From assembly GCF_023115355.1 (NCBI RefSeq), contig NZ_CP096021.1, positions 310,001 through 374,000 of the forward strand: a stretch of 64,000 bases of DNA, given 5' to 3'. Below are positions 1-64,000 of the stretch, one piece after another; position 1 is the stretch's first letter, and each line of letters begins with the position of its first letter. Source of the DNA: Halocatena salina (GTDB lineage Archaea > Halobacteriota > Halobacteria > Halobacteriales > Haloarculaceae). The notes under the pieces are model-generated. The model worked only from the letters and a program-made list of their open reading frames with translations, was not told the origin of the DNA and searched no databases. The position numbers and the translations under genes are program-made.

Positions 1-2
1 CA

Positions 3-197
3 CGAAGCATCCTCGGCTACCTGATGCTGATGTTTAAGTTCTGTGTCGAAGCGGTCGCACTGACGGTCTGGGGAGAAAACCATGAAGAATCGACCGAGAG
101 CCATCGTTGTTGGCGGCGCTCAGTTGCCGATGCGACAGCATCTTCTTCGCTCAGCGTAACCCAATCGCTAATAGCGACTCATCAAACAGAAGAATAG
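3..197 (+). CDS. Possible 3' end of a membrane protein gene (partial)
   Basis: An open frame enters from the left edge and stops at 195-197, giving 64 residues. The first half is hydrophobic (ILGYLMLMFKFCVEAVALTV) and could be a last membrane segment; the rest is polar. I do not recognise a family. It may be the tail of a real gene or chance. The base composition is similar to the surroundings, and no start is visible. Confidence 0.3.
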   Translation, partial: RSILGYLMLMFKFCVEAVALTVWGENHEESTESHRCWRRSVADATASSSLSVTQSLIATHQTEE

Positions 198-224
198 ACT
201 TAGATCGTGTTAGCTGGCGACGCT

Positions 225-1139
225 TTATCCGTTGCCGACAACACGTGCTACATCATTTATTACACCATATTCGTAATCCATATATTGACAGTGCTGCTTC
301 ATGCCAGTCGGATAGCTAGTCATCTCTATGTTACCAGTGTGTGCTCTCAGTCCGATTGGTTGCGTCCTCTCCCAGGTTACGTAGTATTTTCTGAGAACGG
401 GATCACTCTCACTGTACCAGTTGTGCGTCCAACCGCAGCCATGCTCCAGAGCGGTGTTGTACTCAAATGATACCTCTCCCACATCGACGGCACCGCCTAG
501 AAAATGGATGGTGTCTATAGATTTTTGATACTTCTCGTGGAGTGTCTTAATACACTCTAACGCCACCCTAGCACCGAGAGAGTGACAGATAATGTTGATG
601 TTTTTGCCGTCCTCGTCTGTCCAGCCGCGACCATTTATGAAGTCCCCAAGCCACCTCCCGGCCATGTAGGAGTTGTCCTTGGCACTCCCCCAATCAGTAA
701 ACCCGTTACCAGCGGGCCAGACAAAGGAGAAACAAGCATGGTGTGGGTACCCTTCGTCACGTATTTTTCTCCACACTTCGTGTCCAGTATCAACCGCACC
801 CTGTCTCGTACCCAGGAATCCATGAATGTAAATAGACAGTCCGTTGTTAGCATTCGGTAAGTTGTGTTCGGATTGTTCCCATGGTGAAAGATAGCCAAAC
901 CAGCTGGGTGCACGGGGGGGGTTGTGATGACACTCTCCCCAATTCCCAGCAGCAGCTGTTCCACTAATCGTAGCTAGCCCGGTCATACCGACGGCTGCCG
1001 ATGCCGTCCCCTTCAGTAGTGTGCGCCGACTCAGTGACTGGCCAGTCGAGGGAGACGGTTCCGCAATGGAATCACTGTTTGCCGATTCGTCTGAAAGTAC
1101 TGTACTGTCGGTCACGTCAGCGGGGTCGTCCTGCATCAT
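225..1139 (-). CDS. Tat-exported alpha/beta-hydrolase (lipase-like)
   Basis: This is a 304-residue secreted serine hydrolase. A long acidic N-terminus leads to a twin-arginine signal (SRRTLLKG, residues 38-45) followed by a hydrophobic Ala/Gly stretch ending near TAAAG (62-65), so the enzyme should be exported folded. The mature part has an oxyanion-hole motif IHGFLG (105-110) and a nucleophile elbow CHSLGA with Ser187, as in lipases and related esterases. A Cys pair (136, 185) could form a disulfide. The substrate is unknown. The start is either of two adjacent ATG codons. No operon partner is evident: the next gene, on the same strand, lies over 400 bases upstream. I am confident of the fold and export, not of the reaction. 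Confidence 0.8.
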   Translation of the reverse strand: MMQDDPADVTDSTVLSDESANSDSIAEPSPSTGQSLSRRTLLKGTASAAVGMTGLATISGTAAAGNWGECHHNPPRAPSWFGYLSPWEQSEHNLPNANNGLSIYIHGFLGTRQGAVDTGHEVWRKIRDEGYPHHACFSFVWPAGNGFTDWGSAKDNSYMAGRWLGDFINGRGWTDEDGKNINIICHSLGARVALECIKTLHEKYQKSIDTIHFLGGAVDVGEVSFEYNTALEHGCGWTHNWYSESDPVLRKYYVTWERTQPIGLRAHTGNIEMTSYPTGMKQHCQYMDYEYGVINDVARVVGNG

Positions 1140-1563
1140 AGATCGACAACTGAGATCAGGATCAGATGGATAATTATATCATCGATACATTATCAATGAA
1201 TATTTGAACACTCATACATATATTTTTTGGTTCATTTATGTTGGAATCGAGGTGTCTCCTAAATTCGCAACGAGAACACGGTGGAACTGCCGTTCAGTAC
1301 TCTTCCGGGCCCGACGTGTACGAGAGACTCATGGAACGTATCCAGTTCCGAGGCGGGGGTGACTCACGACGAAGCAGCACTACCGAGGCGCTCGCCAGCA
1401 GATCTATTGCAACAGATTCGCTGACGCTTCGAGACGGATGTCGTGAGTGAAATGGTTCGTCGGGTAACACGAACGCGTCACCCTTGCCTGCTGTGACCTC
1501 AGCGAGCGCCGCAAACGATGTTCAGTCGAATTCGAGACATCCTAGAAAACGGCCAATCCGGTC
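1140..1563. other. Intergenic stretch, no gene recognised
   Basis: The part next to the hydrolase start (about 1150-1235) is AT-rich with TATA-like runs and probably holds its promoter. From 1238 to 1450 there is a 70-residue open frame on the plus strand that resembles nothing I know. I see no repeat or RNA gene. Confidence 0.4.
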
Positions 1564-4500
1564 TCAGTCGTCACAATCATCTGTGTCGTCGACCGCCCGA
1601 TGCTCGCTGATCGACACGGATACATCGAATTCGGCCTCTTGAGCCAGGGTGACTGCCATTTCGTGGTGGGCGCGTATTGTCTCGGTCTCATTTTTGATCT
1701 CGGGGATCGCTGTGAGTCGTTCCACGCTCTCGATCGCATCGCGCACAGCACCCATCTCCCGGTATAACGCTATGGCAGTCTCGAAACGCTCACTGGCCCG
1801 TGCTACGTTTCCTTGCGCCCGGGCAGTCTCACCCAATTCGATCAGCGTCTTCGCCTCCCCGTAAGGGTGACCATCACGGCAAAGAGACAACGCCTCTGTG
1901 AGGTGGGTTGTAGCAGCAGCAAAATCACCGCGTTTGCGCATGATGACACCGAAAAAAAGACGTCCCATTGCCCTGTACTGAATGTTCTCTGTTTCGCTCC
2001 AGATGTCCAAACTTCGTTGAATGTGCTCCTCTGCACAGTCTAGGTTGCCATGCTCAAGCGTAATTATCCCGAGATTGAGTAGACCAAGCGCTTTCAAATC
2101 GGAGACGCCGGCATCCTGAGCGGCGTCAAGGCCTCGTTTGCAATGTCTCTCGGCGCGGTCGAGGTTGCCACGCCATCGTTCAATGACCGCAAGGCTGTAA
2201 AACGCACGTCCCATCCGGAAATGTCCACCGAGGTCGCGACCGATCTCGATACTTTGTTCGAGATACTTCTCTGCGCGGTCGAAATCACCGCGTCGCGAAA
2301 CAGCTACCCCAAGGTTGTTGAGCGGACAGATCTGATGTTTCCGTGATGCACCGATCTCACGACGGATCGTGAGGCTCCGTTCAAAATATTCCGCTGCGTG
2401 CTCAAGATCTCTCTGTGCATACACGACAATGCCGAGATTATTGTGGCAGGTTGCTTCACCCAACCGGTCACCGATTTCACGATAACTGTTGAGCGCACGT
2501 CTGTAGAGATCTTCTGCCGCAGCGATTCGACCACGTCGCAAGGCGACTGATCCAAGATGCTTGTGACATAGTGCTTTTACTTTTCTTCCTCGATCAGTAT
2601 GGCTTATACCGGCGTCATCGACGAGACCGACAGCACGGTTAAGCTCATGCTCAGCCCAATCACGATTTCCTGCTTGGAAATACATGCGACCGCGCAACGC
2701 CGCACAGCGTGGTTCCATTTCCGAAGAGCAGGCGGCTGGTAATTCAACAGACGAATGTTCAGTCGTTCCGAACAGTGGAGCAAGCTTCGGACAATTCAAT
2801 CCGAGGTGAAAGAGTCGCTCGATAGTCGTGTCGGTCCACTCGGTCGGTGCCTCCTCAATCTGATTGATGACGGATTCACCTCTTTCGCCTCCCATTATAC
2901 ATCGTTCACGACGCGCGTCGTCATCGGCCAACGCGAGGAGAGCAGTGATACACCGCCCGACTCGATGACTCGCTGCGTACTCCCCGGCAGTGTCAAGCAG
3001 ATGGGCGAGAAACAGTTCCGACCACGCCTCATGAACTACCCGGTAGGAATCATCGGTTGCACCCGCCTCTCTTACGAAGATGGACCGGTCTTCAAGTGCC
3101 GTCAGCGCGTCATGAACAGCCATGACCTCATCGTCGGTCTCAGCCAGTGCATATACGAGGGCGGGCTGGAGACGGAGATCTGCTGCGTTGAGGAGGTTCA
3201 CGAGCACGCCAACGTCGAGTACCATATCGCCGTCAGCGCGGAGATATTTGTAAGTTCGTTGAACATCTTCTATGAGTGATGTCGGCGTTTGCGAAGTATC
3301 GCCTACGAGCGGGTCGGAATGGAGCGTCAATCGATGCAACACGAGGAGAAGTTCGGCGGGCTGATTCGCTTGATTCTCATATATGAGCCCTTCATTATAT
3401 TCGTCCTCACTCCCACGGATCAGGTGGGTAGCTGAGATATCAACTCTATGGTCGGTTGTTTCTTGAAAGCGATCAACGAGCCGCTCACACTCTCGTTCGT
3501 TGAACGTGGGCATCGTCACCGTTTCGATGGTTTCGGTTCGGTAGGCGTCTAGGCGCGCGTCAGCGGGAAACATCGATGGATCGTTCCACTCGCTTGTGCG
3601 GGCATCAACCAGAAAGGATACGCTCTCGTTCTCTTGGAACGCCTTCATCACCCGGAAGATCGTGTTCGCCTCTGCACGCACAGCATCCTCGACGACGACA
3701 AGCACGTGACCCTCAGAGACCGCCGCACGAAGTTGTGCACTGAGGATTTCCGGTGAATCGAACGTCATCCCAATGCCGCTTTTCCGGTAGAATACAGTTC
3801 CCTCTCCCTGTTCATACCACCGGCATGCGACCGATCGACACACTGTACTTTTTCCGGATCCCGGTAGCCCGATCAGCGCGTGATCAGACCCTCCCTCAAG
3901 GCGAGCAACGAGGTCATCGGTGAGTGACTGTCGAGCACCGTTATGCTCTCTCTCTCGGTCGATGGCGTACCCGGCGTGGACGTCAACGAGATCGAACCCG
4001 GTGCGCCAGCCGGTCATTGGTGGGGATGGCGCACGCTGAGCGAAGTACTCAGGTGTTAGTTGGATAAACCCCTCACTCTCGAGCGCAATCCGTTCGGTGT
4101 CATTGATCGATACGCCTCCCGTCACCATTTCTCTCTTTGCTGGTAGGAGTGCGCGTAACTCATCGGTTACGTCGGCTGCGCCATCACAGATGTATGCATA
4201 CTTTTCCTCGGCCCATTGGACGGCGTCGGTTGATTCGTTGTGGATAGTTCCATGAATAGTATGATTTTCACCGTACACGATAACCGAGACAGACGTGGTT
4301 GTATCAGTCTCGGCGATCATCACTCCGAACGGCAGTAGATCGGGCACTGTGTCTGTAGCAAAGGCAGTGCAATGATTGACAGCAGCCATCGCCCCGAGTG
4401 ATCCCGGAAATTCTTCGGAGAGCGTCTCTAAGAGGGGTGAGCTGATGAGCAGTTCGAGAGTCATCCCTTCGTGGATCACCTGTTGCTGGCAACAATCCAG

Positions 4501-5247
4501 AAGCTGTGGTGTGGCAAGAACGGGCAGATAGATGTGCACGCGTTGGGCCGATACGATCCGATCACGCACGCCTGCAGGAAGGTGATACGGAGGGGCGTCT
4601 GCAGCATATTCTACAGCAGCGTCAGCGAGCAGAGAGGATGGAATCGGGCAGTCGTAAGGAAGTTCCGAAAGCACCTCGCGCGCAGCGAGGATATCCGAAA
4701 TCGATTCGACAGTAATACGGTACTGCTTGACAGCCTGTTTTCCCGCCGCTGTCGTTACATATCCCTCTTTCGTCCACGCGATCAATTCGGCCATCTCCAG
4801 CTCGCGTAGCGCACGGTCCACCGTTGATCGAGAGACAGTTAGGTCGGCGACCAAATCGCGCTTGTCGTGAGGTGTCTGAGCGCGTTCGAGAACATCGAGC
4901 CGGGCGGCAACCAACTGCATTACTTCTTGGCGCTCCACCTCTGTCGGCCACAGCGCGGTGTCTCCTTCGGAGATTCCGATTTTGGCGATACACTGCATAA
5001 ATGATTCATACCTCTTCCATACGAGGACTACAAACAACGTCGGGACAACACCGTCTGCTGTCGGCTTGAGCAAGCCCATCTCGCAGAGGTTTCGCGTCAC
5101 TTCATCGACCGTCGATCGGGCGAGTCCAAGATCGTGGCTGAGTGTTTGCTTTGATGGCGGCTCATCACTCTTCACCACAGCACTGATAAATTCGCTACGC
5201 TGAGAAACGGTGGTTATCAGGTCCGATGCCGGTATGCTCGGTGCCAC
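1564..5247 (-). CDS. Multidomain HTH-sensor / STAND NTPase / TPR protein
   Basis: This 1,227-residue protein looks like a large signal-transducing ATPase. Residues about 10-60 and 105-165 are two winged-helix segments (LARSTVDEVTRNLCEMGLL and VSRSTVDRALRELEMAELI). Residues about 170-350 resemble the sensor part of archaeal FilR1/DUF1724 regulators, a family call made by eye. A P-loop follows at about 459-467 (GLPGSGKST), with a Walker-B-like strand near 510 (VLVVVEDA). The C-terminal third (about 860-1190) is a run of roughly eight tetratricopeptide repeats with the A/G-x3-A spacing, for example LGIVVYAQRDLEHAAEYF. The GTG start at 5247 is preceded by a purine-rich GAGGGGAG ribosome site. MalT-type STAND regulators and Avs-type defence ATPases share the NTPase-plus-repeat layout. 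Here two DNA-binding domains and a sensor sit in front, so a transcriptional switch is the likelier role; the target is unknown. Confidence 0.8.
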   Translation of the reverse strand: MAPSIPASDLITTVSQRSEFISAVVKSDEPPSKQTLSHDLGLARSTVDEVTRNLCEMGLLKPTADGVVPTLFVVLVWKRYESFMQCIAKIGISEGDTALWPTEVERQEVMQLVAARLDVLERAQTPHDKRDLVADLTVSRSTVDRALRELEMAELIAWTKEGYVTTAAGKQAVKQYRITVESISDILAAREVLSELPYDCPIPSSLLADAAVEYAADAPPYHLPAGVRDRIVSAQRVHIYLPVLATPQLLDCCQQQVIHEGMTLELLISSPLLETLSEEFPGSLGAMAAVNHCTAFATDTVPDLLPFGVMIAETDTTTSVSVIVYGENHTIHGTIHNESTDAVQWAEEKYAYICDGAADVTDELRALLPAKREMVTGGVSINDTERIALESEGFIQLTPEYFAQRAPSPPMTGWRTGFDLVDVHAGYAIDREREHNGARQSLTDDLVARLEGGSDHALIGLPGSGKSTVCRSVACRWYEQGEGTVFYRKSGIGMTFDSPEILSAQLRAAVSEGHVLVVVEDAVRAEANTIFRVMKAFQENESVSFLVDARTSEWNDPSMFPADARLDAYRTETIETVTMPTFNERECERLVDRFQETTDHRVDISATHLIRGSEDEYNEGLIYENQANQPAELLLVLHRLTLHSDPLVGDTSQTPTSLIEDVQRTYKYLRADGDMVLDVGVLVNLLNAADLRLQPALVYALAETDDEVMAVHDALTALEDRSIFVREAGATDDSYRVVHEAWSELFLAHLLDTAGEYAASHRVGRCITALLALADDDARRERCIMGGERGESVINQIEEAPTEWTDTTIERLFHLGLNCPKLAPLFGTTEHSSVELPAACSSEMEPRCAALRGRMYFQAGNRDWAEHELNRAVGLVDDAGISHTDRGRKVKALCHKHLGSVALRRGRIAAAEDLYRRALNSYREIGDRLGEATCHNNLGIVVYAQRDLEHAAEYFERSLTIRREIGASRKHQICPLNNLGVAVSRRGDFDRAEKYLEQSIEIGRDLGGHFRMGRAFYSLAVIERWRGNLDRAERHCKRGLDAAQDAGVSDLKALGLLNLGIITLEHGNLDCAEEHIQRSLDIWSETENIQYRAMGRLFFGVIMRKRGDFAAATTHLTEALSLCRDGHPYGEAKTLIELGETARAQGNVARASERFETAIALYREMGAVRDAIESVERLTAIPEIKNETETIRAHHEMAVTLAQEAEFDVSVSISEHRAVDDTDDCDD

Positions 5248-5570
5248 TACTTCTCCCCTCTGATACCCCGAGAGACCACAGCATGGTGGATATCTTTACG
5301 CCGGTCACCAGATGCTGGAGTGATAGTCAAAGTGACGGCAGCAGTTTGAATGGCTCGTCTATCGTCCTTAGTTTCCCCTAGGGAGACTCGCGGTCGGTTT
5401 CGTTTTTCACACCCTCTGGCAGTATTATCAGTAATATATCGTATTGGGTACTCGTTCATCTCGGCTATAGATGAGATATCCTTGCCGTGCACTATCTTCT
5501 TGTGGAGGGACACGAGATCGGTAGCCTTCTGTGCCGGATTTCGATTAGTGTGAGAATACTCTGTAGCCAC
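5247..5570 (-). CDS. Doubtful small ORF upstream of the STAND gene
   Basis: A 107-residue frame ends one base into the GTG start of the STAND gene, which would suit translational coupling. The sequence is basic and polar, with no hydrophobic segment, and I know no family like it. A plus-strand frame covers much of the same DNA. It may simply be the leader region of the STAND gene. Confidence 0.2.
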   Translation of the reverse strand: MATEYSHTNRNPAQKATDLVSLHKKIVHGKDISSIAEMNEYPIRYITDNTARGCEKRNRPRVSLGETKDDRRAIQTAAVTLTITPASGDRRKDIHHAVVSRGIRGEK

Positions 5571-5696
5571 AACTGATCTAAATATTGTCTTCCTATTTTA
5601 TATTCCTAACGTACTAGAAATTCCCGACGTGATCTATCATGCATAATCTCACCCTGAGATTTAGATGGCCAGTATCAGTGCCATAAAGCTGGGGAG

Positions 5697-5834
5697 CTAG
5701 AACGTCTGCTCGCTGACCGTTGCATTGGCTGCATGGAGATCGACTGTGAGTTGCCCGTATTCGTCGATGTGGACCGTTATCTCGATTTCCTGTTCCCCCG
5801 CGCTCACACCCCACTGCGTCGGCCCGAGTGTCAT
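5697..5834 (-). pseudogene. Possible C-terminal remnant of a lost gene
   Basis: A 45-codon frame reads like a genuine beta-rich protein end (EIEITVHIDEYGQLTVDLHA). An in-frame stop lies 30 bases before the first ATG. The pattern of an E-I-x-V strand followed by D-E-x-G-x-L recalls Hsp70 substrate-binding domains, but this is only a resemblance. With the decayed DNA around it, I read it as the tail of a disrupted gene. Confidence 0.25.
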
Positions 5835-5940
5835 CAAGGTGATCGATCGCGACGGCGGTCAAGCAGCAACGCTTGGGAAGCCTCTTCAGGCGTTCATCTC
5901 CGACGACATGACAAGATACTGATAACAGATTCCATATCGA

Positions 5941-6042
5941 TCACTTTCGTCGAATCAGCTTCCGTCCTTTCTTGATGATTCGTCGCTTGACGCTCGATGG
6001 TAGCCGGTTCCACAGTCGACGAGCCGTTTTGAATTTACTCAT
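5941..6042 (-). CDS. Very basic 33-residue peptide ORF
   Basis: An ATG-started frame encodes 33 residues, of which 14 are Lys or Arg and only one is acidic or amidated. It starts MSKFKTARRLWNRLPSSVK and ends RRIIKKGRKLIRRK, and looks amphipathic. Such a composition is very unusual in a halophile, whose proteins are typically acidic. A perfect 8-bp hairpin lies 7-27 bases before the start. It could be a nucleic-acid-binding or membrane-active peptide, or the chance remnant of a longer gene. I know no family for it. Confidence 0.35.
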   Translation of the reverse strand: MSKFKTARRLWNRLPSSVKRRIIKKGRKLIRRK

Positions 6043-6048
6043 TGTGGT

Positions 6049-6069
6049 GGTGTCTGTCTTCCAGACACC
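6049..6069. repeat. 8-bp hairpin (GGTGTCTG / CAGACACC)
   Basis: A perfect inverted repeat with 8-base arms and a 5-base loop. It lies in the leader of the 33-residue basic peptide and about 50 bases beyond the ECF ATPase pseudogene. It could be a terminator, a translational control hairpin or a relic of a mobile element end. Confidence 0.5.
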
Positions 6070-6117
6070 TACTCTTTGGGCACGGTGACCGTTAGTGTGG
6101 TGGCCATCCTCTAACCT

Positions 6118-6760
6118 CTAACTACTCACCCAACCAGACTTCAATCCGACTTGGATTCGTCTGTCACCGTTCGATAACGAGCGGTGACACCGCAAACGTG
6201 CGAACGTTATCGTTCGTCGGTCGAGTTGGCCCTTCTCGACCAGACCTTTGTCGACCGTGTCGAGGTTCGGATACAGCCGACCAGCGTGGATCTCTGTCTC
6301 GTAGTAATCCTCAAACTCGTCTTTGATCGCCAGTGTCGTCTCACCTGCTAGCTCGTTGATGAGTGTCCTCACATCTGCCGTCCCCATGGGATCAAGCATT
6401 CCGGTTACGCTGTCGAAGATGATAACGTCTGGATCCATCGCAAGCATCGTAGCGATAGCGACCTGCTGTTATTGCCCACCGGATAATTCCCAGGTTCGCT
6501 TGTCCACCTGCTCGGTGAGATTTACCGTATCTAACAGTTCACGAGCACGGTCTTCGCTCTCCTCTCTCGAAACGCCGCAGTTGAGGAGCGGGGACATCAC
6601 TTCACTGAGTACCGTTGGCTGAGTGAGTTGTGCCGTGTAGTCGTCGAAGACCGTTCCGACACGGTACGCCATCGCTTCGTTGGATACCTCGCGTGGGTCG
6701 AGTCCACAAACGGTGAGTTCACCCGTCGAACTACCACCCGTAACCTAAGGAATGAAGCCA
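6118..6760 (-). pseudogene. ECF/CbiO-type ABC ATPase, inactivated
   Basis: Read on the minus strand, this is an energy-coupling-factor ATPase. It runs from a truncated Walker-A remnant (VTGGSSTGELTVCG near 6740) through the Q-loop region (VGTVFDDYTAQL) to the signature ELSGGQ. An in-frame TAA at 6469-6471 comes directly after the signature. The frame then continues with QQVAIATMLAMDPDVIIFD (Walker B) and LTINELAGE-like helices. The lysine of the P-loop is missing and the sequence after 6200 is no longer family-like. The gene is dead. It was probably part of an ECF vitamin or metal importer whose other subunits may be the unidentified debris at 6.8-7.2 kb. Confidence 0.75.
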
Positions 6761-7230
6761 GCAAGAGCCATACACAACGAGGGGCTCCAGACTCCAACGG
6801 ATCCAACGATTCCTAGGATCAGCCCGTGAGTGATCGTGTTACCGATGAGGCTCACGAATGCGGCCTCCATCGCTTCTCGTTCAAACGACTGTCCCAACCA
6901 TACTGTTCAAGCGGACCGATGGCCCATCGAGCGGATCATAGCAATGCTGAATCCTACACCAACATCCTCAACAGTCTCACGTTCCTCACTGGCAAAGGCA
7001 CCGACCGCGTCGAGTGGTACCGGATGTTCGCGCAATCGACGGTCAATTTCCAAGTCCGCATCTGATCGGAGTCGCCACTGAGGTTTTCTACGGTAATTTT
7101 CCCACGAGCCGTCTGCAACTCCTCACGAATCCCAGCAGTTGCTGCTGCGAGCGCGGGGATCGAACGCATAGTAGTCATCGAAACCACCATATATTTACTT
7201 CCTATTTGTATTTTGATTTGGATACCCCAA
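6761..7230. other. Decayed coding DNA, not identified
   Basis: Several short minus-strand pieces look coding but are broken by frame changes. One begins MTTMRSIPALAAATAGIREE near 7172, and its likely continuation in another frame reads LEIDRRLREHPVPLDAVGAF. A hydrophobic piece starts MEAAFVSLIGNTITHGLILG near 6867. Their order, just upstream of the ECF ATPase pseudogene and on the same strand, suggests one decayed transporter cassette. I could not name the subunits. Confidence 0.4.
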
Positions 7231-7692
7231 TCACGAGAACAATCTTCGGAGACGAGCAAAGAGTCCCTTCGACGGATCCCCTCCGAGCTGTTCGGTCTCA
7301 GTATCACTCGATGGGCCTGCAGCAGTCTCTCTGCCGGTCTCCGAACCAGCTTCAGTCTCCCCAACCTCGGTCACACCCGCTTCGCCTGCTTCGGCTTGTT
7401 CAACTGCTTGCTTGATCAGTCCTTCAGCGTCGTTAACCGCGTCCTTGACCGTTCCCTCAACGAGCGGCGTTTCGCTGAAGCGATCACGGTCGACTGCGGT
7501 GTCTGCGGCGACGATGGCCGCCTGTGCAGAGTCGATATCGTCCGTGACCAGTTCGTTTTCAGCGCCCATCGCACCTTGGACCTCGACTTTGATGTTGTGG
7601 CCGCGATCTTGAGCGGTCGTTTCGAGGTTCTCTGCTGCCATCTGGCTATGCGCGATACCGGTCGGGCATGACGTGACTGCTACGAGATTCAT
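7231..7692 (-). CDS. ptfB: Fructose PTS enzyme IIB
   Basis: This 153-residue EIIB protein of the fructose class takes the phosphate from EIIA and passes it to the sugar as EIIC moves it across the membrane. The phospho-accepting cysteine is Cys9 in TSCPTGIAHS. The EIIB fold fills residues 1-100; beyond it is a low-complexity acidic tail rich in Glu, Gly and Ala, ending in a basic segment (LFARLRRLFS) that might touch the membrane or EIIC. I chose the ATG at 7692 because it overlaps the ptsI stop as ATGA, typical of translational coupling, and because the motif then sits at the usual distance from the N-terminus. It is the last gene of the ptfC-ptfA-ptsH-ptsI-ptfB run. Confidence 0.93.
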   Translation of the reverse strand: MNLVAVTSCPTGIAHSQMAAENLETTAQDRGHNIKVEVQGAMGAENELVTDDIDSAQAAIVAADTAVDRDRFSETPLVEGTVKDAVNDAEGLIKQAVEQAEAGEAGVTEVGETEAGSETGRETAAGPSSDTETEQLGGDPSKGLFARLRRLFS

Positions 7693-9389
7693 TGGTTGCA
7701 ATTTCCGCTTTGGATTCGTTTGATAACCTGTTCTCTGGTTACTGCCTTAAGCGCATACGACGCGTGCTCGGCCGCCTCGGTAGCGTCGATCGTTTGGACA
7801 GCGGCTTTGACGTCTGGCACGGTAACTACACTCATACTGAGTTCGTCGAGTCCTAGCCCGACGAGGAGTTCAGTCAGTTGGGGGTTGCCAGCCATCTCTC
7901 CACACATGCCAATCCATGCGTCGTTTTTGTGAGCAGCTCCGACGGTTCGATCGATGGCTCGCAACATGGCAGGCCGGCGTGGATCTCGGAGATCCGCGAC
8001 GTGCTCGTTCTCGCGTGCTGTGGCCATAATATACTGGGTCAGATCGTTTGTTCCGATACTGAGGAAGTCTACCTGTGCGGCGAGTTCTGGGGCAGTAAAC
8101 ACGGCCCCGGGTGTTTCAATCATAACGCCGAGTTCAGGCACCACATAGTCAACACCCTCCTCTTCAAGCGTGTCTGCAACTGCGCTAACTGTCTCAAGTG
8201 CGGTAGTAAGCTCTTCTGGCGTCGCGACGAGCGGAAACATGATTGACAGCTGACCGCTCCCGTCTGCAGCAGCTCGGAGCAGTGCCCGGAGTTGTGTCTC
8301 GAAGAGGTCGGTGTCCGGACCGAGCGATCGGCGGATTCCTCGCTCACCGAGGAAGGGGTTTTTCTCGTCAGGGCAGTCCAAGTAGGGAACCGGCTTGTCA
8401 CCACCGATGTCGAGTGTCCGGACGACAACGCGGCCGTTCGGAAACACATCGAGCGCCTCGACGTACGTTTCATACTGTTCGTCCTCACTGGGTGCTGCCT
8501 CACGGTTGAGGAACAGAAACTCTGTCCGGTAGAGGCCGACGCCATCGGCTCCTTGAGATTTCGCGCGCTCAAGTTCGGCATGTTGGCCGACGTTTGCGGC
8601 GATTTCGATTTCGATCCCGTCAACGGTCGTTACTGGTTTTTCACGAACATCGACCTCGTTGGGGGTCTGTGTCGCCTCCCAACGCTCATCGCTCGGATCG
8701 ACGACGAGTTCATCCTCCTCGCTATCGACGACGATCGTCGCATCCTCGGCGATTTCGTACAGTTCATCGCCGACGCCAACGACGGCCGGAAGCGCCAGCG
8801 ATCGGGCGAAGATCGCCGCGTGCGATGTTCGCCCGCCGGTGACTGTGGCGAAACCGGCGACGCGGTCGGGATCGAGCTGAGCGGTGTCGCTCGGCGTGAG
8901 TCGCTCGGCGAGCACCACTGTCCCCTCTGGAAGGCTTCCGAGGTCGACCCGTTCGGTGCCGGTGAGATGTCGAACAAGACGGTCGCGAACGTCGCGAAGG
9001 TCGTCGGCTCGCTCGGCCATCCGTCCGTCCATCCCCTCGAACTGCTCAATCGGACCCGCAAACGCTCGCTGAACGGCGTGTTCGGCGGGCAGTTCGTCCT
9101 CGATCGCGCTTTCAACGCCGTCCTCGATCTGCGGATCCGATAGGAACTGTAGGTGTGCGTCGAAAACTTCAGCCTCCTGCTCGCCGACGTGTTCGATGGT
9201 CTGTGCGCGTTCAGCCTCCAGTTCTGTCCGTGCAGTTTCACACGCGTCTGCGAACCGTTCGCACTCGACGTCAAACTCGACGGCCACGTCGTCGGGGTCG
9301 GGCAGTTCGTCGTCTGAACTGTACCATACGACGGTCCCAACGCCGGAACGGGGCGTTACACCAGTTCCGGTAAATGTGCGTTCTGACAT
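7689..9389 (-). CDS. ptsI: PTS enzyme I (phosphoenolpyruvate-protein phosphotransferase)
   Basis: Enzyme I takes phosphate from phosphoenolpyruvate and gives it to HPr, the first step of sugar import by the PTS. The length of 566 residues is normal. The N-terminal domain carries the phospho-His motif GGRTSHAAIFARSL with His190. The C-terminal PEP-binding barrel has GLYRTEFLFLNR, the metal-binding region around MIETPGAV, the signature FLSIGTNDLTQY and the catalytic-loop Cys in MCGEMAG. It acts in the cytosol. It follows ptsH by 4 bases and overlaps ptfB, so the three are co-translated. All domains look intact. Confidence 0.96.
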   Translation of the reverse strand: MSERTFTGTGVTPRSGVGTVVWYSSDDELPDPDDVAVEFDVECERFADACETARTELEAERAQTIEHVGEQEAEVFDAHLQFLSDPQIEDGVESAIEDELPAEHAVQRAFAGPIEQFEGMDGRMAERADDLRDVRDRLVRHLTGTERVDLGSLPEGTVVLAERLTPSDTAQLDPDRVAGFATVTGGRTSHAAIFARSLALPAVVGVGDELYEIAEDATIVVDSEEDELVVDPSDERWEATQTPNEVDVREKPVTTVDGIEIEIAANVGQHAELERAKSQGADGVGLYRTEFLFLNREAAPSEDEQYETYVEALDVFPNGRVVVRTLDIGGDKPVPYLDCPDEKNPFLGERGIRRSLGPDTDLFETQLRALLRAAADGSGQLSIMFPLVATPEELTTALETVSAVADTLEEEGVDYVVPELGVMIETPGAVFTAPELAAQVDFLSIGTNDLTQYIMATARENEHVADLRDPRRPAMLRAIDRTVGAAHKNDAWIGMCGEMAGNPQLTELLVGLGLDELSMSVVTVPDVKAAVQTIDATEAAEHASYALKAVTREQVIKRIQSGNCNQ

Positions 9390-9392
9390 CGG

Positions 9393-9683
9393 TTAGATAT
9401 CAGTGTCAGTGAGTTGGTCTCCTGAAGCGGTTAGGACGCGCTCAAGTGCGTCCAGCGTCGCTTGCTCGTCGGGCCCGTCCGCGATAAGACGGACATCTTC
9501 ACCCGACTCAGCCCCAAGGCTTGTTACTGCGATCATGCTACCTGCGGCGGTTAGTTCGTCTGCGTCAGCGTGACCGATCTGCACATCCGACTCGTGGTCG
9601 TTAACAGCTTCGACGAACTTTGCGGCCGGTCGAGCGTGCAACCCCGATTCAGGAACGATCGTTACAGTGCGTTCGCTGCTCAT
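9393..9683 (-). CDS. ptsH: PTS phosphocarrier protein HPr
   Basis: HPr carries phosphate from enzyme I to EIIA. The 96-residue length is a little above the usual 85-90. The active-site histidine is His16 in the motif GLHARPAAKF. A Ser-46 region equivalent (SMIAVTSLGAESGE) is present, but the HPr kinase that regulates Firmicute HPr is not expected in archaea. The start overlaps the end of ptfA by 4 bases and the stop is 4 bases from ptsI, so it lies inside one transcription unit. Confidence 0.95.
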   Translation of the reverse strand: MSSERTVTIVPESGLHARPAAKFVEAVNDHESDVQIGHADADELTAAGSMIAVTSLGAESGEDVRLIADGPDEQATLDALERVLTASGDQLTDTDI

Positions 9684-10156
9684 GCTACCGCCTCCCTTAG
9701 AACGGCCTGCACCTCTTCAGAGGTCTCTGCGTGATAAAGCGCATCCCGAGTCTCATCGTGCATGAGTGCTCGTGAGAGAGAACTCAGAATGGAGAGATGG
9801 TCGTCGGCACCGGACTCTGGAACGAGAATCATGAAGATAAGCTGTGCTGGCTCGCCGTCCATCGATCCGAAGTCGATGCCTTCTTCTGAGCGAGTAAACG
9901 CCACTGACGGCTCGACAACGGCATCAGTCTGGGCGTGGGGGATCCCGATACCCATACCGACGCCGGTCGTCGTCTCCGATTCGCGCGCGAGCAACGCTTC
10001 GAGAGCTGCATTGCGGTCCGTGACGCGTCCTGCGTGGACAAGTAGGTCCAAGAGATACTCGATGCAGGCCCGCTTGTCTGTAGGTGCCGAATCGAGCGTG
10101 ATGTGGTCAGTCGAGGCGAGCGTATCGATACGGTCTTTATTGAGTGTTTCTGTCAT
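9680..10156 (-). CDS. ptfA: Fructose PTS enzyme IIA
   Basis: EIIA relays phosphate from HPr to EIIB. The 158-residue protein has the fructose/mannitol EIIA fold. The phospho-His is His74 in GIGIPHAQTDAV, preceded by the conserved ETTTGVGMG stretch. A conserved LIFMILVPE strand and a C-terminal LSRAL helix complete the domain. It lies 42 bases after ptfC and overlaps ptsH. With single-domain EIIA, EIIB and EIIC genes, the layout matches the haloarchaeal fructose system characterised in Haloferax rather than the fused bacterial FruAB. Confidence 0.95.
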   Translation of the reverse strand: MTETLNKDRIDTLASTDHITLDSAPTDKRACIEYLLDLLVHAGRVTDRNAALEALLARESETTTGVGMGIGIPHAQTDAVVEPSVAFTRSEEGIDFGSMDGEPAQLIFMILVPESGADDHLSILSSLSRALMHDETRDALYHAETSEEVQAVLREAVA

Positions 10157-10198
10157 GGTGAATGTGGTGTAAATCGTGAATTGGTACGTGATTGGCCG

Positions 10199-11374
10199 TC
10201 AGTCGTCAGTTTGAGTTGCTGCCTGGGTGTTTGGGCCTGTTTCGGTTTCGATGTCGGCGACGGTTTTCTCAAAGTCCGGTTTGATAGCTGTCGCGACGAC
10301 CGCAGTTATTATCGTTCCAAACGCGATGCAGCCGAGGAAGACGAACGCGTTGTTCGACAAGAGGAACACGAAGATTCCACCGTGCGGTGCGGGCATAGTG
10401 ACGCCGAACCATAGCGCAGTCGCGGCCGCAGTTGCGCTGCCAATCATTGCGCTAGGGATCACACGCAGCGGATCAGCTGCAGCGTACGGAATTGCACCTT
10501 CAGTAATGAACGAAAGTCCCAGCGGCACTGCGGCCTTGGCGTTTTCGTACATTTCGACAGAATACTTCTGTGGCGCGATGAAGTTCGACAATGCGAGCCC
10601 AAGCGGTGGGGTCATGCCAGCGATCATCACCGCAGCCATCGGTCCATAGATTTGGTCTCCAACAAGTGCAACACCGAATACGTACGCGACTTTGTTGATC
10701 GGGCCGCCCATATCGGCGGCCATCATCGCTCCGAGAATCGAGCCGAGCAAGAGAGCGTTCGCACCTTTCATTCCTTCGAGGAACGTCGTCAGCGCATCAT
10801 CAGCGATTGCAATCGGGACACCCAGCCCAACGATTACGACTGGCGCCAACAACGCTGTCGTGAACACTGGAATGATTAGGACCGGCATCATCGGGTCGAT
10901 AACGGACGGGACCGGCCAACTTTTCATCCAGCGGGCAACGTAACCGGCGAGGAGACCGACAACTAATGCACCGAGGAACCCAGCGACGGCGCCGTCAGCC
11001 GAGAAACCGACGAGCAAGCCAGCCGCCTCGATGATGTGTTCTTGCTGGATCGCCCACGAAAGAATAAATCCGGGCGCGAGACCGGGTCTGTCCGCAATCG
11101 CGTAAGCAATGTACGCCCCTAGAATGGGGATCATCATCGTTAGGCCGAGATTGCCGACCTCGGCTATGTACCATGCGAGAGTCCCCTCCGCCTCGAATAC
11201 TGTCTCAGTAGTTGCCGCCGTGAACGGAAGTTCGGCGATCATGAACGCCACAGCCAGGAAAATTCCCCCGATTGTGACGAACGGAATCATGAAAGACACA
11301 CCGGTCATCACATCCTCTTTGACCGAGGTGACGTGTGAATGTAGTGCGCTTTCTGCTTTGTCTACTGATGTCAT
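10199..11374 (-). CDS. ptfC: Fructose PTS enzyme IIC (membrane permease)
   Basis: The 391-residue integral membrane subunit binds fructose outside and releases it as fructose 1-phosphate inside. It has about eight to ten hydrophobic segments, starting FMIPFVTIGGIFLAVAFMI. The fructose-EIIC hallmark GGPINKVAYVFG lies near the middle, and a conserved ITEGAIPYAAADP loop is involved in sugar binding in the family. The short N-terminal tail predicts a cytosolic start. It is the first gene of the PTS unit: a TATA-like element (CTATATAATC on the minus strand, about 11431-11440) and an inverted repeat at 11398-11419 precede it. Confidence 0.95.
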   Translation of the reverse strand: MTSVDKAESALHSHVTSVKEDVMTGVSFMIPFVTIGGIFLAVAFMIAELPFTAATTETVFEAEGTLAWYIAEVGNLGLTMMIPILGAYIAYAIADRPGLAPGFILSWAIQQEHIIEAAGLLVGFSADGAVAGFLGALVVGLLAGYVARWMKSWPVPSVIDPMMPVLIIPVFTTALLAPVVIVGLGVPIAIADDALTTFLEGMKGANALLLGSILGAMMAADMGGPINKVAYVFGVALVGDQIYGPMAAVMIAGMTPPLGLALSNFIAPQKYSVEMYENAKAAVPLGLSFITEGAIPYAAADPLRVIPSAMIGSATAAATALWFGVTMPAPHGGIFVFLLSNNAFVFLGCIAFGTIITAVVATAIKPDFEKTVADIETETGPNTQAATQTDD

Positions 11375-11397
11375 GCTCTACTATTGTTCCCATCTAT

Positions 11398-11419
11398 TGT
11401 TCAAAATAATCTTCGAACA
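11398..11419. promoter_or_regulatory. Inverted repeat near the ptfC transcription start (candidate GlpR operator)
   Basis: TGTTC and GAACA flank a 12-base spacer. For the minus-strand gene ptfC, the repeat falls about 15-35 bases downstream of a TATA-like element, where a repressor could block initiation. The half ATGTTCG recurs at 13311-13317 in front of glpR-pfkB. Assignment to GlpR is inferred from location only. Confidence 0.4.
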
Positions 11420-11569
11420 TGATTGATTCTGATTATATAGTGTGAAATAATAGTTAAAGTGTTCACTCACACCCCCATATTTCTCAGCGTGACCACGGTT
11501 CAGACGAGCTAGCGTGGGAGAGCCCCGGAATAAAAATCAGTATCGAAGTCAATCACAAACAGTCGCCAA

Positions 11570-12493
11570 CTATCCAGATTTTGCTTCCTGTGTCGAAATG
11601 GGAACACGAACGGACATACTCGCTACATTATCGAGCGACGGAATCTCTGTGCCTGGAACTGAAACGACGCGCGAAGCGACTGCCATTCCAGCCTGAAGGG
11701 CCTCGCGATCCGACGCTCCACGGTTCAGCGCCGAAAGAATTCCCGCCAGTAGTGAATCACCAGCACCGACCGTATCGACAACCTCGGCATCGAGTGCTTC
11801 GGCGTGGAAACATTCATTTGGTGTCGACATGATCGCACCATCATCACCCAACGATGCAACGATCCGATCATACCCCATGTGACGAAGCTGTTCGACTGCA
11901 GTAGAACACTCCTTGAGAGAACGGACCGGCTGCCCTGTCGCCGCCGCGAGTTCCTCGCGGTTGGGCTTGCACAACGCGTAGGATGCGTCCAACTCTCTGA
12001 GACAATCTCCGCCAACGTCAACGACAGTTTCCCAGTTACCAGCTTGAGCGATCCGATCAATCGCATCCGGACCGAGACCCGGCGGGAGACTACCACCGAC
12101 GACGACAGTCTCTGGATCGTTGTGCTTGACCGTATCGAGGAGATCATCGATATCGCATTCCGAAACCGTTGGTCCGTTGTGATTGATCTTAAACTCAGCG
12201 TCCTCGGTTAGAATCGTCGTATTGAGCCGCGTCTGCCCATCGATTTCGACGAAATCACCGTTGACCTGTCCGTCAGCCAAACTATTGCGAACGAACTCCC
12301 CGAGGAAATCGCCAACGACACCTGTAGCAACTGTCTCGGCACCTAATTCGACAAGATACTTCGAGACGTTGATTCCTTTACCACCGGGATCAACGCGCGC
12401 ATCGTTCGCTCTTGAGATTCGATCAGGTGCAGGGAGGCTATCGACTTCCACCGTGTGATCGACCGCAGGATTGAGCGTTACTGTGAGAATCAC
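11570..12493 (-). CDS. pfkB: 1-phosphofructokinase (PfkB family)
   Basis: This ATP-dependent kinase converts the fructose 1-phosphate delivered by the PTS to fructose 1,6-bisphosphate. The 307 residues show the PfkB-family pattern: the N-terminal NPAVDHTVEV strand, the substrate motif DPGGKGINVSKYL (about 36-48), and the C-terminal signature DTVGAGDSLLAGIL, where the Asp of GAGD is the catalytic base. The gene overlaps the end of glpR by 4 bases, so the two are one operon. In Haloferax the orthologous pair sits beside the same PTS genes, which supports the 1-phosphate specificity over a 6-phosphofructokinase. Confidence 0.94.
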   Translation of the reverse strand: MILTVTLNPAVDHTVEVDSLPAPDRISRANDARVDPGGKGINVSKYLVELGAETVATGVVGDFLGEFVRNSLADGQVNGDFVEIDGQTRLNTTILTEDAEFKINHNGPTVSECDIDDLLDTVKHNDPETVVVGGSLPPGLGPDAIDRIAQAGNWETVVDVGGDCLRELDASYALCKPNREELAAATGQPVRSLKECSTAVEQLRHMGYDRIVASLGDDGAIMSTPNECFHAEALDAEVVDTVGAGDSLLAGILSALNRGASDREALQAGMAVASRVVSVPGTEIPSLDNVASMSVRVPISTQEAKSG

Positions 12494-13257
12494 TGCTCGA
12501 CCTCCTGAATAACCTCTACATCAGCGGTTTCGAACGTTTCGTGCTGCTCACTCGATAGTTCCGTGTCAGTTATGAACGTATCTATATCATCTAATGAGGA
12601 AAATTTCACAAAACTCTGTTTTCCAAGTTTAGATCCATCGGAAACAAGGACGACACGGCCCGCGTTCTCGATCATGAGTGATTTCAATCGGGCTTCGCCC
12701 TCGTTCGGCGTCATCAACCCCTCAGATGGCCCAATTGCGTTCGTTCCTAAAAACAGCAAGTCGAAGTTCGTTCGCTCCATGAACCGCTCCGCGCTCGGCC
12801 CGGTGAGGGCACGAGTCTCGTGACGGAGTGATCCGCCCGTGAGTTTCACGTTATCAACTTGTTTGCCCAGCTCAATCGCTAACACCGGTGAGTTAGTCAC
12901 CGCAAGGAATGACCTGTCATCAGGCGCGTTTTTAGCTACTTGCATCGTCGTCGAACCCGAGTCGAAAAACACGACTTGATTGTCAGTGATCTCTTCTGCT
13001 GCTCGCTCCGCAATTCGCATCTTGCCGTTGAGGTTCTGTACTTCCTTCTGACCATAGGTCTGTTCTTTCCCAACGGTCGTCACCGGAACCGCGCCACCAT
13101 GAGAGCGCTCGATCAGTTGTCTGTCTTCGAGAGCACTGAGATCACGGCGAATCGTTGCCTTTGAACAGTCCATCTCCTCAGCGAGTTCGGCGACGGAGCA
13201 TTCCCCTTGCTCGGAAACCAACTCAACGATTTCACGTTTTCTAACTGCTGGTAGCAT
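12490..13257 (-). CDS. glpR: DeoR-family regulator GlpR
   Basis: This 255-residue regulator has an N-terminal DeoR helix-turn-helix (residues about 5-58, CSVAELAEEMDCSKATIRRDL) and a C-terminal DeoR sensor domain (about 75-230) that in the family binds a sugar phosphate; the motif FFDSGSTTMQVAK lies in it. Haloferax GlpR represses glucose and fructose catabolic genes, including pfkB and the PTS genes, during growth on glycerol. The same role is likely here because it forms an operon with pfkB next to the PTS unit. The half-site ATGTTCG at 13311, shared with the ptfC upstream repeat, suggests autoregulation. Confidence 0.92.
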   Translation of the reverse strand: MLPAVRKREIVELVSEQGECSVAELAEEMDCSKATIRRDLSALEDRQLIERSHGGAVPVTTVGKEQTYGQKEVQNLNGKMRIAERAAEEITDNQVVFFDSGSTTMQVAKNAPDDRSFLAVTNSPVLAIELGKQVDNVKLTGGSLRHETRALTGPSAERFMERTNFDLLFLGTNAIGPSEGLMTPNEGEARLKSLMIENAGRVVLVSDGSKLGKQSFVKFSSLDDIDTFITDTELSSEQHETFETADVEVIQEVEQ

Positions 13258-13387
13258 GGAGAGTTACTTACCTCCTGTTAGTGTAGCGGCGTTCATATTT
13301 CCACCTGATCATGTTCGTTTTTGATTGATCTTCGTATAGGACCGTGAAAGCGTTCTCTCATCGAGGCGATGCTGGGATAGGAGCCGT

Positions 13388-13450
13388 CTAGATAACCTCC
13401 TGAATCGGTGTTCGTCCATCAAGCGCTTGATGTGGTCGTTGAAAATTGTA
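13388..13450 (-). pseudogene. C-terminal scrap of an IS6-type transposase
   Basis: The minus strand reads CDYYNFQRPHQALDGRTPIQEV followed by a stop, the typical end of haloarchaeal IS6-like transposases (compare YYNQRRPHQSLDGKTPVEEV in the larger relic at 20.5 kb). Nothing upstream remains in frame. It is a short relic beside a second, different transposase remnant. Confidence 0.7.
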
Positions 13451-13689
13451 GTAATCACACTACAGTTCGATAACGGAGGGGGGTTGATACGATCACACAG
13501 AGTTTCGCGTCCGAGAGTGGGACAGACAATAGCAGATCTTTCGTCGGTAACGATCGAACGGAATCGAGACGTACTGTTGAAGCTATTTCAGCACAGATTT
13601 CCTCGACATCGCAGATGATAACTGAATCAAGCAGATGGGTCTGGAGGATTTTTCCTGTGGCCTGACAGACAGGTGGGAACTCTTTATGA

Positions 13690-14110
13690 TCCATCTTCGA
13701 CGAACGCCGGATTGCTGTGCTCTTTGATCTCGCAGCGAACCAAAAATAGCGATCCTGAACAACTCTCCCAAGTTCGTCCGTCCAACACCTGATTCGGTCG
13801 ATCGTGGTTGTAGTGGTGTCTGAACCGGCGGAGCCAGCGGTGAGCAGTGGCCTGACTGTCCCGCTAGAACGGGTGAAAGCGGCTGATTCGCATCGAAACG
13901 GTCTGAAACCATTTTACGATGTGGTTTGTGTCGAAAGAGAACCGTCAGATATCCACTGGTATTGACGAGAGATTCCACCTCCGAAACGTCGTGTTTCTCG
14001 GGGAGATGAAGAAACGCCACAGCGGATCGCTTTGAGTTTCCGAAAGTGTATGTATCCAATTCCACACCGCTCCATGAGAGCGGTCGTCACCGAGCAATCA
14101 AGTACAGTAC
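13690..14110 (-). pseudogene. Decayed IS6-like transposase
   Basis: In shifting minus-strand frames this stretch reads FLHLPEKHDVSEV, then IVKWFQTVSMRISRFHPF, then QATAHRWLRRFRHHYNHDRP followed by NQVLDGRT. These correspond one after another to FLHGLREKHGLSDAVF, LIETWFHTLTMRIDRFHN and FVHYYNQRRPHQSLDGKT of the relic at 20.4-21.1 kb. Several frame changes and a stop show that it is inactive. The N-terminal third is missing. It lies in the roughly 1-kb gap between the sugar module and the hydantoinase module, so insertion activity probably shaped that junction. Confidence 0.65.
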
Positions 14111-14268
14111 AGTGACGACTTCTCCAAGCGACAGCCCGAGAGGAACCACATCCCAGACGAGTATCGCGGTGTGCTCATTCCTGTGAGTGTCATGATCACC
14201 ATTCACTAACACTCGTGGATGCTCGATGAGAACACTGGTTATAGGTAATTCCCGCCGTGATACGAACT

Positions 14269-14814
14269 ATGCCTGGAGATCGAGTGACTGTCTCCCTCAA
14301 CGAAGACGCGAAATCTGCGCTCGAACAACTAACCGATCAGACCGAAAAAAGTCGGAGTGAGATAATCCGCAGGGCGGTCTCATTTTATGCGGCGAATTTC
14401 GAATCAGCAAACGCGAACAACAGCGACGATTTACAGACGTACTATCAGATGTTAACCACGGGTGAACACGTCCTATTAGACATCGACTTACTCCATGCGT
14501 TCTTGAATCAAGTAGATGAACGTGAACAGCGAGATCCTGTGTTTCTCGAGACGGTCGACAGAGTCGCTCGGTATCATTCGCGGGAGTACGCTGAACGGTT
14601 CGATTCGTTGGATGAGGTTCTTGATTGGCTTTCTTTTTGCGGATTCCTAACAGTTCGAAACACAGAAGGCGACATTTACCACGTCGTGTTCCCCTCCGAA
14701 TCCCTCCGTTGGTTCATGATGCGATTCATACAGGGTAGTGTTGAGGAGTTACCCTTCGAGCTTGAGATCAAAGAAAGCGTATCCAAGGTGTTGCTGATCG
14801 AATGTGAAGAGTGA
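14269..14814 (+). CDS. Ribbon-helix-helix regulator with a C-terminal sensor domain
   Basis: The 181-residue protein starts with a CopG/Arc-type ribbon-helix-helix motif (GDRVTVSLNEDAKSALEQLT then SRSEIIRRAVSFY, residues 2-45), which binds DNA as a dimer. Residues about 65-180 form a separate alpha/beta domain (VLLDIDLLHAFLNQV; SLDEVLDWLSFCGFLTV; VVFPSESLRWFMMRF) probably used for dimerisation or ligand sensing. I chose the ATG at 14269 over the GTG at 14257 because the family begins just before the beta-strand. The Nramp-like/hydantoinase operon starts 110 bases downstream on the same strand, so it may be controlled by this protein, though the ligand is unknown. Confidence 0.8.
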   Translation: MPGDRVTVSLNEDAKSALEQLTDQTEKSRSEIIRRAVSFYAANFESANANNSDDLQTYYQMLTTGEHVLLDIDLLHAFLNQVDEREQRDPVFLETVDRVARYHSREYAERFDSLDEVLDWLSFCGFLTVRNTEGDIYHVVFPSESLRWFMMRFIQGSVEELPFELEIKESVSKVLLIECEE

Positions 14815-14923
14815 TCTATTGATGTGCGTTTTCATACCTCTGATGTGGTTGATGCACACATCTCTTAACAATCCTTTTCGTTAATGATGATTAGTATGGC
14901 AATGGGTATCAACGTAAATAACT

Positions 14924-16132
14924 ATGAACATTATTCAACGACTCACAGCCATCGGCCCTGGTACGATGGTTGCAGCAGCGTTCATTGGCCCTGGAACGCT
15001 TACCACGGCTAGTGTAACGGGCGCGCAGTTTGGGTACGCTCTCCTCTGGACCATCGCGTTTTCGATCATTGCGACGATCGTTCTTCAGGAGATGAGCGCA
15101 CGGTTGGGTCTCATCTCGGGGGAAGGTCTTGGTGAAGCCCTTCGTGAACGGTTCGATAATCCGATCGTCGAATTTGTGAGTATCTTCCTCGTGTTAGGTG
15201 CGATCGGTGTCGGTACAGCGGCCTACGAAGCCGGAAACCTCCTAGGAGGTGCTGCGGGTCTGGCAACCATCACTGGTGTGAGTTCCACTCTGTGGGGTGT
15301 CGTCATGGGGCTGGTGGCTGGTCTGTTGCTGTTCACTGGCCAATATAAGGTGATCGAGCGGGCGTTGGTGGGCCTCGTGGTTATTATGGCCATTTCGTTT
15401 GTGGCTTCAGCCATCCTGATCGGGCCGGACGTGGGGGCGATCTTCGCGGGATTCGTGCCTGAAATTCCGTCGGGGTCGCTGTATCTCATTACTGGTTTGA
15501 TCGGCACGACGATCGTTGGTTACAATTTGTTCCTTCACGCGAGCAACGTTCAGGAGCGCTGGTCCGGTCCGGGGGATCTTCCCAAATCCCGTACTGATAC
15601 GATTCTGTCCATCGTTGTGGGTGGATTCATCACGCTCACGATAATGATTACTGCCGCAGCTGCGTTCGAAACCGGCACGCAGATCAGGGATGTCGGACAA
15701 ATGGCCGAACAGCTCAAACCCCTCGCCGGTCCCTACGCAGAGCTATTCTTTAGCATCGGCCTATTTGCGGCTGGATTTACGAGTGCGACCACCGCGCCGC
15801 TGGCAGGAGCGTGGGCGACGATGGGGGCACTTGGCTGGGACTCGGATATGAAAAGCGTCAAGTTCAGAGCGGTTTGGGGCGGTATCATCACGGTCGGTGT
15901 GGTGTCGGTTCTCCGTGGCGGGAGTCCGGTCGAGGTCATCGTCTTCGCTCAGGTCGTAAACGGAATTTTGCTTCCCATCGTTACCGTGTTCCTCATCTAC
16001 GCGATGAACCAAGACGATCTCCTTGGACAGTATACGAACGGACCCGTCACAAACGCACTCGGTGCCGTCGTTACGGTCATAGTAGTGTGGCTCGGCGTTC
16101 GAGCCCTGCTCAGTGTAGTGGGGGTGATATAA
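14924..16132 (+). CDS. Nramp-like transporter lacking the metal-binding motifs
   Basis: This is a 402-residue membrane protein with about eleven hydrophobic segments and the Nramp fold pattern. In helix 1 true Nramp metal importers have DPGN; here it is GPGT (IGPGTLTTASVTGAQFGYAL). In helix 6 the usual MPH before the NL(Y/F)LHS stretch is replaced: VGYNLFLHASNVQERW. The Asp, Asn and Met that bind Mn or Fe are therefore absent, as in Nramp-related proteins reported not to carry these metals. The next gene (hyuA) begins right after its stop. Bacillus ycsG is a comparable Nramp-like gene beside oxoprolinase genes. I infer import of the amide or lactam substrate of the hydantoinase, or of an ion it needs. 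Confidence 0.8.
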   Translation: MNIIQRLTAIGPGTMVAAAFIGPGTLTTASVTGAQFGYALLWTIAFSIIATIVLQEMSARLGLISGEGLGEALRERFDNPIVEFVSIFLVLGAIGVGTAAYEAGNLLGGAAGLATITGVSSTLWGVVMGLVAGLLLFTGQYKVIERALVGLVVIMAISFVASAILIGPDVGAIFAGFVPEIPSGSLYLITGLIGTTIVGYNLFLHASNVQERWSGPGDLPKSRTDTILSIVVGGFITLTIMITAAAAFETGTQIRDVGQMAEQLKPLAGPYAELFFSIGLFAAGFTSATTAPLAGAWATMGALGWDSDMKSVKFRAVWGGIITVGVVSVLRGGSPVEVIVFAQVVNGILLPIVTVFLIYAMNQDDLLGQYTNGPVTNALGAVVTVIVVWLGVRALLSVVGVI

Positions 16133-18133
16133 ATGTCCGATCGAATAGTTGGCGTTGACGTGGGCGGGACGTTTACCGACGTAGCGTTGTTGGTCGGGAG
16201 TGAACTCATCACGGCCAAGGTACCGAGCACTGAAGATCAAAGCGAAGGAGTGATAGCTGGCATCGAAAAGGCCTGTGAAGACGCCGGTATCACTCCCGAC
16301 GAGCTTGAGGCGTTCTCGCATGCGATGACCGTTTCGGTCAACGCGCTCCTCGAAGAAGCGGGTGCAAAAACCGCACTCGTCACCACGGAAGGGTTTCGGG
16401 ACGTGCTTGAGATCGGTCGCCAGGATCGTCCCTCGTTGTACGATCTGCAAGCGGATAAGCCGATGCCGCTTGTTCCTCGGCGTCGTCGGTACGAAGTGGC
16501 CGAGCGGACGACGACAGGGGGAATCGAACAGTCCGTAGACGAAGACGACGTTCGACGGGTGGCCAAAGAGATACACCAAGACGGTGTGGAGGCAGTCGCC
16601 GTATCGCTCCTCCATGCGTACGCCCACCCCGAGAACGAACAGCGAGTCGTGCAGACACTCCGAGAGGAACTCGATGTTCCCGTTTCTGCATCACACGAGG
16701 TCTTAGCGGAGTTCCGAGAATACGAGCGCACCTCGACGACTGTCGTCGACGCGTACGTCAGACCCTCGATCGATCGGTATATTGGCCATCTTTCCGAGAA
16801 GGCATCCGAGACTGGCGTTCCTCATCCCCGGATTATGCAGGCCAATGGGGGAATTACGGACGCGGAAACAGTTCGACAGCACGCCGTTCTAACTGTCCTC
16901 TCCGGTCCTGCCGCAGGGGTCGTCGGTGCAAGCGCGATGGCCGATGGGGCAGTCAACAAATCGAAGTCGGGGCTCGTCACGTTTGATATGGGCGGAACGT
17001 CGAGTGATGTCAGTCTCGTTCGGGATGGTGACGTCGAGCGAACGACAGAAGGTTCCATCAACGATCGACCGATCAAAACGCCACTAGTCGACATCGAAAC
17101 CGTCGGTGCGGGCGGTGGGTCGATCGCGTGGATCGACTCTGGCGGCGCTCTCAGAATTGGTCCTCGTTCGGCGGGTGCCGAACCAGGGCCTGCCTGTTAT
17201 GACCGGGGCGGTACTGAGCCGACAGTTACGGACGCCAATCTCGTCCTCGGATACATCGGATCTACCACCAGCCTCGGGGGAGAATTATCGCTCAACGAGC
17301 AGGCAGCCCATGATGCGTTAGCCGACCTTGCCGAGGAAGGGGGTATGGATGGACCAGTCGAAGCAGCTCAGGGTGTGTATCGCGTCGCCAACGCGAACAT
17401 GAGCCGAGCGATTCGGTCCGTAACTGTCGAGCGTGGGTTCGACCCACGCAAATTCGGACTCGTTGCATTCGGCGGTGCTGGACCGATGCACGCGGTCTCG
17501 ATCGCCGATACTCTCGATATGGACCGAGTGGTAATTCCCCGTGCTTCGGGGATTCTGTCAGCGTATGGGTTACTCGCTGCTGACGAAAAGCAGGATGCAG
17601 TCCGAACCTTCCGACGATCCCTCGATTCGATCGAACCTGACGACGTCGACACGGTTTATTCCGAATTGGAGGATGACGTCCTCACAGAGATCAGTGACAG
17701 GGCACGCGCCTCGATCGAATATTTTGCCGATCTCAGGTATGCTGGTCAGAGCTTCGAACTCACCGTTGCTGTCGGCGATTCATTCGATCCCCGAGACGCC
17801 AAACGCCGATTCGCGGAGGCCCACGAAGCCACCTATGGGTACCGAATGGACGAACCGATACACCTGATCAACTGTCGCGTTACGGCGACCGTTTCACGAG
17901 ACGAGCCTGAAATCGAATACCAGGCTAGCGGCGATCCGCTAAAGGGGACTCGAGATGCGACCTTCGGGGACGGCGTGTACGAGACGCCAGTATTTCACCG
18001 TGAGAAGTTGTCTCCTGCTCGGACAATCGACGGACCTGCCGTGATCGAACAGGATGAAAGCACCATCGTCGTTCCACCTGCATGGGACATCCGAGTCCGT
18101 GACGATGGTTCGCTAGTGTCCGAGGTGAAATGA
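16133..18133 (+). CDS. hyuA: Hydantoinase/oxoprolinase subunit A
   Basis: This 666-residue protein belongs to the HyuA/oxoprolinase-A family, which uses ATP to phosphorylate a cyclic amide (hydantoin, 5-oxoproline) or a ketone before the B subunit completes the reaction. The N-terminal Hydant_A_N domain begins VGVDVGGTFTDVALL. The central actin-like ATPase domain has FDMGGTSSDVSLV and GAGGGSIAWID, and the C-terminal part has VAFGGAGPMHAVSI. The length is at the family's usual size of about 680. It starts on the base after the transporter stop and overlaps hyuB by 4 bases. The sequence alone does not settle the substrate (N-methylhydantoin, oxoproline, acetone or acetophenone). Confidence 0.92.
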   Translation: MSDRIVGVDVGGTFTDVALLVGSELITAKVPSTEDQSEGVIAGIEKACEDAGITPDELEAFSHAMTVSVNALLEEAGAKTALVTTEGFRDVLEIGRQDRPSLYDLQADKPMPLVPRRRRYEVAERTTTGGIEQSVDEDDVRRVAKEIHQDGVEAVAVSLLHAYAHPENEQRVVQTLREELDVPVSASHEVLAEFREYERTSTTVVDAYVRPSIDRYIGHLSEKASETGVPHPRIMQANGGITDAETVRQHAVLTVLSGPAAGVVGASAMADGAVNKSKSGLVTFDMGGTSSDVSLVRDGDVERTTEGSINDRPIKTPLVDIETVGAGGGSIAWIDSGGALRIGPRSAGAEPGPACYDRGGTEPTVTDANLVLGYIGSTTSLGGELSLNEQAAHDALADLAEEGGMDGPVEAAQGVYRVANANMSRAIRSVTVERGFDPRKFGLVAFGGAGPMHAVSIADTLDMDRVVIPRASGILSAYGLLAADEKQDAVRTFRRSLDSIEPDDVDTVYSELEDDVLTEISDRARASIEYFADLRYAGQSFELTVAVGDSFDPRDAKRRFAEAHEATYGYRMDEPIHLINCRVTATVSRDEPEIEYQASGDPLKGTRDATFGDGVYETPVFHREKLSPARTIDGPAVIEQDESTIVVPPAWDIRVRDDGSLVSEVK

Positions 18134-19785
18134 GAATGAACGACGAAGACACAGCCATGGAATCTGATACGGAAGACGAGACTCACACGCGTAGTACAGA
18201 CGACATCGATCCCGTCACGCTCGAGATCCTTCGGAATCAGCTAGAGAGCGTCGCAGAGGAGATGGGCCACGTCCTCATTACAGGGGCGTACTCACCGAAT
18301 ATCAAAGAACGCCAAGACTGTTCAACCGCACTCTTCGACAGCGAGGGAAACATGGTAGCGCAAGCCGAGCATATCCCGGTCCATCTAGGAGCGATGCCCG
18401 ACGCGGTTGATGTGGTGATGGACAAAGATCCGAGGCCGGGAGATGTCTTCATCGTCAACGATCCGTTCGAGGGCGGGACGCATCTCCCTGACATCACACT
18501 CGTTTCCACCATCGCGCCAGAGGATGAGGTCATCGGGTTCGCCGTTTCGCGGGCACACCATGCGGACGTCGGTGGGAGTACGCCGGGAAGCATGCCACCA
18601 GGAGCCAGAGAAGTTTATGAGGAGGGACTACGACTCCCGGCCGTTCGTCTCGTCGACGGCGGGGAGCCAAACGACGAGGTCCACGAGTTACTCTTGGCCA
18701 ACGTCAGAACCCCGGACGAGCGACAGGCAGATCTTCGAGCCCAACGAGCTGCGAACGATCGTGCCGAAGAACGGATCGCGGAACTCCTCGACGAACACGG
18801 GTCATTGTTGCTAGACGCCTTCGATGCAGTCATCGCCTATTCGCGCGAGCGTATCGAATCCGAACTGGCGGAACTCCCGGATGGCGAGTATCGTGCGAGA
18901 GATATACTAGAAAGTGATGGGGTGACGAACAACAAAATTCCCATCGAGGCCACAGTTACTATCGAAGAGAGTTCCATAGCAGTCGATTTCTCCGGAACGG
19001 CCGAGCAGGTCCCTGGAAACCTCAATGCCCCTCTGTCCGTGGCAAAGAGCGCGGTGTACTTCGTTGTCCGCGCAGTAACTGATCCCGAGATCCCACCCAA
19101 TCACGGTTGCTACGAACCAGTAACCGTCTCCGCGCCGGACGGCACCGTTCTCAACCCCTCCCCGCCTGCTGCTGTCGTCGGAGGGAACGTAGAGACCAGC
19201 CAACGGGTCACAGACGTCGTCCTGGAAGCACTCGCACACGCGATTCCGGATCGGGTTCCAGCTGGCGGTCAAGGTACAATGAATAACCTGATCATCGGTG
19301 ATCGAACCGGCGAATTCACCTATTACGAAACGATCGGTGGGGGATTCGGCGCGAGACCTGACAAGGACGGTATGGATGGGGTTCAGGTAGGGATGACCAA
19401 CACGCTCAATACACCGATCGAAGCGATGGAGATCGAATATCCGTTGCACCTAGAGAAGTATGCGCTCCGGAAATCGAGCGGTGGAGAGGGCCGTTATCGC
19501 GGTGGCTTAGGCCTAGAGAGGTCGGTAACCGTCGAGACGGATGCGACCGTATCGTTGCTTACCGAACGACGACGGACTGCACCCGCTGGTGTCGATGGGG
19601 GCAACGATGGGGCTACTGGGGAGAATCTCATCGATGGCGAGAGCGTTCCGTCGAAGGCTTCGATCGATGTAAGTGCCGGGACCACAGTGACGATACTCAC
19701 GCCCGGCGGTGGTGGACACGGAAATCCGGACGAACGTGCTCAGGCGGCGAGAGAGCGAGACCGTCGTGATGGGAAGATGGAGTAA
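18130..19785 (+). CDS. hyuB: Hydantoinase/oxoprolinase subunit B
   Basis: This is the 551-residue partner of hyuA; the two form a heteromeric ATP-dependent amidohydrolase or carboxylase. The family core is clear: DPVTLEILRNQLESVAEEMG, NDPFEGGTHLPDI, RAHHADVGGSTPGSMP (His pair likely in the active site), NLNAPLSVAKSAVYFVVR, and a Gly-rich C-terminus GGGFGARPDKDG and GGGGHGNP. The ATG at 18130 overlaps the hyuA stop. A second ATG at 18136 is possible and would remove only two residues; the first 20 residues are acidic and variable in either case. The stop overlaps the start of the racemase-like gene (TAATG). Confidence 0.92.
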   Translation: MRMNDEDTAMESDTEDETHTRSTDDIDPVTLEILRNQLESVAEEMGHVLITGAYSPNIKERQDCSTALFDSEGNMVAQAEHIPVHLGAMPDAVDVVMDKDPRPGDVFIVNDPFEGGTHLPDITLVSTIAPEDEVIGFAVSRAHHADVGGSTPGSMPPGAREVYEEGLRLPAVRLVDGGEPNDEVHELLLANVRTPDERQADLRAQRAANDRAEERIAELLDEHGSLLLDAFDAVIAYSRERIESELAELPDGEYRARDILESDGVTNNKIPIEATVTIEESSIAVDFSGTAEQVPGNLNAPLSVAKSAVYFVVRAVTDPEIPPNHGCYEPVTVSAPDGTVLNPSPPAAVVGGNVETSQRVTDVVLEALAHAIPDRVPAGGQGTMNNLIIGDRTGEFTYYETIGGGFGARPDKDGMDGVQVGMTNTLNTPIEAMEIEYPLHLEKYALRKSSGGEGRYRGGLGLERSVTVETDATVSLLTERRRTAPAGVDGGNDGATGENLIDGESVPSKASIDVSAGTTVTILTPGGGGHGNPDERAQAARERDRRDGKME

Positions 19786-20471
19786 TGGCACGGATTGGAC
19801 TCGTGGTCCCCTCTTCGAACACTACTGCAGAACCCGAGTTCCGTGCAATGGTTCCGCCGGACAGCACCGTCCACGCCGCTCGAATGCCCCTCGAAGACGT
19901 TACTGCCGATCAGCTCAGTGAGATGGCAGATGGAGCGGAGAAAGCGGCTGAGCTACTGTCCCACGCAGACATCGACGGTGTGGCATACGCATGTACCACG
20001 GGCAGTCTCCTCCACGGGAGAGGCTTCGACGCCGAGTTGGAATCGCGGTTGTCAGAGTTAACGGGAACTCCCGCGGTGGCGACCGCCCTTTCGGTAACGC
20101 GAGCACTAACTGCGCTCAATGTGGAAACGTTAGCCGTCGTAACTCCCTACGCATCGGAACTCGATGAATTGGAACGGGCGTATCTCACCGAATCGGGATT
20201 CAGTGTGAGATCTATTGATGGGCGGGGACTCGTCGATAACACCGAAATAGGAAGCCTCACTGCTGTCGAGGCGGAACAGCAGGTTCGTTCGTCGCTCTCC
20301 GACGAATCCGACGTCGATGGGATTTTCATTTCTTGTACGAATTACCGATCACTTTCGGCATTGGCCACTCTCGAGGGGTATTTCGACATTCCGGTGGTCT
20401 CTAGTAATGCAGCAACGATGTGGGATCTCAGTAATCGATTGGGTGTCAGTCTGAAACACTGTCCAGTTTAG
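19785..20471 (+). CDS. Asp/Glu-racemase superfamily enzyme (maleate isomerase / arylmalonate decarboxylase-like)
   Basis: The 228-residue protein has the two-cysteine plan of this superfamily: Cys70 in VAYACTTGSLLHG and Cys184 in FISCTNYRSLS. The N-terminus GLVVPSSNTTAEPEF matches the substrate-carboxylate loop of maleate cis-trans isomerases and arylmalonate decarboxylases. Members racemise hydantoins or amino acids, isomerise maleate or decarboxylate malonates. As the last gene of the transporter-hyuA-hyuB operon, it probably prepares or finishes the hydantoinase substrate. The final codons (KHCPV and the stop) come from the terminal repeat of an IS6 relic, so the native C-terminus seems replaced. 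It is slightly shorter than the usual 240-250 residues, and activity is uncertain. Confidence 0.85.
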   Translation: MARIGLVVPSSNTTAEPEFRAMVPPDSTVHAARMPLEDVTADQLSEMADGAEKAAELLSHADIDGVAYACTTGSLLHGRGFDAELESRLSELTGTPAVATALSVTRALTALNVETLAVVTPYASELDELERAYLTESGFSVRSIDGRGLVDNTEIGSLTAVEAEQQVRSSLSDESDVDGIFISCTNYRSLSALATLEGYFDIPVVSSNAATMWDLSNRLGVSLKHCPV

Positions 20472-21160
20472 TACCTCCTCGACCGGCGTTTTTCCGTCGA
20501 GCGATTGGTGCGGTCTTCGCTGGTTGTAGTAGTGTACGAACTGTTCGAACCATTCGCGTGCGCTCAACCGATTGCCGACCCATGAGTTATGGAAGCGGTC
20601 GATGCGCATTGTGAGGGTGTGAAACCACGTTTCGATGAGGTTTTGGTCGGTGTAGTCCACCCGACCGTTCAATCTCAATCGAGCAAGGGCAGTCCGATAG
20701 CCGAATTGATCGACGAGAAACACAGCATCCGAAAGACCGTGTTTCTCGCGGAGGCCATGCAGAAACGCAGTCACCGATCGGTGCCATGCCATCCGAACAA
20801 CTGGACGTCGAGAATCAACGTCGTATTGAGATCAATTGTAGCAGACAACCGAGACCGCTTACCGCTGATCGTGATAACAGTTTCGTCGTCGGCGATCCGC
20901 TTCGTCTGCGTCTCAGACGGGCCAACACTATCAGATAACCGATGTACTCACTGAAAGATCGCTTGATACGAGCGCTCCACGCCGAACAGCCGAAGAATCC
21001 TTTTGGCACCCTAAGCGAACAACCGGTCGAGTGGAGGCGGACGGCGAACGCTCCCAAGCTTCTTCTAAATCCACGTCACAGCACTCGATGAGCAGGTCCG
21101 CAATCATCCGAAATGACAGTTCAAGGATCTGTTCGTTTCTCAAACTGGCTTAACTAGACA
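20457..21160 (-). mobile_element. Decayed IS6-family insertion sequence
   Basis: On the minus strand a DDE transposase can be followed through several frames. An N-terminal piece reads RLFGVERSYQAIFQWVHRLS. The first catalytic Asp is in KRIADDETVITISGKRSRL. The second is in GLREKHGLSDAVFLVDQFGY. The catalytic Glu is in NLIETWFHTLTMRIDRFHNS. The end is YYNQRRPHQSLDGKTPVEEV. The frames change near 20780 and 20960, so no full protein is made. The left edge CACTGTCCAGTTTAG and the right edge (on the opposite strand TATTGTCTAGTTAAG) match at 11 of 15 positions and look like eroded terminal repeats. The element abuts the racemase-like gene and supplies its stop codon. Confidence 0.75.
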
Positions 21161-21202
21161 ATACCACTGGGGATTTCATTCCAAAGCTCTTATAGTACCA
21201 GT

Positions 21203-21217
21203 ATAGCATGATGCTAT
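21203..21217. promoter_or_regulatory. Palindrome directly before the start of the unknown gene
   Basis: ATAGCAT-G-ATGCTAT is a perfect 7-base-arm palindrome ending one base before the ATG at 21219, with TATAGTA about 12 bases further upstream. It could be an operator or a translational hairpin. Confidence 0.4.
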
Positions 21218-21218
21218 C

Positions 21219-21830
21219 ATGGTTGTCCTATCGAACGCAGACGCAACTGTCGTTGCTTCCCTCCGGCACGAGTTCGAGACGATGGGCGAATTCTATCCGG
21301 AGGGAGGAAACAGCGCCGTCACTGTGGACCCAGCTGCTGTCATTGAGCGGTCTGCAGACGAGGAGCGTCGTGACTCGATCTTCTACTCGCCGGTGATGGG
21401 ACGGTTCATGGACTGGGGGTTCAGTCTCTCCTGTCGACTTCTCGATCCGTTTCCACAGGAGGCCGCCCACGTTGTGTCAGAGTTGACGCCGTATGCCACA
21501 CTGGTCGTCGAGCGATTACTGCAGACGTGGGCCGAGGTGGACTTTGAAAGCTATCATCCTGACGATGACGTATGGGTGTCCGGGAGTGTGACGGATGCTG
21601 CTGCTGCCAAACGAGCCCGGGAGCAATACGCGGAATTGTATGGCGAACAACCGCCGGACAGCTATTATTTGAGCCTCATTGAAGCTGACGAAGAAGTCAT
21701 GGATATCGATATGAAGGTGTATTCGGGGACGTATGATTCGGCGGACGCCTTCCGCCAACGATGTCGAGAGAGGGAGACAGCATTATATCATATCGACACC
21801 ACTGACCCGGAACTGATACAGCTCTATTGA
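21219..21830 (+). CDS. Hypothetical protein, 203 residues
   Basis: I do not recognise this protein. It is acidic and soluble, with no signal peptide or membrane segment. Visible features are an N-terminal alpha/beta-like part (VVASLRHEFETMGEFYP), a middle helical segment (AAHVVSELTPYATLVVERLL) and an acidic C-terminal half with LIEADEEVMDIDMKVYSG and a charged helix. The coding bias and acidic composition fit a real haloarchaeal gene. The ATG at 21219 is preceded by a palindrome. Its neighbours are an IS6 relic upstream and recombinase debris downstream, which suggests acquisition with mobile DNA. Confidence 0.6.
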   Translation: MVVLSNADATVVASLRHEFETMGEFYPEGGNSAVTVDPAAVIERSADEERRDSIFYSPVMGRFMDWGFSLSCRLLDPFPQEAAHVVSELTPYATLVVERLLQTWAEVDFESYHPDDDVWVSGSVTDAAAAKRAREQYAELYGEQPPDSYYLSLIEADEEVMDIDMKVYSGTYDSADAFRQRCRERETALYHIDTTDPELIQLY

Positions 21831-22415
21831 GTGGCTCATCACTGTTCATGGTGGAGTTTCCCTAAAGGCCACGCGAGTCGCTCACGCATGTACTGTCGGC
21901 AGCTGACGACGCCGTTCTGGGGGGAGATACTGTTGTAGCACTACCTCAGCACTCGCGTTGCCCTGTTTTGCAGCGATCTCACTCCCGTCGGCGAGGATCG
22001 TCTCCGGGGTGGCTGAGTAGGCATCATACCAGAAGCGTCGGGCCATCTGTGGGATCGGCTTTTGGCCGTCGATCTCCATTGGAAGGTCAGTGCTGTCAGC
22101 GAGTTCGTCGAACACCACCTACGCAGCATCCGCCGTTTCGTGGAGTCTACGAGTACGTGACGACTACTCCCTCTCTGGTGAATATCACGTACTATCACGG
22201 CGCTAAAACGACTATCACGCCACAGCCGGACTATAAATCTGGATGGTTCAATGTGCAAGAGTCGTTACAAGTCGTTACAATGAGAGGGTGACAGGCTCAG
22301 AATCACTCCTCAACGACGCCGATGAGCAGCTTGGAGACAGCGCTGATACTCGTCACTCTCGTACATACCCTATACCTTGAGGGGATACTGTACTGGTCAT
22401 CAGACGTTCACGGAC
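21831..22415. other. Gap with recombinase debris and a small direct repeat
   Basis: Apart from the recombinase fragment listed separately, I see no gene. Two tandem copies of GTCGTTACAA lie at 22260-22279. The rest is featureless and falls downstream of the P-type ATPase, so it may include its terminator. Confidence 0.4.
21882..22118 (-). pseudogene. C-terminal fragment of a tyrosine recombinase (tentative)
   Basis: The 78-residue minus-strand frame contains RRFWYDAYSATPETILADGS and AAKQGNASAEVVLQQYLPPE. This resembles the segment after the catalytic core in haloarchaeal XerC/D-type recombinases, where a WYDAY..T box is followed by AxEQGSASxEVVLxNYL. The catalytic residues are not present, and the frame breaks near 22120. 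It is best read as the tail of a lost integrase. Confidence 0.4.
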
Positions 22416-24755
22416 TCATGCACTTGTCTCCTGGTCAGCGGCACTGCGCATACGTTCAGGAACGATCCGTGAGAGCCGTATCGCGTTCCCGGTGACCCCG
22501 AGGCTCATCCCCATATCGCCGACGATGACGGCGATCGCAACACTGACGTAGCCCAGTGGGACGCCGATCGCCAGCAGCGCCTTCGCGCCGAGGCTCGCCC
22601 AGATGTTCTGTTGGATAACGGTCCCGGCTTTATGCGACAGGGTGTAGAGATACGGCAGCTTCGAGAGATCGTCGGCCATCAGCGCGATATCGGCCGTTTC
22701 GAGTGCGGTATCCGTGCCGGCAGCCCCCATCGCAATACCCACCGTCGCGGTCGCAAGCGCAGGCGCATCATTCACGCCGTCGCCAACCATCGCAACCCCG
22801 CCGTACTCCTCACTCACCTCGTCGATGGCGTCGACCTTCTGCTCAGGGAGGAGTTCAGCCCGGTATTCATCGATCCCGACCTGCTCAGCGATCGCTCGGG
22901 CTGTTCCCTCGTTATCACCCGTGATCATGATCAGTTGCTCGATGCCCAGCTCGTGCAGTCGGTCGACCGCCGCTTTGGCATCCGGCCGTACTTCGTCTGC
23001 AATCGCAATCACACCCATCACCGATATCTCCGTTCCGACGACCACGACCGTCTTTCCGTCGGCTTGGAGGGCAGGGATCGTCTCGTCCGTGAGGTCGACG
23101 CAGCTGCCTTGGTCGCACTGGTTCTCGGCGTCGACGAGGACGCCTCCGTCGGTTGCGACGTGGGCGTGTGAGAGATCGGCATCGAGATCACCGAAGAGAT
23201 CCGGCTTCCCGGCGTAGTAGGTTGTCCCATCGATGTCGGCCTGAATGCCCTTGCCGGTAATACTCTTGAAAGCAGTCACCTCTGCAGGCGTCACATCCGC
23301 CTCGGTAGCCTGATCGAGAATGGTGTCCGCGATTGGGTGTTCGCTCCGCTGTTCGAGCCCGCTTGCAGAGCGGAGGAGGTCCGCTTCGCTGTACCCGTTC
23401 AACGGCACAACGTCGGTGACGGTGAGTTCACCTTTCGTGAGCGTCCCCGTCTTATCGAAGGCGATGGCCTCGACGTCACCCATCGCCTCGAGATATTTCC
23501 CGCCCTTGATGAGGACGCCATTCTTTGCCGCGCTGGTAATGCCGGAGACGACACTTACTGGCGTTGAGATGACGAATGCGCACGGACAGGCGATCACGAG
23601 TAATGTAAGACCACGTATAAACCATCTCTGCCATGGCGCAGCGAACGCTAGTGGTGGAACCGCTGCGGTCAAAATTGCGGCCACAACGACAGCTGGTGTA
23701 TAGTAATCCGCAAATCGGTCCACGAACTGCTCACTTTCCGTTTTCTTTTGCTGGGCGCCTTGGACCATCTCGATGATCCGTGAGAGCGTGTTATCCGATG
23801 CCTCTGCCGTCACGGCGAGTTCGAGGTAGCCCTCTTCGTTGATCGTACCCGCGTACACCTCATCCGTCTCTGTTTTATCCGCGGGGACACTCTCGCCAGT
23901 GATCGGTGACTCATCGACCGCACTGGCTCCCTCGATGACAGTTCCATCCATCGGGATCTTCTCGCCCGGACGTACAACGACGATATCGCCAATATGAACA
24001 TCTTCGATGGGAACCGTTTCCTCATTGCCACCGTGACGAACGGTCGCTTCGTCGGGTGAGAGCTCCATCAGCTCACGCAAGGAGTTTCGAGCCCGATCCA
24101 TCGCGTAGTCTTCGAGGAGTTCCGCGATACTGAACAGGACTGCGAGTGTTGCCGCTTCAACGAAGTAGCCGATCCCCGTGGCAGCGATGATCGCAGTGCC
24201 CATCAGCAGATCGATATCGAGGCTCAGATTCCGGGCCGAGTAATACCCGCTGCGGACAACCGGAAGGCCACTACTCGCAATGGCAGCGAGGAGCAAAATG
24301 TCCACAAGCAGCACCTCGATGCCGAGAAGATTCCCAACAGTGACGTTCTGTGCTGTGAATAGAAACTTGAACAGGAGGCCGAGCGTCAGGAATCCTCCAC
24401 CGATCCACGTCTTGACCGCCCGCGCACTCGTCCAGATTGCCGACGGTGCTGCGACACCGCCGGCTGTGGCCTCCGAATCGTCGGCTAACCGCTCGGTGAC
24501 CTCGTACCCTGCGCCTTCGATTGCCTCGGTGATGGTCTGCTCTGAGGTCGTGTTCGGAGCGTAGCTGACCGTCACCGTTCCCGTGGTGGGCTGGAGATCA
24601 CGCTCGATGATCCCATCGATCCCCGCCAAACTCTTCTCGACTTTCTGTGCGCAGGAGGGACAATCCATGTTCGGTACGGAGAGTCGGAGTAGCCGGAGCT
24701 CCCCCTCGGGATCAGCGTCCGATGACTCACTCGTCTCCGATCGTGTACTCATCAC
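22416..24755 (-). CDS. Heavy-metal P1B-type ATPase (Zn/Cd exporter)
   Basis: This 779-residue ATP-driven metal pump sits in the cytoplasmic membrane. An N-terminal heavy-metal-associated domain carries NMDCPSCAQKV (Cys32, Cys35). The membrane CPC motif is in LLVIACPCAFVIS (about residue 388). The phosphorylation site FDKTGTLTKGEL lies near 432, the actuator motif is SPITGESVPADK, and the hinge is MVGDGVNDAPALA. The last helices have GDMGMSLGVTGNAIRLSR, the Asp-containing pattern of the Zn/Cd/Pb subgroup rather than the copper one. It lies 70 bases downstream of a Cys-rich HTH regulator on the same strand, with an inverted repeat between them. Efflux of zinc or cadmium under metal stress is the likely role. 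Confidence 0.9.
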   Translation of the reverse strand: MMSTRSETSESSDADPEGELRLLRLSVPNMDCPSCAQKVEKSLAGIDGIIERDLQPTTGTVTVSYAPNTTSEQTITEAIEGAGYEVTERLADDSEATAGGVAAPSAIWTSARAVKTWIGGGFLTLGLLFKFLFTAQNVTVGNLLGIEVLLVDILLLAAIASSGLPVVRSGYYSARNLSLDIDLLMGTAIIAATGIGYFVEAATLAVLFSIAELLEDYAMDRARNSLRELMELSPDEATVRHGGNEETVPIEDVHIGDIVVVRPGEKIPMDGTVIEGASAVDESPITGESVPADKTETDEVYAGTINEEGYLELAVTAEASDNTLSRIIEMVQGAQQKKTESEQFVDRFADYYTPAVVVAAILTAAVPPLAFAAPWQRWFIRGLTLLVIACPCAFVISTPVSVVSGITSAAKNGVLIKGGKYLEAMGDVEAIAFDKTGTLTKGELTVTDVVPLNGYSEADLLRSASGLEQRSEHPIADTILDQATEADVTPAEVTAFKSITGKGIQADIDGTTYYAGKPDLFGDLDADLSHAHVATDGGVLVDAENQCDQGSCVDLTDETIPALQADGKTVVVVGTEISVMGVIAIADEVRPDAKAAVDRLHELGIEQLIMITGDNEGTARAIAEQVGIDEYRAELLPEQKVDAIDEVSEEYGGVAMVGDGVNDAPALATATVGIAMGAAGTDTALETADIALMADDLSKLPYLYTLSHKAGTVIQQNIWASLGAKALLAIGVPLGYVSVAIAVIVGDMGMSLGVTGNAIRLSRIVPERMRSAADQETSA

Positions 24756-24787
24756 TAGGAGAGATGAATCGATGCCTCATATGGCTT

Positions 24788-24805
24788 AGTTGGCGCACGC
24801 CAACT
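24788..24805. promoter_or_regulatory. Perfect inverted repeat between regulator and metal ATPase
   Basis: AGTTGGCG-CA-CGCCAACT, an 8-base-arm palindrome. It lies 33 bases before the ATPase start and 20 bases after the regulator stop. It could be an operator for the metal-responsive regulator or a terminator-like hairpin separating the two genes. The short spacing favours an operator or attenuator. Confidence 0.5.
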
Positions 24806-24825
24806 CTGCGGTAGCGGTGGCTCAC

Positions 24826-25575
24826 TCAGACGGTCGGCGAGAGAGCATCCAGCGGTTGATCGGCCGCGACGAACTGTTTAGCGAATTCGGCTTCAGCGCG
24901 CCGGAGGCGATAGGAGAGCGTCGAGCGAGGAATGTTGAGCGTCGCCGCCAACTCGGAGAGGTCGGTTTTCCGTGGCGTCTCGTAATAACCGTGCTCGACC
25001 GCGGCGCGGACTGCCTCGCGCTGTTCAGTAGCCAGCATCTCAGTCGCATTCGTCGTCTGTGAGCGGTGGGGAGCGAGTTCGGTCAGTCGCAGCATCTCCA
25101 TCCCGGCACACTCGCAAACTTCCGTGCGGAGGGCATCGAAAAATGCGTGGATATCGGCCTCGTTCGACAGGATGATTCGCCACGTATAGCGGCGGCCCTC
25201 GCGCTGCGTCTCGAACAACAGCCCAGTGCCTAACCACTCAAGGGCAAGATGCGGGACGGAGGTACAGACCGAGGTCCGCTCCCAATAGGTATAGAGCACG
25301 AGCGTCTCCTCCGTGCGATCGAGGACCTGCACCTCACAGTCCGCGCCGCAATCCTCGGTTACAAGACAGTCAGAGCAGTACTCCACCTCGAAGTATGCGT
25401 CTTCGAGCGCAGTCACTGCCTCCCGCTCACCGGTTGCATGATCGACCCGCCAGAGGCTCTCGGGCGTGACGTGACATGAGAGTGACCGGATCGCAGCATC
25501 GGAATACGTAGCGAGGGTATCCGCAACCGGATTACAGCCCGGTTCGTAATCGAGCGCGAAGACGAGTTCTCGCAT
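24826..25575 (-). CDS. Cys-rich HTH-10 (bacterio-opsin activator type) regulator
   Basis: The 249-residue transcription factor ends in the HTH-10 domain typical of haloarchaea (AAVEHGYYETPRKTDLSELA, then PRSTLSYRLRRAEAEF, about 188-235). The N-terminal sensor part has a clustered cysteine motif, Cys67-x2-Cys70-x5-Cys76-x3-Cys80, plus Cys14, Cys34 and further Cys near VCECAGME. Such clusters often bind Zn, Cd, Cu or Hg. Being just upstream of a Zn/Cd-type P-ATPase on the same strand, it is a good candidate for its metal sensor. I recall similar regulators beside metal ATPases in other haloarchaea, but direct evidence here is only the motif and position. Confidence 0.85.
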   Translation of the reverse strand: MRELVFALDYEPGCNPVADTLATYSDAAIRSLSCHVTPESLWRVDHATGEREAVTALEDAYFEVEYCSDCLVTEDCGADCEVQVLDRTEETLVLYTYWERTSVCTSVPHLALEWLGTGLLFETQREGRRYTWRIILSNEADIHAFFDALRTEVCECAGMEMLRLTELAPHRSQTTNATEMLATEQREAVRAAVEHGYYETPRKTDLSELAATLNIPRSTLSYRLRRAEAEFAKQFVAADQPLDALSPTV

Positions 25576-25623
25576 AGCCGAGGCTACGCAGGCCGTGATG
25601 AAAACGTGTGTCGCTTGGCCGTC

Positions 25624-25899
25624 TCAGATGGTATCGTCTGGGTCGTGTTCATCGGCCATGCGCGTCGCTTCCGTCGCGTACCGATCACGGGTATCGGAAT
25701 CTTTGACCGGCCCGAGCTGATCTGGCGAGACATCGAGCGCTGCATACGTCGATCGCGACGGTCCGGTGAAACTGGTGAGTGCGCGTTCTTTGCGGAGATA
25801 CTGCTCACCGTCAGGGGTCGCGTATACGAGAATGATGAGATTCTGTTCGTCATCCGAGTATGTGCGTTCGACCAACCACGTCCGGATTTGCGTTGTCAT
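25624..25899 (-). CDS. Small conserved haloarchaeal protein, function unknown
   Basis: The 91-residue protein is acidic and soluble. It starts MTTQIRTWLVERTYSDDEQN, with a beta-rich first half (LIILVYATPDGEQYLRKERA) and an acidic helical tail ending DEHDPDDTI. I chose the ATG at 25899 rather than an upstream in-frame start at 25989, because the first 30 residues of the longer form look non-coding. It lies 48 bases upstream of the metal regulator on the same strand and may be co-transcribed with it. No known domain. Confidence 0.6.
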   Translation of the reverse strand: MTTQIRTWLVERTYSDDEQNLIILVYATPDGEQYLRKERALTSFTGPSRSTYAALDVSPDQLGPVKDSDTRDRYATEATRMADEHDPDDTI

Positions 25900-26586
25900 T
25901 GTGGATATAACGGGGAAAGAGGGCGTTAGTAGCTTCGTTCGAGACGCCTCTCGTCCACCTGGGAGGAGGTGGAACCCGATCCCCGACAACGATTGCCTGC
26001 CAGAGGGACTTCATCCCCTCCTTACTCCTGCAGTGAGGTACGATCGCCGGTCGAGCGGGCGATGTTACGGCGAGCATGGAACCACCGCTTCAGTGCGCGA
26101 CAGTGCGCGACGGTACACAGGAGTGTACTGATGTGAATTCACGCGTCATCACAGAACGGACACCACTCCACGATCAGTCAAGACTGAACTGAAGGCCACC
26201 GACCTGAAGTGTGATGTTGTACGTGCCGAAATCAAGACCACGCTTTATCAGGTCGTCCCCAAACAGAAATTACGGGAATTGATCGATATCCTCGGCACAT
26301 GTTAGGATGAGGTCTCACCGACAAACATTGCCAAGAGGTACGTTACGACTGGCGCGGTCAATGCGCGAACTGTACGGACTGTGCAGTTGAAATCAGATAT
26401 CACTTAATTACCGCCTTGGTTGATACAGAGCATCTGTGTATCGGAGTCTGTCGTCACGTCAGTGAGATCCATAGTAGTAAGCCAGGGAGATTTCCTCATC
26501 TTCTCCACTGATGTTACAATATTAGCAAGTGGATACGACTTGCCGGAAGGTACACCCACATTGGCCTCACTGCCGTACGACGGAGT
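25900..26586. other. Gap with unidentified decayed coding sequence
   Basis: At about 26200-26310 the plus strand reads DLKCDVVRAEIKTTLYQVVP then KQKLRELIDILGTC and a stop. A following segment, SPTNIAKRYVTTGAVNART, looks like part of a winged-helix or helicase-linked domain. I could not name the parent. The last 150 bases before 26587 probably hold the promoter of the hydrolase gene. Confidence 0.35.
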
Positions 26587-27393
26587 ATGCCGCATATTGA
26601 GATGGAAGATGGCGTTGAGGTGTTCGTGCGTGATGTAGGCGAGGGAGACCCGATCGTCTTCCTCCACGGTTGGCCTCTCAACCACCGGATGTTCGAGTAC
26701 CAGTTCAACCATCTCTTAGATGATGGATTCCGATGTATCGGCATCGACCTCCGAGGGTACGGCAAGTCGGACAAGCCCTATGGTGACTACAGTTACGACC
26801 AGTTCGCAGACGATGTAAAAGGCGTTCTCGAAGCACTGGACATCGAGAGGACGACTCTGGCAGGCTTCTCGATGGGTGGGGGCACCGCCACCCACTATAT
26901 GAGCCGTCACGACGAGGCCTACGTCGACAAACTCGCGCTGTTGGCTGCCGCGAGCCCAGTCATCACCGAAAAACCGGACTTCCCGGAGGGGCTCACCGAG
27001 TCCGAGGTGAACCCGCTCATAGAGGGCGCTCGAACCGACCGAGCGAAGATGAACGCCGACTTCAGCGAACTGCTGTTCCACACCGACCAGAGCGAGGAGA
27101 TGTTACACTGGATCTGGCATCTCGGGATGGAAGCCGCCGGACAAGCGACGGTTGCCTCCGCGGAAACCTGGCGGGATGCGGACCTGCGCCCAGATTTAGA
27201 CGATATCACTGTCCCGACAAGGGTGTACCACGGCGTTCACGACGAGATCACTCCCATCGAAATCACCGGTGAAGTGCTCGCAGAGGGTATCGAGAACGCC
27301 GAACTGGTCCGCTTCCAGAACAGCGGCCACGGAGTGACCGCCGACGAAACCGAGCGACTGAACGAGGAACTGGCCGACTTTGCCGGACAATAG
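26587..27393 (+). CDS. Alpha/beta-hydrolase (haloperoxidase/esterase-like)
   Basis: The 268-residue cytosolic hydrolase has a complete catalytic triad: Ser95 in AGFSMGGGTATHY, Asp219 in VYHGVHDEITP and His248 in QNSGHGVTADE. The oxyanion motif is FLHGWPLN (26-33). The sequence type is that of cofactor-free chloroperoxidases and related esterases, which form peracids or cleave small esters. The ATG at 26587 gives the canonical length. No operon partner is visible. The natural substrate is unknown. Confidence 0.88.
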   Translation: MPHIEMEDGVEVFVRDVGEGDPIVFLHGWPLNHRMFEYQFNHLLDDGFRCIGIDLRGYGKSDKPYGDYSYDQFADDVKGVLEALDIERTTLAGFSMGGGTATHYMSRHDEAYVDKLALLAAASPVITEKPDFPEGLTESEVNPLIEGARTDRAKMNADFSELLFHTDQSEEMLHWIWHLGMEAAGQATVASAETWRDADLRPDLDDITVPTRVYHGVHDEITPIEITGEVLAEGIENAELVRFQNSGHGVTADETERLNEELADFAGQ

Positions 27394-28072
27394 TATCGGA
27401 GACGAGAACAATGTGGAGAGAGCACTCTTACTTTCCAGTGAGTCAGCCAGGCTCACCTTCTGACCTCAAGGCTGTTGAGACTCGGGGGTTGTGTATTCAA
27501 TCCCTCCACTGGGAGAACTGCACGGCGTTAGCAGTAGGATAGCCGTGGGAGGATGTTAGACTGATTTGTAGCCATCTTGGGATGCCACTGCCACTGTTGA
27601 TCTCCATTATGGGACGCCGCCTCATCTCGTCTTTCTACAGAGAGAAGCTCTTCGCTCTCTTCAGTAGACATATCTGTCGCCGTCGATAGAGACAGTACGG
27701 ACACGTCCCTTCTATGTACCGATCGGGTGACGGCTGGTCGAGTTCAGCATCCCACGCGACATCGAGTTCCATCCCGTAGACGTACCCGCGTTTATCGAGG
27801 CTCCTCACGGTCTCCCGTGTGAGTGCTGTGTTCACCACGTCGTGTGTGGCCGTAGTTATCGAACTCGATGTGAAACTGTGGAAACGTGGTCCGATACGTC
27901 TCATGCCATCGAAGCGCAAATGATTCGGGAGAGACGCCCTCCTGCTGTGCGTTCACGGCGATTGGTGTACTATGCATATCCGATCTGACGCGAACGCGGT
28001 CTGTTGACTGAACGTCCGGAGTGCACGGGCTAGGACGTCCTCTGCCCGACAGCCCAATTAGCTGGCTTCAGA
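27394..28072. other. Gap holding a metG relic
   Basis: The only recognisable content is the metG fragment at 27635-27980. A short in-phase piece upstream of it (ARALRTFSQQTAFASD, about 28010-28025) may continue the same relic. 27394-27630 shows nothing I can name. Confidence 0.45.
27635..27980 (-). pseudogene. Fragment of a methionyl-tRNA synthetase gene
   Basis: Two minus-strand frames together read like the catalytic N-terminal part of MetRS. The first gives DMHSTPIAVNAQQEGVSPES (counterpart of the DEHGTP..VNAEQEG motif) and HIEFDNYGHT. The second gives VVNTALTRETVRSLDKRGYV, DAELDQPSPDRYIEGTCPYC. The frame changes at about 27840 and everything after the first zinc-knuckle cysteines is missing. 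It must be a dead partial copy; an intact metG is expected elsewhere in the genome. Confidence 0.75.
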
Positions 28073-28720
28073 TCAAGTCTCGGAACGATTCTGTACAGAC
28101 TTGACGAATTCCTTGATTATTCGCCCTTCAGCACGGTGCAATACTCCGCTTGCAGCTGAGGAGTTGACCGCAAACGTGTTTGCCAACTCCGTTAGCGTAC
28201 AACGGCGGGGACTGTCATAGTAGCCACGCTCGACTGCTTCAGTGATGAACTCCCACTGACGCTCCGTGAGTAACTCCTCTGGAGAATGTGATTGGGACAA
28301 TGATTGGATTGTGAATGGAATGTTAGCAGCTGCTAATCTGTCTGTATACGCTGCCAATCGTTCGTGGGATGCCGTCATCTCTGTGGATAACCATCCGTCT
28401 TGCATTCGAGCAGGAAATTGTGGTATATTCCCTGTCGCCCGAAGTGCACGGTACGGTTCCGCCTCTGGAAACTGATACTGGATCAAAACCATCCGTTCAT
28501 CAGTGTAGACTACCTCATGCGAATCCATCTTCGGTACGTCGTCGAATTGTCGTACGATTTTGGTCTGGTTCTTCGTTGCTATTTCTACGAGTCCGAGCAG
28601 GCCATCATCTGTGAGATGGCTCGCCAACACCGTGAACGGAGTATTTGGAAATTCAGCAGATACGTGAGCCAGTGGATCTGCGGACGCTGCTGCATTGAAC
28701 CGCAATCGAACGGTTGGCAT
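28073..28720 (-). CDS. HTH-10 family transcriptional regulator
   Basis: This 215-residue regulator has a variable N-terminal sensor half and a C-terminal HTH-10 domain (LLTERQWEFITEAVERGYYD then CTLTELANTFAVNSSAASGV, about 150-210). I chose the ATG at 28720 because the family typically opens MPTVRxRF; an upstream start at 28801 would add 27 atypical residues. It is divergent from the nucleoside hydrolase gene, with about 190 AT-rich bases between them, and could regulate it. The sensor half contains no Cys cluster or known ligand domain that I can see. Confidence 0.8.
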   Translation of the reverse strand: MPTVRLRFNAAASADPLAHVSAEFPNTPFTVLASHLTDDGLLGLVEIATKNQTKIVRQFDDVPKMDSHEVVYTDERMVLIQYQFPEAEPYRALRATGNIPQFPARMQDGWLSTEMTASHERLAAYTDRLAAANIPFTIQSLSQSHSPEELLTERQWEFITEAVERGYYDSPRRCTLTELANTFAVNSSAASGVLHRAEGRIIKEFVKSVQNRSET

Positions 28721-28911
28721 TACACCCGGTGATTGCTGACGCCATATAAATGGATGAATATACTCACGACAGAACTCACCGATATTTCTCCGCTTGTACA
28801 CACCACGATGGTACTAGCAGTACAAATCGGGAAACACACCACAAGGAGTAAGACGCTGTTTATCGGTACTACAAAGCAAAATATACTACCCTGTTTTATT
28901 CGAGTATAAGT

Positions 28912-29871
28912 ATGGGAAGAAAGGTACTTTTGGACGTTGACACAGGTAACGATGACGCGATATTGCTGGCAATGATGCTTGCGGCTGAAGACGTTGACGT
29001 TGTCGGTGTTACCACTGTTTCTGGAAACTCAACTCTCAACAATACAACACAGAACACGCTATCAGTCCTGGAACTGTTCGATAGAACAGATGTCCCCGTT
29101 GCGAAGGGAGCTGAAAGACCACTAGTTCGAGAGCCTTGTGGTGCGGAATGGGTACATGGCGAGAACGGAATTCGAGGTGATCTACCGGCTTCAACAACCA
29201 GTCCGGTAGATCAGACTGCGATGGAATTCATCTGTGATCAGGTGAACAGCCACGGTAAGCACCTCACGATCGCGGCTGTAGGCCCACTCACAAATATCGC
29301 ACTAGCCATCGCCAATAGACCGACTCTACCTGACGAGATTGATGAATTATATCTAATGGGAGGATCAGCACATACGCACGGAAATACAACACCAGTAGCT
29401 GAGTTCAATTTCTGGGAGGACCCAGAGGCCGCTAGTCGAGTGATGCAGGATGGTTTCCCACGGATGGTGGGCTTAGACGTAACGAATCAAGCAACTGTAC
29501 TCCCTGAATTTGTCGATAAGATAGAGGATGCCTCGCCACCTCTCACTACTGTATCTCAGTGGTTTGATTACCCAGACGAACTGATGAAGATGGAATACGG
29601 GGCGAAGGTTCCGGCGATCCATGATGGGGTAGTCGGTGCAGATATCATTGGAAATATATTGGATTATGAATCGTACTATTTGGAAGTAGACACTACAGAC
29701 GGTCCGTCTCGTGGTGCAGTCATCTGTGATGTCCTAGGAATAATGGATACCGAGATGAACGTCATCTCTGAAGACCGAAATCGTCTCTCGCCCACAGGAA
29801 ACGTTGCTGAAAACATCGATATTGATCGATTCCGAGAAATAATATCAGAAACTATACTATATTACAACTGA
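28912..29871 (+). CDS. Inosine-uridine-type nucleoside hydrolase
   Basis: The 319-residue enzyme should cleave the N-glycosidic bond of ribonucleosides to base and ribose. The calcium-binding family signature DVDTGNDDA is at residues 8-16. Further conserved pieces are TIAAVGPLTNIALAI, the active-site EFNFWEDPEAA segment (Asn and Asp bind the ribose) and the C-terminal ATTDGPSRGA-like loop. It has a normal length. The base specificity cannot be told. A hairpin terminator lies 65 bases downstream, so it is probably monocistronic. Its codon use is somewhat more AT-rich than its neighbours, compatible with transfer. Confidence 0.9.
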   Translation: MGRKVLLDVDTGNDDAILLAMMLAAEDVDVVGVTTVSGNSTLNNTTQNTLSVLELFDRTDVPVAKGAERPLVREPCGAEWVHGENGIRGDLPASTTSPVDQTAMEFICDQVNSHGKHLTIAAVGPLTNIALAIANRPTLPDEIDELYLMGGSAHTHGNTTPVAEFNFWEDPEAASRVMQDGFPRMVGLDVTNQATVLPEFVDKIEDASPPLTTVSQWFDYPDELMKMEYGAKVPAIHDGVVGADIIGNILDYESYYLEVDTTDGPSRGAVICDVLGIMDTEMNVISEDRNRLSPTGNVAENIDIDRFREIISETILYYN

Positions 29872-29935
29872 AGTTAGGCAGATGAATTGCACGTACACGA
29901 GTGGGCTAGAACTCTATCGATGACGGTACGCGCGG

Positions 29936-29959
29936 GGGTGAGAAACGATTTTTTCACCC
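29936..29959 (+). terminator. Hairpin terminator after the nucleoside hydrolase
   Basis: GGGTGAGAAA pairs with TTTTTTCACCC around a CGA loop (one G-T pair). The stem is about ten pairs, with a T-run in its 3' arm, 65 bases after the stop codon. Confidence 0.55.
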
Positions 29960-30014
29960 GACTCCTCGACTGTGGGGACGTCTTAGTGCAAGGCTTTTGG
30001 AACGTCGGTCGTCA

Positions 30015-30030
30015 TACCCGTAGACGGGTA
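30015..30030 (-). terminator. Short perfect hairpin after the membrane-anchored hypothetical gene
   Basis: TACCCGT-AG-ACGGGTA, 7-base arms, 14 bases beyond the stop of the minus-strand gene at 30044. A terminator is plausible from position; the 2-base spacer means the stem would open slightly at the loop. Confidence 0.45.
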
Positions 30031-30043
30031 AGCTTTCGCCTCG

Positions 30044-30550
30044 CTACCGCAGTAACTCTGGCTGAGCAGAGGGAACGATGGAGTATTCTTGCGTGGAGTT
30101 CTTTGTCGATTCCGTTTCCCCGAATAGGCCGAAACCGGCGCTTCCGAGGAGGCCTACGAGTGTTCCTACCTCCGAGTCCGTCGAAGACACCTGAACTGTG
30201 GCGATCTTTTGACCGTCGAGCATGACGACAAACCGGTCGCCGAAGCCACCGGTCGGTTCCGTGGGCTCATAGCTGTTGAAGCCATCATAGGACACCGATG
30301 CAGGGCCGATGCTGATCGAACCTCCTTTATCGCAGTATCGTTCGCTCGTCTCGCTCTCACTACACTTGACCGTGACAAATCCCCCCACAACCCCTCTGTT
30401 AACCGTGAGCGTCGTCCCATTCTCGGTTTCGACGCTCACACCATCGGGAAGCTCTGGAGCACTGATAGCTGTCGCTGGTCCCACGAACACGCCTAGCACG
30501 AGGAACACGACGGTTGCTGAGAGCACGATATACGAGTCAAATTCTTCCAT
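30044..30550 (-). CDS. Membrane-anchored or secreted hypothetical protein
   Basis: This 168-residue protein has a Sec-type signal or anchor (IVLSATVVFLVLGVFVGPAT, residues 8-27). It is followed by a beta-rich extracellular domain with a Cys pair (CSESETSERYC) that could form a disulfide and an SISIGPASVSYDG strand. A second hydrophobic patch near residues 128-142 (VGTLVGLLGSAGFGLFG) may be a C-terminal membrane helix. I do not recognise a family. The neighbours, a nucleoside hydrolase and a GMC oxidoreductase pair transcribed away from it, give no clue. Confidence 0.65.
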   Translation of the reverse strand: MEEFDSYIVLSATVVFLVLGVFVGPATAISAPELPDGVSVETENGTTLTVNRGVVGGFVTVKCSESETSERYCDKGGSISIGPASVSYDGFNSYEPTEPTGGFGDRFVVMLDGQKIATVQVSSTDSEVGTLVGLLGSAGFGLFGETESTKNSTQEYSIVPSAQPELLR

Positions 30551-30680
30551 GATTCATTTCTTGATATATCTGGGAGATATTTATACAGTCCGGCCTCAAC
30601 CCGATCACATCAAGAATTATTTTATGATATTATATTACTAATATATTAAGTATATTTTAGTTCCAAAAGAATATTATTCG

Positions 30681-31706
30681 ATGGCTGTTCATGATCATAG
30701 TATGTCGCATCACTCCATTTCTCGTCGATCAGTGTTGCAAGCGCTCGTCGCCGTTGGGGGAACCGGATTCCTATCGGCTCCGGCACAGGGACTCTCTGAA
30801 AGTGAAGCGTCAATCACTGGTCCTCATACCCGCGCGACGTTCCGGGCTGCCGTCGACGCGGTCGTGCCACGGACACCGGAACTTCGGACGCTTGGAATAG
30901 AGCACGTCCCGGGAGGGCTGTCAGCGGGCGTCGACGAATACATCATCACTTATGTCAACGATCTCTTTTCGCTCGGTCTTCCCACACTCGGAAGTCTCAG
31001 TGATCTCCGACTCGCTGAGATCCTTTCCGCCGTTCTTGATCTGGGCGCTGTGAAGCTTATTGCTCTCGGTGGGAACGAGTCGGCTCCGAAACTGTCGCGT
31101 GCGCTTGCTCTCCTTGATCTCGATGGGCTGGTTGACCCGACGGACGCGCTTGCGGAGGGCCCGTTCGCCAAGCTCTCCCGACAGGATCGGCTCCGTGCGC
31201 TCGCAGTGTTCGATGACATTGAGTTCGACACCGCCGAGCTGCCTGGCCCACTCATCGAAGGCGACGGTGGGCTGGTCGCTCAGCTCATGGTGGCGTTCAC
31301 CGAACTGATCTACTACAGTGAATGGCAAGGCTATACGGACATCACCGCACCGCCAAGCGAGCGCGACTTTACGAACGATCCGAGTGCTGTCCAGAGCTGG
31401 CGACAAACCGATTTCCCAGGCGTTGCTGACGGCCACGCCGCGTTCCGAGGCTACTGGGGCACGCCCGACGGTTCGCTTGGGCGGGGCACGACCTGGCAGT
31501 CAATCGAAGCTGTCGAACGACCTCTCGAAATCACGTTCAAGTCGGGGCAGTTCCGGGAGAACGACTACGACACTGGGGACTATGAGGAAATCCACCCCGA
31601 ACGGGGCCGCAGTGACGGAGATCTGTTCCTCAGTGCGGCGCCCGACGCCGTGACCGGCGACGCCGGTGCCGATAAGAACGATGATATCCACAGAGAGGTG
31701 CGCTGA
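30681..31706 (+). CDS. Tat-exported small subunit of a GMC oxidoreductase
   Basis: The 341-residue protein begins with a His-rich leader and a twin-arginine signal (SRRSVLQALVAVGGTGFL, about 14-31). The mature part has the pattern of gluconate 2-dehydrogenase subunit 3-like proteins, with a TFRAAVDAVVPRTPE opening and, near the end, FTELIYYSEWQGY and an RQTDFPGVADGH segment. Such subunits escort the flavin subunit across the membrane by the Tat route. Its stop overlaps the start of the GMC gene (TGATG), so the two proteins are made together. Confidence 0.85.
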   Translation: MAVHDHSMSHHSISRRSVLQALVAVGGTGFLSAPAQGLSESEASITGPHTRATFRAAVDAVVPRTPELRTLGIEHVPGGLSAGVDEYIITYVNDLFSLGLPTLGSLSDLRLAEILSAVLDLGAVKLIALGGNESAPKLSRALALLDLDGLVDPTDALAEGPFAKLSRQDRLRALAVFDDIEFDTAELPGPLIEGDGGLVAQLMVAFTELIYYSEWQGYTDITAPPSERDFTNDPSAVQSWRQTDFPGVADGHAAFRGYWGTPDGSLGRGTTWQSIEAVERPLEITFKSGQFRENDYDTGDYEEIHPERGRSDGDLFLSAAPDAVTGDAGADKNDDIHREVR

Positions 31707-33442
31707 TGGTTGAGCGGGAGTACGACATCGTGGTTGTCGGGGCGGGCGGTGACGGTCCAGTCGCAGCATGGCGACTCGGTGAAGCCGGGCTGGACGTGTT
31801 AGTTCTCGAAGCAGGTCCGTTCCACGGCAATGAGCAGTGGCCGGCGCCTCACGAGAAGTCCGGTGCAGAGAGTTCCTCCCGGGTCGAAGACTTGAGTGGC
31901 GAGCTACTTGATGAGCAGTTCACCAAGCGCGAACTCGAAATGACCGAGAAGCTCCTATGGGGACCAGCTGACCACGAGCGCGGCTTCTGGTTCCGGACGT
32001 TTCCGGGTGACGGCGTGGTCATCCAGGCCGCTGGCGTCGGCGGGACGACGCTTTTGTATACGAGCAATCACCCACGGGCGTATCCGGCTGCCATCGACGA
32101 ACAAACCCACTGGCCCGACGCATTCGGCTACGAGGATCTGATCCCCTACTACCAACGGATCGAGGAGATGACCGAGGTTTCCCCAGCGCCCGTCACGGCC
32201 AAAGAGGAGCTGTTTTTTCGGGGTGCTGAAGCTGCTGGTTGGGAGCTCATCGACGGGAAGAACGTCACGAGGCCCGGCTACCGGCCACAACCCAATGCCA
32301 TCCGTCAGCCCGACGAGGCGCTTCACGTCTCTGCGGACTACCAGGGTGATTTTACCTATCCCGAGGTGACCGGTGACACGCTCGCGCTTGCAGAGATCAC
32401 GGGAAACCCCCATCCGATCGACGCCCCCTTTGAGGAGAAGGCAAAACGCGCGAGCAACGTCGCATTCATTCCGCAAGCGCTTCGAACCGGGAACGTGACG
32501 ATCCGCCCGAACGCGTTCGTCACCGACGTGCTGACCGAGACCCCGCTGGGCGATACCCCCACCGCGAGGGGCGTGGCGTTCCGCGATACGTGGTCCGGAG
32601 AGACACAGCGCGCAATTGCCGACACGGTAGTGCTCGCCGCCGGTGCCGTCGAGACTCCACGGCTGTGGCTCAACGCCGATCTCCCGCGCAATGAGTGGAT
32701 CGGAAAGGGACTGACGCTTCATTTCGGGGACAGTGTGATGGGCCTGTGGAAAGAGGATGTCCTCAACGACCGCATCGGCACAGACACTGTTGATCAACAC
32801 CATGGACAGAACATCGCTGCACGGTTCGACTATCCCGGACTCGGGATGCTCCAAACAACCGGTACGGGACCCGGAATCGGAGCGATTCTCGGATTCGGTG
32901 CAAGTCGGTCTGGCTTTTCGTTCATGAACGATCCCACAGACGCCCCGTGGGACACGATGGGGCGACTCGCTGGGACACGCCTCAAACGGATGCTCGCTGA
33001 CTACCGCCGTATGTTACCACTCTTGGTCGTCACGGACGATCGACCGAAGCAACGCAATGGGATCTCGGTTGCCCCCGGTGTGAGTGACGAACACGGACCG
33101 GTCCCACGGATCAATTACGTTCCGAGTGACGGTGACATCAAGCGCCGAGACCGGCTTGCAGAGATCGGCGCGGACATTCTTCGCCGGGCCGGGGCGGATC
33201 ACATCCACCGTTCGGACTCTCCCCCGACTGCGATCCACCTCCACTCGACGATGGCAATGGGGAAGGTTGTCGATACGGGCTGTGAGGCCTACGACGTGGA
33301 CCGCCTGTTCGTTGCCGATCATAGCGCGCTGGCGAACGGGCTGGGTGGGCCCAACCCGACGAATACAGGACAGGCACTCGCGGCACGAACGGCCGAGACG
33401 ATCCTTGACCGATACTTTCCGTCGGCCGAGTCACACTCGTAG
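31706..33442 (+). CDS. GMC-family FAD oxidoreductase
   Basis: The 578-residue flavoprotein has the FAD-binding fold at the N-terminus (IVVVGAGGDGPVAAWRLGEA, 8-27). The GMC signature is GVGGTTLLYTSNHPRAY, and the C-terminal catalytic part is HLHSTMAMGKVVDTGCEAYD, with ADHSALANGLGGPNPTNTGQ. These enzymes oxidise alcohols or sugars, such as gluconate, sorbitol or 2-keto acids. It has no signal of its own; export would depend on the Tat-tagged small subunit, which it overlaps. A cytochrome c subunit, usual in bacterial three-subunit dehydrogenases, is not encoded here, so the electron acceptor is open. Confidence 0.9.
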   Translation: MVEREYDIVVVGAGGDGPVAAWRLGEAGLDVLVLEAGPFHGNEQWPAPHEKSGAESSSRVEDLSGELLDEQFTKRELEMTEKLLWGPADHERGFWFRTFPGDGVVIQAAGVGGTTLLYTSNHPRAYPAAIDEQTHWPDAFGYEDLIPYYQRIEEMTEVSPAPVTAKEELFFRGAEAAGWELIDGKNVTRPGYRPQPNAIRQPDEALHVSADYQGDFTYPEVTGDTLALAEITGNPHPIDAPFEEKAKRASNVAFIPQALRTGNVTIRPNAFVTDVLTETPLGDTPTARGVAFRDTWSGETQRAIADTVVLAAGAVETPRLWLNADLPRNEWIGKGLTLHFGDSVMGLWKEDVLNDRIGTDTVDQHHGQNIAARFDYPGLGMLQTTGTGPGIGAILGFGASRSGFSFMNDPTDAPWDTMGRLAGTRLKRMLADYRRMLPLLVVTDDRPKQRNGISVAPGVSDEHGPVPRINYVPSDGDIKRRDRLAEIGADILRRAGADHIHRSDSPPTAIHLHSTMAMGKVVDTGCEAYDVDRLFVADHSALANGLGGPNPTNTGQALAARTAETILDRYFPSAESHS

Positions 33443-33454
33443 CTCACATGCGGG

Positions 33455-33775
33455 ATGACCAGTCCGATCACGGGACGATGTCGTCAAATCGCCATGGAAC
33501 TGGACGTTGACGTTGTCTTGGACGCGTTGGGCATCGACAGCGTCAAGGTCAGCTTTCGTGTCCGCGACCCCCCGCACCCTCAGCTCGGTCGTCAATGTCG
33601 CCTTGCCGATCTCGGCGAGGGAGACATGCCCTTCGAGGGGACGACAGCGAGTATCCGCATTCTAACCGTGGAGAAGTATGGTACGGTCTCGATTCGCCTG
33701 ACTAACGCCAGATCCTCCCGTACTCGCCCAACAGGTGAGTGGCGGCACTGGATTGGGCTACTTCGTTTTAAATAA
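33455..33775 (+). CDS. Doubtful ORF, 106 residues
   Basis: This frame begins 12 bases after the GMC gene. The middle part (MELDVDVVLDALGIDSVKVS, FRVRDPPHPQLGRQCRLADL) has the acidic character of real haloarchaeal protein and may start at the internal ATG at 33494. The C-terminus RSSRTRPTGEWRHW looks non-coding. It may be a degraded gene. No family recognised. Confidence 0.35.
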   Translation: MTSPITGRCRQIAMELDVDVVLDALGIDSVKVSFRVRDPPHPQLGRQCRLADLGEGDMPFEGTTASIRILTVEKYGTVSIRLTNARSSRTRPTGEWRHWIGLLRFK

Positions 33776-33794
33776 TCTAAAATTATCCACCCAT

Positions 33795-34331
33795 TCATTT
33801 CTCGAGCCGTTTTAGGGCATCGAGGATTCCATCTGCACCCGGATTTACATCGACGGACGAGACGTGAGACCAGCGGATCACGCCGGCACTATCGATCACG
33901 AAAAGGGCACGCTCGGCAGTTCCATCATCTGATCGATAGACGCCATAGGATCTCGCCACTGCACCTTTGGGTTCGAAATCGGCCAACAGGGGAAACTGAA
34001 GGTTTCGGTCATCCGCAAATGCGGTGTGAGACCACACGCTATCGACAGAGATTCCCAGCAGTTGCGCGTCGTAGCGCCGAAATTCCGAGAGCATCTCGTT
34101 GTACAGCGCCATCTGATCGCCACACACGGGACTCCAGTCCGCGGGATAGAACGCGAGAATCACGGGCTGACCGCGGAAATCGTGCAACGAAATTCTCTGT
34201 TCCGGTGTCGAATACAGGGTGAATTTGGGTGCCTCCGATCCAACCGCAACGATTTCCTCCGTCTGTCGGGGGGCAGCACGATCGATTGGACCACACCTAG
34301 TGAAATCCCGTTTATATACTTCTAGCTGCAT
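33795..34331 (-). CDS. Peroxiredoxin (AhpC/TSA type)
   Basis: A thiol peroxidase that reduces hydrogen peroxide or organic peroxides. The peroxidatic Cys lies in YPADWSPVCGDQMAL, the family's FxPxxxxxxC motif, with the active-site Arg further on; LLADFEPKGAVARSYGVYR and ALFVIDSAGVIRW follow as usual. A resolving Cys is not evident in the C-terminus, suggesting a 1-Cys or atypical type. The start is uncertain: the ATG at 34331 gives 178 residues, but a TATATAAA-like sequence lies within its first codons, so translation may begin nearer to VGSEAPKF. It is downstream of the DsbA-FNT fusion gene on the same strand. Confidence 0.85.
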   Translation of the reverse strand: MQLEVYKRDFTRCGPIDRAAPRQTEEIVAVGSEAPKFTLYSTPEQRISLHDFRGQPVILAFYPADWSPVCGDQMALYNEMLSEFRRYDAQLLGISVDSVWSHTAFADDRNLQFPLLADFEPKGAVARSYGVYRSDDGTAERALFVIDSAGVIRWSHVSSVDVNPGADGILDALKRLEK

Positions 34332-34420
34332 ACGAGTACTGATGATGGCTTCGATAGCGCCGTGTATAGCCATTGTTGTAGAATGGCTACCGCCGACGTT
34401 TTGAACGGTAATACCACCGT

Positions 34421-35992
34421 TCAGTCAGTGGTGTCTTTCTTTTGATCATCAATGGATACGCTACAGCTATCCGTGGCAGTGGTTGGTGTAGCGGTAGTAG
34501 AAGAGTCTGCCCGCACTCTCGTCCTAAATAACTCCCACAGACGGGTTCCAAACAGCCACTCGGACCATGGAAGTTCGAGTCTCCGTCGGTCCCGTTCGGG
34601 GAAGCGTCGGTTTTCAGTCATACTGAAGTTTACAAGTGCGACGAACACGACGCCTCCAACAGTGTTTCCGAGGACGACCGGAACGAAAAACTCGAAAAAG
34701 ACGGTCGAGAAGCCTGCTGTGCCGGTGAATGCGAGAAAGAGCACTTCGCAGGCGCCAACAACACAGTGAAACAGATCCGCTGCTGGAATCGTAAACATGA
34801 TTCCATAGACAATAAGAAGCCGAGAGAGGGTATCTCGTGCTGCATGGACTAACCACACCATCGTTGCGACGAGTCCACCAGCGAATACCCCCTTGTAGAA
34901 GAGCCCTGACCACGAAACACTCAGTGCGTGTTCACCGAACTGATGGGCTGTCTCGGTAGCAACTGGATCAAGGATGCTCGTCGTAGCGAGAAGATACGCC
35001 ATTATTCCTGCACCAATAACGTTCGCAACGAGAACAATCGTCCAAAGTCGAAGAAGTTGGGGAATACTCGCAAGCCGTGTTAGGACAAGCGTTACAGGGG
35101 TAAGTGTATTTTCCGTGAACAGCTGATAGCTCCCGAGAACGATGATTACAAATCCGAGCGGATAGAGCAGGTTCCCCATCACGGTTGGATCTGCTGGGTT
35201 CGCCGCGGTCATGGCCGAGCGTGCAAGAAACGTTGCCCCGATACTGAGACCCGCAGCGAGTCCACTGAAGAACAATAGTCGTGTGCTTCGTTCGACCTCG
35301 TCATCCGCAGTTGCTGTTACTCGTTGGAAGATTTCATCGGCTGAAAACCTATCACGAACGGCTTCACCGGCGGCTGGGGCGCCTCGACGGGAGCGATCGA
35401 TAGTCTCTCGAAGTTCTCGATCCTCCGGTTGCATCGAGCGCTTGATGTCCATGAAATTCCCCGCATCAGCGATCGCAGCGAGCAGGGAATCGAATTCGAG
35501 TGGGCCATCGTAGCGTTTACCGTTGATATAGAACGTTGGTGAACCGTTCACACCACTATGGATTCCACTTAGAAAGTCATCCCTGACTCGTTGGGTGTAC
35601 GTTCCGGAATCGAGTTCCTCTGTGAACCGAGCGGTATCCAAATCGAGGTCTGCAGCATAACCAATGAGATCATCTCGAGCGAGTGCGCCTTGATTCAGAT
35701 AGAGGAGATCGTGCATATCCCAGAACCGATCCTGTGCGCTAGCAGCCTCGGCCGCTTCAGCCGCCTGTTGAGCGTACGAATGTTGCTCTGTAAGCGGGAA
35801 ATTCCGAAACACGAATCGGAGTCGAGTCCCGACTTGATTCTGAATCCGCCGTACAATGGGATAGATGTCGCCACAGAAGGGACATTCATAATCACTGTAC
35901 TGTACGAGTGTTACCGGCGCATCGTTTGATCCACGAATGTGATCGCGTTCACTGACTGGCTGCGTTAGCGTGGATATCTCGGTCTGACTCAT
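34421..35992 (-). CDS. DsbA-like thioredoxin fused to a formate/nitrite-type transporter
   Basis: This 523-residue protein joins two complete modules. Residues 1-190 are a DsbA/Thioredoxin_4 domain with Cys37-Pro-Phe-Cys40 (DYECPFCGDIY) and the cis-Pro loop NGSPTFYING. Residues about 225-470 are a FNT-family channel with six hydrophobic segments; the pore region keeps a His in AADLFHCVVGACEVLF. A Ser/Thr-rich tail follows. FNT proteins conduct formate, nitrite, lactate or hydrosulfide as pentamers with cytosolic N-termini. A fused disulfide/thiol domain points to a redox-linked or sulfur-linked substrate. A peroxiredoxin gene lies downstream on the same strand. No signal peptide precedes the DsbA domain, so it is probably cytosolic. 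Confidence 0.88.
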   Translation of the reverse strand: MSQTEISTLTQPVSERDHIRGSNDAPVTLVQYSDYECPFCGDIYPIVRRIQNQVGTRLRFVFRNFPLTEQHSYAQQAAEAAEAASAQDRFWDMHDLLYLNQGALARDDLIGYAADLDLDTARFTEELDSGTYTQRVRDDFLSGIHSGVNGSPTFYINGKRYDGPLEFDSLLAAIADAGNFMDIKRSMQPEDRELRETIDRSRRGAPAAGEAVRDRFSADEIFQRVTATADDEVERSTRLLFFSGLAAGLSIGATFLARSAMTAANPADPTVMGNLLYPLGFVIIVLGSYQLFTENTLTPVTLVLTRLASIPQLLRLWTIVLVANVIGAGIMAYLLATTSILDPVATETAHQFGEHALSVSWSGLFYKGVFAGGLVATMVWLVHAARDTLSRLLIVYGIMFTIPAADLFHCVVGACEVLFLAFTGTAGFSTVFFEFFVPVVLGNTVGGVVFVALVNFSMTENRRFPERDRRRLELPWSEWLFGTRLWELFRTRVRADSSTTATPTTATDSCSVSIDDQKKDTTD

Positions 35993-36956
35993 CTGATTGA
36001 TTCACCCCACAGTCGCCGTTACGACGATCTGGTTGAAATGATACAAACGCAAGGGCACGATAGTGATGGGGATGCCCCAGTCAAATCCTCCCTTGTCCCG
36101 TTTGCGGTGCGCTCTTTGGTAGTAAGATAGCACGGGTAACTCCCGTGTGTCTACTAGCAAAGAAGAAGAATAACTCTATCGACGACAATCTCACGCCTGT
36201 TTTACCAGAATTCAATAGCGCTTATCACAGGTGAAATTCATTTTCATGCCATAGTTGAATGAATATTTACCATATACTATCTGATAATCTTCACAGAGGG
36301 AATCTTAACACGGATAACTGAGCAGCCAGCCATGAGTGATTCGAGGGAAATCACGTTCCGGTCCCGATCCAGTTCTTCAGCGAGGTTCAGAATCGCCCGA
36401 GAAGAGATAGTGAATACGCTTTTATCTATACATCTATATAAATATACATATGATCGTCTGCGTATAATGATGGAGTTTAACAACGCCGAGCGGAAGATAG
36501 TTCACTCGCCCGTCTAGGTCGGCATTGGTGTTGCTACTGTTGACAGCAAGCGAATCGGTCGTCCGCCGTTCGGCTATGCCATCGAGGGAAGGTTTCTCTA
36601 GCATATTTCCTCGGAGCGTCTAAACCTTCATCTGCGAGGTGTAAGCCGCCCGCAACATCGTCGGAAAGGCCGTTGCAGACGGATACCATACACATCGAGC
36701 GATTGTACGAGGCCTAAAACGACAGGCACCAGTACCGAGCGCTGGCTGACTACCTGCTCACACGCTAGCAGAATGCGAATGAGATTGCAACGACCAAAAT
36801 CGACGACAAACCGAGCGTGGTAGACGACGTTCGCCAGCGTGGCATGACAGCCGGGGGACCGGAAATCATTGAACAGCCCCTCTCGTTAACAGTCAATACG
36901 TGTGGTTGGCTAATTGGAACGTAACAAGATTGCTTCTCCCAATCGTTCGGACGGCA
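35993..36956. other. Gap with decayed recombinase-like sequence
   Basis: In broken plus-strand frames, 36530-36850 reads VDSKRIGRPPFGYAIEG, then IERLYEA and NDRHQYRALADYLLTR, then NANEIATTKIDDKPSVVDDV. The GRPPFG(Y/F) box is common just after the catalytic domain of haloarchaeal serine recombinases, so this may be such a relic, with several stops. The first 450 bases hold nothing I can name apart from the promoter side of the fusion gene. Confidence 0.3.
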
Positions 36957-38228
36957 TCATCCAAGCGGGTCATCTGTAATACTGATGTTGCCGCGGTCCT
37001 CGTGCTCGCCGAGACTTTCCGGGGAGATATCGAAATCGAACACTCCTTTCGGAAGCGCGAGGGTTGAGCAGGCATTAGGAACATCAACGACCCCGCTCTG
37101 TCGCCCCTCGATGGGAACCGTGCTCAAGAGGTGGTAGGCCTGCTGGCCGGTATATCCGAACTTCTTCAGATAATCGATCGCTTGAAGCGAGGCGCGCCGA
37201 TAAGCAGTGTGCGAGTCGATATAGTGTTGTTCTCCGTCCTCTGTTACCGAATATCCACAGAAAGTGACATAGTCTTCGAACGTCGGCCCTCGATTCCCCG
37301 GCTCGAATATTGGGTGATCGACGCCGTACTTGTTCATGCCGTCTTTGACCACATCGAACTCGACATCGATGTATGCAGCCATCTCGATAGCGCCACAGAA
37401 CGAGATTTCTCCATCACCTTGAGACGCGTGGAAATCCCCAATTCCGAACTTTGCGCCCTCCACGTAGACCGGAAAGTACACCGTGGACCCAATAGAGAGG
37501 TCCTTGATGTCGTGGTTTCCTCCGTGTTCACGGGGAGGAACGGTCCGTGCTGCTTCCTCTGCAGCCGCTTCAGCATCATCTGCGTCCATTTCCCCCATCA
37601 GAGCGCCTTCCTTCGTCGGGGGATTCGCAACTGGTGGTTCTGCTTCGCCGGTCGGATGATCGTGGGTCGATTCAGGATCTTTTTCGTGTTTGTCGATGAG
37701 TTTCTGCTCGCGCTCGTTCCACTCCTCGAGGAGTTCCTGATCCGGAGCACATCCAGCCAATCCAGGATGGATCTTTCCTTGATAACGGACATCCGGAATA
37801 TGCCGGGACGAGACAGTGTATCCCTCGAGGTCCCAGATCGACTTCGCTGCATTGGGAAAATGATCGGTGAGGAATCCACCGCCGTTCTGTTGCGAAAACG
37901 TGCCTGTGAATCCGAATTCCCAACGGTCGTTGAGCGGCCCCATATCGAGGAACTCGACCTTCAGCAAGTCACCAGGTTCGGCACCGTTCACATGGACTGG
38001 TCCAGCGAGGTAGTGGACCTGTGTGAGATCCACGTCACGAATCTCGTTTGCGTTGTCGTTGTCCCGAATCTGCCCGCCGGTCCAGTCAAGCGCTTCGAGA
38101 CGCATGGTCTCCCCTGGGTCGGCCTCAACGACAGCAGGAATATCCGGATGCCACCGATTGAAGGGGTTGGAACCGGGTTGCTCATCGGGCGAACTGTCCA
38201 CGTCAACTTCGAATGTTACTTCGGGCAT
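36957..38228 (-). CDS. Formamidase/acetamidase (FmdA family)
   Basis: The 423-residue amidase hydrolyses formamide, acetamide or similar short amides to ammonia and the acid. The beta-rich N-terminal half has RWHPDIPAVVEADPGETMRL and the family stretch HYLAGPVHVNGAEPGDLL. The catalytic core is FHASQGDGEISFCGAIEMAA, with the conserved Asp-Gly-Glu and Cys. VDVPNACSTLALPKGVFDFD ends the domain. I chose the ATG at 38228; an upstream TTG would add four residues. It lies 134 bases downstream of the AmiS-like permease gene on the same strand, forming an uptake-plus-hydrolysis pair, and has a paralogue divergent at 39.7 kb. Confidence 0.92.
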   Translation of the reverse strand: MPEVTFEVDVDSSPDEQPGSNPFNRWHPDIPAVVEADPGETMRLEALDWTGGQIRDNDNANEIRDVDLTQVHYLAGPVHVNGAEPGDLLKVEFLDMGPLNDRWEFGFTGTFSQQNGGGFLTDHFPNAAKSIWDLEGYTVSSRHIPDVRYQGKIHPGLAGCAPDQELLEEWNEREQKLIDKHEKDPESTHDHPTGEAEPPVANPPTKEGALMGEMDADDAEAAAEEAARTVPPREHGGNHDIKDLSIGSTVYFPVYVEGAKFGIGDFHASQGDGEISFCGAIEMAAYIDVEFDVVKDGMNKYGVDHPIFEPGNRGPTFEDYVTFCGYSVTEDGEQHYIDSHTAYRRASLQAIDYLKKFGYTGQQAYHLLSTVPIEGRQSGVVDVPNACSTLALPKGVFDFDISPESLGEHEDRGNISITDDPLG

Positions 38229-38361
38229 AGTTATCACCAATCAATGGACTCCGCGTATACATTTGGGACCTCCAATCTTAATAGTTATGTACAATAATAT
38301 CTATTTAATTTTATAAACAAAGTATAAAAATGATATAATATATCGATAACATTCCTGTAAT

Positions 38362-38886
38362 TCAGGCCCATGGCCAAAATCCAGCGGCCATGAGGTAACC
38401 AGCAGCGGCGGTTACTGTTCCGACAATTGTTGTGAATCCGCCGATCGATCCGGTGTATTCGGTACGTTCTAGTCCGAGAAGGATGAAGAACGTTGTCCAC
38501 AGGACGGCCCAGATCCACCACAGAACTGCAAGCCCGACATCTCCATCCTGTAAGACGAGGAAACCCGTTGGTACAGCCACGACAGCGACGAAGGCACAGT
38601 ACCAACCGAACGACCGTTGATCTTCGATTCCCCGATATGCGTTTACCCCAAGCCAGAGATACGTGAACGAAAAGAGCATCGTCCCTGCTGCTTGGAACGG
38701 TGTTCCTGCTGAAGCTTCTCCTCCAAATCCCCACCAAATTACGATTGCAAATGTGATGAGTCCAGTAAGGAGATTAAATATGGCAACATCGGAACCGTCA
38801 CCACGGCCAAGTAACCAAATTCCATTCACGATGAGAACACCACCAACAAAGAGAAGTCCCATACCAAGAACGTCATACAACGCCAT
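38362..38886 (-). CDS. AmiS/UreI-family amide or urea permease
   Basis: The 174-residue membrane protein has six hydrophobic segments filling its length, starting LGMGLLFVGGVLIVNGIWLL. The family signatures are FTYLWLGVNAYRGIEDQRSF and WYCAFVAVVAVPTGF. Members pass short amides (AmiS) or urea (UreI). Because a formamidase gene follows on the same strand, formamide or acetamide is the likeliest cargo. A decayed copy of the same first helix occurs at 43.4 kb. Confidence 0.92.
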   Translation of the reverse strand: MALYDVLGMGLLFVGGVLIVNGIWLLGRGDGSDVAIFNLLTGLITFAIVIWWGFGGEASAGTPFQAAGTMLFSFTYLWLGVNAYRGIEDQRSFGWYCAFVAVVAVPTGFLVLQDGDVGLAVLWWIWAVLWTTFFILLGLERTEYTGSIGGFTTIVGTVTAAAGYLMAAGFWPWA

Positions 38887-39714
38887 GTTGTGTTACCTCC
38901 CATCCTTTATCCATAGCTATTATCTGTATCAACAGCTTGTAGTATATTATAATTTTTTATCGTACCTTGTCGGAAAACACCGTCTACAGATGGCTATCCA
39001 TGGACTATTGATCATTGAAACGATCCAGTGTCGCATAGGCAAACGCTACTAATTCGCGAATAAGTCATTACAAACGTATGTGTGTAATGGAAAGCATTGT
39101 GCTTTTTAAACATGGCTGTTGTTAGAGCATCAGCCAGTAGATGAGAGGTAACCAGAATTCTTGAAATTTCTGTACTACTGCCTCTGTACAGGGACGCTAG
39201 GCGGTTCACTGCCGAAGTAGAGGAAGCTTTACGTCATTCATCATGGCAGAGCCGTCAGTAGCACTGATGATGTCGAACGTAAGCTGGTAAACGATTACTA
39301 GCTAATGAGCCCGTTGGACACACCAATTTCGGAGGTGGCCGAGCAGTTATCCAGGGGTACCTATCACAGTTCACACACTCCTACGTGTGGTCGGTGCTGC
39401 CGTAGTAGTTATGCGCTTGCTGTGGTCGTTCGGGCGCAGACAGACACGTTCGTTCTCATTCCCTCACAACAACGACAGAGCTTTGGAAGAGTCGGGTCTC
39501 TACGGCCAGTGGCTGTGCTTGCCTGGTGGTGATCACCACGGTATGAGCGCGATCGGGTGGGGCCAAAGTTGTAGTCGGTCTGGATCAGAAAAGAAAATTT
39601 CCCGCATCCGAATCGTCCACTTTCTACCCCCTGTCTATTATTTATTCTTTCTATGATCAAGTGAATATTTACAACTATCTATAACTGCGTCTGAGTTGTA
39701 TGTGAGCATGCATC
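38887..39714. other. Divergent intergenic region between the two amidase units
   Basis: The 830 bases hold the promoters of the amiS-formamidase unit and the second formamidase gene. They are AT-rich near 38940-38960 and 39640-39690. A plus-strand piece near 39104-39250 (MAVVRASASR; EVTRILEISVLLPLYRDARR) is stop-interrupted and not recognised. Confidence 0.35.
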
Positions 39715-40974
39715 ATGCCAGAAACAGTATTTGAGGTCGACGTCGATGCAGATATCGACGAACAACCCGATCCGATCGTCAACCGCTGGCATCCTGATGT
39801 GCCACCAGCCGCGAGCGTAGAGCCGGGAGAGACGTTCAGGGTGGAACAGCTAGACTGGACGGGGAATCAAGTGCACAACGATGACAGTGCGAACGACATT
39901 CGAGACATGCGTCTCGATCCGAACCACCACTTGAGCGGACCGATTGAGGTCAAAGGGGCCGAACCAGGCGACGTACTGGTGGTCGACATTCTCGATCTCG
40001 GTCCGTTCCCCGACAACGAATGGGGTTTTACAGGTATCTTCGACTTGGAGAATGGTGGTGGATTTTTGACTGATCATTTTCCCGAAGCCCGAAAAGTCAT
40101 CTGGGACTTCGATGGCGTCTACGCATCGTCCAGACACATCGACGACGTCCGGTTCCCAGGACTCGCCCACCCAGGGATCATCGGGACTGCGCCGTCACAC
40201 GAACTTCTCGATGAGTGGAACGAGCGCGAACAGGCGCTCATCAACCGGGGACCCGAGGCGGAGACGGGCGTGAACCACGAGACCCGCGAGGATCAGCCCC
40301 CGCTCGCTCTTCCACCCGAGCCCAACGAAGTCCTCTTGGGTGACATGTCCGAGGATGAGGTGGAAGATGCCGCCGAAAAAGCCGCCCGAACGATTCCACC
40401 GCGTGAGAACGCTGGGAACTGTGACATCAAAAACCTGAGCCGTGGCTCACGAGTCTACATCCCAGTGTTCGTTGAGGGAGCTAACTTCATCGTTGGCGAT
40501 CTACACTTCTCGCAAGGTGACGGCGAGATCACGTTCTGTGGTGCCATCGAAATGGCTGGCTTCCTCGATCTTCAGGTTGATCTCATTAAGAATGGTGTCG
40601 AGAGGATGGGAACCGACTACGCCATGTTCAAGCCGGGCTACCAGGATCCTCACTTCTCAGAGTACATCGTATTCGAAGGCTATTCCGTCGATGAGGACGG
40701 TACACAGCACTACAAGAACGCCAACGTTGGTCTCCGGCGCGCCTGTCTCGATGCCATCGACTATCTAACGAACTTCGGATACACGCGCGAGCAGGGGTAC
40801 TTCCTGCTGAGCACGCTGCCCGTCGAAAGCCGAATCGCGGGTATTGTCGATCTCCCGAACACCTGTGTCACTGTGTCGGTTCCACAGGAAGCCTTCGATA
40901 TCGACATCGATCCAGACACACTCACTGACGAAGCCGGCGTCGCGGATCGTGGCAGCGTCGCCAAGACATCGTAA
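39715..40974 (+). CDS. Second formamidase/acetamidase
   Basis: This 419-residue paralogue of the minus-strand amidase follows it along the whole length, for example NRWHPDVPPAASVEPGETFR and FSQGDGEITFCGAIEMAGF, and keeps the same catalytic pattern. Differences cluster in the middle linker (NRGPEAETGVNHETREDQPP against a longer His/Glu-rich linker) and the C-terminus, so substrate range or regulation may differ. It is transcribed away from the amiS-formamidase pair and has no permease beside it. A broken amiS start 2.5 kb downstream suggests it once had one. Confidence 0.92.
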   Translation: MPETVFEVDVDADIDEQPDPIVNRWHPDVPPAASVEPGETFRVEQLDWTGNQVHNDDSANDIRDMRLDPNHHLSGPIEVKGAEPGDVLVVDILDLGPFPDNEWGFTGIFDLENGGGFLTDHFPEARKVIWDFDGVYASSRHIDDVRFPGLAHPGIIGTAPSHELLDEWNEREQALINRGPEAETGVNHETREDQPPLALPPEPNEVLLGDMSEDEVEDAAEKAARTIPPRENAGNCDIKNLSRGSRVYIPVFVEGANFIVGDLHFSQGDGEITFCGAIEMAGFLDLQVDLIKNGVERMGTDYAMFKPGYQDPHFSEYIVFEGYSVDEDGTQHYKNANVGLRRACLDAIDYLTNFGYTREQGYFLLSTLPVESRIAGIVDLPNTCVTVSVPQEAFDIDIDPDTLTDEAGVADRGSVAKTS

Positions 40975-41117
40975 GCGAGCGATTGTACACATCAGCGGAC
41001 CTCTCCCCCTACGCTTTCTTGGAACCGTTCCGATCGGCGGAGAACGGCAGTGTGGCTGATGGTCGACATAGCTGGTGTATGAGTCAACAGTCCGTCGTAG
41101 TGCCCGCTCTCGCGGGA

Positions 41118-41384
41118 TTACTCGCTGGCCCTCACTTGCATCCACCAGAGACGTTGATGGACGTTCCACTCTCCGCTTTGAAGGTTCTGCGATATCGTGT
41201 ACCTGTTGCCCCGTGAGTCAACAACCGTGACGGAGTAGCGATCGGTGTCTACGATCTCCAGTGGTTCGTCGTGATCGTTGAACAGCAACTCGTCCCCTAT
41301 CGAGGCGTTTCCGATACGCTTTGTGAGTGTCGCGGGCGAAAGTGCTTCGCGCCCGCTCTCATCAGTAGGATCGTTCGTGCCCAT
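41118..41384 (-). CDS. Small haloarchaeal protein, function unknown
   Basis: The 88-residue protein has an acidic lead and a compact beta-rich body (IGDELLFNDHDEPLEIVDTD, YSVTVVDSRGNRYTIS), similar in style to short haloarchaeal SH3-like proteins. I used the ATG at 41384 rather than the GTG nine bases upstream. It lies downstream of the chaperonin gene on the same strand, 120 bases after it, and converges with the second formamidase gene. No domain assigned. Confidence 0.6.
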   Translation of the reverse strand: MGTNDPTDESGREALSPATLTKRIGNASIGDELLFNDHDEPLEIVDTDRYSVTVVDSRGNRYTISQNLQSGEWNVHQRLWWMQVRASE

Positions 41385-41507
41385 TTCGACCACCCGATGT
41401 ACGTTCGTCTCGTGAATGTCTTTTCTGGTCCCCCTCAGACCCGATGATCATACGTTCTGAGACGAGCATACTCGGGCAAGCCGAGAAGACGACGAGACCG
41501 AGCGTAG

Positions 41508-43211
41508 CTAGTGCCCGTGTCCATGCCCGCCCATCGAATGTCCGATCGCCCACGGATACCCGTCCGTTGATGTGTGAACAGTATCGGAATCGTGCTCGTG
41601 TTCCTCATCGATGTCACGATCTGACGACGCCGCAATAATATCATCAATCCTTATAATTACGTTCGAAGCCTCCTGAGCGTTTGTGACCGCACGCTGTTTG
41701 ATCGCTAGTGGCTCCAGCACTCCTGCAGTAATCATATTCCGAACGTCTCCCATTAAGACATCGAGTCCAGCGGTGTGGTCGCCTGCGTGCTGTCGGGTAC
41801 GGAGATCGACGAGACTGTCGATCGGATCCATCCCGGCGTTTTTCGCGAGCGTTCGGGGGATGGTCTCGAGTGCGTCAGCGAATGCCATAACGGCCAACTG
41901 TGTTCGCCCTCTGACACCCGCGGCGTAATCGCGGAGGTCTGCTGCAAGCATGGCCTCGGTCGCACCACCGCCGGGAAGTACCTCTCTATGTTCTATAGCC
42001 AATTCGAGCGCGGCGATGCAATCCTCAAGAATCCGCTTCATCTCGGTAGTAACGTGTTCAGTCCCCCCACGGAGGAGAAGCGAGACCTGCTTGGAATCTG
42101 GGCCACCTGTAACGATCACCAGCTCCAGATCGCCGACCTGTCGACGCTCAACGACCTCCGCGAAGCCGGTGTCGGCGGTGGTGAGAAGGTCGATCGACCC
42201 CACATGCCGGGCGCCGGTTGCGCGCCCGAGTTTGAGCAGTTCGTCCTTCCGCGTTCGCTCGACCGCGAGGACGTTCTCACGTGCGAGGAGATGCCGGATC
42301 GGATCGTCAATGCTCTTCTGACAGAACACGACATCCGTGCCAGCGTCTTCAATCGTTGTGACACACTCCTCGTACACCTGATCCTCGTATTCGAGCAACG
42401 CCGAGCGTCGTTCGGGATCATCGAAGCTGACCGTCCCGAGTCCAGTGGCTGTCTCGACTGTCAGTTGGGAATCGATGAGCGCAATCGTAGCGTCTTCGAT
42501 TCGTTGTGGAAACGCTGTGTCTGGCGACACCATAGATGTCGAGGAACGCTCCGTATCGATCACCAGTCCATCGATGACTTCTGAATCGCGAGAACTGCCG
42601 CCGGCGACGGCCTGTTGGGTGATGTTCCGACGATCGACGATCCCATCACGCTCGATCGCCTGCACCGCTCTGACAGCGAGGTCGGCGAGAAACCGGGCAT
42701 CGTGATCGTCCCACTTGCCCGTAATGACTGTCTGAGCGATCTCTCGGAGCTGGTCGGGATCATCAGCGTCAATTCCGATCGTGGCTTGCCGCAGGGTTTC
42801 ACACGCGCGCTTGGTTGCCAAGTGATAGCCATCAGAGATAGTGGTGGGATGAAGCCCCTGTTCGATGAGATCTGCTGCATTCCCAAGTAGTTCGCCCGTC
42901 AAGAGTACAGCAGTCGTGGTTCCATCGCCCATCGCGTCCTCCTGAGTTTCGGCCACACGAACTACCATCTCAGCGATCGGATGATCGATATCCATCCGGT
43001 CAAGAATACTCGCTCCATCATTCGTGACGACAATCTTCCCGTCCGAAGTGAGTAGCATCTTGTCCATACTCTTCGGCCCGAGTGTGGTCCGAATCGTCTC
43101 GGCGAGTGCCTGTCCTGCGGAGAAATTGGCGTGTTGGGCGTCTACACCTTGGAGACGTTCGGCGTCCTCGTTCACTGCCGGAAACAGTTGTTGGATGCTA
43201 CCTCTCCTCAT
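41508..43211 (-). CDS. Thermosome (group II chaperonin) subunit
   Basis: This 567-residue ATP-driven protein-folding chaperonin forms a double ring in the cytosol. The nucleotide motifs are intact: [11 protein letters not shown] (43-53), TNDGASIL (63-70), [12 protein letters not shown] (91-102) and [10 protein letters not shown] near 400. Several features set it apart from housekeeping thermosomes: a shortened, altered N-terminus ([11 protein letters not shown]), divergent apical residues, and a tail ending [11 protein letters not shown] instead of the usual Met/Gly repeats. It is probably an accessory paralogue, with the main subunits elsewhere. The start ATG has no good alternative nearby. 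Confidence 0.9.
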
Positions 43212-43694
43212 TGCAATCTCGTTCTACTACAACGACGGCACCTCATAAAAATATACCTCGTAATCGGCCCACCATCCTCCGGTTGAACGGTACACCACAC
43301 ACATCACCCACACCAATCATAATATTTTAATTCCATTATGATGATAAAGTGGGTGTGGTATGAATTGGTGTAGTACGTTACTGTAGGACATGAAAAGCAA
43401 CAATCATAGGGGGAAGGGATGAACGACGTCACTCCACACCGTCCTCGGAATGGGATTATTGTTTGTCGGCGCGGTACTGATCGTAAACAGCATCGGTTGC
43501 TTGGGAAGATAAGCAGTCGTAATATGGCAGTAACAACCCCCAAGAATTATGAGTCCTGTCCACTTTTTTCTGTAGTAATGTCATTCGATCCCGACCGTGT
43601 GACGACGATTACGTTCGATTCGCACAGCGTCTATTCATGACTGATTACAGATGGTATAGATGATTCTAATCTAATACTACAACAATCATATCAA
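43212..43694. other. Gap with an amiS relic
   Basis: Holds the chaperonin promoter on the left, the amiS-like scrap at 43432-43512, and otherwise AT-rich DNA with no gene visible. Confidence 0.5.
43432..43512 (+). pseudogene. 5' scrap of an amiS/ureI gene
   Basis: The plus strand reads LHTVLGMGLLFVGAVLIVNS followed by IGCLGR and a stop. It matches the first helix of the intact permease at 38.4-38.9 kb (YDVLGMGLLFVGGVLIVNG, IWLLGR) almost residue for residue. Everything after the first helix is gone. Confidence 0.7.
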
Positions 43695-44702
43695 TTAGAC
43701 ACCATTAGGGTGTAAGGCAGTAAAGAACCGTTCTGCGATGTTGGTAAACAGTAGATCGTACAGGGGCCCATCGTCCGAGAGCGTATCCCCGAAGATCCCG
43801 AGTGGAATCTGTGCCCCAGCCATATCTCGATGCCCGCCAGCGCTTCCGACGTCATCGAACGCATCAGCGAGGACCTCACCGAGATGGAGCTGCGGATCGA
43901 TGGAGCGGGCGCTGAGTCGCACAGTATCCTCAACAACACCTTCGACAAGCACTGTGTCCACCCCTTCGAGATGTAACAGATAATCGGCTGCCTGAGGAAG
44001 CGCATCGGCCTCCGTCGTCCGTCCGACGCTAGTCACAAGTCGTGAGCCTCGTACCTCACGGCGGCGAATCGCCTCACTGATCGCATCGAGCGTCGCGGGC
44101 GTGTACGCTGCGCTGTAGAGTTGGTCGATCAGTTCGCTGTCGACATATGGGTGAATGAACGAAGCGGCATTGTATTCGCGTATCGTCGGCGATCGTGCGT
44201 GATCAAGCCGCTCTCGATGGAGCGCGAAGAGCAACGCGGAGGCAACCGTAGTAGATGGATCAAGATTCAACTCCTTGAGATAGTCGATCACGATCGTCGC
44301 CGTTGCACCGTAGTCCGGGCGTCGATCGACGAATCCAGCATCAGAAGTATCACTCACAGCGTGATGATCGATAATGATCTCAATAGAAAATTCGGAGGGA
44401 TGGGGAAACTCCGGATCAAGTTGTGAATGGTCGACGAGCGCCAGCGATGAGTACTCGGAAATCGATGGAACAGCGGATGGATGATGGAGTGGAATATTGA
44501 GTAAATTAATGAACGCTCTATTCTGTTGGTGAGATACTTCCCCACAATATAATAATTTAGTATTGGATACACCTTCGCTGGATGCGATCTCTTCCAATGC
44601 GAGTGCACTTGCGATACAGTCGGGATCCGGATTCGCGTGGTTGACGATCGCAAGTGAATCACACTGCTGAAGTCGTGTAAGTAATTGATTGGTCTGCTCC
44701 AT
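43695..44702 (-). CDS. DHH-family phosphoesterase
   Basis: The 335-residue protein has the DHH/DHHA1 pair found in RecJ-like nucleases, oligoribonuclease NrnA and cyclic-dinucleotide phosphodiesterases. The first metal motif is NHANPDPDCIASALA (21-35, Asp26 and Asp28), the DHH motif is EIIIDHHAVSD, and the C-terminal DHHA1 motif is VGSAGGHRDMAGAQIP. It lacks the TrkA-N or CBS domains attached to many archaeal relatives. A role in degrading short RNA or cyclic dinucleotides is likely, but the substrate is not determined. It is monocistronic. Confidence 0.88.
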   Translation of the reverse strand: MEQTNQLLTRLQQCDSLAIVNHANPDPDCIASALALEEIASSEGVSNTKLLYCGEVSHQQNRAFINLLNIPLHHPSAVPSISEYSSLALVDHSQLDPEFPHPSEFSIEIIIDHHAVSDTSDAGFVDRRPDYGATATIVIDYLKELNLDPSTTVASALLFALHRERLDHARSPTIREYNAASFIHPYVDSELIDQLYSAAYTPATLDAISEAIRRREVRGSRLVTSVGRTTEADALPQAADYLLHLEGVDTVLVEGVVEDTVRLSARSIDPQLHLGEVLADAFDDVGSAGGHRDMAGAQIPLGIFGDTLSDDGPLYDLLFTNIAERFFTALHPNGV

Positions 44703-46174
44703 AGCAAATCACCCCCGTGGAGTATTCCCGGGTATGGCTCGGTTCAGCTCGTTGTTTTATTATTAGTCCACCAACAGTTGAGCTATAGATCCTTACACGC
44801 ATAGACATTCGCTTGCTCGGTGGAAACTGGATAGAACACAGCACGCAAGATATAGACCGATCTATATATGTAACGCAGATACCCACCCCTAGTCTAATAC
44901 GCCATATATTTAATAAATTTTTATATATGGATAATGTATTCCGGTATGATACTCGATCTAGGTTATTCGGCGCAGTGTCTTCTCAGAGTGCTCGCTGGAT
45001 TTGGAAAATATCTGACATCGACAGAGATGTTCATCGGTGATTCCGTGCCCTTCGATGGAGAGCTGACTATCGGGAAGCGTGGTTCGGCTGGGTTCGCTCG
45101 ACTGTCCACCTCAGCCAGCCATCGGTATACAAACCGAACGAACTACACCTTTAGATCGGTCAAAACGACGGCGTTAGTAGATTGCGAAACCAGTACCGTA
45201 TTGGAGTTCACTGTTCGACGAAGTAGCCACACGACACCCACGTCAAGCGGCAGGAACTCACACGGAATCTCAAACCGACGACAGACCGTTATCACTGACG
45301 GTCAGGGGTCGAGGCCATCTTCTTTGCGCTCAAGCAACGGTACGGTAACGTGCTCCCGGCTCGAACATGGTTCGGACAGTTCCGAGCACTCGTTTTCGAA
45401 AGCGACTGTGAGAACGTCGAACTTATTTCTTAACGATACTGATAACTACGCTACCGAACGTCCCGAACGACCACAGAACGAAAGCAACACGACTCGGCGA
45501 ACCACCGCAAGCAATAGCGTGTCGTGGCGCGCTGTCACGGCTGACCTACAGGAGAAGCGCTGAGATCTTTTGCAGAAGCTCTTGGACTACCACCTCCGAA
45601 AGTACGCTAGAAACACTGGAGATGGCGGGTCGTTTCACATGCAACAGTGGTGGGTTCCGGTTCGAAAAACAGGGTATCTCCGTTTGAGCGGGACATCGGG
45701 ATCGGCTTACTCATCGACGGACAGGGACGACCGATGACACCTGTACACACCGGATCGCCGTTGTTGTCCGCCCGATAGCGCGAGGATTCCCATATGCAAT
45801 CGTAGGAATGTAATCAGCCTGAATACGTAGCTGTTTCTGTGGCTGTTATGTGCTATGTGCTCTATGAACATGTTCATTTGCACCAAGAAGGCAGATCGCT
45901 GTCCTGCGACGCTGGTGTCATTTCAACGTCGATCCGTATGTCGAGGAGGTGGTGACTGACTAACTATTCCTTACCCGAGAGCGTTCCCTTATTCAACGTC
46001 CTACGTTCAAATGGAATTAATATTTGGATATCAATGTCGCGTCTGAATTAGCCTCTAAATTACAATACTGTATACTGGTGTTGTGGGATACGTTGCGTTC
46101 TGGGGGAAGGTTGTATCGGAGAATGATCGACAGCGAGTGATCGCGGAAAACCCCGGAAAAACGGGGAACCAATC
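44703..46174. other. 1.5-kb gap with transposase relics
   Basis: Apart from the IS5-like relic listed separately, 45560-46000 holds further broken plus-strand frames (SESTLETLEMAGRFTCNSGG; QIAVLRRWCHFNVDPYVEEV) that also look like mobile-element debris. The last 150 bases before 46175 may contain the ATP-grasp promoter (GTTTAAT-like and TATTTGGATATC sequences near 46020). Confidence 0.45.
45040..45530 (+). pseudogene. Decayed IS5-family transposase
   Basis: The main frame gives ASHRYTNRTNYTFRSVKTTA then LVDCETSTVLEF, the core of ISH-type IS5 transposases, where a TLVDxxTxxxLDxHC strand follows the first catalytic Asp. In shifted frames it continues VHCSTKQPHDTHVKRQVL and RSGVEAIFFALKQRYGNVLP with ARTWFGQFRALVF, the region of the catalytic Glu. 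Stops and frame changes make it inactive. Both element ends are unclear. Confidence 0.65.
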
Positions 46175-47491
46175 ATGAAGGTTCTCGTCCTCGACAGCAA
46201 TGGGCAGGCGGCCCTCAGCATCGTTCGGTCGCTTGGCAGACACGGCGTCCGTGTTACCGCCGGAACGGATAGACGGTTCGCCCTGGGGCCGATATCGAAG
46301 TATGCGACGGATGCATACATCCACCCAGATCCGGACGATAACTGCTACGCCTTTCTCGACCATCTTCGAACGCACTTAGCGGACAACGACTACTTCGCGG
46401 TCGTTCCAGCTACGGACAAGACGACAGCGTTGTTGTCCCGACACAAAGCCGACCTCGAACGAACGGGGACGGTCGTCGCTACTGAGGATTGGGAAACCTT
46501 CTCGCTCGTGTATGACAAGGCGAACACGTTCGATCTCGCCGCAACACTCGATGTTCCGATCCCGGCGACGTTTGCTCCGGAGTCGCCGGCCGATCTCGAT
46601 CGGATCCGAGATGAACTGTCGTATCCGGCGGTGATCAAATCACGGAGCAAGAGCATATGGACCGAGAACGGGGAACATGAGTTACGCCGCGTCGACGGCT
46701 CCCATTACGTTCACTCGCCGGATGATCTTTGCTCGACCTACGAAGCGTTTTACACGGCGAACGACGCGTTCGAGGAGTACCCACCGTTGATCCAAGAGTA
46801 CGTCCCCGGCGAGACCCAGACCACGGTCGTCTTGGCCGACGAGGGCGAGATTCTCGCACACTTCCAAGAGCGACGGCTCCGAACTGATCCTCCGAGTGGT
46901 GGGAACTCGACACTGCTCGATGGGGTCCGAAGCCAACGGATGTTCGAGTCCGCTCGGTCGCTGATCGAACGATTGGAGTGGACCGGGCCGGCACAGGTCG
47001 AGTTCATGAAGCGGCCCGATGGAGAGTTTCGGCTCATCGAGGTTAATGGCCGGTACTGGGGATCGCTCCCACTCGCAATAAACAGCGGGGTTGACTTTCC
47101 CTGGTTGCACTATCGACTGTTGCGCGGCGAGCGTCCAAAGGCGATCGGGAGCTATCGGACGGATGTCGTCCAACGGCGCTTGCTGTACGGCGATCTCAAC
47201 TGGCTCCAACACCACCTCGCAGAAGGTGAACTCCGTGCGGTTGGACCGTTCTGCCGGGACTTCGTCGGTCCAAAGCACACATTCGTGTCGATCGATGATC
47301 CGTTGCCTACCGCTATCGCACTCGGACAGATGGTCGAACTTGGCGCCGGATGGATCGGAGAAACGCTTCGACCGAAAACGTCCGAGCTCGGGCAGATGGT
47401 TCGCTCACACATGACCAGCCACAAGGGCCTATTCGACGGCCGACGCCTCACTGGGATCGTTCATGACGAGCCGAACCGCCCCACATCTTAA
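46175..47491 (+). CDS. ATP-grasp carboxylate-amine ligase-like protein
   Basis: The 438-residue enzyme has the ATP-grasp plan. An N-terminal Rossmann-like part starts MKVLVLDSNGQAALSIVRSL. The central ATP-binding lobe has LSYPAVIKSRSKSIWT (the binding Lys) and PPLIQEYVPGETQTTVVL. The C-terminal metal-binding motif is FRLIEVNGRYWGSLPLAINS. Relatives ligate amino acids or amines to carboxyl groups in cell-surface polymer and peptide pathways. The sulfatase-like gene follows 90 bases later on the same strand, suggesting a joint role in surface glycan modification. The acceptor is unknown. Confidence 0.85.
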   Translation: MKVLVLDSNGQAALSIVRSLGRHGVRVTAGTDRRFALGPISKYATDAYIHPDPDDNCYAFLDHLRTHLADNDYFAVVPATDKTTALLSRHKADLERTGTVVATEDWETFSLVYDKANTFDLAATLDVPIPATFAPESPADLDRIRDELSYPAVIKSRSKSIWTENGEHELRRVDGSHYVHSPDDLCSTYEAFYTANDAFEEYPPLIQEYVPGETQTTVVLADEGEILAHFQERRLRTDPPSGGNSTLLDGVRSQRMFESARSLIERLEWTGPAQVEFMKRPDGEFRLIEVNGRYWGSLPLAINSGVDFPWLHYRLLRGERPKAIGSYRTDVVQRRLLYGDLNWLQHHLAEGELRAVGPFCRDFVGPKHTFVSIDDPLPTAIALGQMVELGAGWIGETLRPKTSELGQMVRSHMTSHKGLFDGRRLTGIVHDEPNRPTS

Positions 47492-47583
47492 TTAGAAGAG
47501 TCGTTTCAGCTTCGCGCCGTAAGCGCACGACAGCGCAACTCAGTCTGGAATTGGCGACCGAACATGCCACACCAACACCCCCA

Positions 47584-48990
47584 ATGACGAACATCATCTG
47601 GATCACGATCGAAAGTACTCGGGCGGACCACACGTCGCTCCACGGCTACGATCGAGACACGACGCCGAATCTCCGACGCATCGCTGACTTAGATACCAGC
47701 CGATCGTTTTCACAGTGTATGAGTCACGGGATCTGGACGCGTTCGTCGATCGCATCGCTTCTCACTGGAACCTGGCCTTCCCGTCACCGGGCAGGGATGG
47801 ACAGCGAACGAATCCCTGCCAGTCTGAAGACCGTTCCTGAACTACTGAGCGCGGAAGGGTATCACACTGCTGCTATTTCTCCGAACGCTAATTTGAGTTC
47901 GGCGACTGACCTCAACCGCGGGTTCGACGATTTCGTCTGGCTCGATAAGTCGACTATTCTTGATGAAGTGAGCAAAACGACTATCCTTAAAAATCTGGTC
48001 AACATCAGGACCCATGGAGGTGGGGTGACGAGCGACACGAGGCGGCACAATACGGGATATATGATGGAAGAGATGGCCAAGCGGCGGCTTCGATCGTTTA
48101 CGAACTCGAATGAACCGTTTTTTCTGTACTTGCACTTTGGCGACCCGCACCACCCGTATTACCCGCCGCTTCCGACACTGAAACGAGAGGCCAACCGTCT
48201 TAGCCTCACTCCGAAAGAAGCCGGAGAGCTCGCCCTCCATCATCATTCCCACATCGATGAACTCATCGCGCAGGGATGCCCGTACACGGAAGGGGAATGG
48301 AGAACGCTCACAGCATTGTACGACGGAGTTATTGAATACGCCGACAGGCTCGTCGGAGAACTCTTCGACTACACCACAGCACTGAATCTCGACGATACGA
48401 TCGTCGTCATCACGGCCGATCATGGTGAGTCATTCGGAGAACAGGGACTACTCGGGCACAGAATCGGCGTGCATGATGGACTTATCCATGTTCCACTCGT
48501 TATATATGGTTCGGAGGAGGCGCTAAACTACGAGGGGGATATGATACAGCATATCGACGTCATGCAGACGCTCCTCAAAGAGATCGGCTCCGATATCAGT
48601 CAGTTTCAGGGAATCGATCTCAGCACCGAGATACGAACGCACACCATCACACAGCGGGGTGCACGTCGCTGTCAAAAGCTCCTCGACATCTATCGGGACC
48701 GTAATCCTGAGTTCGATGTCGCACGGTACCACCCTGGAACACTTACCGTCATTCGAACAGCCGAATTTAAATATTTGAAGGGTGACAACAGCTCCAAACT
48801 CATCCGGTTACCGGATGAAAACACGGACGTGACCGCTCACTATGACGGGGTTACCCAACGACTCGACAAGAAACTAACTCGATGGTTGGAGAGCGACGGA
48901 ACGCCGATCACCGAATCCGAATCAGTCGACGGAGCGTTCACCGAAGCGATGCGCGAGCAACTTACCGATCTCGGCTACTTTGTCGACTGA
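47584..48990 (+). CDS. Sulfatase-superfamily protein with Thr at the nucleophile position
   Basis: The 468-residue protein belongs to the alkaline phosphatase/sulfatase fold. The N-terminal metal residues are in NIIWITIESTRADHTSLHGY, and the C-terminal metal motif is VVITADHGESFGEQGLLGH. The family nucleophile motif C/S-x-P-x-R is replaced: the stretch reads WTRSSIASLLTGTWPSRH, aligning Thr where the formylglycine Cys would be. Thr nucleophiles are used by phosphoethanolamine/phosphoglycerol transferases, so a transferase or phosphodiesterase role is plausible. No membrane helix is present. I chose the ATG at 47584 because the family begins at the first beta-strand. It follows the ATP-grasp gene. 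Confidence 0.85.
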   Translation: MTNIIWITIESTRADHTSLHGYDRDTTPNLRRIADLDTSRSFSQCMSHGIWTRSSIASLLTGTWPSRHRAGMDSERIPASLKTVPELLSAEGYHTAAISPNANLSSATDLNRGFDDFVWLDKSTILDEVSKTTILKNLVNIRTHGGGVTSDTRRHNTGYMMEEMAKRRLRSFTNSNEPFFLYLHFGDPHHPYYPPLPTLKREANRLSLTPKEAGELALHHHSHIDELIAQGCPYTEGEWRTLTALYDGVIEYADRLVGELFDYTTALNLDDTIVVITADHGESFGEQGLLGHRIGVHDGLIHVPLVIYGSEEALNYEGDMIQHIDVMQTLLKEIGSDISQFQGIDLSTEIRTHTITQRGARRCQKLLDIYRDRNPEFDVARYHPGTLTVIRTAEFKYLKGDNSSKLIRLPDENTDVTAHYDGVTQRLDKKLTRWLESDGTPITESESVDGAFTEAMREQLTDLGYFVD

Positions 48991-49305
48991 TACCGTAGCT
49001 GTGACAATCGTGCCCCGCTCGGAGAAACGATTACGATCGTGATAGCCACACGACAAACACGGCTGCTATCGCTGTAAAACGGTCCTAGAGATGGTCTGTA
49101 CATGAAAATGAAACGTGGAAATCGTACTGGTTGGAATCGGCAACGGTAAAAAACAGCGTGAGTTCCTGTCTCTGCTGATGGATGGCTGCTACTTTAGCAG
49201 TGTTCTCGGGTCTATGACGGGATCGAAGACACTCCCATCTATCCAACATCAAATACTGTAACTAGAATAATAATGTTTAATAATACCCGACCACTAGATT
49301 GCTAT
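48991..49305. other. Intergenic region before the nickel island
   Basis: No gene seen. The last 50 bases before NikR are very AT-rich (AATAATAATGTTTAATAATA, 49266-49285) and probably contain its promoter and operator. Confidence 0.45.
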
Positions 49306-49734
49306 ATGAGTGTTGTCAGCGTCTCGATGCCTGAAGCGTTGCTTGAACGAATTGATCAGTTTGCGGATGACCACGGTTACACCGGTCGGAGTGAGGTTCT
49401 CCGTGAAGCGAGCCGTAATCTGCTTGGTGAGTTCGAAGATAAGAAACTCGAGGATCGTGATTTACTGGGTGTCGTCACGGTCGTATTCGACTACGAGACA
49501 ACGAGTGTCGAGGAAAAAATGATGCGCCTCCGGCACGAGCACGAGGAGATCGTTACCTCGAACTTCCATAGTCACGGCGGTAGCCATCACTGTATGGAGC
49601 TATTCGTCCTTGAAGGATCGCTCGAAGATATCTCCACATTTGTGGGGAAAGTTCGAGCCACAAAAGACACACTCACCATAGATTATTCGGTGCTGCCTGT
49701 CGATGATTTCGGACCGCTCGCCGACATAAACTGA
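49306..49734 (+). CDS. nikR: NikR-type nickel-responsive repressor
   Basis: The 142-residue protein has an N-terminal ribbon-helix-helix ([35 protein letters not shown]) and a C-terminal ACT-like nickel domain. The four square-planar nickel ligands of E. coli NikR are present with exact spacing: the His in LRHEHEE, then 11 residues on the HxH pair in [10 protein letters not shown], and its Cys. It should bind DNA when nickel is plentiful and shut down uptake. I used the ATG at 49306, which starts the beta-strand as in the family, not the frame start 33 bases upstream. It stands just ahead of the NMT1-type importer genes and is likely their regulator. Confidence 0.93.
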
Positions 49735-49830
49735 TTCTATCGTCGGTTCGTAGATGTAGCTGAGATCAACATCTAGTACTCTCCATCTGGAGATTTCAGA
49801 TGATATTAACAACCCACCCCTGAATCGCAG

Positions 49831-49845
49831 AGATTATTATAATCT
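49831..49845. promoter_or_regulatory. 15-bp palindrome before the NMT1-type importer
   Basis: AGATTAT-T-ATAATCT is perfect, and ends 21 bases before the ATG of the binding-protein gene. It can be both a TATA-like element and an operator, and lies in the only gap between NikR and the transporter genes. Confidence 0.5.
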
Positions 49846-49866
49846 ACACCAATATTAGCAACACCG

Positions 49867-50898
49867 ATGAATCATATTACACGACGGAGGATGCTCCGAG
49901 ATGTCGGCGCAACTGCTGTCATTGCTCCGGGTCTCACCGGTTGTCTCGGCCGGAGTGATGGAAAATCGCTTGACTCCATCACAGTCGCCTACGTTCCGAT
50001 CTATCCGAATATGCAACACTATGTAATGGAGGAAGTAGGATATTACAACGACATACCGACTGATGTCACTGTCGAGCGCTTCAGCGCTGGTCCAAACGTC
50101 GTGAAGGCGTTCGCTAGCGGTGATGTCGACGTTGCAATGTTCGGCATCACTCCAGCAATGGTACTTGTCGACAAGGGCACTGAAGCGGGCGTCCTCGCAG
50201 CGAACTCCCGGAACGGGTTTAAGATCATGGCAACGAGTTCAGTTATTGACTTGTACAAACAGAAGGGACCTGCCGCATTCGAGCAATTTGAGGAGGAACA
50301 CGATCGGAAGATTCGATTTGGTGTACCACCGGATGGAAGCGTCCCAGATGTCGTCCTACGGTACTGGATTCAGGAAGACCTCGGGGTAGGTGAGATGGAG
50401 TCCGTCATCCACAAGTCGAACGTTCCGCCAGCACAGGCAGTTCAGGCGATCCAGTCGGGAGATATCGATGCAACGATCATCCAAGAGCCGTTTGCGACAA
50501 TCATCAACCAAGACGACGGGTTCGGCGAACTCACGTGGTCCGGTACTATCCTAGAGAGTCATCCAGTAACGGTGCTGTTCGCGAATCAGCGGGTTATCGA
50601 CGCGAGCGATGTCTCACGGTCGCTGGTAGAACAGCACATAGCAGCGACCGAGTTTACAGCGGGCTCACCGGATGCATCAGCCAGTCACGCTGCATCGATT
50701 ATTGGATCTGGTGTGAATGAAGCCCTCGCCAAGGCTGCCATGGAGTCGCGTGCGTCTGATTTCCTCTCGAATCCCCATTCGATCACCGACCAAGCGGTGA
50801 CGATGGGCGAGTTCGTCGCGAACGTTGGAAACATCTCCGGTTCGGTTGCGGCGAAGGACCTGTTCGCCTTCGAAGCCTACGACGCGGTCCAATCATGA
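49867..50898 (+). CDS. NMT1/SsuA-type ABC substrate-binding lipoprotein
   Basis: The 343-residue periplasmic-type receptor has a Tat motif (TRRRML) and a lipobox with Cys26 (GLTGCLGR), so it is probably anchored to the outer face of the membrane. The fold is that of the NMT1/THI5 and nitrate/sulfonate receptors: ITVAYVPIYPNMQHYVMEEV, GDVDVAMFGITPAMVL, IRFGVPPDGSVPDVVLRYWI and QSGDIDATIIQEPFA. Relatives bind sulfonates, thiamine precursors, nitrate or bicarbonate. Here it lies between two NikR-type genes and ahead of other nickel/cobalt importers, so nickel or a nickel chelate is a serious candidate. Its stop overlaps the permease start (ATGA). Confidence 0.88.
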   Translation: MNHITRRRMLRDVGATAVIAPGLTGCLGRSDGKSLDSITVAYVPIYPNMQHYVMEEVGYYNDIPTDVTVERFSAGPNVVKAFASGDVDVAMFGITPAMVLVDKGTEAGVLAANSRNGFKIMATSSVIDLYKQKGPAAFEQFEEEHDRKIRFGVPPDGSVPDVVLRYWIQEDLGVGEMESVIHKSNVPPAQAVQAIQSGDIDATIIQEPFATIINQDDGFGELTWSGTILESHPVTVLFANQRVIDASDVSRSLVEQHIAATEFTAGSPDASASHAASIIGSGVNEALAKAAMESRASDFLSNPHSITDQAVTMGEFVANVGNISGSVAAKDLFAFEAYDAVQS

Positions 50899-51737
50899 GT
50901 TTGCATACAGACCCCAGTACTGCCGTGGTTGACGGTTCTCGATTCGAGGGTGACGTACAACGATATCTTCGCGGTGTCGGTGGATTCAGTATGTTTCTCC
51001 TCGTCTGGTGGATCGGTGCGGCAATGACCCACCCGTCGTATCTGGTACCGGGACCTGCAGACTCGGTACGGGCATTCCTCGATTTGTTTGCAACCTCGAC
51101 TGTGATTGTCGTTCCTATCGCTGGTTCGGAGGTTGTTCTTCCGACGGGCCTCGCTCATCTCGCACAGACCCTATTTCATTACGTGCCCGGGTTACTTCTC
51201 GGCGCAGCCGGGGGTATCAGCCTTGGACTAGCGATGGGCTGGAACAAACTCCTCGACGACTGGCTACAGCCGCTCGTCCGGGTGCTTCGTCCGATTCCAC
51301 CCTTGGCTTGGGTCGTCTTCGCGATCGTCTGGTTCGGAATTCACCATACCGGCGCAGCGTTTATCGTCTTTGTCGGCGCATTCTGGATCAACTTCTATGG
51401 TGCCTATGGTGGTGTCGAGGACGTGTCGGGAGAATTGATCGACGCCGCGTCGACGCTCGGTGTGGAACGTGATCTCTCGATGCTGAAGCTCGTCGCGCTG
51501 CCAAGTGCGGCACCACAATTGCTGACGGGCTTCCGGACGAGTATTGGCCGGTGCTGGATGATCGTCGTCGGTGCGGAACTGTTCGGCGCACCCGGTGTCG
51601 GATACGAGATCATCAACGCATCGAACAACCTTGCGATGGCGACCAGTGTCGCCTATATGTTCCTCATCAGCCTCGCCTTCCTTTGCATGGACATCGGCTT
51701 CCGACTCGTGGAACGGAGGATACTCGCATGGCGCTGA
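50895..51737 (+). CDS. ABC permease of the NMT1/SsuC type
   Basis: The 280-residue inner-membrane subunit has six hydrophobic segments and the binding-protein-dependent permease signature EAA-like loop ([20 protein letters not shown], then [15 protein letters not shown]). The N-terminus is cytosolic and acidic. It overlaps the binding-protein gene by 4 bases and the ATPase gene by 10 bases. The closest characterised types are SsuC/TauC permeases for sulfonates, but the gene context is nickel-related. Confidence 0.9.
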
Positions 51738-52516
51738 GCGATACGTCACCTACGACGGAAGAGTCTAGACAGAAGATCACTGTCCGGAATATCAGTAAGA
51801 AGTACGAGTCCGTCCACGCACTCGCCAATGTCTCGTTCTCGGTTGCGAACGGAGAGTTTTGCTGTGTTGTCGGTCCGTCGGGGTGTGGAAAAACGACGCT
51901 GTTGCGGACGATCGCCGGGCTTGACGATCCTGACAGCGGCTCCATCCTGATCGACGAGCAGTCGATCACTGAACCTGGGCTGGATCGAGGAATGGTGTTT
52001 CAGGAGTACGCACTGTTCCCGTGGCGGACTGTCCGTGGGAACATTCGCTTCGGCCTCGACCGTCCCACGTGTGACTGCCCGGACTGCGCGGCGCGGGTGC
52101 GGGAGCTGATCGACCTCGTCGGACTCGAAGGGTTTGAGGACGCGTACCCGAAGGAGCTGTCCGGGGGAATGAAACAGCGCGTCGGTATCGCCCGCGCTCT
52201 TGCTGTAGATCCGGAGATTCTGTTGATGGATGAACCGTTCGCGAGCGTCGACACTCGGACACGCGACCGTCTACATACCGAACTGCTTGATATTTGGACA
52301 CAGACGGAGAAAACCGTCGTATTCGTCACTCATGACATCGACGAAGCCGTAAGGCTAGCTGATCGAATCATCGTCATGGCAACAGCCCCCGGCACTGTTC
52401 GATCAACTCTCACTATCGATCTGAATCGCCCACGTGAGCGGACTGCTCATACCTTCGTCGACTACGTTGCACGCATCAGAGATGAACTCACCAGCCCACC
52501 GGATGCTGATCGTTGA
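51728..52516 (+). CDS. ABC ATPase of the NMT1/SsuB type
   Basis: The 262-residue ATPase powers the same importer. The Walker A is [14 protein letters not shown] (48-60), the Q-loop is [17 protein letters not shown], the signature is [15 protein letters not shown], the Walker B is [12 protein letters not shown] and the H-loop is [17 protein letters not shown] Cys pair, CDCPDC near residue 115, is unusual in the helical subdomain and could bind metal. The ATG at 51728 is chosen because all upstream codons of the frame overlap the permease gene and look non-coding. Its stop is followed by palindromic sequence. Confidence 0.92.
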
Positions 52517-52528
52517 TGCCCGAACCCG

Positions 52529-52550
52529 GATAGTTATTGAAATAACTATC
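52529..52550. promoter_or_regulatory. 22-bp palindrome (9-base arms) before the truncated NikR-like gene
   Basis: GATAGTTAT-TGAA-ATAACTATC. The half ATAGTTATTG recurs once more at about 52594-52603, overlapping the GTG start of the next gene. This is a good candidate operator for a NikR-type protein; it also lies 12 bases after the ATPase stop, so a terminator is an alternative. Confidence 0.5.
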
Positions 52551-52583
52551 TCATAACCACTATTTCCATCATAAATATGAGAT
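52548..52583. promoter_or_regulatory. Second inverted repeat, ATCTCATA / TATGAGAT
   Basis: Eight-base arms at 52548-52555 and 52576-52583 are separated by 20 bases. The half TATGA resembles that of the E. coli NikR operator (GTATGA...TCATAC), but the halves here face the other way. Operator function is inferred. Confidence 0.35.
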
Positions 52584-52601
52584 ATTTAATATATAGTTAT
52601 T

Positions 52602-52889
52602 GTGATATCTGTGGTGGTGGAACGACTTCGGGGCGACCTCGAGCGGTTTGCCGAAGAGCACGGAGACAGCGGACGAAGCGAGATTACTATCTTTGCATAT
52701 GATGCACTCGAAATCGAACTCGCTGGCAACACAAACTGTGTTGAAACGTTCGCCATCGAAGCCGAGTACGCGGATGTCTCACGCTTTATCGCGACCGTTC
52801 GAGGAACCGATGCGTCTGTCTCTGCTGAATATACGGCCATACTGATCGATGTGGTGAGCACTGAGATCGTAGAGCACGTAACGGAGTAG
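52602..52889 (+). CDS. Truncated NikR-like protein
   Basis: The 95-residue product joins the first half of a ribbon-helix-helix (RLRGDLERFAEEHGDSGRSE) directly to the later part of an ACT-like domain (NCVETFAIEAEYADVSRFIA). The second DNA-binding helix, the linker and the nickel-binding His residues are absent; the position of the ligand Cys is kept. It starts with GTG. It may be a decaying paralogue, or a small protein that mixes with full NikR and modulates it. The open frame is intact and its acidic composition is normal, which argues against complete decay. Confidence 0.6.
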   Translation: MISVVVERLRGDLERFAEEHGDSGRSEITIFAYDALEIELAGNTNCVETFAIEAEYADVSRFIATVRGTDASVSAEYTAILIDVVSTEIVEHVTE

Positions 52890-52955
52890 AGTAATCAGTG
52901 AAAGGGGTTGGGGTACGAAACGTTCCTATCAACATTGTCTCTACAGATCCCTTAA

Positions 52956-52966
52956 GATTGTTAATC
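52956..52966. promoter_or_regulatory. Short palindrome upstream of cbiM
   Basis: GATT-GTT-AATC, about 55 bases before the cbiM start and about 15 bases before a TATTATATTC stretch that may be the TATA element. Weak as evidence on its own. Confidence 0.25.
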
Positions 52967-53022
52967 GATGTTCTTGAAGAGGGCAACTTTATTATATTCG
53001 CCATCAGAATTACCAAGCAGCC

Positions 53023-53700
53023 ATGGCACACATTCATCTCGGAGAAGGATCGTTCCCGCTGTGGGCACTGATCGTCTGGACTCTGCTCGGCGTCGGGCTG
53101 ATTGGCGCTGTCGTTTATCGGATCCGAAAAGGCGGCATCAAAACACACCAGATCGCGCTCGCTGGAATCGGGACGGCCGCGAGTTTCGCGGTTTTCCAGC
53201 TGAATATCCCCGTGTGGGGCGGCGTCCACATGACCCTCACAGGTCTCGTCGGCATCCTCGCCGGTCCGCTCCTCGGAGCACTCATCGCGCTGGTCGTGAA
53301 CATCTTCTCGGCGGCACTCGGTCACGGTGCTGTCGGTCTGCTCGGCGCGAACACGTTGGTCAACGCCACTGAAGCCATCGTCGCGTATTATGCGTTCAAA
53401 ACGCTGATTCGGATGGACTGGAACAGCTTCCCAGCGAGTGCGAGCGCCGCAACGCTCGGCCTGTCGGCTGGGGCGATCTTGATGGGTGCAATCATCGTCA
53501 TTAGTGGTGTGAACGGGAGCACACTGCCCCGTGGTGACCTGACCATTGCAGTTGCCGGACTCGTTGGGCTCAACCTCGGCGTCGCCGTCATCGAAGGAAT
53601 GCTGACTGGGTTCATCGTCCAGTTCCTCGCGTCGGTTCGTCCCGATCTTGTCGGTCTCGGCGACCACGCTAGGGAGGAGTCTGCGGGGGTGATGCTCTGA
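53023..53700 (+). CDS. cbiM: CbiM/NikM-type S component of a cobalt/nickel ECF importer
   Basis: The 225-residue membrane protein has about six or seven hydrophobic segments. The metal-binding N-terminus reads MAHIHLGEG. Canonical CbiM/NikM begins MHI, with His2 in an ATCUN-like site; here Ala is inserted, and removal of Met would restore His to position 2. Further conserved pieces are PVWGGVHMTLTGLVGILAGP, with GHGAVGLLGANTLVNA (His and Asn near the metal) and the C-terminal VAVIEGMLTGF. It is the first gene of a four-gene unit (cbiM, small subunit, cbiQ, cbiO) with overlapping or nearly touching ends. Confidence 0.93.
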   Translation: MAHIHLGEGSFPLWALIVWTLLGVGLIGAVVYRIRKGGIKTHQIALAGIGTAASFAVFQLNIPVWGGVHMTLTGLVGILAGPLLGALIALVVNIFSAALGHGAVGLLGANTLVNATEAIVAYYAFKTLIRMDWNSFPASASAATLGLSAGAILMGAIIVISGVNGSTLPRGDLTIAVAGLVGLNLGVAVIEGMLTGFIVQFLASVRPDLVGLGDHAREESAGVML

Positions 53701-54023
53701 TGCAGCGCTGGAAGCAGTATGGTGGGCTTGTCGGCCTGTTCGCGGGCTGTTTGGCCGCCGGACTGTGGGGCTTCACGTCGACTGGCGGCGCACTCCCGTG
53801 GGCCAAGCGGTCTGCAAAGACGCTCCAACGTGGCGTCCAAGACGGCGGTGGCACACTCATCGACCTCAACCGGGGAATCATCATCGCTGGTCCTATTCGG
53901 AAAGGTGGGATGATGCTCGAATTCCTCGGGGTCGTTGTCCTGCTCGCCGTCATCGGAATCGGACTATATATCTACGTTGATCGCTACAGTGGTCTCGACG
54001 AAGAGGAGAGCGCGGCTCAATAA
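53700..54023 (+). CDS. Small two-helix subunit (CbiN/NikN-like position)
   Basis: This 107-residue membrane protein has helices at about 7-26 (YGGLVGLFAGCLAAGLWGF) and 74-93 (FLGVVVLLAVIGIGLYIYV), with an extracellular loop between and an acidic tail. It has the size, topology and operon slot of CbiN/NikN, the auxiliary subunit needed by many cobalt/nickel ECF systems, but I see no clear CbiN or PDGLE sequence motif. It overlaps the cbiM stop (TGATG) and ends 2 bases before cbiQ. Confidence 0.75.
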   Translation: MQRWKQYGGLVGLFAGCLAAGLWGFTSTGGALPWAKRSAKTLQRGVQDGGGTLIDLNRGIIIAGPIRKGGMMLEFLGVVVLLAVIGIGLYIYVDRYSGLDEEESAAQ

Positions 54024-54025
54024 TC

Positions 54026-54838
54026 GTGACGACACTCTCAAACCACGTTCCCGACCCACGGCTCATCACGGCGTTTGCCGAGCGTCGCGACGGACCACTG
54101 CATCGCATCAACCCATGGACAAAAGTCGGAATCGTTGGCGCACTCGTCCTCGCGGTTACGGTGTTCGACCGGCTCGTCCTGCTGTCCGGACTGTACGGGG
54201 CAGTCCTCCTCGTTTATGGCCTCGCGGGCCTCCCGTATGGCCGGCTGGCAGGCTGGTACGCCTTTCCGATGTTGTTTATCGTCTCCGTCGCTGGTCCGCT
54301 TGCCTTTCTCGAACCGGGGGTGCCGATCGGTGGTGCGCTCTCGACGCCTCTCGGTGCGCTCTCGATCACGTGGGGTGGCGTAGTCTTGTTCGCAGAGCTC
54401 AGCTTCCGGTCGCTGACGGTCGTCACGTTCGCGCTGACGGCGTCGATGACGACGACGTACACTGATGTCGCCTACATACTCGGTCGATTGCTCCCCCGAC
54501 CGATCGATCAGATCGCACTGCTCACGTATCGGTTCACGTTCGTCATAATCGAGACGTTGGAGGACCTGGTGAAGGCTGCGCTCTCCCGGGGGGCGAACTT
54601 CTCGGAGTTCTGGTCGAACAAACGCCTCTACGCCAGGATTCTCGGCATGACGATGTTGTCGGCAATCGAGCAGTCCGAACGGCTCGTCACGTCGATGGAA
54701 GCCCGCGGCTACGACGGTGACATCACGTTGTACGGTGACGTCCCGCGGCCACCCGTCCACGAACTCCTCCTGGTCGTCGGGTCATACGTCGCCATCGTCG
54801 GATACACAGCAGTCACGATGGACGGGGGAGGGCTATGA
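54026..54838 (+). CDS. cbiQ: CbiQ-type transmembrane (T) component
   Basis: The 270-residue scaffold subunit links the S component to the ATPase. It has five or six hydrophobic segments and the two ATPase-coupling helices: SRGANFSEFWSNKRLYARIL and later SERLVTSMEARGYDGD, the A-R-G motif (MEARG) of T components. The start is GTG at 54026, the only one that suits the overlap with the previous gene. The stop overlaps cbiO by 4 bases. Confidence 0.92.
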   Translation: MTTLSNHVPDPRLITAFAERRDGPLHRINPWTKVGIVGALVLAVTVFDRLVLLSGLYGAVLLVYGLAGLPYGRLAGWYAFPMLFIVSVAGPLAFLEPGVPIGGALSTPLGALSITWGGVVLFAELSFRSLTVVTFALTASMTTTYTDVAYILGRLLPRPIDQIALLTYRFTFVIIETLEDLVKAALSRGANFSEFWSNKRLYARILGMTMLSAIEQSERLVTSMEARGYDGDITLYGDVPRPPVHELLLVVGSYVAIVGYTAVTMDGGGL

Positions 54839-55713
54839 GCCAAGACGAATCACCGCTCGTTTATCTCCAGTGTGGCGCCCACACCTACCCGGACGGGACC
54901 GTCGGGATGCACGACATCGAGTTCAGCGTCTATCCCGACGAGGTCATAGCACTGGTCGGCGGCAACGGCGCTGGCAAATCGACACTGCTTGAACATCTGA
55001 ACGCGACGCTCGTTCCTGACGATGGCGAACTGGTCGTCGATGGAACGCCGATCACCGAGGAGAACAAAGCTCACGCGCGAAAGGAAGTCGGATTCGTCTT
55101 CCAGGATGCCGACACACAGCTGGTTGCCCCCACGGTGTTGGACGACGTGATGTTCGGTCTCCAGAACTACGGCGTTCCCGGTGACGAAGCGAAAGGACGT
55201 GCCAGGGAGGCGCTCACGACCGTCGACGCGAGTCACCTCGAAGATCGGATCCCGCACTACCTGAGCGGCGGCGAAAAACGGCTCGTCGGTCTCGCTGGTG
55301 TACTCGTGCTCGAACCGCGGGTGGTCGTCCTCGACGAGCCGCTCGCCGGTCTCGATCCCGAGCGGTCGCGACTGGTCGCAGAGCGCATCCACCAGATCCA
55401 CGAGGACGGTATCAGCGTCGTCCTTTCGACACACGACCTCGAATTCGCCGCTGAGGTCGCTGATCGGGTCTGCGTGATGGCTGACGGCAATATCATCGGG
55501 AGGGGAACGCCGAGTGAAGTGTTCTACGACGACGTGCTGTTGGACGAAGCAAATCTGCATCCACCGAGTTCGGTTCGCGTGGCCCGCGATGTGGGATTGG
55601 ATGCGACCGTACAGCCAGTGACAGAAGATGATCTCGTGGCACTTCTCACGGACATAGCCGTCGATTCGGAAACGATTCAGACCCGCTCACTCGATGGCAG
55701 CGGTCACGACTGA
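54835..55713 (+). CDS. cbiO: CbiO-type ATPase of the cobalt/nickel ECF importer
   Basis: The 292-residue ATPase has its Walker A in LVGGNGAGKSTLLEHL (41-56), the Q-loop in VGFVFQDADTQLVAPTV, the signature LSGGEKRLVGLAGVL, Walker B VVVLDEPLAGLDP and the switch VLSTHDLEFAAEVAD. A C-terminal extension of about 50 residues (VRVARDVGLDATVQPVTEDD) follows the core. It powers uptake of cobalt or nickel together with the three genes before it. The last 20 bases overlap the start of a decayed DUF1405 gene. Confidence 0.94.
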   Translation: MSQDESPLVYLQCGAHTYPDGTVGMHDIEFSVYPDEVIALVGGNGAGKSTLLEHLNATLVPDDGELVVDGTPITEENKAHARKEVGFVFQDADTQLVAPTVLDDVMFGLQNYGVPGDEAKGRAREALTTVDASHLEDRIPHYLSGGEKRLVGLAGVLVLEPRVVVLDEPLAGLDPERSRLVAERIHQIHEDGISVVLSTHDLEFAAEVADRVCVMADGNIIGRGTPSEVFYDDVLLDEANLHPPSSVRVARDVGLDATVQPVTEDDLVALLTDIAVDSETIQTRSLDGSGHD

Positions 55714-55870
55714 CAACGCTCCTTGGTACCTCGCATTACTTCCTCGGCAACTCGAGACAGTTAACCGACAGTACGCCTGAGTGATCGTTGCGATCAATCT
55801 CGCGGGAACAACGTTCGGCTTCTGGTACTACCTACATCCCGCAGTTCAGGTTCGAACCCGTTGTGGCGGT
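55694..55870 (+). pseudogene. 5' fragment of a DUF1405 membrane protein gene
   Basis: From an ATG inside the end of cbiO, the plus strand reads MAAVTTDNAPWYLALLPRQL, then ETVNRQYA, then TGA where the family normally has Trp, then VIVAINLAGTTFGFWYYLHP AVQ. This is the recognisable first helix of DUF1405 proteins. Downstream there is no further match. The nonsense codon and missing remainder show a dead, truncated gene. Confidence 0.6.
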
Positions 55871-55993
55871 GTCTTGAAATTCCTCTTTTGCCGTGACCTG
55901 CAGAACGTATAGGAGAAATCACGTATCGACTGCGCGATTTCGATGCAGTGAGTCGAGTCAAACTGATGCTCCTCGCTGAGCACTAAGGCGTAC

Positions 55994-56425
55994 TCAAGAC
56001 TGGATAGAATGATCGGGGAGATCCTCAGCGAGTGACGTGATCGAGTAGTCCACCGCTCGGACATCGGAAACTGACCGAACGGTGTTAACGAACCCTGATA
56101 TCTCTTCGACACTCCCCTCTAAGACGAATAGTTCTATACAGTACTGCTCTCCGACGTGTGCATGAGTGGTCGCGGAGACGGTGGAATCGTTCTCATGTCG
56201 TATGCCTCTGAGACGCTGTTGAACCGTGAGTTGACAGTATTCGAAAATAACTATCACTGTGCATATGTGTAACTGACCGTCAATCTCTCGCCGCTGAAAC
56301 TCCTCGAGGAGCGTTCGTGTACCTTCGCGTACGACCTCACTACGGCCGCTATACCCATGTTCGTCAGCAAAGGAATCGATACGAGCCAGCAACGCTTCGG
56401 ACATCGAGATGCTAGCGATAGTCAT
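55994..56425 (-). CDS. nikR: NikR-type nickel-responsive repressor (second)
   Basis: The 143-residue protein has the same plan as the first NikR: ribbon-helix-helix (ASISMSEALLARIDSFADEH, GYSGRSEVVREGTRTLL) and ACT-like domain. The nickel ligands are complete: the His in IRHENDS, then 11 residues later the HxH in THAHVGEQYC, and its Cys. It is divergent from the CobW-like operon, with 97 bases between the starts. ATACTAAT at 56426-56433 and ATTAGTAT at 56487-56494 form inverted halves in this gap. It probably regulates itself and the downstream GTPase/NikABC genes. Confidence 0.92.
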   Translation of the reverse strand: MTIASISMSEALLARIDSFADEHGYSGRSEVVREGTRTLLEEFQRREIDGQLHICTVIVIFEYCQLTVQQRLRGIRHENDSTVSATTHAHVGEQYCIELFVLEGSVEEISGFVNTVRSVSDVRAVDYSITSLAEDLPDHSIQS

Positions 56426-56522
56426 ATACTAATATAGGCCCCTAAGTTAATATCTTTTGTTATGCTGTATCCCACAGAACATAATAATTAGTATTTTAGT
56501 GGGGCAGATTCATAAACCGAGT
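56426..56522. promoter_or_regulatory. Divergent promoter region between NikR and the CobW-like operon
   Basis: An AT-rich 97-base gap with inverted halves ATACTAAT (56426-56433) and ATTAGTAT (56487-56494), and TTAGTATTTTAG close to the CobW side. The halves lie next to the starts of the two transcripts and could let one NikR dimer pair control both. Confidence 0.45.
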
Positions 56523-57740
56523 ATGGTGTCGAACAACACCCCGATTCCAGTAACGATTTTGAGCGGAAGCCTCGGTGCCGGCAAGACGACGACGCTCAAC
56601 AACGTCCTCAACAGTGAGCGAGAACTGAACGCCGCTGTCGTCATCAACGACATGGGTGAAGTGAACATCGACGCCGACCTCGTTGAGCGTGAGTCAGAGC
56701 TCTCTCAGAGCGACGAGGAGATCATCGAACTGTCGAACGGGTGCATTTGCTGTCGGCTTCGTGGAGACATGCTAGACGAGGTCGGTCGGCTGGCCAAAGA
56801 GCGTGACTTCGAGTATCTACTCGTCGAATCATCTGGAATCAGCGAACCGATTCCGGTCGCACAGACGTTCGCTCGTGGATTCGAAGACGCGGAGTTCGAC
56901 CCCACTGGCGTCTACGAGCTCGACACGATGGTCAGCGTCGTCGACGCGCACAGCTTCTGGCAGGGATTCGATTCGGGACAGGCACTCACGGACGACTCCA
57001 TCGATCCCCAAGGCAATCGCGTCCCGGAAGAAGCACTCATGGACCAGATCGAGTTCTGCGACGTCCTCCTGTTGAACAAATGCGATCTTGTTCCTGAAGA
57101 AGAACTGGAGGAGATGGAAGCGGTACTGCAAGCACTCCAACCCCGAGCGCAGATCATTCGAACCGAACACGGCGCGGTTGATGCCGCGGAGATTCTGAAT
57201 ACGGGACGATTCGACTTCGAGCGGGCCAGCCAATCCGCTGGATGGAAGCGCGAGCTACAGGACGGTCACCATCATGAGGCCGCTGCCGAGGAACACGGGG
57301 TTACGTCGTTCGTGTTCGACGCCGACCGACCGTTCCATCCCGACCGAATCGCGCGTCTGTTCGCCGATCTCCCGGAGGGTATCGTTCGAGCCAAGGGATT
57401 CTTCTGGTCGGCCGGTCGTGAGGACATCGCAATGGGTCTCGACAAGGCAGGACAGTCCGTTCGAGCCGGGCCGAGCGGAACCTGGATTGCTACCCTCCCC
57501 GAGGCCGAGCAACAGCGCTATTTCGCGATCCGTCCCGGCATCAAAGACGACTGGGACGAGCACTGGGGTGATCGCGGTATCGAACTCGTGTTCATCGGCC
57601 GTGAATTCGATGAGGAGTCATTGATCCGACGACTGAACGACTGTCTCCTCTCGGATGCGGAGATGGATGAGGACTGGAGAACGTATCCGGATCCGTTCGG
57701 TTCCGATGAACAGCGCGAACTGGCGCTGGCCAACAACTGA
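56523..57740 (+). CDS. COG0523 (CobW-like) metal GTPase, first copy
   Basis: The 405-residue G3E-family GTPase has Walker A ILSGSLGAGKTTTLN (12-26), the metal motif Cys74-Ile-Cys76-Cys77 in SNGCICCRLRG, the guanine motif LLNKCDLV, and a CobW C-terminal domain with FDADRPFHPDRIARLF. A His-rich loop (DGHHHEAAAEEHG) lies between the domains. COG0523 proteins deliver zinc, cobalt or other metals to apo-enzymes. Being next to nickel repressors and importers, this one probably handles nickel or cobalt. The ATG at 56523 is the family-like start; the upstream 22 codons overlap the promoter. It overlaps the second copy (TGATG). Confidence 0.92.
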   Translation: MVSNNTPIPVTILSGSLGAGKTTTLNNVLNSERELNAAVVINDMGEVNIDADLVERESELSQSDEEIIELSNGCICCRLRGDMLDEVGRLAKERDFEYLLVESSGISEPIPVAQTFARGFEDAEFDPTGVYELDTMVSVVDAHSFWQGFDSGQALTDDSIDPQGNRVPEEALMDQIEFCDVLLLNKCDLVPEEELEEMEAVLQALQPRAQIIRTEHGAVDAAEILNTGRFDFERASQSAGWKRELQDGHHHEAAAEEHGVTSFVFDADRPFHPDRIARLFADLPEGIVRAKGFFWSAGREDIAMGLDKAGQSVRAGPSGTWIATLPEAEQQRYFAIRPGIKDDWDEHWGDRGIELVFIGREFDEESLIRRLNDCLLSDAEMDEDWRTYPDPFGSDEQRELALANN

Positions 57741-58984
57741 TGAGCATCGACGATCAACCCCCCGTCACGATCCTGAGTGGCGGGCTCGGGGCCGGAAAGA
57801 CGACACTACTCAACCACCTCCTCACCGTCGGCAGTGAACAGTACGACATCGCCGTCCTCGTCAACGACGTCGGTGAGGTGAACGTCGACGCCGATCTCAT
57901 CGAGAACGGCTCCGAACTCTCGATTGACGATGGAGGCGTCACCGAACTCTCTAACGGGTGTATTTGCTGTGGCCTTCAAAACGAACTTGATCAAGAGTTG
58001 AAACGTCTCGCTCTCGATGAGGAGTTCGATTACCTGGTCATCGAAACCTCAGGTATCAGCGATCCAGTTCCGATCGCACAACGGTTCGTCTCACCAGCGC
58101 GTGCTTCCGCGCTGTACGAACTCGATACGACCGTCACCGTGGTCGATGCCCACCAGTTTCACCAAACGTTCGTCCTCGGCAACCCACTTAATCCGACTGA
58201 CGACGCTCGACCACTCTCAGATTTGCTCGCCGAGCAAGTCGAGTTCTGCGATGTTCTCGTTCTCAACAAATGCGATCTCGTCTCTGAGAAGGAGTGCGAG
58301 GAGGTAGAACACGTCGTCCGAACATTCCACCCTGGAGTAGACATCGTCCAAACGACTGAAAGCGCCATCGAACCGGATCGAGTCCTCGGGACGGGACGAT
58401 TCGATAAGGAGGAGACGAGTAATGCTGCCCGGTGGAAACAGGCAATTTCCACCGGTCACGAGGACGACACAGACGCCGAGACGGAGACACACGACCACGA
58501 TCATCTCCACCCACCCGAGGAGTTCGGTGTCGATTCGTTTGTCTACGAGCGTCATCGACCGTTCCATCCCGAGCGGTTCCATGAGTGGCTCTGCTCGCTC
58601 CCTGACTCCGTCATCCGGGCGAAAGGGCACTTGTGGGTTGCTGGACGCGAGCGCTACGCCCTCAACCTGAGCCAGGCAGGAACACAGACTCACGTCGACG
58701 TCAACGGTCGGTGGGCGGTGACGCTCCCGGCGTTCGAGCGTGAATCCTACCGTGAATCGCGGCCACATCTCCACTGGGACGAGCAGTGGGGTGATCGGGA
58801 AGCAAAACTCGTCTTCATTGGTGCAGAGATGGACGACACCGCCATCATCGACGCTCTCGACGAGTGTCTCCTCTCGGAGACGGAGATCGACGAAAACTGG
58901 GACGTGTTCGCAAATCCGTTCCCGGGAACGATGGAGTGGTCCCACCCCCCGATCGAACAACGCCTCGTGGTAGGTGAACAGTAG
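57740..58984 (+). CDS. COG0523 (CobW-like) metal GTPase, second copy
   Basis: This 414-residue tandem paralogue of the preceding gene has Walker A ILSGGLGAGKTTLLN (11-25), the same CICC motif at Cys74/76/77, guanine motif VLNKCDLV, a longer His/Asp-rich loop (TETHDHDHLHPPEEF) and a CobW C-terminal domain (YERHRPFHPERFHEWL). The two copies may act on different targets or form a heterodimer. Its start overlaps the first copy and its stop overlaps the MoaB-like gene, so all three are translated as a unit. Confidence 0.92.
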   Translation: MSIDDQPPVTILSGGLGAGKTTLLNHLLTVGSEQYDIAVLVNDVGEVNVDADLIENGSELSIDDGGVTELSNGCICCGLQNELDQELKRLALDEEFDYLVIETSGISDPVPIAQRFVSPARASALYELDTTVTVVDAHQFHQTFVLGNPLNPTDDARPLSDLLAEQVEFCDVLVLNKCDLVSEKECEEVEHVVRTFHPGVDIVQTTESAIEPDRVLGTGRFDKEETSNAARWKQAISTGHEDDTDAETETHDHDHLHPPEEFGVDSFVYERHRPFHPERFHEWLCSLPDSVIRAKGHLWVAGRERYALNLSQAGTQTHVDVNGRWAVTLPAFERESYRESRPHLHWDEQWGDREAKLVFIGAEMDDTAIIDALDECLLSETEIDENWDVFANPFPGTMEWSHPPIEQRLVVGEQ

Positions 58985-59568
58985 TGAGCGGAAGCGACCA
59001 CGAACTCTCCGCGATCGAAGATCGGCGGACGACCGACACCGACGGGCACGACTGTATCGACCCGATCGGCGTGGCCATCGTGACCGTGTCTTCGTCTCGC
59101 AGTGAAACCGGCGAGAAGCCATCGCTCGATTCCAGCGGCGATACCATCGCGAATGTCCTAGAAAGCGCAGGACATGTCGTCACACATCGTCGAATGGTTT
59201 CGGACGACTACGTTCAGATAAAGTCGACTGTGAGCGAGTGCCTAGATCAACCGGATGTCGATGTCGTTGTGACAACAGGTGGAACAGGCGTCACTGTTGA
59301 CGACATTACTCCAGATGCAGTCGAGAATCTCTTCGACCGCGAACTGCCGGGCTTTGGAGAAGCGTTCCGGTGGCTCTCGTGGGAAGAGGTTCGGACGCGT
59401 ATCGTCTCAACCCGTGCGACCGCAGGTATCGCCCGTGATGTTCCAGTGTTCGTGCTACCCGGAAGTGAGAATGCCGTCCGGCTCGCCACAGTAGAGATTA
59501 TCTCCGAAGAAGCTCCGCATCTCGCTGGACTTGCAACCCGACACATGGCTAGTGAGTGCGATGAGTGA
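58984..59568 (+). CDS. MoaB/MogA-type molybdopterin adenylyltransferase-like protein
   Basis: The 194-residue protein has the MoCF-binding fold: GVAIVTVSSSRSE near residue 30, DVVVTTGGTGVTVDDITPDA (about 96-115) with the pterin-binding TGGTG motif, LPGFGEAFRW (normally ELPGFGE.FR) and VFVLPGSENAV. The family adenylates molybdopterin before metal insertion. The first 25 residues are acidic and non-conserved. It begins with GTG on the last base of the CobW stop. Why it is in a nickel/cobalt unit is unclear: it may be a second paralogue serving metal insertion in general. A housekeeping MoaB would be expected elsewhere. Confidence 0.85.
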   Translation: MSGSDHELSAIEDRRTTDTDGHDCIDPIGVAIVTVSSSRSETGEKPSLDSSGDTIANVLESAGHVVTHRRMVSDDYVQIKSTVSECLDQPDVDVVVTTGGTGVTVDDITPDAVENLFDRELPGFGEAFRWLSWEEVRTRIVSTRATAGIARDVPVFVLPGSENAVRLATVEIISEEAPHLAGLATRHMASECDE

Positions 59569-59580
59569 GAACACGACCCG

Positions 59581-60286
59581 GTGCTCGGATTCGTATGGCG
59601 GGTGGATCACGTGACCCTGTACGGAATCGGGCTCGGATCGGGTGCAGTCGGCCTGCTCACGGTTCGTGGTCGTAAACAACTCGGAGTGACTGACATCGTC
59701 TACTCACCGGGGCGGCGCTCACAGGGCGTCGCAGTGGAGTACATCCCCGAATCGAAAGTAGAGGATTTCGAATTCCCGATGAGGAGTGCCCCCGAGGAAC
59801 TACGAGTGGCGTGGAAAACAGCGGCTTCCGAGGCCGCGCCGCGGGCACGGGATGGTGATACTGCGTTCGTCACACTCGGTGATCTGTACATCTACTCGAC
59901 GTTCGGTCGTCTCCGGCGGACACTGCAGGTGGATCACTCTGACGTTGATATCGAGGCGGTTCCAGCCCGTCATCGGTTGACTGTGGGAAGGCCCAACGTG
60001 TTTAAATTTGAAACCACCAATATATCAAATGAGCTTGTTCTACTACAACCCGAATTGTTTTATGTGTCACGGAAGTCGTACGGAGTGATGGCCCACCTAT
60101 CGATCCCATACGAAGAAGAGGCCGATCAGGCCGTTGTCCTCCACCGAATACCTGATCGTATCGAAGCCACCCAGGAAAAGCTTGACTACAAACGATGTGA
60201 CCGAAAACGCCAGATTTCGAGAATTAGAGGCTCCAGTCAATGGCGCTCACAGGCGGATATATCGGGCGCTTTAGGAGACATAGAGT
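59581..60286 (+). pseudogene. Truncated cobalt-factor II C20-methyltransferase (cbiL-like)
   Basis: The first 125 residues match CbiL/CobI: VTLYGIGLGSGAVGLLTVRG (normally GxGPGDxxLLTV), GVTDIVYSPGRRSQGVAVEY, and GDLYIYSTFGRLRRTL with VDIEAVP (normally GDPxxYSTFG...EVVPG). Key glycines are changed (GPG to GSG, GDP to GDL). After about 59965 the resemblance stops, although the frame stays open to 60339 with unfamiliar sequence (YGVMAHLSIPYEEEADQAVV). It is probably a broken cobalamin gene left in the operon. Start codon GTG; 12 bases after the MoaB-like gene. Confidence 0.65.
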
Positions 60287-60494
60287 ATGAGCAACAACGA
60301 TCCGTCGGCCGTAACACTCAGCGGTGTCAGTATCGATGAGGCGGCGACGACCGCTGGGTTTTCTCGCGACGGCCAAAGCCGGTCAGGAACTGTTCGAGAC
60401 AGCAGTGGGTGAACTACAAGGGCTCACCGAGTGGTTGCAGGACCAAACCGCACGTTCGAACGACCGACAGAGCGACGAAGAACGCGAGCGCTAA
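60287..60494 (+). pseudogene. Small gene with a frameshift, coupled to the nikA-like gene
   Basis: After a good ribosome site (TTAGGAGACATAGAG) the ATG frame reads MSNNDPSAVTLSGVSIDEAA TT. The other frame continues naturally from GFLATAKAGQELFETAVGEL to QGLTEWLQDQTARSNDRQSD and stops at TAATG, overlapping the next gene. The total length is 208 bases, one more than a multiple of three, so a single extra base near 60340-60360 would explain the break. The product would be about 68 acidic residues, no family known. A programmed shift or a sequencing error are alternatives. Confidence 0.55.
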
Positions 60495-62068
60495 TGACGA
60501 ATCTACGAAACTACCGAAACAGTCGACGAAGCGTGCTGAAAGCAATGACGGCTGGTCTCGCCGGACTTGCGGGTTGTAGTAGTGTCTTACAAGGAGATGA
60601 AAGCGATTCGACTTCGGAGCAGAAGACGACCTTTCACATCGGAACACCCTGGAATCCGGACTCCCTCGATCCGCTCGTCAAAGGGTGGATGTTCCGGAAG
60701 CTGAACATCATCGAACCACTTGTGATCGCCGATTACGATGCATCGGTCAAACCGGGCCTAGCGTCCGAGTGGACCACGAGTGACAACAAACTCACCTGGG
60801 AATTTACACTTCAGGAAGACGTTTCGTTCCACGATGGAACCCCCCTAACTGTCGATGCGGTAGTCAGTTCCCTCCGGAGGAGTTTCGAAGCTGATTCGCT
60901 GGCGAATCTGCCCGTCGAGTCCATTTCTGCGAAGGGAGAGCGTGTCGTCGAAATCGAAACGAGCACGCCGTTCGCACCGCTTCCGGCACATCTCACCCGC
61001 GCACCGACCAGTATCGTTGCGGAGGATTCGTACGACAACGACGGTGATATCAAAAAACCGATTGGTACAGGACCGTTCCAGTTCGACTCATGGACGCAGG
61101 GTGAGCGAATCACTGCCGTGTCGAACTCGTCCTATCGTGGCCAGACGCCAGCGATAGACACACTCGTCTATGAGAGTGTTCCGGACGAGCAGACGCGGGT
61201 ACTGAAACTCGAAAACACGGAACTCGACATGGCGCGCGCACTGTCGGGATCGACGATTTCCACACTGGAAGACCGAGAGTACCTTGAACCCGTCGATTAT
61301 GCGGTTCCAAGATCTCGATATCTCGTCTACGACACGACATCGTCTCCGTTCGACGATGTGAAAGTGCGCCGTGCAGTCATGCACGCGATCGATCAGGAGG
61401 AGATCGTCGGAAGCGTGTTGAACGACCTCGGTCCGGCTGCCATTGGTCCCTTCCCACCGGAGGTTACCGACTGGGCTAACACAGACCTCGAACCGTATCC
61501 GTACGAGCCGCAAACAGCCGAACAGTTACTCGCCGAAGCCGGATGGAAGGCGACGGGGAACGGACGAGAGAGAGACGGAGAGACACTAGAGATCGGCCTC
61601 TGGACCTACGATGCACGGACACTCCCTCTCGTATCCGAGGTCGTCCAAGGGCAATTGTCACAGGTCGGGTTCAGTGTGAACCTTCAGGTGATGGATTACA
61701 GCACTATCGACGAACGTGCGAACAGCGAGGAGTTCGACCTTGTGATGTGGTCGAACTCGCTCCTCTGGTATTCGGATCCAGACCGACTCGCAGATTTCGT
61801 CCACTCCAAGGACGCGACAATGTTCAGTGGGTATGCCAACGACCGCGTCGACACGCTACTCGAAGAGGCGAGGCGGATTCCGGATGCCAACGAGCGGAAA
61901 CGACGATACGACGAGGTGCAGTCTATCGTCCAACGAGACGTCCCCATCGGCTGGCTGACGTACGTCACAAACGTGGTCGGGATGAACGCCGGCATCGATG
62001 GGTACGAACCACTGCCGACGGAGACGTGCTATCATCTTGAAAACATCGAGTATGACATGGAGAAATAA
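60494..62068 (+). CDS. Family-5 ABC substrate-binding lipoprotein (NikA/DppA-like)
   Basis: The 524-residue receptor has a twin-arginine signal (SRRSVLKAMTAGLAG, 10-24) and a lipobox Cys28 (GLAGCSS). The family-5 extracellular fold is clear: LVIADYDASVKPGLASEW, VSFHDGTPLTVDAVVSSL, IGTGPFQFDSWTQGE, VRRAVMHAIDQEEIV and the end EARRIPDANERKRRYDEVQ. NikA and oligopeptide receptors share this fold. The nickel context and permeases of the NikBC type favour nickel, probably as a chelate. The chosen ATG overlaps the preceding small gene. Confidence 0.88.
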   Translation: MTNLRNYRNSRRSVLKAMTAGLAGLAGCSSVLQGDESDSTSEQKTTFHIGTPWNPDSLDPLVKGWMFRKLNIIEPLVIADYDASVKPGLASEWTTSDNKLTWEFTLQEDVSFHDGTPLTVDAVVSSLRRSFEADSLANLPVESISAKGERVVEIETSTPFAPLPAHLTRAPTSIVAEDSYDNDGDIKKPIGTGPFQFDSWTQGERITAVSNSSYRGQTPAIDTLVYESVPDEQTRVLKLENTELDMARALSGSTISTLEDREYLEPVDYAVPRSRYLVYDTTSSPFDDVKVRRAVMHAIDQEEIVGSVLNDLGPAAIGPFPPEVTDWANTDLEPYPYEPQTAEQLLAEAGWKATGNGRERDGETLEIGLWTYDARTLPLVSEVVQGQLSQVGFSVNLQVMDYSTIDERANSEEFDLVMWSNSLLWYSDPDRLADFVHSKDATMFSGYANDRVDTLLEEARRIPDANERKRRYDEVQSIVQRDVPIGWLTYVTNVVGMNAGIDGYEPLPTETCYHLENIEYDMEK

Positions 62069-62223
62069 CCGCCGTTACGAGCCACTCTCTCGAAGTTGGC
62101 CTTCAGTAAGCAGACACAACATATGATAGATGGTATAATCGACACCGCTCGTACGACCCAAATGATCAGAATGCGGAATCACTCATCGGATATTACACTA
62201 CAAGTCATTCAGGAATAAAGCGT

Positions 62224-63168
62224 ATGAATCGATACTTACTGAAACGGTTCGGGACGACCGTTCTGGTTCTCATCAGTGTATCTATACTCACGTTTAGCAT
62301 GGTTTTCGTCACGCCAGGGGACCCAGCTGTCACTGCACTTACCGAACAGATGGGTCATCAGCCGTCAGAAGAGGCAGTGTCGGAATTTCGAGAGCAACAC
62401 GGTCTAAACGACCCGTTCGTTGTCCAGTACGTGAATTGGCTTACCGATGTACTGAGCGGCGATCTGGGGGTGTCGTATAGCTCCGAGCAGACGGTGGCTT
62501 CGATGATTGGACAGCGGCTACCGAACACGATTACACTCGCTGTCGCCGCGATGGCTGTCGCTATCGCGATCGCGCTGCCCGCTGGTGTCGCGAGTGCGAC
62601 GAATCCAGGCAGCCGAATCGACTACGCGGCACAGTTCGGTGCGCTGGTGGGCGTCTCGATGCCGAACTTCTGGCTCGGATATCTGCTCATCATGATCGGT
62701 GCCCTCTGGCTGAATATCTTTCCTGTCTCCGGGGCTGGCGATCTCGCACATCTTGTCCTCCCAGCGGTGACCTTAGGCTCGGGAATGGCTGCGGTCATCG
62801 CGCGGTTGGTACGAACAGCGATGCTCGACGTATTCGACGCCGCGTACATCGACACTGCCCGGTCGAAGGGGTTACGGGAGCGAATCGTGGTGTACAAACA
62901 CGCACTCCGGAACGCACTCGTCCCCGTCGTAACCATCGTCGGACTGCAGTTCAGTTACGTCCTCAATGGGGCCGTCGTCGTCGAGGTCGTGTTCCAGCGG
63001 CCGGGCCTTGGGACGTTGCTCGTTGACGCGATCTTCGCGCGAGATTATCCTGTAATTCAGGGAGTGACGCTGCTCGTCGGCGTCATCTTCGTACTGACAA
63101 ACCTGATCGTCGATCTGACCTACCAGTTTCTCGATCCGCGAATCGACCACGGGGGTGAGCCAGTGTGA
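62224..63168 (+). CDS. ABC permease of the NikB/DppB type
   Basis: The 314-residue membrane subunit starts MNRYLLKRFGTTVLVLISVS. It has six hydrophobic segments, the family's periplasmic-side segment VTPGDPAVTAL and the EAA-like coupling loop DTARSKGLRERIVVYKHALR NALVPVVT. It lies 155 bases after the receptor gene and overlaps the next permease (GTGA). Together with the receptor and NikC-like gene it forms a nickel/peptide importer; the ATPase genes would lie beyond the window. Confidence 0.92.
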   Translation: MNRYLLKRFGTTVLVLISVSILTFSMVFVTPGDPAVTALTEQMGHQPSEEAVSEFREQHGLNDPFVVQYVNWLTDVLSGDLGVSYSSEQTVASMIGQRLPNTITLAVAAMAVAIAIALPAGVASATNPGSRIDYAAQFGALVGVSMPNFWLGYLLIMIGALWLNIFPVSGAGDLAHLVLPAVTLGSGMAAVIARLVRTAMLDVFDAAYIDTARSKGLRERIVVYKHALRNALVPVVTIVGLQFSYVLNGAVVVEVVFQRPGLGTLLVDAIFARDYPVIQGVTLLVGVIFVLTNLIVDLTYQFLDPRIDHGGEPV

Positions 63169-64000
63169 GTGGAGAGGTCTCTAGCGATGCGTCTCCAAGA
63201 CCAATCGGAACGCGATGGCGGCAGTGGTATGAGGCGCTAACGACGACGCGGCTCACACAGCTTGGTGCCAGCATTGTGTTTGCTCTGTTCCTACTCGCGG
63301 TATTCGGCCCGATCATATCGCCGTACGATCCGACTACACAGGCACTCGCTCACAGGCTAGAAGGTCCGTCGCTCGTACACCCGTTCGGCACCGATCAACT
63401 CGGACGTGACGTGCTTACGCGGCTTCTCCACGGCGCACGTCTCTCTCTGGGTATCGCTGTCGTCGTAACCAGTGTGCGCCTCACACTCGGAACGATCGTC
63501 GGGCTCGTCGCTGGGTACGCTGGCGGCTGGATCGATGAGGCGTTGATGCGACTTGTCGATACACTACTGGCATTTCCGGGAATCGTCCTTGCACTCGTGA
63601 TCGCTGGCATCCTCGGCCCGAGCCTCACGAACGTGATGGTTGCACTCGCGGTCGTCGGCTGGGCCTCATATGCCCGCTTGGTTAGGAGCAGCGTCCTGTC
63701 GGCTCGCGAGCGGGAGTTCGTAACCGCGTCGCGGCTTCTCGGCCGCTCGCGCGCTCACGTGCTCGGTCGACACCTAATTCCGAACGTCATCGCACCGGTC
63801 GTCGTTCTGGCGACACTTGACATCGGTGGCGTCATCTTGGGAACGGCAGGGCTCTCCTTCCTCGGACTGGGTGCACAGCCGCCGACGCCCGAATGGGGGA
63901 CGATGCTCGCATCAGGTCGGAACTATCTGCGGACCGCGTGGTGGTTGGTAAACGCCCCCGGTGTCCTGATCATGCTCACTGTCTTCGGGTTCAACCTCCT
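63165..64000 (+). CDS. ABC permease of the NikC/DppC type (partial, cut by window end)
   Basis: From a GTG at 63165 overlapping the previous stop, 278 codons are open to the window edge. Conserved pieces are an N-terminal helix VFALFLLAVFGPIISPYDP, HPFGTDQLGRDVLTRLLHGA (the DppC hallmark), ASRLLGRSRAHVLGRHLIPN (EAA loop) and LSFLGLGAQPPTPEWGTMLA. The missing end should be only a few residues. It is the partner of the NikB-type permease. Confidence 0.92.
   Translation, partial: MSGEVSSDASPRPIGTRWRQWYEALTTTRLTQLGASIVFALFLLAVFGPIISPYDPTTQALAHRLEGPSLVHPFGTDQLGRDVLTRLLHGARLSLGIAVVVTSVRLTLGTIVGLVAGYAGGWIDEALMRLVDTLLAFPGIVLALVIAGILGPSLTNVMVALAVVGWASYARLVRSSVLSAREREFVTASRLLGRSRAHVLGRHLIPNVIAPVVVLATLDIGGVILGTAGLSFLGLGAQPPTPEWGTMLASGRNYLRTAWWLVNAPGVLIMLTVFGFNL

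Follow-up and report, generated by a model that had tools for sequence, protein, structure and literature searches.

What does an ABC importer of the NMT1/SsuA type carry when it lies between NikR-like genes and cobalt/nickel uptake genes? Such a setting occupies positions 49306–52889 of the window (the whole 64-kb stretch analysed), on a 415 kb contig of a haloarchaeal genome that has Halocatena marina among its nearest named relatives. The original prediction described here a complete NikR with all four nickel ligands, the importer, a truncated NikR-like gene and cobalt/nickel ECF genes following at once, and it read the setting as a sign of a nickel importer class. Our analysis agrees with it on the genes and suggests a different reading of the metal: the importer probably (about 0.6) belongs to a regulon of transition-metal limitation, most likely for zinc and possibly for zinc, nickel and cobalt broadly. 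Zinc is ranked first, and a broad response to shortage of the three metals is a serious alternative. The importer locus contains the following features.

49306–49734, plus strand: NikR1 (NikR_C PF08753, 71.7 bits; RHH_1, 28 bits; ligands H / HSH / C)
49804–49861, plus strand: importer promoter/operator (TATTAAC at 49804–49810; ATCGCAG-N3-TTATTA-N15-TTANNAA at 49824–49861, overlapping the TATA box)
49867–50898, plus strand: substrate-binding protein (SBP), a lipoprotein (PF13379 NMT1_2, 148.7 bits; RR motif and lipobox GC)
50895–51737, plus strand: ABC permease, SaoP/TauC/NtrB-like (PF00528 BPD_transp_1, 81.5 bits)
51728–52516, plus strand: ABC ATPase (PF00005, 119.6 bits)
52070–52087, plus strand: CDCPDC (CxCxxC) in the ATPase, residues 115–120, from the comparison of orthologues and paralogues
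52602–52889, plus strand: decayed NikR3 (aligned to intact orthologues)

SBP, permease and ATPase form one operon. The SBP is a Tat-type lipoprotein of PF13379; as a member of the NMT1_2 family it is not the SBP or S component of a NikABCDE, NikMNQO or NiCoT system. All scores against the substrate-defined equivalogs (SsuA, TauA, NrtA, Sao) fall below the curated cut-offs. NikR1 combines the RHH and NikR_C domains with the four ligands (H, HxH, C). The gene at 52602–52889 has no Pfam match and aligns at 38% with the intact NikR3 that stands at the same place in orthologous loci, the ligand region being deleted, and it is therefore a decayed gene.

The NikR setting is not accidental, as is seen from its conservation. 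An unbiased search covering 97 relatives separated close orthologues (59–76% identity) from a distinct paralogue group (27–44%), and a contig scan seeded on two SBP peptides yielded 36 haloarchaeal orthologues. Of 41 orthologous loci from various haloarchaea, some belonging to the same species, 32 have a NikR next to the importer; the 23 loci of related (paralogous) importers have none. CbiM and COG0523 genes are each present at 23 of the 41, and ZnuA or its remnant at 10 or more, an undercount, many loci being incomplete. The nine loci without NikR comprise seven lone importers amid unrelated genes and two that retain CbiMNQO; the lone copies are chromosomal in some species. In one sister genome (L067) a decayed importer still stands between NikR1 and CbiM. 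The original prediction had pointed to orthologues in sulfur operons without NikR as contrary evidence; among the loci examined, no orthologue has a sulfur operon context. Conservation thus strongly supports the link of the importer to NikR and metal uptake, and a role in sulfonate, taurine or nitrate uptake was rejected, as no sulfur genes lie beside the orthologues.

The metal is best approached through the promoter. Upstream regions of the orthologues can be aligned with hardly a gap (aaATCACAGgtaTTATTAtAat...gagTTAgcAACAc; TATTAAC lies farther upstream) and define the element ATCAYAG-N3-TTATTA-N15-TTANNAA. The importer site of the window (chance expectation 0.00–0.03) scores 41.8 bits with a model from whose training it had been omitted, the next best match in the 64 kb scoring 11.5. 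Of the core TTATTA-N15-TTANNAA the window has two copies, one preceding the importer and the other CbiM (0.00 in 100 shuffles); CbiM promoters have the core without the ATCAYAG flank. When 1.4 Mb was scanned with the model trained on SBP promoters, the top matches other than importers were four starts of ZnuA or ZnuA-remnant genes (27.7, 23.2, 20.2 and 18.9 bits; next, 12.6). In 21 whole genomes the pattern gave 20 matches among those listed, and the reversed-pattern control 4; essentially all pattern matches precede this importer or a ZnuA/AztC-type zinc-binding protein. Aligned ZnuA promoters carry TTATTAAC, ATCAYAG, TTATTA and GTTAnCAA at the spacing of the importer, and in at least six genomes the full element is common to the promoters of both. 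SBP and ZnuA have no relationship as proteins, which makes the common element good evidence for their co-regulation. Nor does the element simply travel with the importer, as the operator-bearing genome G005 has ZnuA and no importer.

An operator common to a ZnuA-type uptake gene, our mark of zinc limitation, is thus present in orthologous genomes, and further genes of the orthologous clusters are of zinc type. ZnuA of these clusters has a His-rich loop and matches PF01297 at 202–210 bits; the PF01297 and PF00950 matches of the Znu proteins are well above cut-off, and their best NCBIfam models are zinc types (AztC/AdcA, AztA and AztB for ZnuA/B/C), all with scores below cut-off. znuABC lies in the importer cluster in Natrinema hispanicum, Haloarcula rara, Halorubrum 48-1-W, Halomicrobium katesii and loci L148–L151. 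The COG0523 proteins of the clusters are closest to the zinc-chaperone-like ZigA. In Haloferax gibbonsii the cluster has, near COG0523, HisI and an S14 protein in which two of the four zinc cysteines are substituted, both candidate members of the regulon by their position in the cluster; Zur regulons are known to include these paralogue classes (PMC2770081, PMC6103462). The host itself encodes neither ZnuA nor any other PF01297 protein, and neither S14 nor HisI was found in the cluster of the window. The evidence for zinc is thus drawn from orthologues, and in the host zinc uptake may fall to the other importers of the island. Over 45 genomes, absence of ZnuA predicted the presence of the importer inconsistently.

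In the rest of the metal island of the window, CbiMNQO and the NikABCDE-type and CbiL-like genes point towards nickel and cobalt.

52989–53016, plus strand: TTATTA-N15-TTANNAA before CbiM (core pattern search of the window)
53023–53700, plus strand: CbiM-type ECF substrate component (PF01891, 120.7 bits)
53700–54023, plus strand: CbiN-like small protein (orthologues annotated 'cobalamin transport operon protein'; no Pfam match)
54026–54838, plus strand: CbiQ ECF T component (Pfam profile match)
54835–55713, plus strand: CbiO ECF ATPase (profile match)
55994–56425, minus strand: NikR2 with canonical ligands (NikR_C; no RHH_1 Pfam match)
56457–57740, plus strand: COG0523 GTPase a (ZigA-like, 433 bits, cut-off 600; start codon uncertain)
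57740–58984, plus strand: COG0523 GTPase b (ZigA-like, 357 bits)
58984–59568, plus strand: MoaB/MogA-like protein
59581–60339, plus strand: CbiL-like tetrapyrrole methylase, broken (3' part out of register with the family)
60431–62068, plus strand: NikA/Opp-type substrate-binding protein
62224–63168, plus strand: NikB-type permease (NF045470, above cut-off)

The last two belong to a NikABCDE-type transporter directly downstream. NikR2, both COG0523 GTPases, the MoaB-like protein, the broken CbiL-like gene and this transporter had been overlooked in the original prediction.

The regulator at the importer operator would be of the NikR type. Orthologous clusters contain four NikR clades, among which NikR3 is a supported clade (with a warning for long branches) and has the ligands H / HxC / C in place of the canonical H/HxH/C in all 21 rows assessed. 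Operator-bearing genomes without an adjacent NikR have a NikR1-like gene (at least 60% identity) elsewhere, which is weak evidence because nearly all genomes have one.

The importer itself has two clade markers. The CDCPDC of the ATPase, already noted as unusual in the original prediction, corresponds to a CxCxxC invariant in 40 of 40 orthologues, lone copies included, and absent from 23 paralogues, the 59%-identical L043 and a Spirochaetales relative (24 paralogous ATPases compared). The SBP loop PNMQH, with H51, is nearly invariant across the clade (Q in one MAG), the position being Y/W or other in paralogous SBPs. Judged from these patterns, both may serve in metal binding. The AF2 model of the SBP is poor (pLDDT 66) and too weak for reading the ligand site. 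H232 was dropped as a clade-specific residue, as in the alignment it falls on the HP motif that CmpA/NrtA-type proteins have.

How else could the locus be explained? Uptake of a nickel or cobalt chelate by the NMT1-type system, repressed by Ni-NikR, would account for the canonical ligands of NikR1 and NikR2, for the adjoining CbiMNQO and NikABCDE-type transporter, for the CbiL-like gene and for the core element common to the importer and CbiM promoters; moreover, LarC, of a nickel-insertion family, is present in 23 of 24 genomes tested. These intact ligands and neighbours count against zinc and for nickel or cobalt. However, the full element is common to ZnuA-type zinc SBPs, the clusters include the zinc-sparing S14, and cluster-C 'nickel' transporters can be under zinc control (PMC5387054). 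Urease, considered as a reason for nickel uptake, was rejected, being absent from the host and most carrier genomes. Overall we regard a dedicated nickel importer as rather unlikely. The original prediction was right about the metal setting and the NikR link, and probably too narrow in naming nickel, given the operator common to ZnuA, the zinc-type genes and the missing urease.

A still less probable explanation is that metal shortage induces the importer while its cargo is an organic nutrient that depends on a zinc enzyme for its synthesis. The known ligands of the NMT1 family are organic or oxyanionic, other members carrying sulfonates, thiamine precursors or PQQ; the nearest folds to the SBP model (pLDDT 66) include TauA, SsuA, CmpA, Thi5 and PqqT, and the cluster contains cofactor genes (MoaB-, CbiL- and IscU-like). 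Yet the genes conserved next to the importer include none for the biosynthesis of a specific nutrient, and the clade-specific cysteine motif of the ATPase is typical of metal sites. That an ordinary sulfonate, nitrate or thiamine-type importer has metal genes as its neighbours on megaplasmids by chance seems very improbable: the similarity to PF13379 and TIGR01728 and the lone chromosomal copies would fit, but the linkage is kept across many genera, no sulfur genes were seen with it, and the lone copies without NikR retain the same promoter element.

Under the preferred reading of metal limitation, a metal-loaded repressor, most simply a NikR paralogue, would occupy the element overlapping the TATA box when metal is plentiful and thereby shut the importer promoter. 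Under scarcity the importer would be expressed together with ZnuABC (where present), CbiMNQO, NikABCDE-type importers and COG0523 chaperones. The ligand of the SBP would probably be a complexed metal or a small chelator (metallophore) rather than a sulfonate, and the CxCxxC of the ATPase may bind cytosolic metal, slowing the pump in the replete cell. We tentatively propose, as a bolder version with less than even odds, that haloarchaeal NikR paralogues, including the H/HxC/C NikR3, are regulators of zinc uptake, their target being an NMT1-type importer of a zinc complex or metallophore gated by CxCxxC.

Several known systems resemble parts of this locus. Importers of the NMT1/SsuA/TauA/NrtA type (PF13379, TIGR01728) match the importer described here in gene order and in the families of SBP, permease and ATPase, but differ from it in the metal-regulon context, the CxCxxC and the PNMQH loop. 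The selenocysteine-assisted organometal (SAO) transporter SaoXPA (PMC13188914) is likewise a metal-linked NMT1-type importer, and Sao models are the best NCBIfam matches of the permease (122.6 bits) and the ATPase (272.5 bits); the importer scores below all their cut-offs (NF040735/040733/040729; 300/295/360), needs no stop codon read as Sec, and no SAO partner genes were recognised in its loci. Also similar are zinc-starvation regulons such as the Zur regulon of Paracoccus denitrificans (PMC5387054) and the COG0523-zinc clusters (PMC2770081), with aztABC/znuABC, COG0523, a cluster-C 'nickel' ABC transporter, a nitrate/sulfonate-type SBP and S14/HisI paralogues. A precedent comes from P. denitrificans, where zinc starvation induces aztABCD, an operon that joins COG0523 to an ABC transporter of the Ni/dipeptide type, and an SBP of the nitrate/sulfonate type (PMC5387054). 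Unlike these regulons, the haloarchaeal clusters are archaeal and have NikR-family regulators instead of Zur. NikR also adjoins metal importers in nickel uptake (NikABCDE, NikMNQO), whereas the operator here is common to ZnuA; the listed targets of archaeal NikR are only Nik/CbiMNQO, NikABCDE and NiCoT, without an NMT1-type importer (PMC2667541). The top fold match of the SBP model (pLDDT 66) is the Staphylococcus aureus SBP 3UN6, described 'with zinc bound' (profile match E 3.7e-11), at 17% identity and with no equivalent of H51 seen.

A 2009 survey reported archaeal genomes without recognisable Fur/Zur (PMC2770081), and in the available part of the paper on H. volcanii znu1 an sRNA is named and no transcriptional zinc repressor (PMC8155600). 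Searches of the literature turned up neither a nickel importer of the NMT1 type nor a zinc regulator of the NikR type. If the proposal is true, the missing regulators of zinc uptake in haloarchaea may be NikR paralogues, and the conserved operator of ZnuA and the importer near divergent NikR paralogues offers a candidate for zinc control that can be tested directly, in a group amenable to genetics. It would also mean a new substrate class for a family of transporters that annotation nearly always labels as sulfonate/nitrate, and that 'nickel' labels (NikR, NikA, CbiM) can mislead.

A further promoter-like match in the window, at 30604 with three mismatches, precedes genes for a secreted protein and a GMC-type oxidoreductase and is probably due to chance.

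The NikR3 genes (for example, L073:14746-15153; L-numbers denote loci from haloarchaeal genomes, with their own coordinates) are a clade of NikR paralogues in which a cysteine replaces the second histidine of the HxH ligand motif. An orthologue of another paralogue, NikR4, was found on the host chromosome (L088:8632-9802), divergent from a gene for a small membrane protein (FIHGAEPGHGW), which is possibly a metal transporter. Where a genome lacks the NMT1/SsuA-type importer, as at L156:9233-11169, the genes immediately after NikR1 are a decayed znuA and a znuB that looks intact, and this arrangement is a further pairing of NikR with zinc-type genes.

ZnuA-type binding proteins (L110:17660-19237 and L118:8617-10071) carry an unusual insertion of about 150 residues, with a conserved PWEWAGLYHLE..TYTYTF block adjoining a His-rich loop. 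The position of znuABC in other genomes is occupied here by a complete NikABCDE/Opp-type transporter (window 60431-63998 and L077:165-3219).

CbiM, the ECF substrate component (window 53023-53700), starts with MAHIHLGEG, as do its relatives in L103 and L118. Once the methionine is removed, a histidine would be residue 2, reminiscent of canonical CbiM/NikM proteins, which have a Met1-His2 metal site. The family match of the CbiL-like gene (window 59581-60339) is limited to the first ~130 residues; its tail is out of register, which points to a frameshift or to decay of the gene.

A paralogue of ribosomal protein S14 precedes a FeoB-like GTPase/Gate protein (L068:20411-20596, L096:18361, L149:16370); in the copy from Haloferax gibbonsii, two of the four zinc cysteines are missing. 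A predicted Natrialba membrane transporter, Acr3-like by eye (L104:7663-8826 and L108:8044-9207), contains HEHGP[HN]CDCPDCG near its start, the CDCPDC string being identical to that of the importer ATPase.
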